NCBI GenBank assembly: GCA_025612375.1
Contig: JAAXKN010000031.1
Location: forward strand, 1-52,308
Source: Ignavibacteria bacterium
GTDB lineage: Bacteria > Bacteroidota > Ignavibacteria > Ignavibacteriales > SURF-24
Direction of reading: 5' to 3'
DNA: 52,308 bases
The notes under the pieces were generated by a model. That model searched no databases and was not told the origin of the DNA. It saw only the letters and a list, made by a program, of their open reading frames with translations. This document shows, piece after piece, positions 1 through 52,308 of this stretch (position 1 is the first letter of the stretch; every line of letters begins with the position of its first letter). Position numbers and translations under genes: made by a program.

Positions 1-2
1 TA

Positions 3-407
3 CTATTCCGCCTTCTTCTCCGTGCACACAACACAATTGCACTGCTCATAAATCTCATCATAGCCGTAATCAATCGTTATCTCTTCACCTTCTTCAATCG
101 CCCTTGCAGATACAAGCTTAAGCGAGGCTTCATCACCATCCATTACCTCACAGTTCGGCTCGCAGGAGTGGTTTATGTATTTGATCTTCTCGGTCTTAAC
201 CGTGTCAATGTAGGTGTCCCCGTTATAAAATATATAAACGTTTTCCTCTTCCTCCTCGCGCCTTATAGCTTCATCTTCGTCAATTACCTCTCCCTTTATT
301 ATGAACAGCATTTCACCCGGGGCAATATTCTCAACTGCAAAAAGGCCGTAGCCATGAATTCCTGAACTTTTTACTTCAATCAGATTTGACTTGTCGCTGC
401 TTTTCAA
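3..407 (-). CDS. SET domain protein (putative protein-lysine methyltransferase)
   Basis: 134 aa, made almost entirely of a SET domain. The N-terminal half has the GYGLFA stretch typical of the SET entry strand. The pseudoknot motifs NHSCEPN (about residue 80) and GEEITIDYGYD (about 107-117) are both present; these bind S-adenosylmethionine and the target lysine in the family. It ends in CNCVVC, which resembles the cysteine-rich post-SET tail. Start is TTG at 407 behind an AAGGAAG ribosome site, 3 bp after the stop of the upstream secreted-protein gene, so the two are probably co-transcribed. The substrate is unknown; bacterial free-standing SET proteins are rarely characterised. Complete, with its stop at the window edge. 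Confidence 0.85.
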   Translation of the reverse strand: MKSSDKSNLIEVKSSGIHGYGLFAVENIAPGEMLFIIKGEVIDEDEAIRREEEEENVYIFYNGDTYIDTVKTEKIKYINHSCEPNCEVMDGDEASLKLVSARAIEEGEEITIDYGYDEIYEQCNCVVCTEKKAE

Positions 408-410
408 AAA

Positions 411-842
411 TTACTTCCTTAAATATTTTACTGTTTTACTGCAAATTGCCTCAACGTCCGACCCCGGAAGAATCGGATAGTTATACCTTACGCTCTCTTC
501 CTGTACCTCGTCTAAGTAACTGAACTCCCTTAGCATTCGGTTTTCACTTCCATAGTAGGCAATCCTTAGTATGCTGTATTTCGAAAGCTCAGTGTTGATA
601 AGATAATACGTCTTTACCTTGAATATTCTTCCGCTTATGCCTTCAATTATAATAGGCTCTTTGAAGGACTGGAGGCCCCAGACGTAAATATCCGCTTTCT
701 CCCGTGCCTTCAGCGTCGTAACGTCTACCTGCAGAAGGTTGCCCGCGGAATTCTTTACCATTACCCAGGCTTCCTGCTTGTCCTGCGCACGGGCTGCCGC
801 GGTGAATATTATTAGCATCAGCAATGCTGAAAGGTATTTCAT
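411..842 (-). CDS. Small secreted protein of unknown function
   Basis: 143 aa. Residues 1-19 form a clear Sec signal peptide (MKYL, hydrophobic core, ARAQ cleavage site), so the mature protein is periplasmic or exported. The mature part is predicted mostly beta (alternating hydrophobic residues) and has one cysteine near the C-terminus. I do not recognise a family. It lies immediately upstream of the SET-domain gene (3-bp gap) and diverges from the repeat protein on the plus strand, with about 140 bp of AT-rich DNA between that must hold both promoters. ATG start at 842 is the natural choice because the signal peptide begins there. Confidence 0.65.
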   Translation of the reverse strand: MKYLSALLMLIIFTAAARAQDKQEAWVMVKNSAGNLLQVDVTTLKAREKADIYVWGLQSFKEPIIIEGISGRIFKVKTYYLINTELSKYSILRIAYYGSENRMLREFSYLDEVQEESVRYNYPILPGSDVEAICSKTVKYLRK

Positions 843-999
843 GTTGAGTCTTTTTTATCACTAAAATAAGTAATAATTAAATAAAGTAAAATGTGAGATT
901 CCGCACTTTCAATAAATTTGCTTAATTTACGCAAGTATATTTCGATAATAATACAACAATCCATTCTTTTTCAAAAAATAATATGTGTTGATCCTGTTT

Positions 1000-1923
1000 A
1001 TGAATAAACCTTCAGAATACGAGATAGAAAAAGGGCTTAAAAATGGCCTGTTCAGGACGTACTATACCAGCGGAGCCGTCCGCACGGAAAAGTTTTACTC
1101 AAACGGCAAGCTCGAAGGTGAGGTTAAACTCTTAAATGAAAACGGTACAATCCAGGAACTCATACAGTATAAGAATGGAAAGAAAAACGGCACGGCAAAA
1201 GTCTTTTATGATAACGGCCTGCCTAAAATTGAAATTGAGTTTAAGGATGACCTCCAGCACGGTCTGACCAGCTATTACTATGAGGACGGCCAGCTTAAAA
1301 GCGAAATCAGCTATTCTAACGGAGTCCGCGAAGGATCTACAAAAGTCTACTTCCATTCGGGTACGGTTAAAAGCGACGAAAACCTGGTAAATGGAAAAAA
1401 AGAAGGCATCAGCAAAACTTTCTATAAAAGCGGCGCCCTTAAAGGGGAGTGGAACTACAGAAACGGCGTCGCCGACGGCACTTCCAGATTCTACTACGAA
1501 AACGGCGCACTCCTTGCAATTAAAAACTTCCTCGATGGACGCGACGACGGCCTGACACAAATCTATTACGAGGACGGAAAGCTGAAGGAAGAAATTAACT
1601 TCGTTAACGGAATTAAAAACGGCATTAACCTCTTGTACAACAGGGACGGCTCTCTTAAGGATAAAGTTTTCTACGATATGGGGGATAAGGTAAACGTGGA
1701 CGAATTTATGGATAACCCGCCCATGAGCCCCGAACCCTCTGTAAAGGCGCCCGAAACTCCATTGTTCAAAAGCGAAAGGGAAGAGCCAAAACCCTCTTAT
1801 GCCCCGGAAAATAATTCGGAAGAAAAAAGAATCAGCACACCTGTTGTAATTGGAATCGTTGCTGCCACATTCGTCGTAATTTTCTTTGCGTACGTGATTT
1901 TAATCAGCGTCTTCCACCTCTGA
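1000..1923 (+). CDS. MORN / YwqK-type repeat protein with C-terminal membrane anchor
   Basis: About 307 aa. Residues 10-230 consist of about ten repeats of 22-24 residues with the pattern YYxxGxLKxExxYxNGxxxG, the signature of MORN and YwqK-antitoxin-type repeats. A proline- and acid-rich linker follows (about 235-285), and a single hydrophobic helix ends the protein (VVIGIVAATFVVIFFAYVIL). The topology suggests a tail-anchored protein with the repeat surface in the cytoplasm. Such repeats bind lipids or partner proteins; no enzyme domain is present. A GTG at 985 in the same frame is possible, but ATG 1000 is the better start. Orthologues are often merely called toxin-antitoxin YwqK repeat proteins; no toxin gene is adjacent. 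Confidence 0.8.
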   Translation: MNKPSEYEIEKGLKNGLFRTYYTSGAVRTEKFYSNGKLEGEVKLLNENGTIQELIQYKNGKKNGTAKVFYDNGLPKIEIEFKDDLQHGLTSYYYEDGQLKSEISYSNGVREGSTKVYFHSGTVKSDENLVNGKKEGISKTFYKSGALKGEWNYRNGVADGTSRFYYENGALLAIKNFLDGRDDGLTQIYYEDGKLKEEINFVNGIKNGINLLYNRDGSLKDKVFYDMGDKVNVDEFMDNPPMSPEPSVKAPETPLFKSEREEPKPSYAPENNSEEKRISTPVVIGIVAATFVVIFFAYVILISVFHL

Positions 1924-2056
1924 CATAAACACTTTTTCTCCTGCGATATTCATAGCCCAAATGGGCCATACCTGAAATTTCCGTTTACTTTTACCCCCGG
2001 AGTGTTTAACTTTTATGCCGTAATTTGTATATTTGCATACAAAATTTATAAAATTA

Positions 2057-2818
2057 ATGAAAATCGGTTTAGTACAATATAACCCCACATGGGAAAATAT
2101 AGAAGAAAATAAGTTAAAACTGGATGAACTGGTTTCAAAATGCCAGGAAAATTATTCTCTTTTAATTTTCCCCGAAATGTCCCTCACGGGCTTTACCATG
2201 AATTCCGTAAAGTTCGCCGGGGAAGATGGCGGCACCTCCTGCCGGTACTTTTCAGACCTTGCCAAAAGGCTGAATACTGAAGTTATTGCGGGCTTTATTG
2301 AAAAGGCTGATTCCAAAATCTATAACAGCCTTGTCCATTACGGCACTGATGGCGCCTTAAAAAATAAATACAGGAAGATTCATCCTTTTTCATTCTCAGG
2401 CGAAAATGTACACTACTCCAGAGGTGAAAAACCGGTCGTCTCTTCTATAGGTGAATGGAAAATAGGCTTGTCTATCTGCTACGACCTCAGGTTCCCGGAA
2501 CTATTCCGCACATATGCCAGGGAACGCACTGAACTCATGGTTGTAATTGCAAACTGGCCCGTTAAAAGAATTGAACACTGGAAGGCTCTCCTTAAGGCAA
2601 GAGCTATCGAAAACCAGTGCTACATCGCAGCTGTTAACCGCGTCGGCACCGATCCGGGTAATGACTATAACGGCTTTAGCAGCATTATCTCTCCCCTGGG
2701 CGATGAACTGATTACACTCGTTAACGACGAAACCATATCCGGAACGGATATCAGCCTGGACACACTCATGGACGTGAGAAAAAGGCTCCCTTTCCTTAAT
2801 GATATGTTTTTGTTTTAA
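2057..2818 (+). CDS. Nitrilase-superfamily amidohydrolase, omega-amidase (YafV/Nit2)-like
   Basis: About 253 aa, the usual length for the CN-hydrolase fold. The catalytic triad is visible: Glu in FPEMSLTGF, Lys in YRKIHPF, Cys in SICYDLRFPE. The CYDLRFPE context is shared with omega-amidases (YafV/Nit2), which hydrolyse alpha-ketoglutaramate and clear the by-product of glutamine transamination; other amide substrates cannot be excluded. Start is placed at ATG 2057 because the conserved fold begins MKIGLVQYN; an in-frame TTG at 2033 would add eight unlikely residues. A TAnnTTTG motif (TATATTTG, 2028-2035), the Bacteroidota-type -7 element, lies just upstream. Single gene, followed by a small membrane protein. 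Confidence 0.88.
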   Translation: MKIGLVQYNPTWENIEENKLKLDELVSKCQENYSLLIFPEMSLTGFTMNSVKFAGEDGGTSCRYFSDLAKRLNTEVIAGFIEKADSKIYNSLVHYGTDGALKNKYRKIHPFSFSGENVHYSRGEKPVVSSIGEWKIGLSICYDLRFPELFRTYARERTELMVVIANWPVKRIEHWKALLKARAIENQCYIAAVNRVGTDPGNDYNGFSSIISPLGDELITLVNDETISGTDISLDTLMDVRKRLPFLNDMFLF

Positions 2819-2882
2819 CCTGATAATACTTCAAAGGAATTACTTGATCCGGACCTAATTGTTCTTTTTAAATAAATCGGAA

Positions 2883-3074
2883 ATGGAAATGTCACTTAAA
2901 AAATCAGCTTACAATGAATGGTCAATTGAAAAAGGAGACTACGTCAGAAAGGACCTTTCAAAGCAGGATATGATTTACAAAAGCAGAATGAGCCCTCTTT
3001 TAAGAGCCTTTATTTCTGGACTCGTACTGCTCGCAGTTATTCTGGCCGTTGTGCTGAAAATCCAGCACTTTTAA
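2883..3074 (+). CDS. Small single-pass membrane protein, unknown
   Basis: About 63 aa. A charged N-terminal half (many Lys/Asp, with the phrase EWSIEKGDYVRKDLSKQD) precedes one C-terminal transmembrane helix (FISGLVLLAVILAVVL). This is the architecture of a tail-anchored cytoplasmic-facing protein. No family recognised. Three starts are possible (TTG 2859, ATG 2883, ATG 2889); ATG 2883 is a choice, not a proof. It follows the amidohydrolase by about 60 bp on the same strand and converges with the purine nucleoside phosphorylase gene. Confidence 0.5.
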   Translation: MEMSLKKSAYNEWSIEKGDYVRKDLSKQDMIYKSRMSPLLRAFISGLVLLAVILAVVLKIQHF

Positions 3075-3114
3075 GCCTTGCCGGAAACACTTTTTAATCC
3101 CCCCATATTACCGG

Positions 3115-3145
3115 CTGGTTGATTAAACCCTGTTTAATCAACCAG
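3115..3145. repeat. 13-bp perfect inverted repeat at a convergent gene junction
   Basis: Left arm 3115-3127 and right arm 3133-3145 are exact reverse complements around a 5-base loop. The right arm overlaps the last codons and stop of the PNP gene. No T-run follows on either strand, so it is not a textbook intrinsic terminator, but it sits where transcripts from both sides converge. Confidence 0.7.
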
Positions 3146-3958
3146 CGTAATAACCTTCTTTATCAGACTCTCAAATGTATGTTTTACTCTGTTGGCGGTT
3201 TCAGTTACATCACTGTGCGAAAGCTTTACCGGTGAAATTCCGGCTGCGTAATTTGTAATGCATGTAATTGCCGCTACTTCCATGCCCAGGTATGAGGCAT
3301 ATACGGCTTCATGAACTGTCGACATCCCGACGGCATCCCCGCCAAAGGCTCCCATCATCTTTATTTCAGCAGGAGTCTCATAACTCGGTCCCTTTGCGTA
3401 ATAATATACCCCTTCCCTCAAGTAAATTCTTTCCTCAAGCGCTGCCTTGCGTATCTTCTCATTCAGTATGGGGGAGGGAAACGAGAGTACCCGGTCTTTT
3501 GCTTCTTTGGAAATTGTTCCTATCAGCTGGCTCAGCTCTTTTTTAATGTTCACTGAATTAAAAGAAACGTTAAGCATCAGGTCGCCCGGAACAAAATTCG
3601 GGTTAATTCCTCCGGCCGCATTCGTTAAAATAACTTTTTTGCACCCAAGCTTATGAGCCAGGAAAACCGGCAGGACACACTCGCTTATCTTATAGCCTTC
3701 ATAGAAGTGGATCCTTCCCTGAAAGAGCATCAGCTTTTTACCCTTGTACTCCGAAAAATGAATCTTCCCCTCGTGCCCGGGCACTGTGGAAGGGGGATAT
3801 CCGGGCAGGGAAGTGGTGCTGATGGTTTTTATTGTATCCACGCTTTCTGCAAATTCACCAAGTCCGCTTCCAAGAATAAGAGCAGCATCAGGCGTAAAGG
3901 GAGCAAGATCTTTTACCGCATCTGAAAGGTTGTGATATTTATTGTTTAAGTTTATCAT
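3134..3958 (-). CDS. punA: Purine nucleoside phosphorylase (trimeric type)
   Basis: About 274 aa, matching the low-molecular-weight trimeric PNP family (about 270-290 aa). Family marks are ILGSGLGEFAE near the N-terminus (phosphate loop), NAAGGI in the middle, GPSYETPAE and the MSTVHEAVYA segment. It cleaves purine nucleosides with phosphate to free base and ribose-1-phosphate in the cytoplasm. ATG 3958 (MINLNN) is preferred over an upstream TTG at 3967. It is the last gene of a minus-strand salvage set cdd-tdk-PNP, 45 bp downstream of tdk, which supports a nucleoside-salvage role. Confidence 0.93.
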   Translation of the reverse strand: MINLNNKYHNLSDAVKDLAPFTPDAALILGSGLGEFAESVDTIKTISTTSLPGYPPSTVPGHEGKIHFSEYKGKKLMLFQGRIHFYEGYKISECVLPVFLAHKLGCKKVILTNAAGGINPNFVPGDLMLNVSFNSVNIKKELSQLIGTISKEAKDRVLSFPSPILNEKIRKAALEERIYLREGVYYYAKGPSYETPAEIKMMGAFGGDAVGMSTVHEAVYASYLGMEVAAITCITNYAAGISPVKLSHSDVTETANRVKHTFESLIKKVITLVD

Positions 3959-4003
3959 GTTTAACAATTATCCTTATTAAAGAAACTGCGCGCCTGAAGT
4001 TAT

Positions 4004-4576
4004 TTATTCCGGAATATAATGGCACTTTCTGCAGCGCGCTTCGTAGCTGTCTGATGCACCAACTATGACCCTCTCGGCCGAGTGGATCGTACGCTGCGTC
4101 CTGTCAGCAGGGTTTCCGCATACTACACATATGGCAAGCGTTTTAGTGATGTATTCGGCTATCGCCAGCATCTGAGGCATCGGCTCAAATGGCTGAGCCT
4201 TGTAATCCAGGTCAAGGCCTGCTACAACAACCCTTTTTCCCTCGTCTGCAAGCGTGTTGCATACGTCAACCAGGTCATTTGAGAAAAACTGCGCCTCGTC
4301 TATTCCAATAACCTGCGCGTCAGAAGAAAGCTTTAAGATCTCCTGCGCGTTGTCTATAAGTATGGAAGGAAGCGACTGCTCGCTGTGCGATACGATTTCT
4401 GTATCCGAATACCTCGTATCAATGCGCGGCTTGAATATTTTAACGTTCTGCTTGGCTATCCTGGCCCTTCTAAGGCGCCTTATCAGCTCTTCGGTTTTAC
4501 CGCTGAACATGCATCCTGCTATAACCTCAATCCAGCCTGTTCCCTTTGGAGTTGAATGCGGTGTAAATTCCATCAT
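4004..4576 (-). CDS. tdk: Thymidine kinase (type II)
   Basis: 190 aa, typical length. The P-loop [18 protein letters not shown] lies near residue 20, the magnesium/catalytic region IDEAQFF near residue 95, and a structural zinc site is formed by CVVC and CRKC in the C-terminal half. It phosphorylates thymidine to dTMP with ATP. The gene sits between cdd (33 bp upstream) and the PNP gene on the same strand, forming a nucleoside salvage operon. Two adjacent ATG codons begin the frame; the first (4576) is used here. Confidence 0.95.
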
Positions 4577-4609
4577 CTCTTTTACGAGCCCCCGTCTTAT
4601 TTGTAAATC

Positions 4610-5014
4610 TTATTTTTTGGCGCTTTCCAGATCCTCATCCTTAAAAGCGTAGGGAAGAAGTTCATCGAGTTTCTTTATGTCTAATTCATTTTTGTGATTA
4701 ATCATAATTACGTCGATGTTTCCGCACAAGTCCTGCATTACCTGACGGCAGGCACCGCACGGAGGGCAGAATCCCGGAGCGTCACTTGCAATTGCTATGG
4801 CCGTAAATTTCCTCTCGCCTTCAGAAATTGCCTTAAAGACTGCGGTCCTTTCCGCACATATTGTAAGCCCGTATGAGGAGGTCTCAATGTTGCCGCCTAA
4901 GTAAACTTTACCCTCTGCGGTCAGAAGTGCAGCGCCAACATGAAACTTTGAGTATGTCGGCAGCGCCCGTCCTTTTGCCTCAACGGCTTTCTCTGCTAAT
5001 AACTTGTAATCCAT
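4610..5014 (-). CDS. cdd: Cytidine deaminase
   Basis: 134 aa, the size of the homotetrameric class. The zinc site is complete: CAE in TICAERTAVF (the Glu is the proton shuttle) and PCGAC (two zinc cysteines). FHVGAALL near the N-terminus is the substrate-binding strand. It converts cytidine and deoxycytidine to uridine and deoxyuridine. First gene of the minus-strand salvage operon; thymidine kinase follows after 33 bp and the PNP gene after that. ATG start at 5014. Confidence 0.95.
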   Translation of the reverse strand: MDYKLLAEKAVEAKGRALPTYSKFHVGAALLTAEGKVYLGGNIETSSYGLTICAERTAVFKAISEGERKFTAIAIASDAPGFCPPCGACRQVMQDLCGNIDVIMINHKNELDIKKLDELLPYAFKDEDLESAKK

Positions 5015-5086
5015 TTTCTTCTCTAAAAATTATCCAAAAATAGGCCATTATTATAATAAATCTGCGGGTTAACTGCAAAATTATTT

Positions 5087-7819
5087 CTACTTCACCAGAT
5101 TCATTTTCTTCACCTCACGGTAGCTCCCGCAATTAAGCTCATATATGTAAACGCCGCTTGGAAGGCTTCCGGCATCAAAGTTTATTTCAAAATCTCCCCG
5201 CGGCATTTCTTTATCTATTAGCCTTGCTGCTTTGCGCCCTAAAATGTCATAAACCGTAAGCTTTACCAGAGATTTTTCAGCAATCGTGAACTTGATTTTT
5301 GTAGTGGGATTAAAAGGGTTTGGATAGTTCTGCTCCAGGCTGAACTTCATCACCTTGCTGTTGTCGCGGACATCTGTAAGAAGACTGATGTTGTTTGCTG
5401 TTACTTTGTACGCGCTGTCAGCATACGCCTTTAGCTGAATAAACAGGGTGTGCGACGCATTATCAAAATAGAACCCTCCCGTGCTCATCTTCAGCTCCAT
5501 TAGTGAAGGCTGGATAGTGGCACTTCTGCCGTTTATCACTACAGATTCCGGCTTATCCGAAATTAAATGCACTTCTGCAATGTAAGTCCTGAAAAACGGT
5601 TTTCCCGTGTAGCTCCCCTGCGTCTCCCCGATTGTCAGCTCCAGTGAGTTTCCTTTGTCTGAAGTCAGAGTCCTCTGCGTAAAGACTGTCTGGCTGAACT
5701 GCCCATTCTGATAAGAAAGAGTTTTCCCGTCATCTTCATAAAGCTTAAAATTCCCCGGATTATCTAATGAGGGATAGATCCTTAGAAGTAGAGTGTCGGT
5801 AGGGATCTCTTCTGTATTCTTAACTACTGGCTGCATAGGAATAATGCTTCCCATTTTTACAAACACCGGCATCTTCTCCATCGGAGAGGGCACCGTAATT
5901 GTCTGGCTTCCATTATAAATGTGGTCATCAAAAAAATCAACCCATAATCCTTCAGGAAGATAAACACTCTTTGAAGTCTGCCCTTGTGAAACAACAGGGG
6001 AGACTAGCATGGAACTTCCCCACATGTACGAAGTGCTTAAGTTGTAAAGCTTCTCATCCGTGGGGTAATCGAAGAACAATGGGCGCGCAAGCGGCATGCC
6101 GGTCGTGTGGTTTTCGTAAGCCATGGTGTAAATGTATGGTATAAGCTGGTATCTTAACCGAATGAATTTCCGGCTTATTTCTTCGGTTTCGGTTCCGAAT
6201 ATCCACGGCTCTGTATCCTGTCCAGTCCCGTGCGCCCGCGTAATGGGGCAGAAGCTCCCGAACTCCATCCACCTCGCGTACAGTTCCGGCGTCGTATAAC
6301 CCCCGGTAAAGCCCCCAATGTCTGAATTGTGGTATCCCAGCCCTGAAAGCCCCATGCTTAACATAATTGGAAGCTGCACCGCAAGACCCCCGAAGCTCCT
6401 TCCAACATCCCCAGACCACGTTATAGCTGAATACCTCTGGATCCCGGCGTAGCCCGAACGTGTCAGGTCGAACAGCCTCTCGTTTGGACGGAAACTCTTA
6501 AACCCGTTAAAAATTGTCCTGGCCCAGAGGAGGTTATATACGTTGTGCACTTTAGTCGAAGGCCCCAAATAATACTGCATCTGCGCGTTGTCACGTTCCG
6601 GCTCACCAAGATCCGTCCAGATCCCGGCCATCTGGCTTCCGAAAAAGGAAGGATGCATGTTCCACCACCACTGCTGTGCCTGGGGGTTCGTAATGTCTAA
6701 AAGTCCGGCGTTGCAGCCGCAGCTCCACCAGCCAGAGAATACAAAAGGGCTTCCCTGGCTGTTTTTGGCAAAGTAACCCTTGGATGCCGCCTCACTAAAG
6801 TTTGGCGAGCTTTCTGTAATATATGGTTCAGTAATTGCAACCGTTTTTACCCCCTGCGCCAGAAAGTCATTCATCATCTTAAACGGGTTAGGCCACTTTG
6901 ATAGGTCCCAGCTGATGTCTCCCATCGCCTTAAACCAGTAGAGGTCCAGCACTATGGCGTCCAGCGGAATATTTTTCTCCTTCATCGTCTGAACCATAGT
7001 CCTTGCCTCAGATTCATCGCGGTAGCCGTACTTAGACTGTATGTAGCCCAGGGCCCACCTTGGAGGCAAGGGCTGCCGTCCTGTAAGCCAGGTGTATTTG
7101 CTTAGCTGCTCCGGAATACCCCGTGCGGCAATAAGATAATAGGAAAGCTCTCCTCCGGAAACACTGTAGGAAAAGGCCTGAGTCCCGTTCTGCCCGAAAT
7201 TCCAATAGCCGGGATAAGTGTTTTCAAAGTAAATGGAGTATCCGTTTGTTGAAGCCGCAAAAGGAATGTTAATCATCATTACGTCAAGAGGTGACGTGTA
7301 GCCGCCCATCTGTGTGTTGTAGCTGGAAAATGCCTGCCCGCGCTTGTCCAGATCTGTCCCTCTTTCACCCGTGCCGTAAAAGTGCTCGTTCTGCTGAATC
7401 CGGAATTCAACGCTCCTTGTGCTGCCGCTAAAGGAAAAGCCCCCTTTATCTTTTAAGAGAAGATTCCCCTGCAGGTCATAATACGTAATCCTTAAGGGAT
7501 ACTTTGACACCCTGACCCTTAATCCCGCTGATGCAATCTCGAGCGTGGAATCCGTTTCAGATCTTATAATTGGAACTGCCTCAGAGGTATCCTGTATGAC
7601 AACAAGAGAGGAATCAAACTTGGTGCCGGGAGAGGGGATGAAATCCACCTTCACGATCTCGGGTTTGTAAAAGGTAAAGCGGAAGGCCGCACTGCCTGCA
7701 TTAACAAGCGTTACCCTGCCCGCGGCAGAATAAGAGGTGAAGTTTCCCGGGTATGTTTGTGCAGAAAGAAAAGCCGGGAATAAAATTATAATAAGGGAAA
7801 ATCTTCTTAATAAATTCAT
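5087..7819 (-). CDS. Secreted GH31 alpha-glucosidase/transglycosylase with T9SS sorting domain
   Basis: About 910 aa. A signal peptide (MNLLRRFSL ... FLSAQ) fixes the start at ATG 7819; the frame stays open upstream but that part is non-conserved. Order: N-terminal galactose-mutarotase-like beta domain, (beta/alpha)8 barrel (about 260-600), C-terminal beta domains, and a final 80-residue T9SS type A sorting domain starting NYPNPFNP. The GH31 nucleophile is Asp403 in WTDLGEPE and the acid/base is Asp471 in TWSGDVG. The barrel resembles the GH31 subgroup that includes bacterial alpha-transglucosylases, so hydrolysis or transfer of alpha-glucans are both possible. It should be exported and anchored at the cell surface by T9SS. 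Single gene. Confidence 0.92.
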   Translation of the reverse strand: MNLLRRFSLIIILFPAFLSAQTYPGNFTSYSAAGRVTLVNAGSAAFRFTFYKPEIVKVDFIPSPGTKFDSSLVVIQDTSEAVPIIRSETDSTLEIASAGLRVRVSKYPLRITYYDLQGNLLLKDKGGFSFSGSTRSVEFRIQQNEHFYGTGERGTDLDKRGQAFSSYNTQMGGYTSPLDVMMINIPFAASTNGYSIYFENTYPGYWNFGQNGTQAFSYSVSGGELSYYLIAARGIPEQLSKYTWLTGRQPLPPRWALGYIQSKYGYRDESEARTMVQTMKEKNIPLDAIVLDLYWFKAMGDISWDLSKWPNPFKMMNDFLAQGVKTVAITEPYITESSPNFSEAASKGYFAKNSQGSPFVFSGWWSCGCNAGLLDITNPQAQQWWWNMHPSFFGSQMAGIWTDLGEPERDNAQMQYYLGPSTKVHNVYNLLWARTIFNGFKSFRPNERLFDLTRSGYAGIQRYSAITWSGDVGRSFGGLAVQLPIMLSMGLSGLGYHNSDIGGFTGGYTTPELYARWMEFGSFCPITRAHGTGQDTEPWIFGTETEEISRKFIRLRYQLIPYIYTMAYENHTTGMPLARPLFFDYPTDEKLYNLSTSYMWGSSMLVSPVVSQGQTSKSVYLPEGLWVDFFDDHIYNGSQTITVPSPMEKMPVFVKMGSIIPMQPVVKNTEEIPTDTLLLRIYPSLDNPGNFKLYEDDGKTLSYQNGQFSQTVFTQRTLTSDKGNSLELTIGETQGSYTGKPFFRTYIAEVHLISDKPESVVINGRSATIQPSLMELKMSTGGFYFDNASHTLFIQLKAYADSAYKVTANNISLLTDVRDNSKVMKFSLEQNYPNPFNPTTKIKFTIAEKSLVKLTVYDILGRKAARLIDKEMPRGDFEINFDAGSLPSGVYIYELNCGSYREVKKMNLVK

Positions 7820-7828
7820 ACTGGGTAA

Positions 7829-8056
7829 ATAAAAGAAAAAATTCTTAAAGAGCAATTTATAAAGAAGAAATTCCCCGGAGCTCACCTTAATGCTGATCAA
7901 AAAAAGAAATTTGAGGACCTGAAGAACAGAAGGCCTGAGATGGATGATAGGTCTTTTTCTCCCGGAAGAGGGATGCACAAGGGCCCGGGCCTTTATGAAA
8001 ATCCGGGAGCGCCCGATGATATGCTTGCCCCCGGAATGCCCGGGGATGACTTATAA
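7829..8056 (+). pseudogene. Headless coding remnant, possibly the C-terminus of a Spy/CpxP-like periplasmic protein
   Basis: Plus-strand frame open from 7829 to the TAA at 8054-8056, about 75 codons, with no ATG/GTG/TTG before the middle. The translation contains LNADQKKKFEDLKNRRPEM, like the LTxEQKxKFExLxxRR helix of Spy/CpxP-type chaperones, followed by a Gly/Pro/Met-rich tail ending GMPGDDL. Composition looks coding and the stop is followed by a strong hairpin. The upstream half of such a gene is absent: the GH31 gene starts at 7819 on the other strand. It could be a 3-prime gene fragment left by a deletion, or a short gene with a non-standard start. Function is inferred from one short motif only. 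Confidence 0.35.
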
Positions 8057-8070
8057 AACCTGAAAAAACA

Positions 8071-8115
8071 AAAGCGGGATTATGGCCATTTTGACCGCCC
8101 ATAATCCCGCTTTTT
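8071..8115. terminator. Bidirectional intrinsic terminator
   Basis: Perfect 15-bp stem (8071-8085 with 8099-8113) around a 13-base loop, with T-runs on both sides when read on either strand. It lies 12 bp after the stop of the minus-strand amidase gene and also just after the plus-strand coding remnant ending at 8056. Confidence 0.9.
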
Positions 8116-8126
8116 AAAGTAAAAAA

Positions 8127-8735
8127 TTATTTACCGTACTTTTCTTTCAGAACTTCCTTGACCCTTTTAATTAAAGAGCCGTCCTGAAGGTACTTATAAA
8201 GATCCTTCCCGGGGCAGAGAGTATCTGCGTAATCCTTGTGTCCCTTTATCGTCTCAGGTGAAATATTGTACTTGTTGCAGCAGTATGCCAGAAGGTCTAC
8301 AAGCGACTTCAGCTGCTCTTCTGTTACCTTCTGCTCCTCGAAGTTCCCGAGGCACGTAATTAAAAGATGGCCTGTCGGATCATAAGTCGTATTTGTCTCA
8401 CCGGCGGTAAAAACATTGCGCCCTTCAAATATATTTCCGTGCGCGTCAATCATAAAGTGATAGGGGATATCTGCCCAGTTCCTGTCCTTGCCCATTCCCC
8501 ATACCTGGGTTTTCTTGATCTTCTCGGCAGCGCTGCTGTCGGGACTTAAATATTCACCCTCGTGGTGGATGGTAATCCTGTTTGGAACATGCGGCTTAAA
8601 TGGCTTGGGATCCAGAGCGCCCCAGGCCGAACGCGGAATTATATTAACATCTTCTCCCGCTGCTTTCTGTGAGGATGAGCATCCTGCGGCAAGAGCCATA
8701 AGTAACGGCAGAATTAAAATCAGTCTTTTCTTCAT
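8127..8735 (-). CDS. PGRP-type N-acetylmuramoyl-L-alanine amidase lipoprotein
   Basis: 202 aa. The N-terminus is a lipoprotein signal with lipobox LAAGC, so the enzyme is tethered to a membrane in the envelope. The remainder is an amidase_2/PGRP domain: IIPRSAWGA at the start, zinc ligands in TIHHEG, the PYHFMID strand, and the closing zinc motif in DTLCPGKDLY. The family cuts the bond between muramic acid and L-alanine in peptidoglycan, in wall recycling or remodelling. It is monocistronic and ends at a strong hairpin terminator. ATG at 8735 is set by the signal peptide. Confidence 0.92.
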   Translation of the reverse strand: MKKRLILILPLLMALAAGCSSSQKAAGEDVNIIPRSAWGALDPKPFKPHVPNRITIHHEGEYLSPDSSAAEKIKKTQVWGMGKDRNWADIPYHFMIDAHGNIFEGRNVFTAGETNTTYDPTGHLLITCLGNFEEQKVTEEQLKSLVDLLAYCCNKYNISPETIKGHKDYADTLCPGKDLYKYLQDGSLIKRVKEVLKEKYGK

Positions 8736-8828
8736 GCAATTTTGTCCATTGATTTGTTTTTTTTACGGGGGATAACATAAAAAAAAATCATTTCATATCA
8801 AAGGACATCTGCATGGATTTGACCGCGG

Positions 8829-9314
8829 CTATCCTTTCTTCTCTGTCTTATAGCTGAAACCTTTTATCGGTGTCCTGAGGCTCAAAACAGGGCAGGGGGC
8901 TTTCCTTATTACCTTCTCTGCCGTACTTCCGAAGAGTATCTGTTCCATACCAGTGTGCCCGTGCGAGGCGATGATAATGAGGTCGGCGTCAATTTCCTGT
9001 GCGGTTTCATTGATTTCAACAAAAGGCTTCCCGGTTTTAATTATAATCTCGTAACAAAGTGTCTCAGGTATCTCTTTTTTAGCCAGGCTCAGAAGCTCAT
9101 CCTTGGCTTTTGAATTAACTTCAAGCTCCACCGAGGGAAGTGCCACCTGCCCCATGCTGAAATCTGCCGGATATATGACCGGCTCAACTACATAGATGAG
9201 ATATAGTGTTTCGGCTGAGTTCTCCTGTGCAAAATCCACGGCGTACTTGAGCGCATTTTTAGAGAATTCCGAGAAATCCACGGGAACTAGTATCTTTTTA
9301 ATCAGGCTTCCCAT
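8829..9314 (-). CDS. Universal stress protein (UspA family)
   Basis: 161 aa, one Usp domain. The N-terminal KKILVPVDFSEFSKNALKYA is the family entry strand with its Asp. The ATP-binding signature is present as GHTGMEQILFGSTAEKVIR, followed by the closing strand APCPVLSLR. It is therefore probably an ATP-binding Usp. A very strong ribosome site (AAGGAGG) precedes the ATG at 9314. It is the third gene of a minus-strand set after the HisA-like isomerase and the cyclic-nucleotide-binding protein (35 bp upstream); Usp and cNMP-binding genes together suggest a stress or nucleotide-signal response. Confidence 0.93.
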   Translation of the reverse strand: MGSLIKKILVPVDFSEFSKNALKYAVDFAQENSAETLYLIYVVEPVIYPADFSMGQVALPSVELEVNSKAKDELLSLAKKEIPETLCYEIIIKTGKPFVEINETAQEIDADLIIIASHGHTGMEQILFGSTAEKVIRKAPCPVLSLRTPIKGFSYKTEKKG

Positions 9315-9349
9315 AACAGTACCTCCTTATAAAAAAAGAGTGTTATGAT

Positions 9350-9877
9350 CTATTTATCCAGGAAAAAGTTAGCGTAATCCTGGCTTAACTGTCTGAAACG
9401 GTGAGCAAAAATCTGTGAAATACCCCTTAAGACTTTTATCCCTTTTTTGGGATACTTGTCTATATACTCGTCAAGATCCGGCTTAAAGATGACTATAAGT
9501 TTTGAGTCCTTCTGTGCAATTGCCGAGGCATAGCGCTTTTCATTTTCCAGCATCGCCAGCTCACCAAAAAAGTCCCCCTTCCTGTATCGCCCCACATTAA
9601 GCTTCTTGCCGTCCTTAAATGTCATCTCCAGAGAGACTTCACCTTCCTGTATAAAATAAAACGCCGTTCCCGGGTCGTCCTGAAAGAAAACATATTCACC
9701 TGAGGCATAAATCCTGTTATGCATAATCGGCATTAATAAGTCCACATCTTTTGCGCTAAAGCTCTCAAAGGGGAGAGTGGACGTAAAAAGATCCAGTATT
9801 TCATTTTTTTCAGCCGGAGTCTTAAACAGGTTTGAAAAAAAACTGCTCTGCCTCCTGAGCTTTTTTTCCGGTTCCAT
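9350..9877 (-). CDS. Cyclic-nucleotide-binding domain protein, no output domain
   Basis: 175 aa. One cNMP-binding beta-roll occupies about residues 40-160. The phosphate-binding cassette reads GDFFGELAMLENEKRYASA, with the FGELA helix and the Arg that contacts the cyclic phosphate, so ligand binding is plausible. There is no helix-turn-helix after the domain, so this is not a CRP-type regulator; it may be a sensor subunit that acts through a partner. An 8-bp gap separates it from the HisA-like gene, and the UspA gene follows 35 bp downstream. ATG 9877 has an AGGA ribosome site. Confidence 0.87.
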   Translation of the reverse strand: MEPEKKLRRQSSFFSNLFKTPAEKNEILDLFTSTLPFESFSAKDVDLLMPIMHNRIYASGEYVFFQDDPGTAFYFIQEGEVSLEMTFKDGKKLNVGRYRKGDFFGELAMLENEKRYASAIAQKDSKLIVIFKPDLDEYIDKYPKKGIKVLRGISQIFAHRFRQLSQDYANFFLDK

Positions 9878-9884
9878 TAAATCC

Positions 9885-10640
9885 TCATGTAAATATGCCG
9901 AATTCAGCTACCCGCCATAATCTCTGGCAGGGGAAATTATTTTCGTAAAGCGCACGCCCTACAATAACAGAATCAATGCCGCAGTCCACATAATCCTGTA
10001 TTTTCATCAGGTCATCTTTATCCCTTACGCCGCCTGAGAGCGTAACCTTCTTGCCCGTTGCCTCGGCAATGCTTTTCGAAAGCTCAATGTTCGGCCCTAA
10101 GAGCATACCGTTTCTTTTGACGTCTGTTACAATAAGCCTTTCTACCCCGTATTCACTCAGCTTTTTTGCGAACTCCAGGGGTGTCACATGGGTCCTGACC
10201 TGTCTTCCTTTTATTACCACTTCATTATCCACCGTATCAATTGCTGCCGCTACGTGCTTGGGACCAAATGTCTCCAGTATTTTCTTGAACTCTTCAGGAT
10301 TTTCCATCGCTAGGCTCCCGATTGCCAGACGGTATACCCCGGCATCCATGGCCCTTTTTGCGGCGTCCAGCGTCCTTATGCCGCCTCCAAGCTGCACCGG
10401 AATTACAACCGCAGAACAGATCTTTTCAATTATCTCCAGATTCTGAACCGAGCTGTCCCAGGCTGCATTGAAATCCACCACATGAATGCACTTCGCATTC
10501 TCCGCCCTCCAGATGAGCGCCATTTCAACAGGATCATTGCCGTATTCAGGACAGTCCAGATCAGGTATGCCCTGAACTACTCGGACGGTCTGGCCGTCTT
10601 TGATGTCAATAGAAGGAATCACCAAAAGTTTTGGTATCAC
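9885..10640 (-). CDS. hisA: HisA-family phosphoribosyl isomerase
   Basis: 251 aa (beta/alpha)8 barrel. Conserved positions: catalytic Asp in PSIDIKDG, HVVDFNAA, GGGIRTLDAA, second catalytic Asp in AAAIDTVDN, Thr in VTDVKRNG, phosphate loops in LSGGVRDKDDL and VIVGRALY. The known reaction is the Amadori isomerisation of ProFAR to PRFAR in histidine synthesis. The usual ARDG-type loop after the second Asp is altered to TVDN, and no other his gene is present here; it is followed by cNMP-binding and UspA genes. It could be a displaced true HisA or a divergent paralogue. Start is GTG (10640), with a possible internal GTG at the VIPSID position. Confidence 0.82.
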   Translation of the reverse strand: MIPKLLVIPSIDIKDGQTVRVVQGIPDLDCPEYGNDPVEMALIWRAENAKCIHVVDFNAAWDSSVQNLEIIEKICSAVVIPVQLGGGIRTLDAAKRAMDAGVYRLAIGSLAMENPEEFKKILETFGPKHVAAAIDTVDNEVVIKGRQVRTHVTPLEFAKKLSEYGVERLIVTDVKRNGMLLGPNIELSKSIAEATGKKVTLSGGVRDKDDLMKIQDYVDCGIDSVIVGRALYENNFPCQRLWRVAEFGIFT

Positions 10641-10877
10641 AATCTCAAAACCCCACTATTTATAACGCTTCTTGTTTTAATTATCAATTTCTTAGTTTTA
10701 TTACGCTTCAGAACAATTTTTCTTCTTACAAATATCTGATAACCGGCATTTCTCAATCATAAAACCTTTCTATGGCAAAAAATAAGTATTTTGCGCCTGA
10801 AAGCCAACAAACATTTCCTTAATTAAATATACGATATTTATTTTATTTTTATCTGTGCCCGGAAGCTAAAAAGGCGG

Positions 10878-11813
10878 TCACTGCCGTGCCTCATTTTCTT
10901 TCGGCGGAAAAGCCAGAGAAAGAATGATGGATGCGGCAAGGCAGAAAACAATAAAGATCAATGAAAGTTCTGTGGGAATTGGAAAAATATCCGAAAGAAC
11001 CATTTTTATCCCAACGAAAAATAAAATAACAGCTACTCCGTACTTCAGATAAGTAAACAGCTTTACAATCCCCGCAAGAGCGAAATAAAGCGCCCTCAGA
11101 CCCAGAATTGCAAAAATGTTAGACGTAATGATAACAAAAACATCCTTTGTTATCGCTATTACCGCCGGAATTGAATCAACTGCAAATATCAGGTCAGCCG
11201 ACTCAATCAGCAGAAAAGTAAGAAACAGGGGAGTAACATACCTCTTGCCGTTCTGCTTTATAAAAAACTTTTTCCCGTTGTATTTTGAAACCAGGTTAAA
11301 TCTTTTCGAGGCAAACCTGAAGACAGGATTGTGTTCAAGATTTATCTCACCCTCGCCTCCAAATGCCATCTTGTATGAGGCATAAAACAAAAGTATGCCG
11401 AAAATGTAAATGATGGGATGAAACATGTTTACCAGCGCCACACCCGCAAGTATAAAGATTACCCTCATTACTATGGCGCTTAAAATTCCCCATTTAAGCA
11501 CGTGCGGCTGATTTGCCTCGTGAATCCCCATAACCTTGAAGATCATGATAAATATAAACAGGTTGTCAACCGAAAGGGATTTTTCAATTATATAGCCGGT
11601 CAGGAATTCTACGGAGAGACTGTGGCCCTGTTCCATGAAGAGATAAATTGCAAGGTTGAAGAGCAAAGCGGCACCTATCCAGATGCCGCTCCACATTAGA
11701 CTTGCTTTTATACCGACTTTACCTTTTCTGTGTTCTGTGCGGTACAGATCCACATAAAACATAACTGAAACTACAACAGCAAATATCACCCAAAAAATTA
11801 AGTGATTGTCCAT
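10878..11813 (-). CDS. TerC/Alx-family integral membrane protein
   Basis: 311 aa with about eight or nine transmembrane helices. Family motifs: EKSLSVDNLFIFIMIFK (about 80-95) and ESADLIFAVDSIPAV (about 205-220), the paired acidic membrane motifs of TerC/Alx proteins. Members are linked to tellurite resistance and, for Alx, to manganese homeostasis and alkaline response; the substrate here is not provable from sequence. It starts 20 bp after the pdaD stop, so it is probably expressed from the tyrS-pdaD-terC transcript. No yybP-ykoY manganese riboswitch is possible in the short gap. The C-terminus is charged and cytoplasmic-looking. Confidence 0.9.
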   Translation of the reverse strand: MDNHLIFWVIFAVVVSVMFYVDLYRTEHRKGKVGIKASLMWSGIWIGAALLFNLAIYLFMEQGHSLSVEFLTGYIIEKSLSVDNLFIFIMIFKVMGIHEANQPHVLKWGILSAIVMRVIFILAGVALVNMFHPIIYIFGILLFYASYKMAFGGEGEINLEHNPVFRFASKRFNLVSKYNGKKFFIKQNGKRYVTPLFLTFLLIESADLIFAVDSIPAVIAITKDVFVIITSNIFAILGLRALYFALAGIVKLFTYLKYGVAVILFFVGIKMVLSDIFPIPTELSLIFIVFCLAASIILSLAFPPKENEARQ

Positions 11814-11833
11814 CTATTAATTTATATGTATTT

Positions 11834-12379
11834 CTATGGAAGCATGACTGCTGCGGCAATAACCGTGGTCCACAAACCCGATTTTTCGCCTTCGGCAGAC
11901 TGTGTTACATTAAATGAACGAACTATTTTACCAGACATCTTAAACACCTGCTCTCTTTCATTCCAGTCTGTATCAGCATTGAAATCAACACCCAATGTCG
12001 TCGCGAGCATCTGAGCAGCCAGATCTTCGGCATAATCACCGGCATTCTTTTCAGTCTCCCCATAGGGATGGTGTTCAGAGAGATAGCCATACTGCGATGC
12101 ATCTGCAGGCAGTGCAACACCCAGTGAAGCAGCTACTAGACGGTTGGGCTCATTTGTGGAGTTCCTGGCCATAACACAAAATGTGATCTGACCCGGATTA
12201 ATTTCTTTGAGACCCTCTTCCTTCGAAATGCGTTTGCATCCAACCGGATAAATGCTGCTTACGGTAACCAGGTTGCATTTCTCAATCCCGGCGCTCCTGA
12301 GCGCCATTTCAAATGAATGCAGATATTCTTTGTGCCGGCCTACCCCTTTGGTAAAAAATATTTTTGTTGGTACATACAA
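11834..12379 (-). CDS. pdaD: Pyruvoyl-dependent arginine decarboxylase
   Basis: 181 aa, in the PvlArgDC size range. The self-cleavage site is visible as [11 protein letters not shown], with Ser41-Ser42: in this family the chain breaks before the second serine, which becomes the pyruvoyl group. Other conserved pieces are the N-terminal [21 protein letters not shown] and the C-terminal half with HHPYGET. It makes agmatine from arginine as the first step to polyamines. The TTG start at 12379 is supported by an AAAGGAGATG ribosome site a few bases upstream. It lies between tyrS (15 bp gap) and the terC-like gene (20 bp gap). Confidence 0.93.
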
Positions 12380-12394
12380 ATTATCATCTCCTTT

Positions 12395-13624
12395 TTAACA
12401 TGTTATTTTAATAAATTTTCTTTTTCCTACTTTAAGTATCTTCTCTTTGTCTAATACTATTACTGCGGCAATATCATCAACTCTTTCCCCGTCAACAGTA
12501 ACTCCTCCCTGTAATACAAGTCTCCTGGCTTCCTGCTTCGAAGGCGCAAATTTCACCGTAAGAATCAGATCCAGTATCCCGATCTCATTAACACCCTGGT
12601 CAAACTTGTATTCTTCAATTTCATCAGGCAGTCCTTTGTCGACAAAAATTCTGTCAAATTCCTTCTCTGCACTTTCGGCTGCTTCCTCGTCGTGATACAT
12701 GGCTACAATTGTCTTTGCCAGCCTGCGCTTTGCATCACGCGGATTGTTCCCCGGGGTTTCAAGAAACTTTTCCAGTTCCTTCAGTTCCGCGTTAGGAATG
12801 TTTGTTGCAAGCTCATAATATGTGTAGATGAGGTTGTCCGGAATTGAAAGCGTCTTGCCGAATATGTCTTTTGCAGGCTCGCTTATTCCTATGTAGTTTC
12901 CGTATGATTTGCTCATCTTCTCCACGCCGTCGGTCCCGACAAGAAGGGGCATCGTAAGAATAACCTGCGGCTCCATGCCGAACTCCCTCTGTATGTCGCG
13001 CCCCACGAGGAGATTGAATTTCTGATCCGTTCCCCCAAGCTCAACGTCGCTTTCAATTGCAACTGAATCCATTGCCTGGGCAAGTGGATATAAAAGTTCA
13101 TGCAGGCTTATCGGCTCCGAAGCCTTCATCCTTTTTGTGAAATCGTCACGCTCAAGCATCCTTGCAACAGTATACTTTGATGCCAGCTTTATGACATCCT
13201 CAAATGTCATTTTTCCCAGCCACTGCGAATTGTATACAATTTTGGTCTTTTCTCTGTTGAGTATCTTGGAAGCCTGTTCTAAATATGACTGTCCGTTAGC
13301 ACGCGACTCTTCAAGCGTAAGAGGGGGGCGTGTGGTGTTCCGCCCGGTCGGGTCGCCGATCATGCCGGTAAAATCCCCGATTATAAGTATCGCCTGGTGC
13401 CCCAGGCTCTGGAACTGTGCTAACTTTCTTAAAACAACCGAATGGCCAAGGTGAAGGTCGGGTCTGGTCGGATCACAGCCAAGTTTAACGTTCAGCGGCT
13501 TGTTCTTCTTTAACGAATTTTCTAGTTTTTTTACTAACTCATCTTCTGGAATGATCTCAGTGGCCCCGCGTCTAATCAGGTCCATCTGCTCATTAATGGG
13601 GGGAAAACTTATTTTATCTGCCAT
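12395..13624 (-). CDS. tyrS: Tyrosyl-tRNA synthetase
   Basis: 409 aa. Class I motifs: GCDPTRPDLHLGHSVVLRK (HIGH box, about 50-65) and KMSKSYGN (KMSKS). An S4 RNA-binding domain forms the C-terminus (from about 340: SKQEARRLVLQGGV). The overall form matches the TyrZ/TyrS2 subtype rather than the E. coli TyrS subtype. It charges tRNA-Tyr. First gene of the probable tyrS-pdaD-terC operon; the 104-bp gap to smpB upstream shows no T-box that I can recognise. Confidence 0.96.
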   Translation of the reverse strand: MADKISFPPINEQMDLIRRGATEIIPEDELVKKLENSLKKNKPLNVKLGCDPTRPDLHLGHSVVLRKLAQFQSLGHQAILIIGDFTGMIGDPTGRNTTRPPLTLEESRANGQSYLEQASKILNREKTKIVYNSQWLGKMTFEDVIKLASKYTVARMLERDDFTKRMKASEPISLHELLYPLAQAMDSVAIESDVELGGTDQKFNLLVGRDIQREFGMEPQVILTMPLLVGTDGVEKMSKSYGNYIGISEPAKDIFGKTLSIPDNLIYTYYELATNIPNAELKELEKFLETPGNNPRDAKRRLAKTIVAMYHDEEAAESAEKEFDRIFVDKGLPDEIEEYKFDQGVNEIGILDLILTVKFAPSKQEARRLVLQGGVTVDGERVDDIAAVIVLDKEKILKVGKRKFIKITC

Positions 13625-13728
13625 TTCTTAAGAAAATTTATTGCCTTCAATGTTGAAAATTACATTCATATGAATGATTTATTATTAAACTTCAAAATTT
13701 CAATCTAAATGTCTAACCAAAAAATATT

Positions 13729-14187
13729 TCAGTATTTGACCCTTCTTTCCATCTCACGGTTGAAATCGCGCTTTGCTATGTCTTCACGCTTATCGTAAAC
13801 CTTTTTGCCCTTGGCCAGAGCCAGCTCAACCTTGACTTTTCCCTGTTTCAGGTAAAGCCTTAACGGCACTAGTGTCAGACCCTTTTCTTTTACCTTACCG
13901 ATGAGCTTGCGGATTTCACTTTTATTAAGAAGCAGCTTCCTGGTTCTAAGAGGATCATGGTTGTTGATGCTGCCCTGATCGTAAACACTGATGTGAGAGT
14001 TGACGAGCCAGAGTTCACCATCTTTCAGCGTGGCATAACTGTCCAAAAGGTTCGCCTTGCCCTGCCTTATGGACTTAACTTCAGTCCCCTGTAAAACAAT
14101 TCCCGCCTCATAAGTCTGAATTATTGCATACTCATGCCGCGCTTTTCTGTTTACAGCTACGTCTTTTTCTACGGGAGTACCTGCCAT
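13729..14187 (-). CDS. smpB: SsrA-binding protein SmpB
   Basis: 152 aa, normal length. Conserved core: [10 protein letters not shown] near the N-terminus, [20 protein letters not shown], the [16 protein letters not shown] segment, and the basic C-terminal tail with [15 protein letters not shown] that enters the ribosomal A site. It binds tmRNA and directs trans-translation of stalled ribosomes. ATG at 14187; a 330-bp divergent gap separates it from the transporter gene on the plus strand. No tmRNA gene was seen in the window. Confidence 0.96.
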
Positions 14188-14517
14188 CCTGAAATAAACC
14201 TACAAAATTATTTTTATTGGTGAATAAATGCAAGAAAATTTTGCATTTATAAAATTTCTATTTTAAAACTTAAATGTAAAAAATATTCCAGAATAAATGA
14301 AGGATTTTATGCCTGCCCCCGCAAATTATGTCACGGCCTGAGATAAGCCTCAGTTTTGTCTTAAACTATTCTCTGGTTAGAATTTAACTTTGAATAATAA
14401 ATTTGATTCTATATCTTACAAACATATTTTTTATAGAATTTGGCAATGCCCGGAGATGCCTTTTCCCCCGGGTGAAAATTTAATCTTGTCAGCCGAACGT
14501 AAAACAAGGAATTAACT
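14188..14517. other. 330-bp AT-rich divergent intergenic region
   Basis: Lies between smpB (minus) and a sugar-type MFS transporter (plus). No ORF with coding character, tRNA or known riboswitch was recognised. It contains a TAnnTTTG motif (TAAATTTG, 14398-14405), a possible -7 element 113 bp before the transporter start, and a small imperfect hairpin with CCCGG/CCGGG arms near 14450-14472. An AAGGA ribosome site precedes the ATG at 14518. Confidence 0.5.
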
Positions 14518-15804
14518 ATGTTAGGAATTCAAAAACGGTTAACAAATTCATTCTACGCAGTCCTTAGCCTTCCGGCTACGGCAATGGGTTTTGCGCTTTC
14601 AATCCAGATATCGGCTTTAAGCTGGATACTTTCAACTAAATATAACCTCAGGATTGACGAGGTGGGCTTTGTCTGGGCGGCAGGACCTTTAGCCGGTATA
14701 TTAGGACAGGTGATTATCGGTATTATAAGCGATAAGGTCTGGCTCTGGGGAGGAAGGCGCAGGCCGTTTATACTGGTCGGGGGCGCCCTGGCGGCTATAA
14801 TGCTCCTTGCACTGCCTAATATACACGTAATCGGCGGCGTGCTCGGCGTAAAAAGCCTCCTCATAATTGCAACTGTTGTAGCCCTAACACTCGACCTTGC
14901 AATCAATATAAGCTTTAATCCTACGCGCTCCGTCATTGCCGACGTAACACCCGAAGGCGTGGCAAGAACAAAAGGCTATACCTGGATGCAGACTATCTCA
15001 GGATTTTTCGGCGTACTGGCTTACGTCGTGGGCGCAATTTTCGGCAACTATACTTTAATTTATGTCGGTGTGGGTGTTGTTCTTCTTTTCTCAATCCTTC
15101 CTACACTCTTTATAACAGAGCCTATGACCGTGGAGGCTTCGGAGCTCCCGGATTCATTAAAGGAATTAAATGAAGTCCAGCCTAAGGTTAAAACAGCGCA
15201 GCTCTTTAAGATTTACTTTGCCCACGGCTTTACATGGCTCGGCGTTCAGACCATGTTTATTTATATTATTGCCTACATTCAGCAGAAACTCCATCCTGCA
15301 ACAGAAAATGAAACAGGGCAGATCATTGCAATCTCATTTGCAATATTAAATACAATAGGCTTTATTCTGCCGGCTTTTGTTCTGGAACCCCTTTCAGAGA
15401 AAATCGGGCGCATAAGAACCCACATCTCGTGCGTTGCAATTATGGCCTTGGGGTACTTCGGCATTGTAGCCTTCGGCAAAACAATCACGACGCTATACAT
15501 TCTGATGGCTGTTCTTGGAATAGGGTGGTCAGCCGTCGTAAGCCTTCCTTTTGCAATATATTCTGAAAAGGTGAACAAGAGCAGAATGGGATTTTATATG
15601 GGAATATTCAACCTTTCGGTTGTAATACCGCAGCTTTTTGCAAGCTACGGCTCGGGTTATTTAATACAGAACTCGCCCGACAAAAACGTAATATTTATAA
15701 TAAGCGGTGTATCTCTTACCATTTCCGCTCTTTTATGGTTCATGGTAAAAGAAGAATCCAAATCCGCCCCCAAACCCAAAGAATTCGCCTCTCAGGCACA
15801 CTGA
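14518..15804 (+). CDS. MFS transporter, SLC45/GPH-like sugar permease
   Basis: 428 aa, 12 transmembrane helices. The loop after helix 2 carries GRRRPFILVGG, the mark of SLC45 and sucrose/glycoside-type MFS carriers, and a second GRIR-type loop lies at the half repeat. It probably imports a di- or oligosaccharide with a cation. A related gene (19613-20917, minus) lies 4 kb away, with a TonB receptor and lipoprotein pair between, suggesting one uptake locus. ATG 14518 has an AAGGA ribosome site. A strong hairpin terminator follows. Substrate is inferred from family and context only. Confidence 0.85.
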   Translation: MLGIQKRLTNSFYAVLSLPATAMGFALSIQISALSWILSTKYNLRIDEVGFVWAAGPLAGILGQVIIGIISDKVWLWGGRRRPFILVGGALAAIMLLALPNIHVIGGVLGVKSLLIIATVVALTLDLAINISFNPTRSVIADVTPEGVARTKGYTWMQTISGFFGVLAYVVGAIFGNYTLIYVGVGVVLLFSILPTLFITEPMTVEASELPDSLKELNEVQPKVKTAQLFKIYFAHGFTWLGVQTMFIYIIAYIQQKLHPATENETGQIIAISFAILNTIGFILPAFVLEPLSEKIGRIRTHISCVAIMALGYFGIVAFGKTITTLYILMAVLGIGWSAVVSLPFAIYSEKVNKSRMGFYMGIFNLSVVIPQLFASYGSGYLIQNSPDKNVIFIISGVSLTISALLWFMVKEESKSAPKPKEFASQAH

Positions 15805-15814
15805 TTGTTCCCTT

Positions 15815-15852
15815 AACTGCAGGCGGGCGGCTCTGCCCGCCATGCAGTTTTT
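15815..15852 (+). terminator. Intrinsic terminator of the MFS gene
   Basis: Hairpin with a 7-bp GGCGGGC/GCCCGCC inner stem and a 7-bp AACTGCA/TGCAGTT outer stem (one bulged base), loop GGCTCT, followed by a run of five T. It begins 10 bp after the transporter stop. Confidence 0.85.
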
Positions 15853-15884
15853 AACGTCGAACGTCGAACGTTGAACGTCGAACC
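15850..15884. repeat. 7-bp tandem repeat array (TYGAACK), five units
   Basis: Five consecutive heptads, TTTAACG, TCGAACG, TCGAACG, TTGAACG, TCGAACC, directly after the terminator T-run. The same unit recurs at 44096-44140 and 47813-47882 in the same orientation. Confidence 0.85.
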
Positions 15885-15981
15885 TTTCATAACTCATGCA
15901 CATCAATTAAACTTGACACAAGGTGTTATTATTGTAAATTAAACAATAAGTACACGTTCTTTTATTTGTCAGGCATAAAAC

Positions 15982-16197
15982 ATGAAAATTATTAAGATTT
16001 CAAGCTCCAGGGGCAGTTACTGCTCTACCAGTTTTAGCTCGGTTTCAAAAGAATTAAAGAAAAAAATTCAGGAAAGCATAAAAGAAAGGACAAACGAAAA
16101 GTTTATTGTTGAAGTTTTTGATATGAACGACAGCAGCCAGAGCCTGGGCTCCAGGGTTGAAAACCGCTACACCGGAAGCCCCGGCCTGAGACTCTAA
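15982..16197 (+). CDS. Small hypothetical protein
   Basis: 71 aa, ATG start. Starts MKIIKISSSRGSYCSTSF, has a central basic helix (KELKKKIQESIKERTNEK) and a polar C-terminus. No signal peptide or membrane segment, one cysteine. No family recognised. Codon use resembles its neighbours, and a 178-bp gap upstream leaves room for its own promoter. Might be a genuine cytoplasmic small protein; a chance ORF cannot be ruled out. Confidence 0.45.
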   Translation: MKIIKISSSRGSYCSTSFSSVSKELKKKIQESIKERTNEKFIVEVFDMNDSSQSLGSRVENRYTGSPGLRL

Positions 16198-16199
16198 GA

Positions 16200-16278
16200 A
16201 AACCCCAAATTCTCTCCAAAACCCCAAAATTTATTCTCCAAAGCAGCGGGAATATAAAAGAATAAAAGGCCCGCTGCT
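16200..16278. repeat. Short tandem duplication and hairpin between convergent genes
   Basis: An imperfect 20-bp direct duplication (ACCCCAAA...CTCCAAA twice, 16200-16241) is followed by a 9-bp inverted repeat, arms 16242-16250 and 16270-16278, loop 19 bases. It lies between the converging ends of the 71-aa gene and the DUF4249-type gene. There is no T-run, so terminator activity is uncertain. Confidence 0.5.
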
Positions 16279-16316
16279 CACGATCCGGTATGTCATGCAG
16301 GAGAATACGTCCCGGA

Positions 16317-17108
16317 CTACTTAATTACCACTTTAATGGCTTTACTTACAGCTGAAGCAAAATAGCCGTAAGCCCCTTTTACTCCGGCACTGTTATTTGA
16401 CTCGTAATGATGCGCCCTGAAGTTTTTATCGTATGCGGTAATTGTTATCAGTTCTTCGCTTTTTATAATCCTTCCCTTTCCGTATGCGCTTTTATAAACG
16501 GGCAGGACGATGCGGTTATCCACTGTGGCAAAAACTCTACCGCCGCCGTAATTATTGCGGGAGTTTCCATCACTGCTTTCTATTATTCGTGTGCTGCCGT
16601 CATATACAACATAGCCATATGCTCCTTCACTCTTGGTCCAGCTAAGCTCTATGTTTACTGTCTTATCTTCCGGAACCATGATTGTATCTGAATTTTTGTG
16701 GCTTGTAATTTCAAAGTCACCCGGAAAACGCGTTTCCCCTTGTGCCTTGCCAAAGGGAGTCTCTACACTCAGATAATACTTCCTTCCGGGGACAAAATCT
16801 GTTTTACCAGGATTCTTATATCCTTTCCCGTAGCTTATATCATCACTCAGCACATACCGGGATGAGTATCCAAGTGAATCGGTCAGATAAACCTCAGCAT
16901 CGGAAATAAAATTATCTTTCTGGTTTTGGTCACCAAGCGGGGAAGTCTTGAATACACTGATCATCTGGGGCTCATCTGATCCTGCTCTTAGAAGTCCCGT
17001 TATGCTCATTTCTTCAGGCTCCGCCGCCTGCTCAATGGGCGACTCACAGCCGAAGATCAAAAGTGATGCTGCCAGAAATGCCAAAGCCAGAGCTCTTTTA
17101 GAATTCAA
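16317..17108 (-). CDS. DUF4249-type lipoprotein (TonB receptor partner)
   Basis: 263 aa. Signal with lipobox-like LLIFGC, then a beta-rich body with the DUF4249 pattern: an early SDAEVYLTDS strand, YYLSVETPFGKAQGETRFP, and a later ELSW segment. Proteins of this family in Bacteroidota are surface or periplasmic lipoproteins encoded next to TonB-dependent receptors. Here the gene overlaps the receptor stop by 11 bp and starts with TTG 17108, so translation is probably coupled. Its role is presumably to help capture the receptor ligand; the ligand is unknown. Confidence 0.75.
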   Translation of the reverse strand: MNSKRALALAFLAASLLIFGCESPIEQAAEPEEMSITGLLRAGSDEPQMISVFKTSPLGDQNQKDNFISDAEVYLTDSLGYSSRYVLSDDISYGKGYKNPGKTDFVPGRKYYLSVETPFGKAQGETRFPGDFEITSHKNSDTIMVPEDKTVNIELSWTKSEGAYGYVVYDGSTRIIESSDGNSRNNYGGGRVFATVDNRIVLPVYKSAYGKGRIIKSEELITITAYDKNFRAHHYESNNSAGVKGAYGYFASAVSKAIKVVIK

Positions 17109-19374
17109 TTCCTACTCCCAATGTTGGTATGATAAATGAGTTCTGAAATTTTACCGAGTCATCTCCTCCTCCTTCCTGAAGGTTGGGGTTAATGACTACA
17201 TAGTTCGGGTTATTATATGCATTTAGTACCTGGAGGTAAGGATTTACAAGAAACCTGCCCCATATGAATGAACCCGTAATTCCAAGGTCCAGCCTGTGGT
17301 GGTCCTCAGTTCTCCTTTGATTCTTTGCCCCGTCAATAGGCCGCCATACAATTGCGCTGCCCCAATTGCTTAAGTAGCTGTCGGAAATGCCTATCCTTTC
17401 ATCATATCCTCCCAGGTACTTGCCTGTGATATCAGTATAAGGAGTCCCCGTGGCATACGTCCAGAATGCGCTTAGCTTCCACTTTTCAGAAAGCTGAAAG
17501 CTCAAAAGTATCTTTACTGTGTGCCTTCTGTCGTAATTGGCGTAATAGGTGTATTCTTCACCATTCTTTACAGACCTGCCCAGTGAATATCCTATCCATC
17601 CCGTTACAGTCCCTTTTTCTTTTTTAAGCAGTACGTCTGCTCCGGCGGCATAGCCTTTCTCAAACCTGTACCTGGGGTAACTGTTATACGAAGACGCCAG
17701 GTTAGCCCTTGACTTATAATATGCTTCCACGTCAAGCTCTGTTTCCAGCGGCAGGCCGGTAATATTTATGCCGGCCGAGTAATGGTCCGAGCTCGAAGTG
17801 CTGCTTTTTGAGTCGGAGAGGAAGTAGACGGCAAATGGGGCATATATGCTCTCGGGCCTGTTTTCCTTTATTGTATAAAGAAACTGGTAGTACCTGCCAT
17901 AGTTTAAGCTAAGGCTCAGCCTTCCTGAAGGCTTAAAGTCAATTCCTGCTGAAAAAGAAGGGAAGAAGCGCTTCATCTTCTCAAGGCAGCTTCCTCTAAG
18001 CCCAAGCCTCAGGAACAGATTCTCCTGAAGTTTTATGTCGTCCGTGGCAAAAATGTTAAGCGTGTTTTCTGAGGCGTTGTAATTATATGGATTTGGAGCG
18101 TAATCAAAAAATGCCTCCTCTGGCGGGTTAATATAGTCTCTCAGGCCTGAATGCCCGATACTCCACGCATAACTTAGCTTCTGTACTTTATATTCAGCCC
18201 CGGCTTTTAATTCGTGATCTCTTAAAGAGAGTTCATAATCTGCCCTCAGGGTCAGGTCGGAAATCAGGTTGTCGAAAAAGACAGAACTGTTTTCAGTATT
18301 GCTCCCCATAAAAAAGTTACTCAGGTAGAGTTTTACGTTCAATGAGCTCATGCTGTTAAAAAGGTGCGTCCATTGAGAGTTTAGCAGCAGGTTTCCCCAG
18401 TAAGGTGAAACATTCTCATTCCTGGAATCAAAGCCGAGCAAAAGAACGTCTTTTGAATAAAAGGCGCTGGCATTAAGGAGATTATTTTCATCAAGAGGAA
18501 GCGTATACTTTGCATACCCGTCATAAAAGTAATAGGGAATTGAACGGCTGGAGATAAGGTTAAGCGCATCAAGATATGTCCTCCTTGCCGCGGCAGTAAA
18601 TGTCCCTTTTAACAGGGGGCCTTCAACATATGCCCTGGAGGATATTAGCCCCAGGGAGGCCGCTGTCCTGTATTCATCGCTTCTGCCAGTTTTTGTAGTA
18701 AGATCCAGAATGCCCGATAAGCTTCCGCCGGAACTTAAGGGATAATTGGACAGGTAGATCTTCTCACGGCTTATAATGTCGCTGTTTATGCTGGAGAAGA
18801 TTCCGCCAAGGTGATATGTATTATAAACAGGAACCCCGTCAAGCGAGACCATTGTCTCATCAAAATTACCGCCTCGTACATAAAGCTGATTGCCAATATC
18901 GTTTATTGAGTTTACTCCCGGCAGGGCGAACAATGCCCGGAAGGGATCGGCCTCACCAAACTGTGGAATACTCTTTAGGTCCCCGGGCTGAAGTTCATAC
19001 CCCTTGCTTTTGATCTCGTCATATTTTGAACTAACGACAGACACTTCTTCTGTTTTTATTGATGCCGGGTCAAGTTCAAAAAAAAGGCTCGTTTTTTCAT
19101 CCGGAATTATATTGCACTTCTTCTCAATAGCCTCATATCCCATCATCCTGGCCTGAACGGTATACTGGCCTCCGGGAAGCTCAATTTCAAAGTATCCCTT
19201 TGGGGTTGTCGAAGTACCTTTTCCTGTGCCCGAAATAATAATAGTTACGTCCGGCAGTCTCTGGGATGTTTTCTTGTCCAAAACAAACCCTTGCAGCCTC
19301 CCGGGGCGATTCTGCGCCGTTGCGGCACCGGGAAAAAGCAGGTTTAAGGCAATGACTGTTAAGATTATCCGCAT
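17098..19374 (-). CDS. TonB-dependent receptor with carboxypeptidase-regulatory-like N-terminus
   Basis: 758 aa. Signal peptide (to TAAQ... about residue 20), a carboxypeptidase-regulatory-like beta domain (about 25-105, GRLQGFVLDKKTSQRLPDVT), a plug domain (about 130-225, with VRGGNFDETMVSLDGVPVYN), then a 22-strand-type barrel ending in Phe (GVGIEF), the usual outer-membrane C-terminal signal. It imports a ligand using TonB energy. The DUF4249-type lipoprotein gene overlaps its end, and SLC45-like permeases lie on both sides, so a carbohydrate substrate is a reasonable guess. Confidence 0.92.
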   Translation of the reverse strand: MRIILTVIALNLLFPGAATAQNRPGRLQGFVLDKKTSQRLPDVTIIISGTGKGTSTTPKGYFEIELPGGQYTVQARMMGYEAIEKKCNIIPDEKTSLFFELDPASIKTEEVSVVSSKYDEIKSKGYELQPGDLKSIPQFGEADPFRALFALPGVNSINDIGNQLYVRGGNFDETMVSLDGVPVYNTYHLGGIFSSINSDIISREKIYLSNYPLSSGGSLSGILDLTTKTGRSDEYRTAASLGLISSRAYVEGPLLKGTFTAAARRTYLDALNLISSRSIPYYFYDGYAKYTLPLDENNLLNASAFYSKDVLLLGFDSRNENVSPYWGNLLLNSQWTHLFNSMSSLNVKLYLSNFFMGSNTENSSVFFDNLISDLTLRADYELSLRDHELKAGAEYKVQKLSYAWSIGHSGLRDYINPPEEAFFDYAPNPYNYNASENTLNIFATDDIKLQENLFLRLGLRGSCLEKMKRFFPSFSAGIDFKPSGRLSLSLNYGRYYQFLYTIKENRPESIYAPFAVYFLSDSKSSTSSSDHYSAGINITGLPLETELDVEAYYKSRANLASSYNSYPRYRFEKGYAAGADVLLKKEKGTVTGWIGYSLGRSVKNGEEYTYYANYDRRHTVKILLSFQLSEKWKLSAFWTYATGTPYTDITGKYLGGYDERIGISDSYLSNWGSAIVWRPIDGAKNQRRTEDHHRLDLGITGSFIWGRFLVNPYLQVLNAYNNPNYVVINPNLQEGGGDDSVKFQNSFIIPTLGVGIEF

Positions 19375-19546
19375 AAGATTTTATGTAATAAGTGATTTAT
19401 TTCAATGACTAATATTCATTCCCGGAACTTAATCCTGTGTTATAAATCTCATTTCTTTTACATATGCATATGGTCTCGCGGGGATTATGTCCGGAAAATT
19501 AGCTAAAAATTTATAAAATCCCGCATCAGGAAGCGCTGAAAACAAA

Positions 19547-19578
19547 AAAGCCTTAAAACGTTTCTATTTTAAGGCTTT
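19547..19578 (-). terminator. Intrinsic terminator of the minus-strand MFS gene
   Basis: Perfect 12-bp stem (19547-19558 with 19567-19578), 8-base loop, followed on the minus strand by a T-rich tail (TTTTG TTTT pattern). It lies 35 bp beyond the transporter stop. Confidence 0.85.
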
Positions 19579-19612
19579 AACGTTAAATGGGGCAGATGCC
19601 CTCATTCATAAC

Positions 19613-20917
19613 CTATTTTTCATCCACGTCTTTAACAAACATTACCATTATTCCTGCCAGTATCATTGAGGCTCCGCCAAGCAGAAGCGCGTAAATTGCC
19701 TCATTCTGAAGGAAGGTCTTCATGAAAAATCCCAGTATGGCTGAGGCCAGGATCTGCGGAATAACAATAAAGAAGTTGAAAATTCCCATGTAAACACCCA
19801 TCTTCTCCGGCGGAAGCGCGCCGGCTAAAATGGCATATGGCATTGAAAGTATGCTAGCCCAGGCAAGCCCTATTCCAAGCATCGAAATTATGAGAATGTT
19901 AGGGTCTCCTACAACATAAAAAGATGCCAGCCCGAGGCCGCCAATTACAAGACTCAGCATGTGTACAAACTTGCGGCTTGTATGCTTTGCAATCAATGGA
20001 AGCAGAAATGCACATACAGCGGCAAAACCGTTGTAGGCTGCAAAAAGGACTCCAACCCAGTTGGCGCCTTCATTGTACGCGGCGCTGGCCGTGTCAACTG
20101 TGTGGTAAATGTGCTTTGTAACGGCTGGAGTGGTATAGATCCACATTGCAAAGAGGGCAAACCACGTAAAAAACTGCACCACTGCCAGCTGGGCCATGGT
20201 TTTCGGTATCTGTACAAAACTCTTAAATATGTCCTTTACGCCTGCCATAATGCCTGCGCTTTCACTTTTCTCTTTCCTGAAGGCTTCCAGGTCCTTTGGC
20301 GGATATTCCTTTGTCTTTACAACAGTCCATACAACTGCCGTTATAAAGGCCGCGGCACCGGCATAAAATGAATATTTTACTGATGCCGGAATCTCACCTT
20401 CAGCTGCAACATTGCTGACGTGAAACCAGTGGTCAAATATATAGGGAAGTGCCGAGGCTACAACGGCGCCAATGCCAATAAAAAAGCTCTGTATTGCAAA
20501 ACCCATCGTTCTCTGCTCTGAGGGCAGAAGATCTGCTACTAAAGCCCTGAAAGGCTCCATTGAAACATTTATGGATGCATCCATTATCCAGAGCATGCCT
20601 GCGGCAACCCAGAGGTAAGGCGAGTTAGGCATTATAAGAAGCGCAAGTGAAGCCAGTATGGCTCCGGTTAAAAAGTAAGGCCTCCTGCGTCCTAAGCGCC
20701 CCCACGTGCGGTCGCTCATATAACCGATAATAGGCTGAATAATTAAACCTGTAGTTGGAGCTGCAATCCACAGTATGGGAATATTGTCTACACTTGCCCC
20801 TAAGGTCTGAAAAATCCTGCTCGTGTTTGCATTCTGCAGCGCAAAACCGAACTGTATTCCCAGAAAACCAAAACTCATATTCCAGATCTGCCAGAAATTT
20901 AACCGCTTTTTTTCCAT
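19613..20917 (-). CDS. MFS transporter, SLC45/GPH-like sugar permease (second copy)
   Basis: About 434 aa, 12 transmembrane helices. It shares with the 14518 gene the GRRRPYFLTGA loop and the late KMGVYMGIFNFFIVIPQ helix (KSRMGFYMGIFNLSVVIPQ in the other), so the two are paralogues. A long central cytoplasmic loop is present. Start ATG 20917 (MEKKRLNFWQIWNM) is chosen because an AAGGA ribosome site lies just upstream; the longer in-frame extension is non-conserved. Likely role is sugar uptake across the inner membrane. The 245-bp upstream gap is shared with the divergent fni gene. Confidence 0.87.
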   Translation of the reverse strand: MEKKRLNFWQIWNMSFGFLGIQFGFALQNANTSRIFQTLGASVDNIPILWIAAPTTGLIIQPIIGYMSDRTWGRLGRRRPYFLTGAILASLALLIMPNSPYLWVAAGMLWIMDASINVSMEPFRALVADLLPSEQRTMGFAIQSFFIGIGAVVASALPYIFDHWFHVSNVAAEGEIPASVKYSFYAGAAAFITAVVWTVVKTKEYPPKDLEAFRKEKSESAGIMAGVKDIFKSFVQIPKTMAQLAVVQFFTWFALFAMWIYTTPAVTKHIYHTVDTASAAYNEGANWVGVLFAAYNGFAAVCAFLLPLIAKHTSRKFVHMLSLVIGGLGLASFYVVGDPNILIISMLGIGLAWASILSMPYAILAGALPPEKMGVYMGIFNFFIVIPQILASAILGFFMKTFLQNEAIYALLLGGASMILAGIMVMFVKDVDEK

Positions 20918-21149
20918 TTTACCGGTCCTTTTTATGAAGTTTGAACCCAAAGAACACATTTTTTAGTGGCAGAAAATTTAGCTGATTTTAACCTCCAAAT
21001 CAAATTTTAGGCGCGGGATTTCTTAAAAAAATTGTTTTTAAGCTCTATCCTCAAGGCTCCGGGTTTCTAAAAACACGAAAAAAATCGCGCAAAATAAGGA
21101 TTTTATCGGATAATTTTTATATTTTCCATTCAATTATTATTACTAACAA

Positions 21150-21157
21150 TATTTTTG
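21150..21157 (+). promoter_or_regulatory. Possible Bacteroidota-type -7 element before fni
   Basis: TATTTTTG fits TAnnTTTG. It ends four bases before the fni ATG, so a transcript from it would be leaderless or nearly so. No clear -33 TTG element was found, so this is weak. Confidence 0.3.
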
Positions 21158-21161
21158 CCTG

Positions 21162-22211
21162 ATGGATAATGCTTCTTCGGGAGAGATCCCAAAAAGAAAA
21201 AAAGAGCATCTTGAGCTGTGCCTGACAGATAAAGTCGCCTTTAGGAAAAAAAGTAGCGGCCTCGGGAGCTATGAGTTTATCCATTACGCAATAACCGAGG
21301 TTGAACTAGAAAAACTCGACTTAAGCCGCGATTTCTTCGGCTTTAAGATTAACTATCCTTTTCTTATCTCCTGCATGACCGGGGGTACTGGCGAAGCTGA
21401 AAATATTAACGCTCAGCTTGCCGTTGCCGCCAGTGAACTTAATATTCCGATCGGCGTCGGCAGCCAGCGCCAGGCGCTCGAAAACAGCCGGTTTGCCGAA
21501 TCCTACAAAACTGTAAGAAAAAACGCGCCTAAGGTCCCGGTCTTAGCCAATATCGGTGCCGCCCAGGTTGTACAGATGAACTCCATTCATGACGTCCAGT
21601 ACCTGATAGACCTCGTTGAGGCACAGGCGCTCGTAATCCACCTTAACCCGCTGCAGGAACTGATGCAGAAAGACGGGGACACAAATTTTAAGGGGCTCTT
21701 GAAGAAAATTGAATGGATTGCTGGTGGCGTAAAAACACCCGTAATTGCAAAGGAAGTCGGTGCAGGCATAAGCCTGAAAGCTGCGGAAAAGCTCCTTCAG
21801 GCAGGCGTTAAGGCAATTGACGTTGCAGGAGCCGGCGGCACAAGCTGGGCCGGAGTGGAAATCCTTAGAAATAAAGAAGAGAAAAATTCAGACTTCTGGG
21901 ACTGGGGCCTTCCAACCTCGTACTGCATTAAGGAAGTTAGAAAATTAAAAAATGAGTTTGATTTCATCCTTATTGGCTCCGGCGGCATAAATTCCGGGAT
22001 GGACGCGGCTAAGGCTATCGCACTCGGGGCAGACATGACTGCCTCGGCCAGGACTGTCCTTCAGAAACTTAATAAAGATGGAATACAGGGCGTTAAAGAC
22101 CTCGTTAGAGACTGGTTTAATACCGTGAAAAATGTTATGTATCTTACCGGCTCTGAGAGTCCGGACGAGCTAAGGAACCAAAAACTGATTAATAAAGAGG
22201 AGTTGTATTGA
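21162..22211 (+). CDS. fni: Isopentenyl-diphosphate delta-isomerase, type II (FMN)
   Basis: 349 aa, standard length. FMN-barrel motifs: MTGGTGEAENINAQLA (about 75-90), GVGSQRQALE, the substrate/metal-site segment HLNPLQELMQKDGD, AGAGGTSWAGVE and GSGGINSGMDAAKAIALGAD. It interconverts IPP and DMAPP with reduced FMN and NAD(P)H. The gene overlaps the prenyl synthase gene by 4 bp, which indicates a two-step isoprenoid operon. ATG at 21162 has no clear ribosome site and lies directly behind a candidate promoter element. Confidence 0.96.
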   Translation: MDNASSGEIPKRKKEHLELCLTDKVAFRKKSSGLGSYEFIHYAITEVELEKLDLSRDFFGFKINYPFLISCMTGGTGEAENINAQLAVAASELNIPIGVGSQRQALENSRFAESYKTVRKNAPKVPVLANIGAAQVVQMNSIHDVQYLIDLVEAQALVIHLNPLQELMQKDGDTNFKGLLKKIEWIAGGVKTPVIAKEVGAGISLKAAEKLLQAGVKAIDVAGAGGTSWAGVEILRNKEEKNSDFWDWGLPTSYCIKEVRKLKNEFDFILIGSGGINSGMDAAKAIALGADMTASARTVLQKLNKDGIQGVKDLVRDWFNTVKNVMYLTGSESPDELRNQKLINKEELY

Positions 22212-23200
22212 AACTTAATCAAAATGAATTTGCCGGACTTTATGAAAAGCAGAGAATTAAAATTGAAGATAAAATTTCCAGGCTTTTGTTAAAACGTAAA
22301 CCTGAATCTCTTTATGCCCCGTGTGAATATATTATGCAGAGCGGAGGAAAAAGACTTAGACCGCTTCTGGTGCTCTTTTCAGCCCGCGCTGCCGGAGGCA
22401 GCTTTAACCAGGCCTATAATGCTGCCGTTGCCGTGGAACTGCTGCATAACTTTACACTCGTGCACGACGACATTATGGATAACGCCGACAAAAGACGCGG
22501 CAGGCTTACTACTCATAAAAAGTACGACCTCTCAACGGCTATTTTAACCGGCGATAACCTCCTTGCCGTGGCGTACCTGACTTTACTCAAGGACTGCAGG
22601 GAAAACGACAAGTCTGTCCTTGCTGCCTTTACTCAGGGCGTTATTGAGGTCTGCGAAGGGCAGAGCCTGGATAAGGATTTTGAGGTAAGAAAGGACGTAT
22701 CTTTAGATGAATACCTGGAGATGATAAATAAAAAAACGGCTGCTCTTCTTGAAGTCTGCTGCTCTGTAGGAGCCCAGATTGCAGGAGGGGATAAGAAAAC
22801 GGTTAAAGCCCTCTCTTTATACGGCCGCAGCCTCGGAACTGCTTTCCAGCTCCAGGACGACCTCCTCGATATTACGGCAAAGGAGACAGAATTCGGGAAA
22901 ATTATCGGCGGCGACCTGGTCGAAGGCAAAAAAACTTTCCTCTTTATTAAGGCTCTCGAAAAAGCAGGCGGAAAGGATAAGAAAATGCTCCTCGAGGTAA
23001 TAAAAAATAAGGGAATTGAGAAAAAAAGGGTCGGTGAATATAAAGAGATCTATTCAAGGCTAGGCGTCCTCCAGGAGACTCAAAAGGAGATTGAACACTA
23101 TACACAGCTCGCCTTAAAAAGCCTTAAGGCAGTTAAGGATGAAAAAGCCCGCGGCGCCCTGGAATGGCTGGCTGAATCTCTTATAAAGAGAAATAAATAA
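22208..23200 (+). CDS. Polyprenyl (probably farnesyl/geranylgeranyl) diphosphate synthase
   Basis: 330 aa, all-helical trans-prenyltransferase. First aspartate motif LVHDDIMDNADKRRG (near residue 90), second motif FQLQDDLLDI (near 220), plus GGKRLRP near residue 45. The fifth residue before the first motif is Phe; in archaeal-type enzymes an aromatic there blocks longer chains, so a C15-C20 product is likely. That is inference from position only. TTG start overlaps fni by 4 bp. It would supply precursors for quinones, carotenoids or undecaprenyl synthesis. Confidence 0.92.
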   Translation: MKLNQNEFAGLYEKQRIKIEDKISRLLLKRKPESLYAPCEYIMQSGGKRLRPLLVLFSARAAGGSFNQAYNAAVAVELLHNFTLVHDDIMDNADKRRGRLTTHKKYDLSTAILTGDNLLAVAYLTLLKDCRENDKSVLAAFTQGVIEVCEGQSLDKDFEVRKDVSLDEYLEMINKKTAALLEVCCSVGAQIAGGDKKTVKALSLYGRSLGTAFQLQDDLLDITAKETEFGKIIGGDLVEGKKTFLFIKALEKAGGKDKKMLLEVIKNKGIEKKRVGEYKEIYSRLGVLQETQKEIEHYTQLALKSLKAVKDEKARGALEWLAESLIKRNK

Positions 23201-23208
23201 ATTGATAG

Positions 23209-23228
23209 TTTCAGTATATTGACTGAAA
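23209..23228. repeat. 7-bp inverted repeat between isoprenoid and PTS genes
   Basis: TTTCAGT and ACTGAAA are exact inverses around a 6-base spacer, 8 bp after the prenyl synthase stop. It could be a weak terminator or an operator for the ptsH-ptsI pair downstream; no T-run follows. Confidence 0.45.
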
Positions 23229-23295
23229 TTTATAGTTAAACGGATTTTTAAAGATTATTTTAAATTATTTTAACATTAAAGGTTTCACTTATAAA

Positions 23296-23562
23296 ATGGT
23301 TGAAAGGAAAGTTGTAATTGTTAATAACGCAGGACTCCATACGCGCCCTGCGGCTACGATTGTAAAACTTGCGGCTAAGTACAAATCGGAATTTTTTATC
23401 AATAAGGACGGACTTAACATAAACGGCAAGAGCATTATTGGTGTTATGACACTGGCTGCCGAAAAAGGCTCTGAGCTCACACTGGTTTTTGAAGGGGAAG
23501 ATGAAAACGAAGCTGCCGAGGAAATATCTAATTACTTTAACAGGGGCTTTGACGAACTGTGA
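23296..23562 (+). CDS. ptsH: PTS phosphocarrier protein HPr
   Basis: 88 aa, normal HPr length. The phosphorylatable His15 lies in NNAGLHTRPA, and the regulatory Ser46 lies in INGKSIIGVM, both at canonical positions. His15 takes phosphate from Enzyme I; Ser46 is the target of HPr kinase where that enzyme exists, hinting at a regulatory role. ptsI overlaps the end by 4 bp (GTGA). No Enzyme II gene is present in the window. ATG at 23296. Confidence 0.96.
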   Translation: MVERKVVIVNNAGLHTRPAATIVKLAAKYKSEFFINKDGLNINGKSIIGVMTLAAEKGSELTLVFEGEDENEAAEEISNYFNRGFDEL

Positions 23563-25316
23563 AAAAGTTAAATGTTGCGGATTCAAATATATTAAATGGA
23601 ATTGCTGCCGCCCCCGGTATTGCAATTGCCCATGCCTACCTCTATGAGAAGGAAAAGCTTGAGATCAAGGACGGTATCGTAACAGATATTCCTGAGGCAA
23701 TTGAAAACCTCAAAGAGGCAATTGAAAGATCCAAGTACGAGCTCAGAAAGGTCTTTGATATAGCTATTGAAAAAATGGGGAAAAACAGGGCCGCCATTTT
23801 TGAAGCCCAGCTCATGATTTTAGACGACCCTGTTTTAATCGATCAGATTGTAAAAAGAATTGAATCTGAAAGAAGACTCCCTGAATTTATTGTAAACGAC
23901 GAGATTACCCGCTACCAGGAGCTCATGAACGCTTCTGACGAACTCTATATGAAGGAAAGAAGCCAGGATATTGAGGACATTAAAAACAGGATTATAAGGA
24001 ACCTCCAGAAAAAAAGGCTCCAGTCCAAGATCACAAACCAGGTTATTGTCGTTACTTCTTCTCTTACGCCGGCCGATACAATACTTTTCTCTAAAAGTAA
24101 CGTTAAAGGCTATATTACAGATTTCGGCGGTCTTACCTCGCACGCCGCAATTGTATCGCGTTCGCTTAAAATTCCGGCTGTAGTCGGAACACACGACGCA
24201 ACGGCAAAAATTAAAGACGGCGACCTGGTTATTATGGACGGCTTCCACGGAATTGTCATATTAAAGCCCGATGAGACGCAGCTTAACTTCTACAGGAATA
24301 AAATTGAAAAGCTCACACAGTTCGACAAGGAACTGGCTGGACTGAAAGATGAGCCCGCCGTTACTCTGGACGGCCATGAGATCATTATCCGCGGCAATAT
24401 TGATATTACAGACGAAGTGGACTATTTAATTGAAAACGGGGCCAAGGGAATAGGTCTACTAAGAACTGAACAGGTCTTTGGAGGCCTGGACACATTCCCG
24501 GGAGAAGACGAGCAGTACCTGGCTTACCACGAACTGGCCGAGAAAATTTATCCCGAGTATGTCATTATCCGTGCCTTTGACGTCGGGGGCGATAAGTTCC
24601 TCCCGCACGACGTCAAGGAGCCAAACCCCTTCTTAGGCTGGAGGGGGATAAGATTTCTCCTGGATAACCCCGAAATTTTCAAGACACAGATCAGGGCTGT
24701 CTTAAGGGCAAGCGTTCACAAGAACGTTAAACTCATGCTCCCAATGGTGGTCTCCCTGGAAGAGGTCAAAAGATCCAAGGCGCTTGTCAAAGAGTGCAAA
24801 GAGGAATTAAAAAAAGAACACCTGAAGTACGACTCCCATCTTCAGCTCGGAATTATGATAGAAGTGCCCTCGGCTGCCGTGCTGGCAAAGGAGTTTGCCG
24901 ACGAGGTGGATTTCTTAAGCATCGGCACAAACGACCTCATTCAGTTCGTCCTGGCGGTCGACCGTGGAAATGAAATTGTTTCCATGCTATACCAGGAGTT
25001 CCACCCGGCTGTTATAAGAACTATCAATCAGATAATTAAAAACGGCCAGAGAGGCCACGCGTTTGTAAGCATGTGCGGCGAAATGGCAGGCGACACAATT
25101 GCAATACCACTTCTTGTCGGAATGGGGCTGGATTCGCTTAGCGTTTCTCCTTCTTCAATCCCGTACATTAAAAGGATCATCAGGAGCCTCAGCTATCAAA
25201 AGGCGCAGGAGATGGCTAACGAATGCCTGGGCTACGGCTCGCTCCAGGAAGTATCGGAAAGAATTGAAAAGTTCTTCTCGGAGAATTTAATTGAGCAGAC
25301 CAATAACTTTTTGTAA
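23559..25316 (+). CDS. ptsI: PTS Enzyme I (phosphoenolpyruvate-protein phosphotransferase)
   Basis: 585 aa, full length. The phospho-accepting His195 lies in GGLTSHAAIVSRS. The PEP-binding barrel in the C-terminal half carries LLRTEQVFGG, SIGTNDLIQFVLAVDRGN and the catalytic Cys506 in MCGEMAGD. It moves phosphate from PEP to HPr. GTG start overlaps ptsH by 4 bp, so translation is coupled. With no Enzyme II nearby the pair may serve regulation or a distant permease. A GTAGGGGCG-type palindromic element lies downstream. Confidence 0.96.
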   Translation: MKKLNVADSNILNGIAAAPGIAIAHAYLYEKEKLEIKDGIVTDIPEAIENLKEAIERSKYELRKVFDIAIEKMGKNRAAIFEAQLMILDDPVLIDQIVKRIESERRLPEFIVNDEITRYQELMNASDELYMKERSQDIEDIKNRIIRNLQKKRLQSKITNQVIVVTSSLTPADTILFSKSNVKGYITDFGGLTSHAAIVSRSLKIPAVVGTHDATAKIKDGDLVIMDGFHGIVILKPDETQLNFYRNKIEKLTQFDKELAGLKDEPAVTLDGHEIIIRGNIDITDEVDYLIENGAKGIGLLRTEQVFGGLDTFPGEDEQYLAYHELAEKIYPEYVIIRAFDVGGDKFLPHDVKEPNPFLGWRGIRFLLDNPEIFKTQIRAVLRASVHKNVKLMLPMVVSLEEVKRSKALVKECKEELKKEHLKYDSHLQLGIMIEVPSAAVLAKEFADEVDFLSIGTNDLIQFVLAVDRGNEIVSMLYQEFHPAVIRTINQIIKNGQRGHAFVSMCGEMAGDTIAIPLLVGMGLDSLSVSPSSIPYIKRIIRSLSYQKAQEMANECLGYGSLQEVSERIEKFFSENLIEQTNNFL

Positions 25317-25436
25317 GGCAGGGAAAAATAAACGGGGATATTCCCTAAAATATCCTTTCATAACGATATATTTTTTCCTTATACTGTAGGTATAGGCTGT
25401 TTTCATATGCCTTATGGCCTTTTGAATCCAGTTTCT

Positions 25437-25463
25437 GTAGGGGCGGGCGGCGCTCGCCCTTAC
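25437..25463. repeat. GC-rich palindromic element downstream of ptsI
   Basis: Arms GTAGGGGCG and CGCCCTTAC (9 bp with one G-T pair) around a short GC loop, in an otherwise AT-rich 226-bp gap. It looks like a dispersed intergenic palindrome rather than a terminator, since no T-run follows. Another copy was not seen in this window. Confidence 0.5.
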
Positions 25464-25545
25464 GATGACAAATTTTAGGCCGTCCATAATGTAAAGGCTT
25501 CGTAATCAGCATCTGTCTTTCTTCAATTAAAATATTAATATTTTG

Positions 25546-28377
25546 ATGAATGGCTTGCTTATAAATAAACTTAAATACTTAGTCCTGTTCCTGCTCATTC
25601 TGCCGGCTGCGGCACAGGCACAGTTTTATTTCTTCGGAAGGAATAAGGTCCAGTACGATAACTTCAACTGGAAGGTCCTCAAGACCGAACACTTCGATAT
25701 TTATTTTTATGACGACTTCGAGGAAATGGCCGAAATCGGTGCAAACTTTGCCGAGGAAGCCTTCGGCGACCTTAAGGTTAAATTCAATAACATTGTTACC
25801 GGCAGAATCCCCCTTATTTTCTATAACACACACATCCATTTCCAGCAGACAAATACAACCCCGGGCTTTATCCCCGAGGGCGTAGGAGGCTTTTTCGAGT
25901 TCTTAAAAGGAAGGGTCGTAATCCCTTACCTGGGCTCAATTGACGCATTCCGCCACGTTATCAGGCACGAACTAGTGCACGTATTTATGACCAATAAGAT
26001 CTACCGCGTCCTTACGGACCACAGGGTTACAACAGAACGATACCCTCCCTTGTGGTTTACTGAGGGTCTGGCTGAGTACTGGTCCACTACCTGGGATGAA
26101 CAGGCGGAAATGGTTATGCGTGACGCTGTAATTAACGACCAGTTCGTAGGCCTAAAGGATATCTATATGATTTTCGGCACCTTCCAGATGTACAAGGAAG
26201 GGCAGAACCTCCTGGAGTTTATTTCCGATACTTACGGTAAGGAGAAAATTGGCCTTCTCTTGGAAAACTTCTGGCAGTACGAAAACTTTAACGACCTAAT
26301 GGAATATGTAATAGGGAAGTCAATTGAGGAAATTGACCGTGACTGGAACTACTACCTGAAGCAGAGATACTTCCCGCTGATGAAAAATAAGATTCCGCCG
26401 GAAAATGGGGCGCAGAAATTAACCGACTTCGGATTTAATTTTTCTCCTTCGATTTATAATAAAAACGGCCAGCCCAATGTCTACTTTGTAGCCAACAGGG
26501 ACGGATATTCTTCAATCTATGAGATGCCGTTAAAAGATTTCGAGAAGGAAAAAGACCGCCCGAAACCTGATATTCTCATCCGCGGTGAAAAAGAAGAGGT
26601 CTTTGAGGCCTTCCACCTCCTGGATGCCTCGCTGAGCGTATCAAAAGACGGCATTATTACGTTTATTACAAAAACCGGAGGCACAGACGCCCTGCACTTC
26701 TACTCAATTGGTGAGGGGAAAATGCTCAGGGATTACCAGAATAATGAACTTATAAGCATGTCTTCCCCCAGATGGTCCTCCGACGGAAAGAAAGTTGTCT
26801 TCCAGTCCATCGACAGACGCGGGTACTCGGATATATTTGTCTATAACTACCAGGACGGCAGCCTCCAAAGAATTACTAACGACTACTATAGCGACATAAA
26901 CCCCGTTTTCGGCAAAAACGATACTACGGTCGTCTTTTCTTCCGACAGGAGTGAGGGGATCTTTAAGAAAAAATACAACATCTTCGAGTATAACTTAAAC
27001 GATCACTCCACGCGCTATCTTACATATTGCGACGCAAATAACAAAAGCCCGGAGTTCAGCCCCGATTTCTCCAGTCTCTATTTTACCTCCGACTATGACG
27101 GCATACAGAACCTCTGGAAACTGGAGATGAGGGACGGAAAACCCTCGGGCATGACGCAGATGACAAATTTTGTTACAAGCGTATTCGATTACTCCTTCAT
27201 CAATAATAATGAAGTTGTAGCCTCGGCATTTGAGAAGTTCTCTTTCCAGCTCTACAGAATTAAACTGAAGGCTCCCGCCGACTCGCTCTACAAATTCGTA
27301 GGTTTCGATTTTACGCTTACAGACGGCAAGTGGGTTGCTAAAAAGCTCGAGGGCGCCTCAATTAAGGAAAAACTTAAATATGAGAATAAGTACACACTCG
27401 ACTACGCGCAGAGCCAGGTTACTACAGACCCCGTCTACGGAACGCAGGGCGGAGCACTTTTTTCCTTAAGCGACCTTCTAAGCAACGATAACTATTATTT
27501 CCTCATCTATAACACGGCTGAGGTTCAAAGCGATATATTAAAAAGCTTTAACGTCGCTATATCCAGAATAAATATCGGGAACAGGACTAACTACGCCTAC
27601 GGGCTTTTTAACTACTCGGGCAGGCGCTACGACATAATGGATTCGGATGAATACTACTGGGAAAGAAGCTTCGGAGGGTATTTTACGCTTTTCTACCCCT
27701 TCAGCAAATTCTCCAGAATTGAAGCCAGCGTTTCACTGGCCAATTCAGATAAAGAGGTCATACAGAACGTCATAGAAAGAAAGGCGCTCCTGGCTACAAA
27801 TTCCATTTCATACGTGATGGATAACTCGCTCTGGGGGCCTACGGGACCTGTAGACGGCACACGCTTCCGCGTGCTCTTAAGCTTTACGAACGACATTAAA
27901 TACAGCAACGTAAACTACTATACGCTCATTTTTGACTTCAGAAACTATTTCCGCCTGAGCTATAAAAGCGCTCTTGCACTTAGAACCGCACTCCTTTATA
28001 ACGACGGACGGGAGGCAAGGCGCTACTTTATGGGAGGAAGCTGGGACTTAAGAGGCTGGCCCAGATGGTCCATACGCGGACAGAAGCTCTGGATCTCATC
28101 GCTTGAACTGAGATTCCCGTTAATTGACCTTTTTGCCGTAAGATTCCCATTTATCGACTTCGTTTTCCCGAACATCCGCGGCGCTCTTTTCTTCGATAGC
28201 GGCGGCGCCTGGGATAAAACATACCAGGAGACACTTGGAAGCCTTGGCGGCGGAATAAGAATTAACCTTTTTGACATCATAACACTCCGTTACGATATAG
28301 GTAAAAAGATAGAAAATAACTTTAAGAGCCTGCAGCCCAGACTTTTCTACCAGTTCTTTATTGGATGGGACTTCTAA
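25546..28377 (+). CDS. Metalloprotease / TolB-like propeller / Omp85-type barrel fusion protein
   Basis: About 943 aa. Signal peptide (to AAQAQ). Residues about 30-270 form a gluzincin-like peptidase domain with the zinc motif HELVH (His141, Glu142, His145) and a downstream Glu173 in WFTEGLAEYW. Residues about 290-560 have repeated PxWSxDGxxIxFxSxxxG-like blades of a PD40/TolB propeller (SPRWSSDGKKVVFQS). The last 300 residues look like an Omp85/BamA barrel: YFMGGSWDLRGW is the loop-6 RGF/Y-type motif, then LELRFPLID, FFDSGGAW and a final Phe. It should sit in the outer membrane with the other domains in the periplasm. ATG 25546 chosen. The next two genes overlap. Confidence 0.85.
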   Translation: MNGLLINKLKYLVLFLLILPAAAQAQFYFFGRNKVQYDNFNWKVLKTEHFDIYFYDDFEEMAEIGANFAEEAFGDLKVKFNNIVTGRIPLIFYNTHIHFQQTNTTPGFIPEGVGGFFEFLKGRVVIPYLGSIDAFRHVIRHELVHVFMTNKIYRVLTDHRVTTERYPPLWFTEGLAEYWSTTWDEQAEMVMRDAVINDQFVGLKDIYMIFGTFQMYKEGQNLLEFISDTYGKEKIGLLLENFWQYENFNDLMEYVIGKSIEEIDRDWNYYLKQRYFPLMKNKIPPENGAQKLTDFGFNFSPSIYNKNGQPNVYFVANRDGYSSIYEMPLKDFEKEKDRPKPDILIRGEKEEVFEAFHLLDASLSVSKDGIITFITKTGGTDALHFYSIGEGKMLRDYQNNELISMSSPRWSSDGKKVVFQSIDRRGYSDIFVYNYQDGSLQRITNDYYSDINPVFGKNDTTVVFSSDRSEGIFKKKYNIFEYNLNDHSTRYLTYCDANNKSPEFSPDFSSLYFTSDYDGIQNLWKLEMRDGKPSGMTQMTNFVTSVFDYSFINNNEVVASAFEKFSFQLYRIKLKAPADSLYKFVGFDFTLTDGKWVAKKLEGASIKEKLKYENKYTLDYAQSQVTTDPVYGTQGGALFSLSDLLSNDNYYFLIYNTAEVQSDILKSFNVAISRINIGNRTNYAYGLFNYSGRRYDIMDSDEYYWERSFGGYFTLFYPFSKFSRIEASVSLANSDKEVIQNVIERKALLATNSISYVMDNSLWGPTGPVDGTRFRVLLSFTNDIKYSNVNYYTLIFDFRNYFRLSYKSALALRTALLYNDGREARRYFMGGSWDLRGWPRWSIRGQKLWISSLELRFPLIDLFAVRFPFIDFVFPNIRGALFFDSGGAWDKTYQETLGSLGGGIRINLFDIITLRYDIGKKIENNFKSLQPRLFYQFFIGWDF

Positions 28378-29537
28378 TGAATACATGGAAACTGAAAATA
28401 CTTGGCCTTAATATGGCTTTTGCTATTCTTACCATGCTCCTGGGGGGCTGCTCAAGCAATATAGCAATTCCAAAGGCAAAGTTCGGAAGCCCTTCATATT
28501 CAATGTTCGGCGAAAGCTCCTCGCGCAGGTTTTTTGTTCCCGTAAGTATTGGCGACACATTAAACCTTAAGTGGGAAGGGGATATAAACGGGGGATTCAG
28601 CCCTACTTCGGTTACAGCATTCGGAAATTATATATTTGTTCCCGACTTGTCCGGGAGGATTTACGCTTTTGATGGGGATGAAGGAAAAGAAATCGGCTTC
28701 ATTAAATACAGGGGCTCCATTGTTCCCGCTCCCGTAATAAATGAGTTCGTGCTCACTTTCCCCCTTACGGGCTACAAGGATAATAACTCTGTTATCTATA
28801 ATTTTAATTTCCATTCGGGGCAGGAGGCGGCCAAATACGAAGTTGAGGGCAAGGTGGAAAGCGAACCCGTTAAGACAAAAGACGGGATTGTTTTCCTTAC
28901 CGAGCAGGGTAAGGCAATTAAATATGACAATGGGAATCAGAAAGTGTGGGAATACGATACAAAAGGGTTCATTCACTCCCAGGCCGCACTCTCTGGCGAC
29001 AGGCTCGTGTTCGGAAACGACAAGGGAAATGTTTATTCCATAAATGCCAATACAGGCTCCTTAAATTACGCGAAAAAAACAGGGAGCGGATTTGAAGGGG
29101 GCTTTACTGCCTCAGGCGACACGGTCTTTGCGGCAGATAACACTGGAGTCCTCTACTGCATGAATTTAACCTCGGGTGACGTCCTCTGGAAATACCCGAC
29201 GGGATACAAAATAAACGTCTTCCCGGTCTATGACGGCATATACGTCTACATCGGGAACCTGAGGGGCGAGATCTATAAATTTCTTGGAAGTTCGGGCAAA
29301 CTCCTCTGGAAAGTTTCCACAGATGGCGTGATAAACACTACACCCCTGCTTTTTAAAGATTTTCTGGTGCAGCCCGATCTGAATAAGAAGCTTTATTTCA
29401 TAAATGTTGAAAACGGACAGATAGCAAAAACAATGTACTTCGAGGGACGGGCCCGCCTCTCCCCGGTATATTACAATGAAACTCTTTATCTGGGTGTTGA
29501 TAACGGCAAGGTAATGGCTTATGAACGCGCTAAATAA
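28377..29537 (+). CDS. PQQ-type beta-propeller lipoprotein (BamB-like)
   Basis: About 386 aa. Lipoprotein signal with lipobox LLGGC, then about seven PQQ-like propeller repeats (for example GRIYAFDGDEGKEIG, GNVYSINANTGSL, GVLYCMNLTSGDVLWKYP, GEIYKFLGSSGKLLWKV). This is the architecture of BamB, the outer-membrane assembly scaffold, but quinoprotein-like propellers have other uses. Its ATG overlaps the last base of the upstream stop (TAATG), so it is translationally coupled to the Omp85-barrel fusion gene; a physical complex is likely but inferred. Confidence 0.85.
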   Translation: MNTWKLKILGLNMAFAILTMLLGGCSSNIAIPKAKFGSPSYSMFGESSSRRFFVPVSIGDTLNLKWEGDINGGFSPTSVTAFGNYIFVPDLSGRIYAFDGDEGKEIGFIKYRGSIVPAPVINEFVLTFPLTGYKDNNSVIYNFNFHSGQEAAKYEVEGKVESEPVKTKDGIVFLTEQGKAIKYDNGNQKVWEYDTKGFIHSQAALSGDRLVFGNDKGNVYSINANTGSLNYAKKTGSGFEGGFTASGDTVFAADNTGVLYCMNLTSGDVLWKYPTGYKINVFPVYDGIYVYIGNLRGEIYKFLGSSGKLLWKVSTDGVINTTPLLFKDFLVQPDLNKKLYFINVENGQIAKTMYFEGRARLSPVYYNETLYLGVDNGKVMAYERAK

Positions 29538-30258
29538 ATATTTTCTCCTTTTAATATTTTTCATCCCTTTTCTTGCGGCATCTGCCCAGAATAAGGAATG
29601 CACCTCCATACTGAATATTTCAACCGGGGATTCCTCGGCTGCAATATTCCTCAATGATTCATTTATCGGAAGCGGCCGCGCCTCACGCGAGGTGGAAAAG
29701 GGGAGATATAAGATATTTATTAAGGATGAAGCCCGCAAATGGGGGGCGCAGGAGATACATGATTCAATCTCTGTCACTGATTGCGGACTGACTAAAAACC
29801 TGGAATACAGCTTTAAGAAAACAGCTTTCCTTAGAACCAATCCCGACAATGCCGACGTTTACTACAGGGATTCTCTCCTTGGAAGTACTCCCTTATCTAT
29901 TCTAAGAACCCTCCCGCAGGTTGAGGTTAGAAAGACAAATTACAAGCCTGTATTCTTATCTTCAGATGAACTGGTACATAGCCCCGTAATAGACCTGGAG
30001 TTCCTGGGGAAAAAGCCGCAGGAAAGCTTCTTTAAGACAAATATGTTCAAGATCCTCCTCGGTACAGCCGTGGCCTTGGGGACAACGGCGGCTTATTATA
30101 AAATGAAGGCAAATAAATCCTTCGACCAGTATAACCAGTCCGGTGACAACACTCTTCTGGACAGGACAAACAGGTATGACCTCTACAGCGGCATAGCCTT
30201 CGGCGCCCTTCAGGTCAATTTCGGCGCCCTTATTTACTTCTTCCTCGTGGACGAGTAA
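29521..30258 (+). CDS. PEGA-domain exported membrane protein
   Basis: 245 aa. Signal peptide (LAASAQ at about 22), then two PEGA-like beta domains: residues about 30-90 (AIFLNDSFIGSG) and about 100-150 (LRTNPDNADVYYRDSLLGSTPL). Two hydrophobic helices follow (ILLGTAVALGTTAAYY and IAFGALQVNFGALIYFFLV). PEGA domains are found in envelope proteins and probably bind wall or partner proteins. The ATG overlaps the preceding gene by 17 bp, making it the third member of the operon with the protease-barrel fusion and the propeller lipoprotein. Confidence 0.78.
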   Translation: MNALNKYFLLLIFFIPFLAASAQNKECTSILNISTGDSSAAIFLNDSFIGSGRASREVEKGRYKIFIKDEARKWGAQEIHDSISVTDCGLTKNLEYSFKKTAFLRTNPDNADVYYRDSLLGSTPLSILRTLPQVEVRKTNYKPVFLSSDELVHSPVIDLEFLGKKPQESFFKTNMFKILLGTAVALGTTAAYYKMKANKSFDQYNQSGDNTLLDRTNRYDLYSGIAFGALQVNFGALIYFFLVDE

Positions 30259-30396
30259 ATATTTACAGAATAAAGACTTCCACGCATCTTACACCGCCTC
30301 TCGATATTTTCTAAAGTTAAAAGAATTTTGTTGCTATAGACAATCATAATGGTTATTTTTTTGTGCCTTAAAATATACCATTAATGAATTAGCTTA

Positions 30397-32484
30397 ATGA
30401 AAACAAAATTTATACTAGTCCTTTCAGTAATATTCTTTTTCTCATGCTCTTTGTTTGCGCAGGAAAATCAGAAAAGAATTTATAAGACAACTGACGACGA
30501 TAACTCCAAATTTACCAATATCGGAAACCTTGGCCTTACGCTCTCAAATTTCGGTATGTACGGCAACGGATTCAGCGGAACGTGGCCCAAGCAGCCTTCC
30601 TGCGAATACCCCTTGGGAAGCGGCATCGAACACATTTTTGCCGGCGGCCTGTGGGTGGGAGGTTATTTAAGCAAGGATGCCTCGGGATCCGGAAAAAGCG
30701 GCCCCTTCGTTACTACTGGCGCCGTCGATAAGTCCTCAGTCTCTTCTCGCGGCGGCGGCTTTGAATACACCAATTTGCCGGGAAGCCGTATCGTTGAACG
30801 CTCCAGCCTTCTGACTTCCAAGAATTTCAGCCCTAAGGCAGTCTCTCATCAGGACTTTGTAATGGATTTTGTGGACACTAACCGCGTGCTTATCGGCTCA
30901 AACAATGAACCTATTCCCGATCATACACCTCTCGGCATCGCGGTCCACCAGGAATCTTACGTCTGGAACTACTCTTTTGCCAACTTCTTCGTTATTATGA
31001 ACTACTGGATTAAAAACGTTTCGGATAAATATATAGACAGCGTTTTTGTTGGCCTCTGGACAGATACCGTAGTTAGAAATACAATTGTTTCACCTCCCGG
31101 AACAAGCAACTTCTTTACTCACGGTGGTAACGGCTATGCAGATTCATTAAAAATAGGCTATGAATTTGACGCCGACGGCGACGTCGGCTTTACAGACAGC
31201 TACGTGGGCATTCAGTACCTGGGCGCTACGCCGGCAGTTAACAATGCAAACTTTGTAAGCTGGACCCATTCCAATACGAGCGACCTTATATTCTTTACCC
31301 CGATGGACGACATGCAAAGGTATGAAAAAATGAACGGCTTCTTTGCCGATGGCATTAAATTCCAGAATATTAACCAGGCAACACTCAGAGCCTCAAGCAA
31401 CCGTTCAATTTTAATGACTTCCGGCCCATTCTCAACTATTGCCCCAGGCGATTCTATTAATGTATCCTTTGCTATCGTGTGCGCAAAGAAATCGGGATAT
31501 GACCCCGCCGCTCTTGATACAAAAGAACAGAAGAAAAACCTCTTTACTAACGCCGGCTGGGCCCTGAGGGCTTATAACGGCGAGGATAAAAACGGCAACG
31601 GCCTCCTGGATCCGGGCGAGGACCTCGACGGCGACGGAAAAATAAAAAGATTTATTCTGCCTGCACCTCCAGCTTCACCTGAAGTTAAGGTTGTGCCTGA
31701 GGACAGGAAAGTAACAATTTACTGGGATAAACGCGCTGAAAACTCTGTGGATCCTATCTCTTCAAAGAAGGATTTTGAAGGCTACAGGCTCTACAGGACA
31801 AACGCCGGATACGACCTTACTGCAACACAGGACGTCCTGGGTTCGCTTGTTACACTGGCTGAATTCGACAGCCTTAATAACACTGTCGGCTATAATACAG
31901 GATTTTCAAAAGTAAGATTAAGCGATCCTGTAACTTTCCCGGGCGATACAAACAAATACTATTATAAATTTGAAATTGACAACCTCTTAAACGGCTGGCA
32001 GTATACATATTCTGTAACCGCCTTCGACAAAGGGGACCCGGTAAATAACCTCGAAAGCCTGGAGTCCAGTGTGCTCGCTTCTTCAAAGCGCGTTATACCC
32101 GGCACTCCTGCTACTTCGGACGAGAAGGCCCAGGTTGGCGTTTATCCGAATCCTTATTACGGAAACGCTTACTGGGACGGCAATTCTGAAAGGTTGAGGA
32201 AAATTTACTTCTATAATCTTCCGGCTCAATGCGAAATTACAATTTATACACTTGCCGGGGATATTGTTAAAAGAATACAGCATGACCAAAACAGTAACGG
32301 AAGCGACTTGAGATGGTTTGAAACTTATGCCAAGGACCAGACACAGATTATGGCAGGCGGCGAACACGCATGGGATATTATCAGCGACAACGACCAGGCA
32401 ATCGCAAGCGGACTCTATCTCTTTACGGTTAAGGATTCCCAGACCGGCGAAATTAAAAAAGGGAAATTCCTGATCGTTAAATAA
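30397..32484 (+). CDS. Large exported protein with EF-hand-like loops and C-terminal sorting-like domain
   Basis: 695 aa. Signal peptide (MKTKFILVL ... LFAQ). The body contains conserved blocks such as HIFAGGLWVGGY, followed by a double calcium-loop segment, DKNGNGLLDPGE (residues 397-408) and DLDGDGK, then a fibronectin-like region. The last about 90 residues begin VYPNPYYGNA and end ASGLYLFTVKD...KGKFLIVK, the shape of a T9SS type A sorting domain. It is therefore probably secreted through T9SS. No enzymatic motif recognised. It opens a same-strand run that includes another sorting-domain protein and a PorV-like barrel. Confidence 0.78.
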   Translation: MKTKFILVLSVIFFFSCSLFAQENQKRIYKTTDDDNSKFTNIGNLGLTLSNFGMYGNGFSGTWPKQPSCEYPLGSGIEHIFAGGLWVGGYLSKDASGSGKSGPFVTTGAVDKSSVSSRGGGFEYTNLPGSRIVERSSLLTSKNFSPKAVSHQDFVMDFVDTNRVLIGSNNEPIPDHTPLGIAVHQESYVWNYSFANFFVIMNYWIKNVSDKYIDSVFVGLWTDTVVRNTIVSPPGTSNFFTHGGNGYADSLKIGYEFDADGDVGFTDSYVGIQYLGATPAVNNANFVSWTHSNTSDLIFFTPMDDMQRYEKMNGFFADGIKFQNINQATLRASSNRSILMTSGPFSTIAPGDSINVSFAIVCAKKSGYDPAALDTKEQKKNLFTNAGWALRAYNGEDKNGNGLLDPGEDLDGDGKIKRFILPAPPASPEVKVVPEDRKVTIYWDKRAENSVDPISSKKDFEGYRLYRTNAGYDLTATQDVLGSLVTLAEFDSLNNTVGYNTGFSKVRLSDPVTFPGDTNKYYYKFEIDNLLNGWQYTYSVTAFDKGDPVNNLESLESSVLASSKRVIPGTPATSDEKAQVGVYPNPYYGNAYWDGNSERLRKIYFYNLPAQCEITIYTLAGDIVKRIQHDQNSNGSDLRWFETYAKDQTQIMAGGEHAWDIISDNDQAIASGLYLFTVKDSQTGEIKKGKFLIVK

Positions 32485-32511
32485 ATGCTTATTCCCTGAA
32501 TCCAGTTTTTC

Positions 32512-32540
32512 TCCGGGCGTTTTTCCCGGATACTTTGTTT
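32512..32540 (+). terminator. Weak intrinsic terminator
   Basis: TCCGGG and CCCGGA form a 6-bp stem around CGTTTTT, followed by a T-rich stretch (ACTTTGTTTT). It lies between the 30397 gene and the next exported-protein gene. Confidence 0.5.
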
Positions 32541-32567
32541 TAGTTAATAACATATTATGAGGCCTAT

Positions 32568-34730
32568 ATGAAACTTAGATACTTATTGATTTCTCTGATT
32601 CTGTTGAGCGCTTCTTCATTTGCGCAGAAAGTATATCCCTTGAAGACCATTAAGGATATTCAGTACCGTACAGATGAAGACCTCAAAGCAGGTAAACAAT
32701 CCCCGGCTATTACTGATACCGTGAGGATTCGTGCAGTTGCACTGCACAGTACGCTGAAGGATCCCTCCAGCTCGTCTTCACAGCCGATGATTTTCTGCAG
32801 CAGCACAAACAAATATGTGCTTTTCGTGCAGGATTCCAGCAGCGAATGGGCAGGTCTTCAGGTTTACCAGGAAGACCAGAATAGCGGAACAAACCTCTGG
32901 ACGGTTGACTCGGCCCAGTATGTTGAGTTTACAGGATATGCTAAGGATTATTTCACTTCAACTGAATTCGTCCTTATTTCCAAGCCAGTTCCGGTTCCTA
33001 TAAACACACTTGATCAGGCTCCGAACAGGCCTGCTGCCAAAGTGATGAAGATAAGTGACTTTACAAATGCCGGCGTTATGGATCCCCTGGCTGAAAAGTA
33101 CGAGGGTATGTACGTTGAATTCCGTAATGTCAGGGTAAGCGACAGAAATACCAGCGACGGATCTTTTAAGATAAATGACGAAAATGGAAATCAGATCTAT
33201 ATGTATGCCCAGAACGGGTATAATGCTATAGGCGGATATAAATTTAAGGACTATAGCGGTTACGTCCTGCCGCAGAATAACGCAAAACTTAACTATATAA
33301 GAGGCGTTATTCAGGACCGCTGGAGCGGAACAATTACAGGTTATACAATTACTCCTTTATACCCGAACGACATGGAAATCGGTTCACAGCCTCCTGCAAT
33401 CTCTAAACTTAAAAGAAATACTGACCTTGTCAGCCCTGGCCAATCTGTAGACCTTACTGCTACAATTCTCCCGCAGAAAGGCGGCAGCATAAAGGATGCA
33501 AAAATTTATTACAGGGTAAACGGCGGCAGCTACAGCAATGTTCCAATGACAAAGACTGCAGATACCACAATATTCAAAGCAACCGTTCCTGCAATACAAA
33601 AAGATTCAGCTTTAGTAGATTTCTATGTATGGGCTCAGGATAACGATGACCAGGTATCCTACTTCCCGGCAGATACCGGAAGAAGCAACTACCTCTATAT
33701 GGTTCTTAACAGGCCTGTTACAATCAGGGATGTACAGTACAATCCGCTTGGCGGCGGCTTCAGCCCTTATTCAGGCTATAAAGTTTCTCTTACGGGCGTA
33801 GTTACTGCCGATACATCTGATATCCCGGGAGACCAGAAAACTTATCTTGAACTGCAGAGAATTTTCATGCAGGATGGTTCAACACCCTGGAGCGGAATCT
33901 GGGTCTACGGAATTAAGGCTCTTCAGGTAATAACAGGTAATGATACCGTGGCAGTAAAAAGAGGAGACAAGATTACTGTAAGCGGAACCATCATTGAAGA
34001 TTATAACCTGACTAGACTCGACTCTATTACATCTATTACTATCAGCTCTTCAAATAACCCCGTTCCTCAGCCGGTTGAACTTTTAACAAGCGATATAGCA
34101 ACCAAAACTAACGGAACGGTTGATGCCGAAAAATATGAAGGCATGCTTGTTAAATATAAAAACCTTACTGTCCTAAAAGATAATGCCGACGACAATACAT
34201 CATATAATGATGCTGAAATGCTCGTGGCTGATGAATCAGGCGTGGGTACAAGAGTTAAACTTGGCGATGGTGCCGGTACATACCATAACGGTTGGGACGC
34301 TACTGTTGTTACTTATCCTAACTGGACAAAAGTTGCAAAGGGCGACAAGTTCAGCAGCATAACCGGTGTCCTCATCTACACGGGCGGTAACTATAAGATT
34401 GTCCCGAGAAAAAATGACGACTACCAGGGCTACACAACAGGAGTTGAATCTGTAAGCAGCCAGCCTAAGAGCTTTGGCTTAAAGCAGAACTACCCGAACC
34501 CGTTCAACCCTTCTACAACAATTGAATACTCTGTTCCAAAGGGTGGAATGGTTACCCTTAAGATCTTTAACCTGATGGGCCAGGAAGTTAAAACTCTGGT
34601 TAATCAGTTCCAGAACGGCGGCACTTATAAGGCAACCTTTGATGCTTCAAATATGCCTTCAGGAATTTATTTCTACCAGTTAAATTCAGGCAGCATGAAT
34701 TCCGTAAAGAAAATGCTTCTCCTGAAGTAA
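32568..34730 (+). CDS. T9SS-secreted protein with OB-fold-like repeats
   Basis: 720 aa. Signal peptide (SSFAQ). Two regions (about 15-235 and about 380-600) share the pattern TIKDIQY... / TIRDVQY... followed by D(T/K)VRIRAV- or VSLTGVV-type strands, like the OB-fold modules of secreted DUF5689/YhcR-type proteins. A beta-sandwich linker lies between (about 270-380). The C-terminus is a typical T9SS type A sorting domain starting NYPNPFNPS and ending KKMLLLK. Substrate unknown; OB folds may bind polysaccharide or nucleic acid. A GAGG ribosome site precedes ATG 32568. Confidence 0.82.
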   Translation: MKLRYLLISLILLSASSFAQKVYPLKTIKDIQYRTDEDLKAGKQSPAITDTVRIRAVALHSTLKDPSSSSSQPMIFCSSTNKYVLFVQDSSSEWAGLQVYQEDQNSGTNLWTVDSAQYVEFTGYAKDYFTSTEFVLISKPVPVPINTLDQAPNRPAAKVMKISDFTNAGVMDPLAEKYEGMYVEFRNVRVSDRNTSDGSFKINDENGNQIYMYAQNGYNAIGGYKFKDYSGYVLPQNNAKLNYIRGVIQDRWSGTITGYTITPLYPNDMEIGSQPPAISKLKRNTDLVSPGQSVDLTATILPQKGGSIKDAKIYYRVNGGSYSNVPMTKTADTTIFKATVPAIQKDSALVDFYVWAQDNDDQVSYFPADTGRSNYLYMVLNRPVTIRDVQYNPLGGGFSPYSGYKVSLTGVVTADTSDIPGDQKTYLELQRIFMQDGSTPWSGIWVYGIKALQVITGNDTVAVKRGDKITVSGTIIEDYNLTRLDSITSITISSSNNPVPQPVELLTSDIATKTNGTVDAEKYEGMLVKYKNLTVLKDNADDNTSYNDAEMLVADESGVGTRVKLGDGAGTYHNGWDATVVTYPNWTKVAKGDKFSSITGVLIYTGGNYKIVPRKNDDYQGYTTGVESVSSQPKSFGLKQNYPNPFNPSTTIEYSVPKGGMVTLKIFNLMGQEVKTLVNQFQNGGTYKATFDASNMPSGIYFYQLNSGSMNSVKKMLLLK

Positions 34731-34769
34731 TTCTTCTTTTATTCTTTTTAAGTATTTACCTCCTTTTAT

Positions 34770-34796
34770 CCCCGCTTTCAACTGATGAAAGCGGGG
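34770..34796. repeat. 11-bp perfect hairpin downstream of the T9SS protein gene
   Basis: CCCCGCTTTCA (34770-34780) pairs with TGAAAGCGGGG (34786-34796) around a 5-base loop. There is no T-run directly behind; a second smaller CCGGC/GCCGG hairpin with a T-rich loop lies about 45 bp further on. Together they may end transcription or stabilise the upstream mRNA. Confidence 0.6.
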
Positions 34797-34885
34797 AGGG
34801 GAGTTAGATGACTTTCAGCTTTTGTCCGGCTTTTTTGCCGGGCGTTGAATTTTAAGGATAATTTTTCAATACCATTTATAAAAAA

Positions 34886-36466
34886 ATGAAGAAACTTTTA
34901 CGTTTTGCACCTTTCTTATTGCTTGCTTTGTTTATTACGGCATGTAACGAAAAGATTACCGATATCCTCTCGCCCAATGAGGCTCCGCATACTTTTATGT
35001 CGCTCATGCCCGACGGGGATATATCAAAACAGCCCAGCAAACTGAAGGTCAGCTGGTGGGGCGATGACCCCGATGGTCTCGTCGTGGGATACTATTTTTC
35101 GTGGGATGACGTACACTGGTCATATACAACAAAAAATGACAGCGTATTTGCCTTAAAAATCGGAGCCTCTGATGTGAGCTACAATTTTAAGGTCGCCGCA
35201 GTGGATAACGGCGGAAACGGCGTCTATGATAATTCAGTTGTCCAGAATGGTATTGATTTCGGACCCGAACCATTCGTTGACCAGAACGGCGACGGCAAAT
35301 ATACTCCCGGTGAAAAGTTCTACGATATTGGACTTATAGACCCGAAACCTGCAAGCCTCAAATACCCATTGAAAAATTCGGCTCCGCAGCTGGAATTTAA
35401 TCAGCTGACTACTCTGCCTGAGGTTTCATACCCGGTTATGACTCTCGGCTGGGATGCATCGGACGTTGATGGGGTTGAGACAATCGTTAAGATCAACATT
35501 GCACTTAACGATACAACAAAGTTTGTTACACTGCCCGGAAATACCAGGCTTGTCATGCTGCGCATGAAAGATTTTAATACTTCCGGAGCTCAGACAGAAA
35601 TTTTAATTAATGCTTCTGAGGGAAATATTTACTCGCAGAAACTGGATGGCTTTAAGCTGAATGATTACAATAAGGTTTACATCCAGGCCGAGGACATTTC
35701 CGGAGCAAAAAGCGCCTTTACGGCTCTTCCTTCGGAATCCAGAAAGTGGTACGTTAAAAAGCCTGCAGGCAGCGTACTTATTATCGATGACAATAAAAGC
35801 GATCCTGCTGCAGCTGACTTCTTTAAGAATGTTTTTAATACGATGCACGGCGGGGCGCTCGCAAATAAATATGAAGTGTGGGATATCAGTGCAAACAAGG
35901 TCCCGTACGAAAACGTGACATTCCTTGAAACCATTAAATTCTTTAAATATATATTCTGGTATTCGGATGATGCTCCAAACCTCAATGAGGCAAGTATTTC
36001 ATCAAGGAAATTTATTGACCTTGGAGGAAAAATTGCATTTTCGATGCCTTTGCCGGAAAAGATCGATAAATCCGTTTCGGCAGCAGAAAACAGTCTATTA
36101 CTCAACAACCTGCTGAAATCTTTTCTTCCGGTCGATTCGGTAGGAAGTACTTACAAGAAAGACTATTTGACGACGCTTTTTTCCTCTAACGGTAAAGTTA
36201 CAGGAATCAATTCATTGTACCCGGACCTCAAGATTATTACATCTATTTACTCTGTAAGGAGCATTTATCCTAAGGAATCTTACTCCGTACCAATCTACAA
36301 CCTTGAGACTACACAGCTCTCGGGCAACAAGATAATTGGTGTCAGGGATCTTGAGAAGAAATTGTTTTTTATCGCGCTTCCTCTTGCCAAAGCTGACGGC
36401 AACCAGGGGAATGTGAAACTGCTATTGGAAAAGATCTTTTTTGAGGACTTTGGTTTATCACTATGA
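34886..36466 (+). CDS. Large lipoprotein of unknown function, paired with TonB receptor
   Basis: 526 aa. Lipobox FITAC, so membrane-anchored. Two fibronectin/Ig-like stretches are visible: LKVSWWGDDPDGLVVGYYFS (near 52) and LGWDASDVDGVETIVKINI (near 190). A calcium-type loop DQNGDGKYTPGE occupies residues 132-143. The C-terminal half (about 295-525) starts VLIIDDNKSDPAAADFF and alternates strands and helices, suggesting a Rossmann-like or glutaminase-like fold without obvious catalytic residues. The stop overlaps the TonB receptor start by 4 bp (ATGA), as SusD-type lipoproteins pair with SusC, although this is not a SusD sequence. Confidence 0.72.
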   Translation: MKKLLRFAPFLLLALFITACNEKITDILSPNEAPHTFMSLMPDGDISKQPSKLKVSWWGDDPDGLVVGYYFSWDDVHWSYTTKNDSVFALKIGASDVSYNFKVAAVDNGGNGVYDNSVVQNGIDFGPEPFVDQNGDGKYTPGEKFYDIGLIDPKPASLKYPLKNSAPQLEFNQLTTLPEVSYPVMTLGWDASDVDGVETIVKINIALNDTTKFVTLPGNTRLVMLRMKDFNTSGAQTEILINASEGNIYSQKLDGFKLNDYNKVYIQAEDISGAKSAFTALPSESRKWYVKKPAGSVLIIDDNKSDPAAADFFKNVFNTMHGGALANKYEVWDISANKVPYENVTFLETIKFFKYIFWYSDDAPNLNEASISSRKFIDLGGKIAFSMPLPEKIDKSVSAAENSLLLNNLLKSFLPVDSVGSTYKKDYLTTLFSSNGKVTGINSLYPDLKIITSIYSVRSIYPKESYSVPIYNLETTQLSGNKIIGVRDLEKKLFFIALPLAKADGNQGNVKLLLEKIFFEDFGLSL

Positions 36467-39276
36467 AAAAAACTATACTAATTACTTTCTTTTCAATCTT
36501 GCTTTCATTTCAGCTCTTCTCACAGGAAAAGGGGAGAATTGAGGGAAAGATTTCTGATGCCAAAACAAAGGAAATGCTTCCCGGCGTGAACGTTATTGTT
36601 AAAGGCACCTACTACGGCGCCCAGAGTGATGCCTCGGGTAAATTTGCAATTAACAGCGTTTCAACCGGTACCTATACAATTGAGGTCTCTTTTATAGGCT
36701 ACAAGACTGTTCAGTTTACAGGCATCAAAATAGAAGCAAATAAAACAAAATCTCTTGACGTTAAACTTGAAGAATCTGCCCTCACGCTCGATAAGGACGT
36801 AGTCATTATAGGCGAGAAACCGCTGGTTGACGTTGAGGAAACACAGAGCAAGAAAACTCTCTCCCGTGACGAAATTGAAATGGCTGCCGTTGAAAATATA
36901 TCGGACCTCGTGACTCAGCAGGCAGGCGTTATTAAAACTGATAACGAAATCCACATCCGCGGCGGACGCTCCTACGAGAACGCGCTTCTTGTTGACGGCG
37001 TTTCCGTGCAGGACCCCTTGTCCGGCACCGGCTTCGGCCTGCAGCTTTCTTCAAACGCCCTCGAGGAAGTTGAGGTTATTACGGGCGGCTATAACGCCGA
37101 GTTCGGCCAGGCTACCTCTGGCGTCGTGAACGTCAGGACTAGAGAAGGCGGTGACAAGTTCCACGGGTATGTTTCGTATAAAAAAGATAATTTCGGCAAT
37201 AAGGTTTCAGACCACGTTTTTAACATAGATATTCTTGAGGCTAACCTGTCAGGCCCCGAGCCCTTTACAAGAATGCTCCTTCCGGCCCTTGGCATTAACC
37301 TGCCAGGTGAACTCTCATTCTTCGGAAGCCTTTATATGGGCCTTAGCGACGGTATTACCCAGGGCTACAAAAAGGCCTCAGCCGACAGGCTCTATTCTTC
37401 AATATTCTACGGCAGCAGATTCTCCCCGAGGGAGGAAAATTCATGGTCAGGTATGGGAAAACTTACTTATAAGCTGACTCCTACCATGAAACTGGTATAT
37501 TCTTATAACCGCTCGGTGGACATTAACCAGAACTCACAGTCGCTGCAGTCGAACCTTGAATACGTGGAGCCGAGCCCGGGCTACCAGTACGAATTCCAGA
37601 ATATCCTGGATAATGCAAACGTCTATACGCACGACAATATTTATAATACTCTGACCTGGACGCACACATTAAATTCGAAGACATTCTATGAGCTTAAGAT
37701 GGGTAAATATTTTACTCACCTGCGCTCTGATGCAAACGGGCTTAACTGGAAAGACTACATTGAACCAAAAGATATTACAAACTTCCCGCTGGAATACTAT
37801 AATACTGGACGCGATACGATCGGCGTTATTCCGGGTGACGGATTCTGGGACGTGGGAAACCCGTACACATGGCACGACCACTACTTTGAAGAATTTTCCG
37901 TTAAGGGAGACCTTACAAGCTTCTTTGATGAAAAGAATAAATTCAAGGCAGGCTTTAACCTCTCGCTTACCGAAATGCAGCTTCTGGATATATATAAGCC
38001 GTGGATCGGTACGATGGGTCTTAATAACGACTATTATAAAGTCTATCCTGCAACGGGCGCTTTCTATGCGCAGGATAACATTAACTTCTCGGGTATGATA
38101 CTTAACTTCGGGCTTCGTATGGACTACTGGTTCCCGGGCAAATACGTCGATGACGCAGTGGCCAATCCCGATGTAGTTACAATTCCGGATCAGATAAGAA
38201 AAGAATATTATGAAGATACATATAAGTTCTTCGGCAACAGACGCTTCAAGGCACGCCTTAGCCCGAGGCTTGGTATATCGCACCCGATTTCGGATAACCA
38301 GACCTTGTTCTTCTCATACGGGCATTTCAGCAAATGGCCCAAGCCGCAGTACGTTTATGCAAAGCTGAGCCCTTCGAGCGCAAAGTCCAGTTTCCAGAAA
38401 TTCGGCAACCCGAACCTGAACCCTGAGACAACAGTCGCCTACGAGCTCGGTCTTAAGACACAGTTCTCGGAAAACGACGTAATGACAGTTACGGCATACT
38501 ATAAAGATATCTTCGACTATATCTCAACGCGCTCAGCCGTAATTACTTCGGCCCGCTTTGCTTCGCAGAGCTTTATAACTTATACAAACCAGGATTATGC
38601 GCGCGCAAGAGGCCTTGAGTTTGAGTATAAGAAAAGAATCGGGAAGTCATTTAATGCCGTCGGCTCACTCTCATATGCAATTGTTACAGGCAAGAGCTCT
38701 TCGGCCGACGAAGGCGCTCTTGTTGTAAGAGGCGACCTGAATGAATCGATCAAGGAAAACTATACCGGATGGGACCGCCCTCTGACCGGATCACTGGTTA
38801 TGAATTTCTACGTCCAGAAGGACGAACCGCTCTTCGGCTTTGCACCGGGACTTTTGGATGACTACAACATCTATCTCAAGTTCTTCTATGAATCGGGCAA
38901 AAGATATACTGCAGAACTCTTTACAGGCAGCTACGCACAGGATGGAAAACCTGAATACAGGACCGACATCTCCAACCGCTACGGTATGATTGCAAAGGAC
39001 TGGTACTGGGTGGATCTGAACGTTGAAAAGTATTTTACTTTAGCGGGACTTAAAATGTCTGTATTCATGGAGGTAAATAATCTCCTGGATACCAAAAACT
39101 CGGCAATTATTAACCCTGTAACCGGGCGCGCTTATGAATACGGGGACCCTGTTCCCAACTCATGGAACGATCCCAGGTATCCGGACCTCCAGGCTCCACT
39201 TAATCCATACCCGGATAATCCGGCAAGATATCTAACTAGAAGAAATATTAAATTTGGTTTAAGCTTAAAATTCTGA
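36463..39276 (+). CDS. TonB-dependent receptor
   Basis: 937 aa. Signal peptide (QLFSQ), carboxypeptidase-regulatory-like domain (about 23-105: GRIEGKISDAKTKEMLPGVN), plug domain (about 130-235: HIRGGRSYENALLVDGVSVQ, then GGYNAEFGQATSGVVNVRT), then a large barrel ending LSLKF with the terminal Phe. The start overlaps the lipoprotein gene by 4 bp and a PorV-like gene follows after 1 bp, so the three are tightly coupled. The receptor-lipoprotein-PorV order with secreted neighbours suggests a role in surface protein handling or uptake; the ligand is unknown. Confidence 0.92.
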   Translation: MKKTILITFFSILLSFQLFSQEKGRIEGKISDAKTKEMLPGVNVIVKGTYYGAQSDASGKFAINSVSTGTYTIEVSFIGYKTVQFTGIKIEANKTKSLDVKLEESALTLDKDVVIIGEKPLVDVEETQSKKTLSRDEIEMAAVENISDLVTQQAGVIKTDNEIHIRGGRSYENALLVDGVSVQDPLSGTGFGLQLSSNALEEVEVITGGYNAEFGQATSGVVNVRTREGGDKFHGYVSYKKDNFGNKVSDHVFNIDILEANLSGPEPFTRMLLPALGINLPGELSFFGSLYMGLSDGITQGYKKASADRLYSSIFYGSRFSPREENSWSGMGKLTYKLTPTMKLVYSYNRSVDINQNSQSLQSNLEYVEPSPGYQYEFQNILDNANVYTHDNIYNTLTWTHTLNSKTFYELKMGKYFTHLRSDANGLNWKDYIEPKDITNFPLEYYNTGRDTIGVIPGDGFWDVGNPYTWHDHYFEEFSVKGDLTSFFDEKNKFKAGFNLSLTEMQLLDIYKPWIGTMGLNNDYYKVYPATGAFYAQDNINFSGMILNFGLRMDYWFPGKYVDDAVANPDVVTIPDQIRKEYYEDTYKFFGNRRFKARLSPRLGISHPISDNQTLFFSYGHFSKWPKPQYVYAKLSPSSAKSSFQKFGNPNLNPETTVAYELGLKTQFSENDVMTVTAYYKDIFDYISTRSAVITSARFASQSFITYTNQDYARARGLEFEYKKRIGKSFNAVGSLSYAIVTGKSSSADEGALVVRGDLNESIKENYTGWDRPLTGSLVMNFYVQKDEPLFGFAPGLLDDYNIYLKFFYESGKRYTAELFTGSYAQDGKPEYRTDISNRYGMIAKDWYWVDLNVEKYFTLAGLKMSVFMEVNNLLDTKNSAIINPVTGRAYEYGDPVPNSWNDPRYPDLQAPLNPYPDNPARYLTRRNIKFGLSLKF

Positions 39277-39277
39277 T

Positions 39278-40255
39278 ATGAAGAAATTATTAATAATATT
39301 TTTTGTTTGTATGCTGAGCTTTGAAGCTAAAGCACAGCTTTTCCCAACCCTCGGCGGCCAGAGGGCCGGCATCTCGGCAGTCCAGTTCCTTAAAGTGGGC
39401 GTTGGCGGCAGAGCCGCTTCAATGGGAGATGCATTCGTTGCAGTTGCAAACGATGTCTCGGCTCTTTACTGGAACCCCGCAGGCCTCATACAGGCTCCAG
39501 CGGACCAGGTCATGTTCTCTCATAACGAGTGGCTCGTGGACTTAAAGCACGACTTTATTGGAGGCGTTTACCACTTCTCGTCAAATGATGCAGTGGGCGT
39601 TGCACTGACCTCGCTTCATACGAAGGAGATGGACGTAACTACTGAGACTCAGCCTTTCGGAACGGGTGAACACTTCACTTTCGGAGACGTTGCCTTTGCG
39701 GTTTCTTATTCAAGAAAGATGACAGAACAGTTCTCCTTCGGCGGCACCGTAAGATACGTCGAAGAGACTCTCGATAAGCTGAAAATGCGCGGCGTGATGA
39801 TAGACCTTGGAACCTACTACTATACCGGCCTCGGAAGTTCAAGATTTGCCGTTACCGTAAGCAATTTCGGTAACAATATGGCCCCCGACGGTGAAGTTGT
39901 CCTGTGGGGCGGAAGGAAGGAATCACAGTGGCAGTCGTTTTCTCCTCCTACAATTTTCCGCATCGGCTTTGCATTCGAGCCTTACCAGTCGGAGGACCAG
40001 ATGGTTACAACATCAATTCAGCTTAACCATCCGAACGACAACAGCGAAAACGTCTCGACCGGTATTGAATACAAATGGAAGAATATCTTCTTCGTACGCG
40101 GCGGATATAAGTTTAATGTTGAAGAACAGAACTACTCTTTGGGCGCCGGCGTAAGAATGCCGCTCAGGGTGGCTGACGTTACTTTTGATTATGCCTTCTC
40201 GAACTTTACACGACTCGGGTCGGCTCACAGATTTTCATTAATGCTGGGTTTGTAA
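39278..40255 (+). CDS. PorV/PorQ-family outer membrane barrel
   Basis: 325 aa. Signal peptide (AKAQ), then the family signature FLKVGVGGRAASMGDAFVAV and DVSALYWNPAGL (residues about 45-75). It continues as a FadL/PorV-type 14-strand barrel ending in SLMLGL. PorV is the T9SS shuttle that receives cargo at the outer membrane; PorQ-type paralogues have related roles. Encoded 1 bp after the TonB receptor and 2 bp before the NHL lipoprotein. Whether it is the main T9SS PorV or a locus-specific paralogue cannot be told here. Confidence 0.9.
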   Translation: MKKLLIIFFVCMLSFEAKAQLFPTLGGQRAGISAVQFLKVGVGGRAASMGDAFVAVANDVSALYWNPAGLIQAPADQVMFSHNEWLVDLKHDFIGGVYHFSSNDAVGVALTSLHTKEMDVTTETQPFGTGEHFTFGDVAFAVSYSRKMTEQFSFGGTVRYVEETLDKLKMRGVMIDLGTYYYTGLGSSRFAVTVSNFGNNMAPDGEVVLWGGRKESQWQSFSPPTIFRIGFAFEPYQSEDQMVTTSIQLNHPNDNSENVSTGIEYKWKNIFFVRGGYKFNVEEQNYSLGAGVRMPLRVADVTFDYAFSNFTRLGSAHRFSLMLGL

Positions 40256-40257
40256 AT

Positions 40258-41358
40258 ATGAATTATAAGAAATTTATACTGCCTGCCTTTATGGCACTGT
40301 TTTCTTTTATCGCAGTTGAGTGCGATTCAAATAAGCTGGATGTAAGCGATATCATTAACTCACAGTCGGACCAGAATGCAGGAAAAATCGGCGATACAGT
40401 TTATATAAAGCAGAACCCCGACTGGAAAGGCTTCAACAGGCCGATGGATATTATTATCGGGCATGAGCCTTTTGTTTATGTGGCCGATACATACAACGAC
40501 CGCATTGTAATGATGAACCTTAACGGCGACGTTCTGGGCACAAAGAGCGTTAAGCATCCTGTGGCACTTGCACAGGACTTTCAGGATAACCTCATCGTAT
40601 GCGCTTCACTCGACACAACAATCCAGGGGAGTGCTGTTTCCGTCAGTGCGGTTTACAAAATTGACCTTTATGCAAGCGGGCACAACATTGCATCGGCTCC
40701 TATTACAAGGCTCCTGCCGACAAACAGCGACTTCAGGTTTATTGATGAAATCAAGCGCCGCGAGTATACAGGCGTCTGCGTATTTTATGATAATTCTTTC
40801 TACGTAAGCAGAAAAGGCCCTGAAAACCAGAACACATTTGAGCCCGATAATTCGATACTGATTTTCCAGAAAACAGCTGCAAAAAAAGATACACTTATCG
40901 GTACACTGCCGAACATTGCAGCAGAAGGTACAGGATTGCTTTCGGCCAATAAAATAAGCTCCCTTAGCTCTACAAACCGGAGCAATATGGATTTTGTTGT
41001 TACGCTTATAGGTGACAACAGCTTTAAGACACAATGGCTTAAGTTTGTTTCCACTAATTTGTATACGGGCTATGAGAGCAAACTTGACCCGTCAAATTCA
41101 CAGGCAAAGATGATGGCTGTAAACCGCTTCCTTCAGCCCGAGGACGCGGCGGTGGATAATTCCGGAAATATCTATGTTGCCGATGCGGCTAAAGACAGCA
41201 TCTTTAAGTTTAATGCCTACGGCGAAGAGCTTCAGTCATTTGGAGGAAGTGCTGTCTTTAAGCATCCGTATGCCGTTGCCGTATATAACAAGATCGTCTA
41301 TGTGGCCGATACGGATAATAACCGCATCTTGAGATTTGTTCTTTCCACAGACTTGTAA
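40258..41358 (+). CDS. NHL-repeat exported protein (probable lipoprotein)
   Basis: 366 aa. N-terminal signal ends near FIAVEC; a Cys at the expected position suggests a lipoprotein, but Glu before it is atypical for a lipobox. Six-bladed NHL-type repeats are visible at both ends: NRPMDIIIGHEPFVYVADTYNDRIV and QPEDAAVDNSGNIYVADAAKD (parts), then HPYAVAVYNKIVYVADTDNNRI. NHL propellers are usually protein-binding. It starts 2 bp after the PorV-like gene and closes the cluster at a strong terminator. Confidence 0.82.
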   Translation: MNYKKFILPAFMALFSFIAVECDSNKLDVSDIINSQSDQNAGKIGDTVYIKQNPDWKGFNRPMDIIIGHEPFVYVADTYNDRIVMMNLNGDVLGTKSVKHPVALAQDFQDNLIVCASLDTTIQGSAVSVSAVYKIDLYASGHNIASAPITRLLPTNSDFRFIDEIKRREYTGVCVFYDNSFYVSRKGPENQNTFEPDNSILIFQKTAAKKDTLIGTLPNIAAEGTGLLSANKISSLSSTNRSNMDFVVTLIGDNSFKTQWLKFVSTNLYTGYESKLDPSNSQAKMMAVNRFLQPEDAAVDNSGNIYVADAAKDSIFKFNAYGEELQSFGGSAVFKHPYAVAVYNKIVYVADTDNNRILRFVLSTDL

Positions 41359-41367
41359 ATATGTTTT

Positions 41368-41395
41368 GCTGCCCCCGTGCGGGCAGCTTTGTTTT
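41368..41395 (+). terminator. Intrinsic terminator of the envelope gene run
   Basis: GCTGCCC (41368-41374) and GGGCAGC (41381-41387) around a 6-base loop, followed by TTTGTTTT. It lies 10 bp after the NHL gene stop and separates it from atpD. Confidence 0.88.
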
Positions 41396-41565
41396 AGCTA
41401 AAATCTGTTTAACGGGTTCAGATGCTGTAATTACTATGAACTGATTTTCTGCATATTATGTTTTAATTCTGACAGGAAATTCCTTTTCAAACTGAATAAA
41501 TTTTACTGTTTTATTGAAAAGAAATGGATATTTAGTTAATTTAACATTTATTTATCGAACATTAA

Positions 41566-42993
<1,428 letters not shown>

Positions 42994-42996
42994 AAT

Positions 42997-43416
42997 ATGA
43001 AAGAATTATTCTTAGAGGTTGTAACACCTTCAAAGGTTGCTTACGCCGGTAATATTAAATCTGTAACTATTCCGGGGACCCTGGGGGGCTTCCAGGTTCT
43101 TTATAACCATGCTCCTCTGATCAGTTCTTTTGAAATAGGCCTTATTAAAGTTGTTGATGAGAACAATGGCACGCGCTTCTTTGCTACAGGCGGCGGCACA
43201 GTTGAGGTTAAGGACAATAAAATCCTTGCCCTGGCCGAAAGCTTTGAAGAAGCTGTGGAAATTGACGTCGAAAGAGCTAAAAAGGCGATGGAAAGAGCAC
43301 AGCAGCGTCTTAAGGACAGAAGCCAGCAGTTTGAAGTTGACCAGACACAGGCGGAACTCTCGCGTGCCCTGAACAGAATTAATATTGCTTCGAAACACAG
43401 GCCGGCTTCTTTATAA
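42997..43416 (+). CDS. atpC: F1 ATP synthase subunit epsilon
   Basis: 139 aa. N-terminal ten-strand beta domain with LEVVTPSKVAYAG and the GTLGGFQVLYNHAPLIS block, then a short C-terminal helical hairpin rich in Lys/Glu/Gln (about 85-135) that regulates rotation. It follows atpD by 3 bp and ends before a clear intrinsic terminator, giving a two-gene operon. Confidence 0.96.
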   Translation: MKELFLEVVTPSKVAYAGNIKSVTIPGTLGGFQVLYNHAPLISSFEIGLIKVVDENNGTRFFATGGGTVEVKDNKILALAESFEEAVEIDVERAKKAMERAQQRLKDRSQQFEVDQTQAELSRALNRINIASKHRPASL

Positions 43417-43440
43417 TAGCCGCCCTGCAATAATTATTTA

Positions 43441-43480
43441 AGGATTGAGGCGCCATTAGGTGGAGCCTCAATCCTTTTTC
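43441..43480 (+). terminator. Intrinsic terminator of atpDC
   Basis: 11-bp stem AGGATTGAGGC / GCCTCAATCCT (43441-43451 with 43465-43475), inner loop of 13 bases, then TTTTCTTT. It also lies just beyond the end of the convergent YtxH gene. Confidence 0.92.
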
Positions 43481-43503
43481 TTTAAAAACGGATGGCCCGG
43501 GTT

Positions 43504-44001
43504 TTAGCGCGGTTTTTCATTTTCATATCTTCTTCCCATGCTTTCGCGTTTGGGAAGGGTTTCATTTTCATATTCAGCCGTAAGCTGGTCTTTTACCTCG
43601 ATAGAAGAGGGTCTTGTTTCACCTGCAGCGGTTGGCGGTGTTGCTTCGGTCTCTTTTTCATAATTCTTATATGCGTCAATTGCGGCAGCCAGTGCATCTC
43701 TGAGCCTGCTGATCTCGTTTTCAATAGTATCCCTCGGAACGTCAACTTTCCCTGATGCGTATCTTTTAGCCTGAGTAAATACGTCCTGCGCCCTGTCGAC
43801 CCAGCTTGAAGTGACGCTTTTTGTTTCATCAAGCAGCCTCCGGCTCTGGGTTTTAGCTTTGTCCATATAGGTATTCATACCGCGTTTAATTTCCCTTCTG
43901 ACGCGCCTGCCAGAGACAGGGGTTAAAATCTGGGCTAAAACACCGCCTGCTATACTCCCAACAATCACTCCCACTATCAGATTTTCCTTATTCCTTTTCA
44001 T
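43504..44001 (-). CDS. YtxH-domain protein
   Basis: About 165 aa. An N-terminal membrane segment (LIVGVIVGSIAGGVLAQIL) is followed by LLTPxSGRRVRREI-like residues, the YtxH hallmark (seen as TPVSGRRVRREIKRG), then a long amphipathic helical region and a polar tail. YtxH proteins are membrane-anchored and linked to general stress, with unknown biochemical role. ATG 44001 is chosen because AGGAGAAG lies just upstream; the longer frame adds non-conserved residues. Converges with atpC. The upstream gap holds a heptad repeat array. Confidence 0.82.
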   Translation of the reverse strand: MKRNKENLIVGVIVGSIAGGVLAQILTPVSGRRVRREIKRGMNTYMDKAKTQSRRLLDETKSVTSSWVDRAQDVFTQAKRYASGKVDVPRDTIENEISRLRDALAAAIDAYKNYEKETEATPPTAAGETRPSSIEVKDQLTAEYENETLPKRESMGRRYENEKPR

Positions 44002-44095
44002 AACAGCTTCTCCTTTTCTAATTTGATTATATTCATCCGGCGGATAGAGGGTAACTATAGTAGAATATAAAATATAAACGAGAAGTTCAAGAAGG

Positions 44096-44140
44096 TTCAA
44101 CGTCGAACCTGTCTTTCCGTCGAACGTCGAACGTTAAACT
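44096..44140. repeat. 7-bp tandem repeat array (TYGAACK), interrupted
   Basis: Heptads TTCAACG and TCGAACC, a 10-base interruption, then TCGAACG, TCGAACG and TTAAACT. It lies between the divergent YtxH and isocitrate dehydrogenase genes and is the second of three arrays with the same unit and orientation. Confidence 0.75.
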
Positions 44141-44200
44141 AGAAATCGAGCCCCTTTTTTCGTAAATTTACAGATTACATATCTTTTATTCGGTATTGGA

Positions 44201-44229
44201 TTGGTATACAGGATTTTCATTATTATATT
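44201..44229 (+). promoter_or_regulatory. Sigma70-like promoter candidate for the idh operon
   Basis: TTGGTA (44201-44206), 17-base spacer, TATATT (44224-44229). A start near 44236 would leave a leader of about 60 bases before the GTG at 44297. Position and spacing fit, but the region is AT-rich and the host may use a different consensus. Confidence 0.35.
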
Positions 44230-44296
44230 ATGAAGATCTATGTATTAAGGGCACTGATCCGGAAAGAATTCTCAAAAACTATCTTTAGGAGGGAAA

Positions 44297-45316
44297 GTGA
44301 GCTACGAGTTTACACTGATACCGGGTGACGGAATAGGACCCGATATTACTGAGGCCGCAATTAAGGTTATTGAACACGCCGGAGTTAAAATATACTGGGA
44401 CGTTCAGACGGCCGGTATGGCCGCAATCGATAAATATAAGGACCCCTTGCCTCAGGCTACTCTGGATTCTATTGCTAAAAATAAAATTGCCCTGAAAGGA
44501 CCCCTGACTACTCCCGTCGGCAAGGGCTTCAGGAGTGTAAATGTGGCTTTGCGCAAAGAATTCGACCTTTATGTCAATGAACGCCCGGCTAAAACCTACA
44601 AGGGCATTAAAACTCTCTACGACCATATTGATATGGTAATTTTCCGTGAAAACCTGGAAGAATTTTACTCGGGAATTGAACATTATATCGATTCTTCGCG
44701 TTCTGCTGCAGAGACAATAGGAATTGTAACCAGGCGCGGATGCGAAAGAATACTGAGATTTGCCTTTGAATACGCTAAAAACAGGGGAAGAAAGAAAGTT
44801 ACCGCAGTCCATAAGGCTAATATTCTGAAGTATACGAGCGGACTTTTCCTCGATATTGCAAGGGAGATTTCAAAGGAATACCCGGATATTCAGTTTAACG
44901 ACAAAATTATTGACAATATGGCCATGCAGATGGTCTTAAACCCTTACCAGTTTGACGTTATTGTAACAACAAACCTCTTCGGGGATATACTTTCTGACCT
45001 TGCAAGCGGACTTGTTGGCGGCCTCGGTATGGCCCCGGGTGCAAACCGCGGGCCCGATGTGTCGCTTTTTGAAGCCGTGCACGGCAGCGCACCTGATATT
45101 GCAGGAATGAACCTGGCTAACCCGTGCGCAATTATTCTGGCCTGCGTAATGATGCTAGAATCCATGGGCGAAATGGATACAGCAGGGAGAATTGAAAAAG
45201 CCGTTGCAGCCGTTATAGCCGAAGGGAAATATGTCACACGCGACATAAATCCCGATAACTACGTCGGAACTAAGGAAATTACAAACGCAATAATAAGGGA
45301 ATTGGATAAACAATAA
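44297..45316 (+). CDS. Isocitrate dehydrogenase, NAD-type (isocitrate/isopropylmalate family)
   Basis: 339 aa. Family marks: [12 protein letters not shown] at the start, [15 protein letters not shown] (substrate Ser/Asn loop), [25 protein letters not shown], and [19 protein letters not shown] with metal Asp residues. The cofactor loop reads HGSAPDIAG; Asp-Ile at this place favours NAD, whereas NADP enzymes have Lys-Tyr. The substrate loop with SxN and REN fits isocitrate better than isopropylmalate. GTG start with AGGAGGG ribosome site. The MFS gene begins 2 bp after the stop, so idh heads a three-gene operon. Confidence 0.9.
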
Positions 45317-45318
45317 AT

Positions 45319-46548
45319 ATGAAGAAAACGTCACTTTCAGTCATTTTTATGACTGTGTTCATAGATTTAATGGGTTTTGGAATACTTATACCGATACTTC
45401 CGACATTTGCTTCAAAAGACCTCGGTATAAGCGACTTTGCAATAGGAATTTTATTTGCCAGCTTCTCATTCGTCCAGTTTATTTTTAATCCCATTCTGGG
45501 CAGAATTTCTGATAAGTACGGAAGGCGTCCGGTGATAATTCTCTCACTGGTATCAACGGCAAGCTCATACGTAATTTTCAGCTTTTCACATTCCTTCTGG
45601 CTCTTGCTGGTATCAAGAATCCTCGGGGGGCTTGGCGGCAGCAACATTGCCGTTGCACAGGCCTATATTGCCGATATTACAACAAAGGAAGAACGCTCCA
45701 AGGGGATGGGCATGATCGGTATGGCATTCGGCCTGGGATTTGTATTCGGCCCGATGATAGGTGGACTCCTTTCCCATTACGGTTACGCTTTTACCGGATT
45801 TGCCAGCGCCGCCTTTTCAACAATGGCGCTTACTTTTGCATTCCTTTTCCTTAAGGAAACAATTGATGTTGAAAAGACAAAACAGATAAAAATTTCAGGC
45901 ACAAAGATACTGGACATAAAAGGGCTGTTCCAGACCTTAAAACATCCCGATGTAGGGATATTGATTCTTCTATTCTTTATTCTTACTTTTTCGGGCGCCA
46001 CAATTTACGGTACGTTCGCTCTTCTTGGATATAAGGTCTATCAGTTTTCGAACCAGCAGTTGGGATACCTCTTTGGAATTATGGGCGTTGTGGGCGCCGT
46101 AATCCAGGGCGGATTTATAAAGATGCTGACGGAAAAGTTTACAGAGAAAACGCTCATTTTAATCGGCACTTTTATAATGATCTTCGGACTGGGGCTTCTT
46201 CCATACGGAGGGAATTTCCTGGGAGTGGCAATTGTAATTTCGGTGCTTGCCATTGGAACGGGCATTATACAGCCGGTTGTCTTAAGCATGATAAGCAAGT
46301 ACTCCTCAGAGCACGAGCAGGGCGCAATCCTCGGAATCAACCAGTCGCTTTCAGCCCTGGGAAGAGTTCTTGGACCCTTATGGGGAGGATTTGCATTCGA
46401 GTTCTTAGGCTACCCGTTCCCGTTTTTAACGGGTGCTGCATTCATGGTGCTGACTTTCTTCTTCAGCATTAAATTCATAAATGCAGAGAAATATGCCAAA
46501 ATGGCAAAGGATAAAGTAATTTATAATAACATTGAAAGTGGTATGTAA
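45319..46548 (+). CDS. MFS transporter, TetA/multidrug-type
   Basis: 409 aa, 12 transmembrane helices. DLMGFGILIPILP in helix 1 and GRISDKYGRRPVI in the helix 2-3 loop are typical of the TetA/Bcr-like drug:H+ antiporters, as is the GxxxGPxxGG motif C in helix 5 (GLGFVFGPMIGG). The substrate is unknown. It lies 2 bp after isocitrate dehydrogenase and 2 bp before the tRNA-dihydrouridine synthase gene, an operon with no obvious functional theme. Confidence 0.88.
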   Translation: MKKTSLSVIFMTVFIDLMGFGILIPILPTFASKDLGISDFAIGILFASFSFVQFIFNPILGRISDKYGRRPVIILSLVSTASSYVIFSFSHSFWLLLVSRILGGLGGSNIAVAQAYIADITTKEERSKGMGMIGMAFGLGFVFGPMIGGLLSHYGYAFTGFASAAFSTMALTFAFLFLKETIDVEKTKQIKISGTKILDIKGLFQTLKHPDVGILILLFFILTFSGATIYGTFALLGYKVYQFSNQQLGYLFGIMGVVGAVIQGGFIKMLTEKFTEKTLILIGTFIMIFGLGLLPYGGNFLGVAIVISVLAIGTGIIQPVVLSMISKYSSEHEQGAILGINQSLSALGRVLGPLWGGFAFEFLGYPFPFLTGAAFMVLTFFFSIKFINAEKYAKMAKDKVIYNNIESGM

Positions 46549-46550
46549 GT

Positions 46551-47585
46551 ATGTTCAAGGTTGGGAATATTGAAATAGAAAAGGCACTGTTACTGGCTCC
46601 GATGGAAGATGTTACAGATCTCTCGTTCAGAAATATATGCAAGGGCTTCGGTGCCGACGTGGTTTATACGGAATTTGTCAACTCCGAAGGGCTCATCCGC
46701 TCGGTCCAGAAGACGCAGAAAAAGCTGAAAATTACAGATAAAGAAAGGCCCGTTGGTATACAGATCTACGGTGAAAGCATAGAATCGATGGTGCAGGCGG
46801 CAAGAATAGCCGAAAAAGAAAACCCTGATATGATAGATATTAACGCCGGATGCTGGGTTAAGAAAGTTGCAAACCGCGGCGCCGGGGCGGGGCTCTTAAA
46901 AGATCCCCCGTATATGCAGAAGATGGTTAAGTCCATTGTGGACGCTGTTAGCCTGCCTGTAACGGTGAAAACCCGCATAGGGTGGGACAGCGATAATATT
47001 CTGATCCTGGACATTGCAAAGATGGTTGAAGATGCCGGAGCAAAGGCTCTTACCGTCCACTGCCGGACACGCCAGCAGGGGCATTCGGGAGACGCCGCAT
47101 GGGAGTGGATAGACAGGATTAAAGAAGTAATTCAAATTCCTGTAGTATTAAACGGCGGGGTTTTTACGGCTCAGGATGTGGACTACATTTTTAAGAACAC
47201 CAAAGCCGACGGTGTTATGATTGCGCGAGGTGCAATTGCAAACCCCTGGATCTTCAAGGAAAGCAAGGAGCTTTTAACTCAAGGCTATATCTCACTCGTC
47301 CTTACGCCCGAGGTCAGGATTGAAACTGCCTTGAGGCATCTTAAGGAATCTATCGAAGTAAAAGGGGAAAGGCGTGCAATTTTAGAATTCAGGAAGTATT
47401 ATTCATCATACTTAAAAGGACTCCACGGCGTCTCAGCCATAAGGCAGGAGCTGATGAAGATACTGGATTATGAAGGTGTTGAATTGAGGCTGATGCAATA
47501 CCTGGATTACCTTAATTCCGCCCCCGCAATGCAGGACGAAGGCGTCATAGAAGAAAGTAAAATTGAAGGCGGGGAGTGCATTTAA
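46551..47585 (+). CDS. dusB: tRNA-dihydrouridine synthase (DusB-like)
   Basis: 344 aa FMN barrel. Motifs: LLAPMEDVTDLSFRN (start), YTEFVNSEGLIRS, the catalytic Cys in DINAGCWVKKVANRGAGAGLL, TVKTRIGWD and VLNGGVFTAQD, VMIARGAIANPWIF. A DusB-type C-terminal helical domain follows. It reduces uridine to dihydrouridine in the tRNA D-loop. In most Dus proteins the residue after the catalytic Cys is Pro; here it is Trp. The short acidic C-terminal tail (EEGVI...GGECI-like) is unusual but minor. Third gene of the idh operon. Confidence 0.93.
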   Translation: MFKVGNIEIEKALLLAPMEDVTDLSFRNICKGFGADVVYTEFVNSEGLIRSVQKTQKKLKITDKERPVGIQIYGESIESMVQAARIAEKENPDMIDINAGCWVKKVANRGAGAGLLKDPPYMQKMVKSIVDAVSLPVTVKTRIGWDSDNILILDIAKMVEDAGAKALTVHCRTRQQGHSGDAAWEWIDRIKEVIQIPVVLNGGVFTAQDVDYIFKNTKADGVMIARGAIANPWIFKESKELLTQGYISLVLTPEVRIETALRHLKESIEVKGERRAILEFRKYYSSYLKGLHGVSAIRQELMKILDYEGVELRLMQYLDYLNSAPAMQDEGVIEESKIEGGECI

Positions 47586-47594
47586 CTTGAGAAA

Positions 47595-47779
47595 AGAGTC
47601 CCGGAGGGATGACTTGTTTGTAGAAAACCAGGGATCCAAAATCTCCAATAGAGCCTCGGAGAGGCGACTTGTATGTAGGGTATACGCGTTAATTCCCGTT
47701 TTAAAAATCGCTCCTCCGGAGCTCTGAATTTTTTTCTTTGCTCGGCATTTTTACAGATAACACGCCTCTCCGAGGCTCT
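47595..47779. repeat. Four-copy hairpin repeat with covarying stems
   Basis: Two direct copies (47595-47623 and 47650-47678, 23 of 29 bases identical, 55-bp period) and two inverted shorter copies (47708-47725 and 47763-47779). Each has AGAG, a 4-5 bp stem, loop GGA, the stem complement and CGA or TGA. The stems differ (TCCC/GGGA, CCTC/GAGG twice, CTCC/GGAG) but remain complementary, indicating selection or a folding-dependent spread mechanism. The element fills the 312-bp gap after dusB together with a heptad array. Confidence 0.8.
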
Positions 47780-47812
47780 ACGTTAACTTCAATGGCCGAA
47801 AGCGGTAACTCT

Positions 47813-47882
47813 TTGAACTTCGAACCTTGAACTTCGAACTTTGAACTTTTAACTTCGAACTTCGAACTTTGAACTTTTAATT
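47813..47882. repeat. 7-bp tandem repeat array (TYGAACT), ten units
   Basis: Ten uninterrupted heptads: TTGAACT, TCGAACC, TTGAACT, TCGAACT, TTGAACT, TTTAACT, TCGAACT, TCGAACT, TTGAACT, TTTAATT. It ends directly at the GGAGGA ribosome site of the PAP2-like gene. Third and longest array of this family. Confidence 0.92.
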
Positions 47883-47897
47883 GGAGGACTCTTTACA

Positions 47898-48518
47898 TTG
47901 ACCGACAAACCCTTATCCTACAGAACTGCAAGATTCATTTCCACACTTTGCGTGCCTCCGAGTTTTACAATAATAATATTTTCATGGCTGGCCCTTGCGC
48001 TTGAACATGAATTGTGGCAGAAACTTCTCGTTATAGGCGTGGCTCTAACATTCGGATTTGCTTTCCAGATCATGATGTTCTTCTACTTCCATAAAAGAGG
48101 CATGATTGCAGATATGGATGCATCCGTAAAGGAAGAAAGAACCGTCCCGTTCTTTGTTGCAATAGGCATCTACACGCTTGGCCTCATAGTTTTATCCATG
48201 GCTAAGGCGGATCCTGTTATTATTTCATTTTGGTTCTGCTATATTTCCAATACATTACTTGTTATAGGCATAAATAAATTCTGGAAAATTAGTGCCCACG
48301 CACTGGGTGCCGCAGGGCCTTTCGGAGTTGTAATGTATATGGCAGGTACTGGCGGACTACTGTTTTTAATAGTTATATTAATAATAGGCTGGGCCAGAAT
48401 TAAACTCAAAATGCACACTCCCGCCCAGGTTATTGCAGGCGTCGTTGTGGGCTTTACTTTCACATACTTGCAGATCTGGCTTATTGTTAATTTCTTAAAG
48501 CAGCACGGCAGCTTTTAG
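47898..48518 (+). CDS. PAP2-like integral membrane protein
   Basis: 206 aa, about five or six transmembrane helices. Remnants of the phosphatidic acid phosphatase motifs appear: KEERTVPF (motif 1-like), ISAHALGAAGP (motif 2, SxH), and RIKLKMHTPAQVIAGVVVG (motif 3, RxxxxxHTxxQV). The spacing and His residues match the PAP2 superfamily, but motif 1 lacks the usual KxxxxxxRP form, so activity is uncertain. TTG start at 47898 is supported by GGAGGA nine bases upstream. Probable lipid phosphatase or related transporter. Confidence 0.68.
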   Translation: MTDKPLSYRTARFISTLCVPPSFTIIIFSWLALALEHELWQKLLVIGVALTFGFAFQIMMFFYFHKRGMIADMDASVKEERTVPFFVAIGIYTLGLIVLSMAKADPVIISFWFCYISNTLLVIGINKFWKISAHALGAAGPFGVVMYMAGTGGLLFLIVILIIGWARIKLKMHTPAQVIAGVVVGFTFTYLQIWLIVNFLKQHGSF

Positions 48519-48552
48519 TTCTTTTATTTCTTTAATCATTCCGGGTGGTTTT

Positions 48553-50280
48553 ATGTCATTAAAGGAAAAAGTAGCTCAGACATTTGACAGTTTTGCCGAC
48601 ATCCTTGAATTCAAGGGCGATAACCCGTTTAAGATTAACGCCTTCAGAAACGGCGCGGCTATACTGCGCGACCTGGAGGGCGACCTTCAGGAGATGATAT
48701 TAGACGGCAGCATCAAAAGCGTTAAAGGAATAGGCAAGGGCCTGCTTGCCGTTATATACGACATTCATGAAAAAGGCTTCTCCACGGACTATGAGAACCT
48801 GATTGGAGAAATTCCCCCCGGGATATTGGACTTTATGAATATCCACGGTCTCGGGGTTAAGAAAGTCAAATTAATCTACGACAGCCTCGGCATCAGCTCA
48901 CTCGAGGAGCTGGAAGACGCCTGCAAAAGCAACCGCCTGGCCTCACTTAAGGGCTTCGGTGAAAAGACGCAAGAGTCTATTCTGCAGGAAATTACACGAA
49001 TTAAATCCACAAGAAACTTAACACTTCTTGACGACGCGAAGAAGAAAACGGACCTCATACTGACCGCTCTGGGCGAGTTTAAGTCGATTAAGAAAGCCGA
49101 GCCCTCGGGCGAATACAGGCGCTCTATGGAGGTCATTTCGAAGCTGGAATTTGTAATTCTTACCACAAGCCTGGAAGACTTCAGGCTTGAGCTTAAGAAT
49201 CACTACTTCTTTGACGACACAGACGTTGCAGAGGACTGCCTGCTGGAAATAAATAACCTTAATAAGAGCCTTACGCATAAGTGCTTTCTGATAAAGGAGG
49301 AATATTACGTTCCTGTATATTTCATTGTAACTGAAAGCCTGAGGGATTATGAGAATTTCCTTTTCCTTACCACAGGAAGCCCTGAATTCCTGAAAATGGC
49401 AGATGCCGAAGGAAGGGTGTTTAACCACGAGCATGAGGGCGGAATTTTCAGCGATCTTAATATGCCGCCTGTAATTCCTGAGATGCGTGAGAAGGAATAC
49501 TTTTCTGCTCCGGACAAACTAAGGAAAAATTCGGAGCTCGGGATACTGGACTTCAGGGGGCTCCTTCACTTTCACACCACTTATTCAGACGGCAAGAACA
49601 CTTTGACAGAAATGGCCGAGGCGGCAAAGGATAACGTGTTTACATACCTTGCCGTATGCGACCACAGCAAGGCGGCTTTCTATGCAAACGGGCTTACTGA
49701 GGCCAGAGTACTTGAGCAGAAAAAGGAAATTGAAAAGGTGAGCCGCAGCCTTGATATCCCGATCTTCCACGGCGTTGAAAGCGATATTTTAAAAGACGGG
49801 GAGCTGGATTATGATACTGATTTCATGAAGAACTTCCAGTTCGTTGTGGCCTCGGTCCACAGCCGCTTTAAGCTGAGTGAAGATGAAATGACTTCCAGAA
49901 TAATTAAAGCCGTGGAGAACCCGTATACGGACCTCCTGGGCCACCCTACGGGAAGGCTTCTGCTTCAGAGATCGCCTTATAATGTGGATCTTGTAAAGGT
50001 AATAGACGCCTGCGCGGCCAACAACGTGGCTATTGAATTAAACGCAAGTCCCTACAGGCTGGACCTCGACTGGCGCATGATTTATTACGCGCGTGAGAAG
50101 GGGTGCATGTTCTCAATTAATCCCGATGCCCATTCAATACTTGGAATTGAGGAAATCAATTACGGCATAAGGGTGGCCAGAAAAGGCGGGCTTCAGCCCG
50201 AAGAGGTCATTAACTGCATGGACCTGGAGCGCTTTAGGAAGTTTCTTTTGAGAAAGGTAAAGCGGGATATTTCTTATTGA
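48553..50280 (+). CDS. polX: X-family DNA polymerase homologue with degenerate polymerase site and intact PHP nuclease
   Basis: 575 aa. The N-terminal 8-kDa and fingers regions are present (KINAFRNGAAIL near 30, helix-hairpin-helix segments VKGIGKGLL and IHGLGVKKVK). In the palm, canonical GSYRRGKETIGDIDIL aligns with GEYRRSMEVISKLEFV (186-201): the metal aspartates become Lys197 and Glu199, and the third (VDLRV-type) strand reads VPVYFIV. The C-terminal PHP domain keeps its metal ligands: HFH (339-341), Asp346, His371, Glu409, His436, His464, Asp525 and His527. It is thus expected to be a nuclease rather than a polymerase. ATG 48553; monocistronic. Confidence 0.88.
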   Translation: MSLKEKVAQTFDSFADILEFKGDNPFKINAFRNGAAILRDLEGDLQEMILDGSIKSVKGIGKGLLAVIYDIHEKGFSTDYENLIGEIPPGILDFMNIHGLGVKKVKLIYDSLGISSLEELEDACKSNRLASLKGFGEKTQESILQEITRIKSTRNLTLLDDAKKKTDLILTALGEFKSIKKAEPSGEYRRSMEVISKLEFVILTTSLEDFRLELKNHYFFDDTDVAEDCLLEINNLNKSLTHKCFLIKEEYYVPVYFIVTESLRDYENFLFLTTGSPEFLKMADAEGRVFNHEHEGGIFSDLNMPPVIPEMREKEYFSAPDKLRKNSELGILDFRGLLHFHTTYSDGKNTLTEMAEAAKDNVFTYLAVCDHSKAAFYANGLTEARVLEQKKEIEKVSRSLDIPIFHGVESDILKDGELDYDTDFMKNFQFVVASVHSRFKLSEDEMTSRIIKAVENPYTDLLGHPTGRLLLQRSPYNVDLVKVIDACAANNVAIELNASPYRLDLDWRMIYYAREKGCMFSINPDAHSILGIEEINYGIRVARKGGLQPEEVINCMDLERFRKFLLRKVKRDISY

Positions 50281-50379
50281 TTCTAAAGAGAAATAGCTTT
50301 ATGTTTTAAAAAACAAAAGAGCAGTTAATATTTTTATATATACTTTCCTGCCATTTCAACAGATAATAAGAGGAAAAAA

Positions 50380-50910
50380 TTGGTGACAACAGACTTATCC
50401 CAGCTGATCAGAAGCATTCCCGATTTCCCGAAAAAGGGGATCGTGTTCCGTGACATTACAACCCTCTGGAAGGACAAAGAGGGCCTAAAAAGCGCTTTTA
50501 ACGAACTCTACAGCTTTATTGAAGGAACTCACATCGATAAGGTGGTTGGAGTCGAGTCGAGGGGCTTTGTATTCGGAGCCATGCTGGCAGACAGGCTGAA
50601 TGCCGGTTTTGTGCCTGTAAGAAAGCCGGGTAAACTGCCCGCAACAACGCTTAAGGAAAACTACGTCCTTGAGTATGGCGTTGATGCCGTTGAGATGCAT
50701 GAAGACGCCATTGAAAAAGGGGACAAGGTCTTAATTCACGATGACCTTCTGGCAACCGGGGGCACAATGGAGGCGGCCTGCAAACTGGTGGAAAAAGCAG
50801 GCGGGGAGATAGTCCAGATATCATTTCTTATAGAGCTGGCATTCTTGAAAGGCCGCGACAAGCTCTCCAAATACGACATCCGTTCGCTAATCACATACGA
50901 CAGTGAATAA
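50380..50910 (+). CDS. apt: Adenine phosphoribosyltransferase
   Basis: 176 aa, standard length. DFPKKGIVFRDITTLW near the N-terminus, VVGVESRGFVFGAMLA, and the PRPP-binding loop VLIHDDLLATGGTMEAA. It converts adenine and PRPP to AMP in purine salvage. Start is TTG 50380 (or GTG 50383) behind AAGAGGA. An intrinsic terminator lies 2 bp after the stop. Confidence 0.96.
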   Translation: MVTTDLSQLIRSIPDFPKKGIVFRDITTLWKDKEGLKSAFNELYSFIEGTHIDKVVGVESRGFVFGAMLADRLNAGFVPVRKPGKLPATTLKENYVLEYGVDAVEMHEDAIEKGDKVLIHDDLLATGGTMEAACKLVEKAGGEIVQISFLIELAFLKGRDKLSKYDIRSLITYDSE

Positions 50911-50912
50911 AC

Positions 50913-50938
50913 AAAAACCCGCCCTTTGGCGGGTTTTT
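50913..50938 (+). terminator. Intrinsic terminator of apt
   Basis: Perfect 11-bp stem AAAAACCCGCC / GGCGGGTTTTT (50913-50923 with 50928-50938), 4-base loop, ending in five T. Confidence 0.95.
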
Positions 50939-51095
50939 CATAAATTTCAAAAAAAATTAAAAAAATTTTCCGAAAACGCCCTCCGTCACCATATATATAA
51001 GTGTAAAGATAATTTTTTATGCTTGTTCCCCATTTGGGCCCCATTGTCGGGGAGAACAGCGTTCAATAGCCAAAAAATAAATTATAAGATCTATT

Positions 51096-51308
51096 ATGGA
51101 TCCTCATAAAATAGCTGTGGTGTCCTTTTTAATTATAGGTATAATTACATTCGTAACCGGAATGTTCACACATGCCGACGAAGAAGCATATGAAGAGTAC
51201 AACAGGGTAAGGACCGGCATCCCGCCCAGGGTACAGAAAAAAAAGCTTATTGGTATCGGAAGCATGTGGGTCATAGCGGGAGTACTAATGCTGTTAGAAA
51301 TAATATGA
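51096..51308 (+). CDS. Small two-helix membrane protein A
   Basis: 70 aa. Two transmembrane helices (AVVSFLIIGIITFVTGMF and IGIGSMWVIAGVLMLLEII) flank a charged loop EEYNRVRTGIPPRVQKKKL. It shares an E-Y/F-N...G...RV... pattern and layout with the 68-aa protein encoded 38 bp downstream, which suggests an old tandem duplication. Function unknown. ATG at 51096. Confidence 0.6.
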   Translation: MDPHKIAVVSFLIIGIITFVTGMFTHADEEAYEEYNRVRTGIPPRVQKKKLIGIGSMWVIAGVLMLLEII

Positions 51309-51345
51309 TAATTCCACTGTCCTGATAAATTAAAAGGGTAATATT

Positions 51346-51552
51346 ATGTTTTCCGGATTTCTCTTTTTAATTGCGGGCTTATTCATGTTCTTCGACGGAC
51401 TGGCAGCCCGCAGGGATGCAAAAATAATTAAAGAATTCAACGGCTCAAAAAAAGGTTTCCACACCAGGGTCAGGCAGATAAGCTCCGGCGTGATGGGACT
51501 GTCGTTTCTAGCCATAGGAATATACTTTATCGCCAACTCATACCGGCTTTAA
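51346..51552 (+). CDS. Small two-helix membrane protein B
   Basis: 68 aa. Two transmembrane helices (FSGFLFLIAGLFMFFDGL and SGVMGLSFLAIGIYFIANS) with a loop KEFNGSKKGFHTRVRQI. The loop aligns with that of the preceding small protein. ATG 51346. No family recognised. The pair probably forms one operon. Confidence 0.6.
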   Translation: MFSGFLFLIAGLFMFFDGLAARRDAKIIKEFNGSKKGFHTRVRQISSGVMGLSFLAIGIYFIANSYRL

Positions 51553-51822
51553 TGCATAAAGACCCCCTCCATCTGCACACATATCTTTCTTTCAGTTCGG
51601 CATATCACAAAAAAGCCTAATTTTAGAAGTTTACTCTGAGCCGGGAAAGGCTTATCTATATATTGAGACCAGTAAAGTTCCAATCGGGGTACAAGTTTTA
51701 TAAAGCCTCATCTTTCAGCAATAACCGGAATTAAAGAAATTTAAGGAAAAATTTATCGGATCATACTCTACCATTTCCTAATCTTAATTTTATGGATTGT
51801 CTCAAAACACCGGAGGCATGGA
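51553..51822. other. 270-bp intergenic region before the replication genes
   Basis: AT-rich DNA without an ORF, tRNA or recognised hairpin. No attachment-site-like repeat could be identified, because the other side lies outside the window. Confidence 0.4.
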
Positions 51823-52215
51823 ATGGGCGCTATGAAAGATGCCGGTGACGAGGAGAAAGAATTCCTCACATCCGTCCTATCACTGGCGGGTGACAGTCTT
51901 CACCAGGCGGAATTATTAAGCCGGCTTATGCCTGATGACTTTTTTGATCCTTTCCTGCGCGAGGTATTCAGGGGTTTCTGCCGCATCCTGCGTTCAGGCT
52001 ACCCCTTAAACCTTGATTCCATGGCAGAGTATTTTCATCAGGAGACGGATTTATCGACATTCATCAGGGTATGCAGGGAAATTCAGGTATGGGAATACAT
52101 TACTTATGACAAAAAGACAGCCGAAAGGCTTGAGACGCTGGCCGAAATTCTGGGAATGACAATTGACGACCTTAAAATAACCGAGGATGCTGAAAATGTC
52201 ACAACAAATGTTTGA
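51823..52215 (+). CDS. Stand-alone DnaB N-terminal-domain-like protein
   Basis: 130 aa, entirely helical in appearance. The first 80 residues follow the DnaB/DciA-facing N-terminal pattern: LTSVLS..., LMPDDFFDPFLREVFRGFCRIL and GYPLNLDSMAEYF correspond to the DnaB LLKPEDFYxxxHxxIFxAI and GxPVDxVTLxxxL motifs. The RecA-like helicase domain is absent. The stop overlaps the following replication O-like start by 20 bp. It may act as a helicase-loader or inhibitor partner. An ATG at 51832 is also possible. Confidence 0.68.
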   Translation: MGAMKDAGDEEKEFLTSVLSLAGDSLHQAELLSRLMPDDFFDPFLREVFRGFCRILRSGYPLNLDSMAEYFHQETDLSTFIRVCREIQVWEYITYDKKTAERLETLAEILGMTIDDLKITEDAENVTTNV

Positions 52216-52308
52216 AAGGGGCTTTACAAAGGTATCCAACGGACTGCTGGAAGCCATCATGCACTATCCCGCAAGCGGACTTAAGAAGGACATCCTGCTT
52301 TTCCTGAT
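52196..52308 (+). CDS. Phage replication protein O-like N-terminus (partial)
   Basis: Only the first 37 codons are inside the window. MSQQMFERGFTKVSNGLLE begins as in phage replication O proteins (FTxVxNxxLEAxM), whose N-terminal winged-helix domain binds the origin. The frame starts within the previous gene (20-bp overlap), indicating translational coupling. With a DnaB-N-like protein just before it, this looks like a replication initiation module. Identification rests on a short stretch. Confidence 0.6.
   Translation, partial: MSQQMFERGFTKVSNGLLEAIMHYPASGLKKDILLFL

Follow-up and report, generated by a model that had tools for sequence, protein, structure and literature searches.

Three overlapping genes in the genome of an Ignavibacteria bacterium could be used to examine whether there is a direct coupling between proteolysis and insertion or export at the outer membrane. 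They lie on the forward strand of the window (the whole stretch of 52,308 nt that was analyzed, which belongs to contig C31 in an assembly of 5.23 Mb). In the ORF list they span 25546-28377, 28365-29537 and 29521-30258, with overlaps of 13 and 17 nt, and these positions were confirmed in the window. The first gene encodes a POTRA-less Omp85 protein of 943 aa, counted from an ATG with an alternative TTG start three bases upstream, which consists of a signal peptide-like N-terminus, a clan-MA peptidase domain, a TolB-like propeller and a 16-stranded barrel. The second and third encode a PQQ-type propeller lipoprotein of 390 aa and a PEGA-domain protein of 245 aa. The nearest public relative found was a contig from an Ignavibacteria metagenome bin, whose main protein was 90% identical.

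Genes for an FMN-dependent isomerase-like protein, a polyprenyl synthetase and a PEP-phosphotransferase are located upstream (21162-25316), and two genes for long secreted proteins are located downstream (30397-34730). The second of these secreted proteins carries a T9SS C-terminal sorting domain (45.1 bits, cut-off 27), while the match of the first to a T9SS sorting domain was below threshold.

The peptidase domain

Residues 26-284 (25621-26397, forward strand) matched Peptidase_MA_2 with 36.1 bits (cut-off 32.4) when the whole protein was scanned with Pfam. The domain contains HELVH at residues 141-145 and a candidate third ligand, E173, within WFTEG. H141, E142, H145 and E173 were unchanged in all 80 sequences of an alignment that comprised the window and 79 loci, taken from the best 80 of 338 public loci. 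Outside the class, HE(L/M)VH was present in 19 of 19 loci, and the third-ligand Glu could be read in 16 of them, the script having printed an earlier match in the other three.

Modelled alone, the domain reached a pLDDT of 79.7 and a pTM of 0.80. Foldseek returned 4ar8 as its best match (E 7.5e-4), the only chain at E<=0.001. VIA-align matched the model to the M30 peptidase lugdulysin (7bb9; Z 16.2, rmsd 3.9, 236 residues), followed by M9 collagenases at about Z 14 and M1 aminopeptidases at about Z 13, and is stronger support for the predicted peptidase fold than Foldseek. The marks by which clan MA is recognized, namely its fold and HExxH with a Glu ligand further downstream, were all found, and the domain is predicted to bind zinc and to be proteolytic.

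A segment next to the active site (residues 99-124) had low confidence in the AlphaFold2 model, yet many of its residues hardly vary, and a mobile active-site loop is one possibility. The slightly longer stretch of residues 99-127 ahead of HELVH, PEGVGGFFEFLKGRVVIP, is nearly invariant and likewise of low confidence in the model; by position it could match the edge strand with which M1 peptidases bind their substrates. The low confidence beside the active site would suit a catalytically dead scaffold, in which the MA domain merely binds proteins. With H141, E142, H145 and E173 unchanged throughout the alignment, we regard such a scaffold as very improbable.

The propeller and the barrel

The TolB-like propeller covers about residues 297-578 (26434-27279, forward strand). 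PD40 was matched with 38.2 bits (cut-off 20.9) in the whole-protein Pfam scan, and VIA-align superposed the modelled propeller on the TolB crystal structure 1crz with Z 25.9 and an rmsd of 2.2 over 242 residues. The resemblance does not extend to identity with TolB, which was excluded by a TIGR02800 score of 80.1 bits against an equivalog cut-off of 343.15; NCBIfam gave only far sub-threshold TolB matches on this protein.

The Omp85 barrel (27349-28374, forward strand) was not listed as PF01103 in the Pfam scan of the whole window protein. When the last 342 residues were scanned alone, PF01103 was matched with 47.8 bits (cut-off 24) over profile positions 18-325 of 325. Among 19 relatives scanned as whole proteins, MA_2 was detected in 19, PD40 in 18 and Omp85 in 10. 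In a set of 36 barrel fragments that included three from outside the class, PF01103 matched 35 at E<=0.001. Fragment scanning thus recovered a barrel that whole-protein scans had overlooked in 9 of the 19 members and in the window protein. POTRA was absent from the Pfam scan of the window protein.

The AlphaFold2 model of the full protein, built with 80 sequences, had a mean pLDDT of 82.5 and a pTM of 0.71, at which the orientation of the domains to each other is not established. The modelled C-terminal barrel has 16 strands between residues 616 and 941. LRGW (835-838) lies between strand 11 (809-822) and strand 12 (847-866), as in loop L6 of BamA, and FFDSG (882-886) lies in strand 13 and presumably represents the FxDxG motif of Omp85 proteins. 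TolB and BamA/TamA structures dominated the Foldseek matches of the whole model, and VIA-align matched the barrel to BamA (8xnb; Z 23.7, rmsd 3.5, 306 residues). Searching PDB sequences with a profile of the barrel brought up a single match below E 0.001 (9ccg, 1.1e-4).

The L6 motif was well conserved in the 80-row alignment. Position 835 was L in 78 sequences and I in two, R836 was found in 80 of 80 and G837 in 79 of 80, and position 838 was W in 65, Y in 13 and F in two. Among the 19 loci outside the class, 15 had [LIV]RG[FY], two LRGH and one ARGF, and the remaining one had none by the pattern used. A PF01103 score above the curated cut-off, together with 16 strands and an RGF/Y-type motif in the loop between strands 11 and 12, places the protein in the Omp85 superfamily. 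The fusion of a HELVH protease, a TolB-like propeller and an Omp85 barrel with LRGW, as proposed by a sequence-only reading of this DNA, was borne out by Pfam, the AlphaFold2 model and residue conservation. That reading was to be given up if a structure showed no Omp85 barrel; the model shows one, with 16 strands, and both Foldseek and VIA-align recognized it.

Mean conservation was 0.73 in the peptidase, 0.73 in the barrel, 0.55 in the propeller and 0.34 in the linker. Loop L6 has 24 residues with a conservation of 0.87, and the other predicted extracellular loops have 3-11 residues. The invariant active-site residues, and a peptidase domain as well conserved as the barrel, would agree with a quality-control or sensing protease for which the barrel is a mere anchor, the propellers and the PEGA protein feeding or regulating a peptidase that clears misfolded envelope proteins. 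A mere anchor would not need the Omp85 L6 motif and the FxDxG of strand 13, both of which the barrel keeps, and we consider this explanation unlikely.

The partner proteins

The product of the second gene (28365-29537, forward strand) matched PQQ_2 (PF13360) with 79.9 bits (cut-off 27.6). Its lipobox Cys, residue 29, was invariant in 19 of 19 aligned lipoprotein sequences. The protein had been called BamB-like, which holds for the fold; membership of the BamB family was rejected, as TIGR03300 scored 100.5 bits against an equivalog cut-off of 285.2. A first automatic pattern found the lipobox in 48 of 79 lipoprotein ORFs and a looser script pattern in 71 of 79, and in the remaining eight a Cys after a hydrophobic stretch was recognized by eye.

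An acidic patch after the lipobox Cys is a surface-export signal of lipoproteins in some Bacteroidota. Two or more acidic residues within the five positions after the Cys were found in none of the 71 ORFs, although this rule was worked out in other Bacteroidota. Because the patch is lacking, the lipoproteins more likely face the periplasm. A case on the other side is BamI of the Bacteroides BAM complex, likewise a propeller lipoprotein, which is described as lying on the surface in the relevant passages of PMC12611786 and PMC12578637.

The product of the third gene (29521-30258, forward strand) matched PEGA (PF08308) with 23.5 bits (cut-off 20.8). Alignment and hydropathy showed a conserved C-terminal region that is hydrophobic and hairpin-like. 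Within the C-terminal half of 67 PEGA ORFs, a hydropathy script called two hydrophobic segments in 34, one in 27, none in four and three in two. The protein is probably anchored in the inner membrane by a C-terminal hydrophobic hairpin.

Conservation of the gene trio

The gene order was compared in the best 80 of the 338 public loci, a selection that is biased to close relatives. The lipoprotein gene came next after the Omp85 gene in 79 of these 80 loci, and the contig of the 80th ended two bases past the Omp85 gene. Alignment A2 omitted locus L094, where the contig stops together with the gene. A PEGA gene was present in 67 of the 68 loci with room for it, one of the matches (L073) being weak (E 5.5e-4). 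In twelve further loci no more than 1,260 bases remained, and L104, with 4,940 bases behind its Omp85 gene, was the only locus with room that gave no PEGA match. The profiles used to search for the two partners had themselves been derived from these 80 loci. Outside the class, 18 of 19 loci gave a lipoprotein match (none in L150), and 18 of 19 gave a PEGA match (none in L151, where the contig ends).

When 100 loci were clustered by BLAST, 97 had the lipoprotein and 83 the PEGA protein. The upstream neighbors were partly kept, with the PEP-phosphotransferase family in 75 loci, the polyprenyl synthetase in 59 and the FMN-dependent isomerase-like protein in 50, while the downstream neighbors varied.

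The Omp85 family was also found in 60 of 247 sampled genomes of the phylum (best E<=1e-130). Among the matches listed, which reach to near E 4e-4, a PEGA-hairpin profile that extends into the C-terminal region of the PEGA protein matched 56 of the 60 genomes with this Omp85 protein and 0 of the 187 without it. The four carriers without a listed match were G010, G043, G097 and G188, and in two of the 56 (G184 and G247) the match and the Omp85 gene were on different contigs. The counts of 60, 56 and 187 come from hand lists, and the genomes are related, so that they do not represent 60 independent events.

Conservation of both residues and gene order excludes chance, and the trio is a real conserved gene unit that recurs in many members of the phylum. 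The sequence-only reading had described two overlapping genes for a PQQ-propeller lipoprotein and a PEGA protein, which agrees with the above-cut-off matches to PF13360 and PF08308 and the 13- and 17-nt overlaps. It would have been refuted by a lack of co-occurrence in relatives; the three genes do co-occur there, as seen in gene order and in the phylum genome sample.

A second family in the same genome

The same genome encodes a longer relative of the main protein, of 1,096 aa, with MA_2 and PD40 (L137:19-3306, reverse strand). Phylogenetic analysis separated 33 sequences of the trio Omp85 family from 18 of this second family (family B) by one branch with an SH-aLRT of 100. No lipoprotein or PEGA neighbor was found in the 21 family B loci scanned. 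Since it has no partner neighbors and splits off on a fully supported branch, family B is a separate family and was rejected as part of the trio system.

Of 18 loci, 15 have an RNase R-like gene ahead of family B, and 13 have a gene for a very large protein there. Pfam confirmed RNase R in the single locus that was scanned for it, and of three large proteins tested, one gave a match just under the cut-off to DUF748, which we take to be AsmA-like. The arrangement in the genome studied here (L137:19-9958, contig C40) is of this kind, the 1,096-aa relative coming after RNase R and a protein of 1,504 aa whose DUF748 match is below threshold. This arrangement may indicate that family B has an AsmA/TamB-like partner.

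Proposed function of the trio

Omp85 proteins insert or pass polypeptides at the outer membrane, and the known ones use POTRA arms. For the trio, the simplest reading is an outer-membrane platform that would face the periplasm and handle client proteins with built-in proteolysis, because L6 is kept, the POTRA domains are replaced by peptidase and propeller, one partner is a propeller with a lipobox, and the PEGA protein is probably held in a membrane. We give this reading about an even chance. The Omp85-type barrel would handle client polypeptides at the outer membrane, while the N-terminal peptidase and propeller, on the periplasmic side, would hold the clients, trim them or dispose of them. 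The propeller would occupy the place of the POTRA domains of BamA and TamA. Bound near the barrel, the lipoprotein would supply another propeller, this one membrane-anchored. The link from the complex to the inner membrane or the cell wall would be made by the PEGA protein, whose C-terminal hairpin probably holds it in the inner membrane.

The Omp85 score, the 16-stranded fold and LRGW in the loop equivalent to L6 of BamA speak for this platform, as do the clan-MA fold with its invariant HExxH and Glu. The conserved gene order and the co-occurrence of PEGA in genomes are also consistent with it, and so are the peptidase and barrel as the best-conserved parts, the short extracellular loops besides L6, and the lipoproteins without an acidic patch. 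On the other side, POTRA, the client-binding part of known Omp85 machines, is missing, the surface position of BamI sets a different precedent for a propeller lipoprotein, a pair of hydrophobic segments in the C-terminal half was called for just 34 of the 67 PEGA ORFs, and the model does not fix the domain orientation.

PlpD, a type Vd secretion protein, has a patatin lipase domain and a POTRA. By analogy with it, the barrel of the trio could export its own peptidase and propeller to the surface, where they would digest external protein or mature surface proteins. An enzyme domain does precede a 16-stranded Omp85 barrel in one chain, and proteins with T9SS sorting tails are encoded right downstream. 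However, the POTRA of PlpD has no counterpart here, the propeller would need to be threaded unfolded, and a partner lipobox without an acidic patch and a partner with a hydrophobic C-terminus fit the periplasm better. Self-display of this kind, an option that the 2014 survey also raised in its main text for the 'Metallo' Omp85 group (PMC4104836), is improbable in our view.

The periplasm-facing platform could also be extended to a distinct trans-envelope machine of a Bacteroidota-Ignavibacteria group. It would consist of a POTRA-less Omp85 insertase or translocon with a propeller for the POTRA arm, a gluzincin peptidase that processes each client, and a PEGA bridge to the inner membrane. We consider this extension somewhat unlikely. 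The family is widespread, has peptidase and propeller instead of POTRA, and consistently lies beside the same two envelope genes.

Comparison with known systems

The trio had been likened to a miniature Bam/Tam machine, with surface maturation or quality control as its possible role. The analogy to Bam/Tam is sound, but membership of BAM, TAM or FhaC was rejected: the Omp85 protein has no POTRA, the lipoprotein scores under the BamB cut-off, and separate POTRA proteins are encoded elsewhere in the genome (10 POTRA matches, none on the contig of the window). The trio was also set aside as part of the described Bacteroidota BAM complexes, since the relevant passages of two reports of 2025 (PMC12611786 and PMC12578637) contain no protein of this kind. 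The relevant passages of a 2026 BAM review (PMC13067283) contain none either. No paper on the trio was found in searches of open-licence literature, which leaves out most subscription papers.

The putative peptidase shares its fold and HExxH with a downstream Glu with the clan MA gluzincins of families M1, M9 and M30, but differs from them in being fused to an outer-membrane barrel. The trio lipoprotein is a PQQ-type propeller lipoprotein like BamB (YfgL), but it is far under the BamB cut-off, and it is marked by its invariable position next to this Omp85 gene and not by BamA binding. The main protein shares with BamA and TamA the 16-stranded barrel and an L6 motif of the RGF/Y type in the same loop, while their POTRA domains are replaced by peptidase and propeller. 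An enzyme domain followed by a 16-stranded Omp85 barrel is also the plan of PlpD, in which patatin lipase and POTRA stand where the trio protein has metallopeptidase and propeller.

The main text of the survey by Heinz and Lithgow (2014; PMC4104836) describes two related groups. The 'Metallo' Omp85 subfamily combines an enzyme domain with an Omp85 barrel, as here, and was suggested to act in periplasmic quality control or surface display. It is defined by PF00149, which was absent from the Pfam matches of our protein (whole protein to E 0.1, N-terminal fragment to E 10). Compared by that main-text description, the closest published kind is the WD40-Omp85 subfamily, in which a TolB-like propeller lies N-terminal to an Omp85 barrel without POTRA. 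The main protein has the same propeller and POTRA-less barrel. It differs in its additional peptidase domain and partner genes, neither of which the main text names for the WD40-Omp85 group. The main protein of the trio thus belongs to a known protein family, as a variant that has been little studied.
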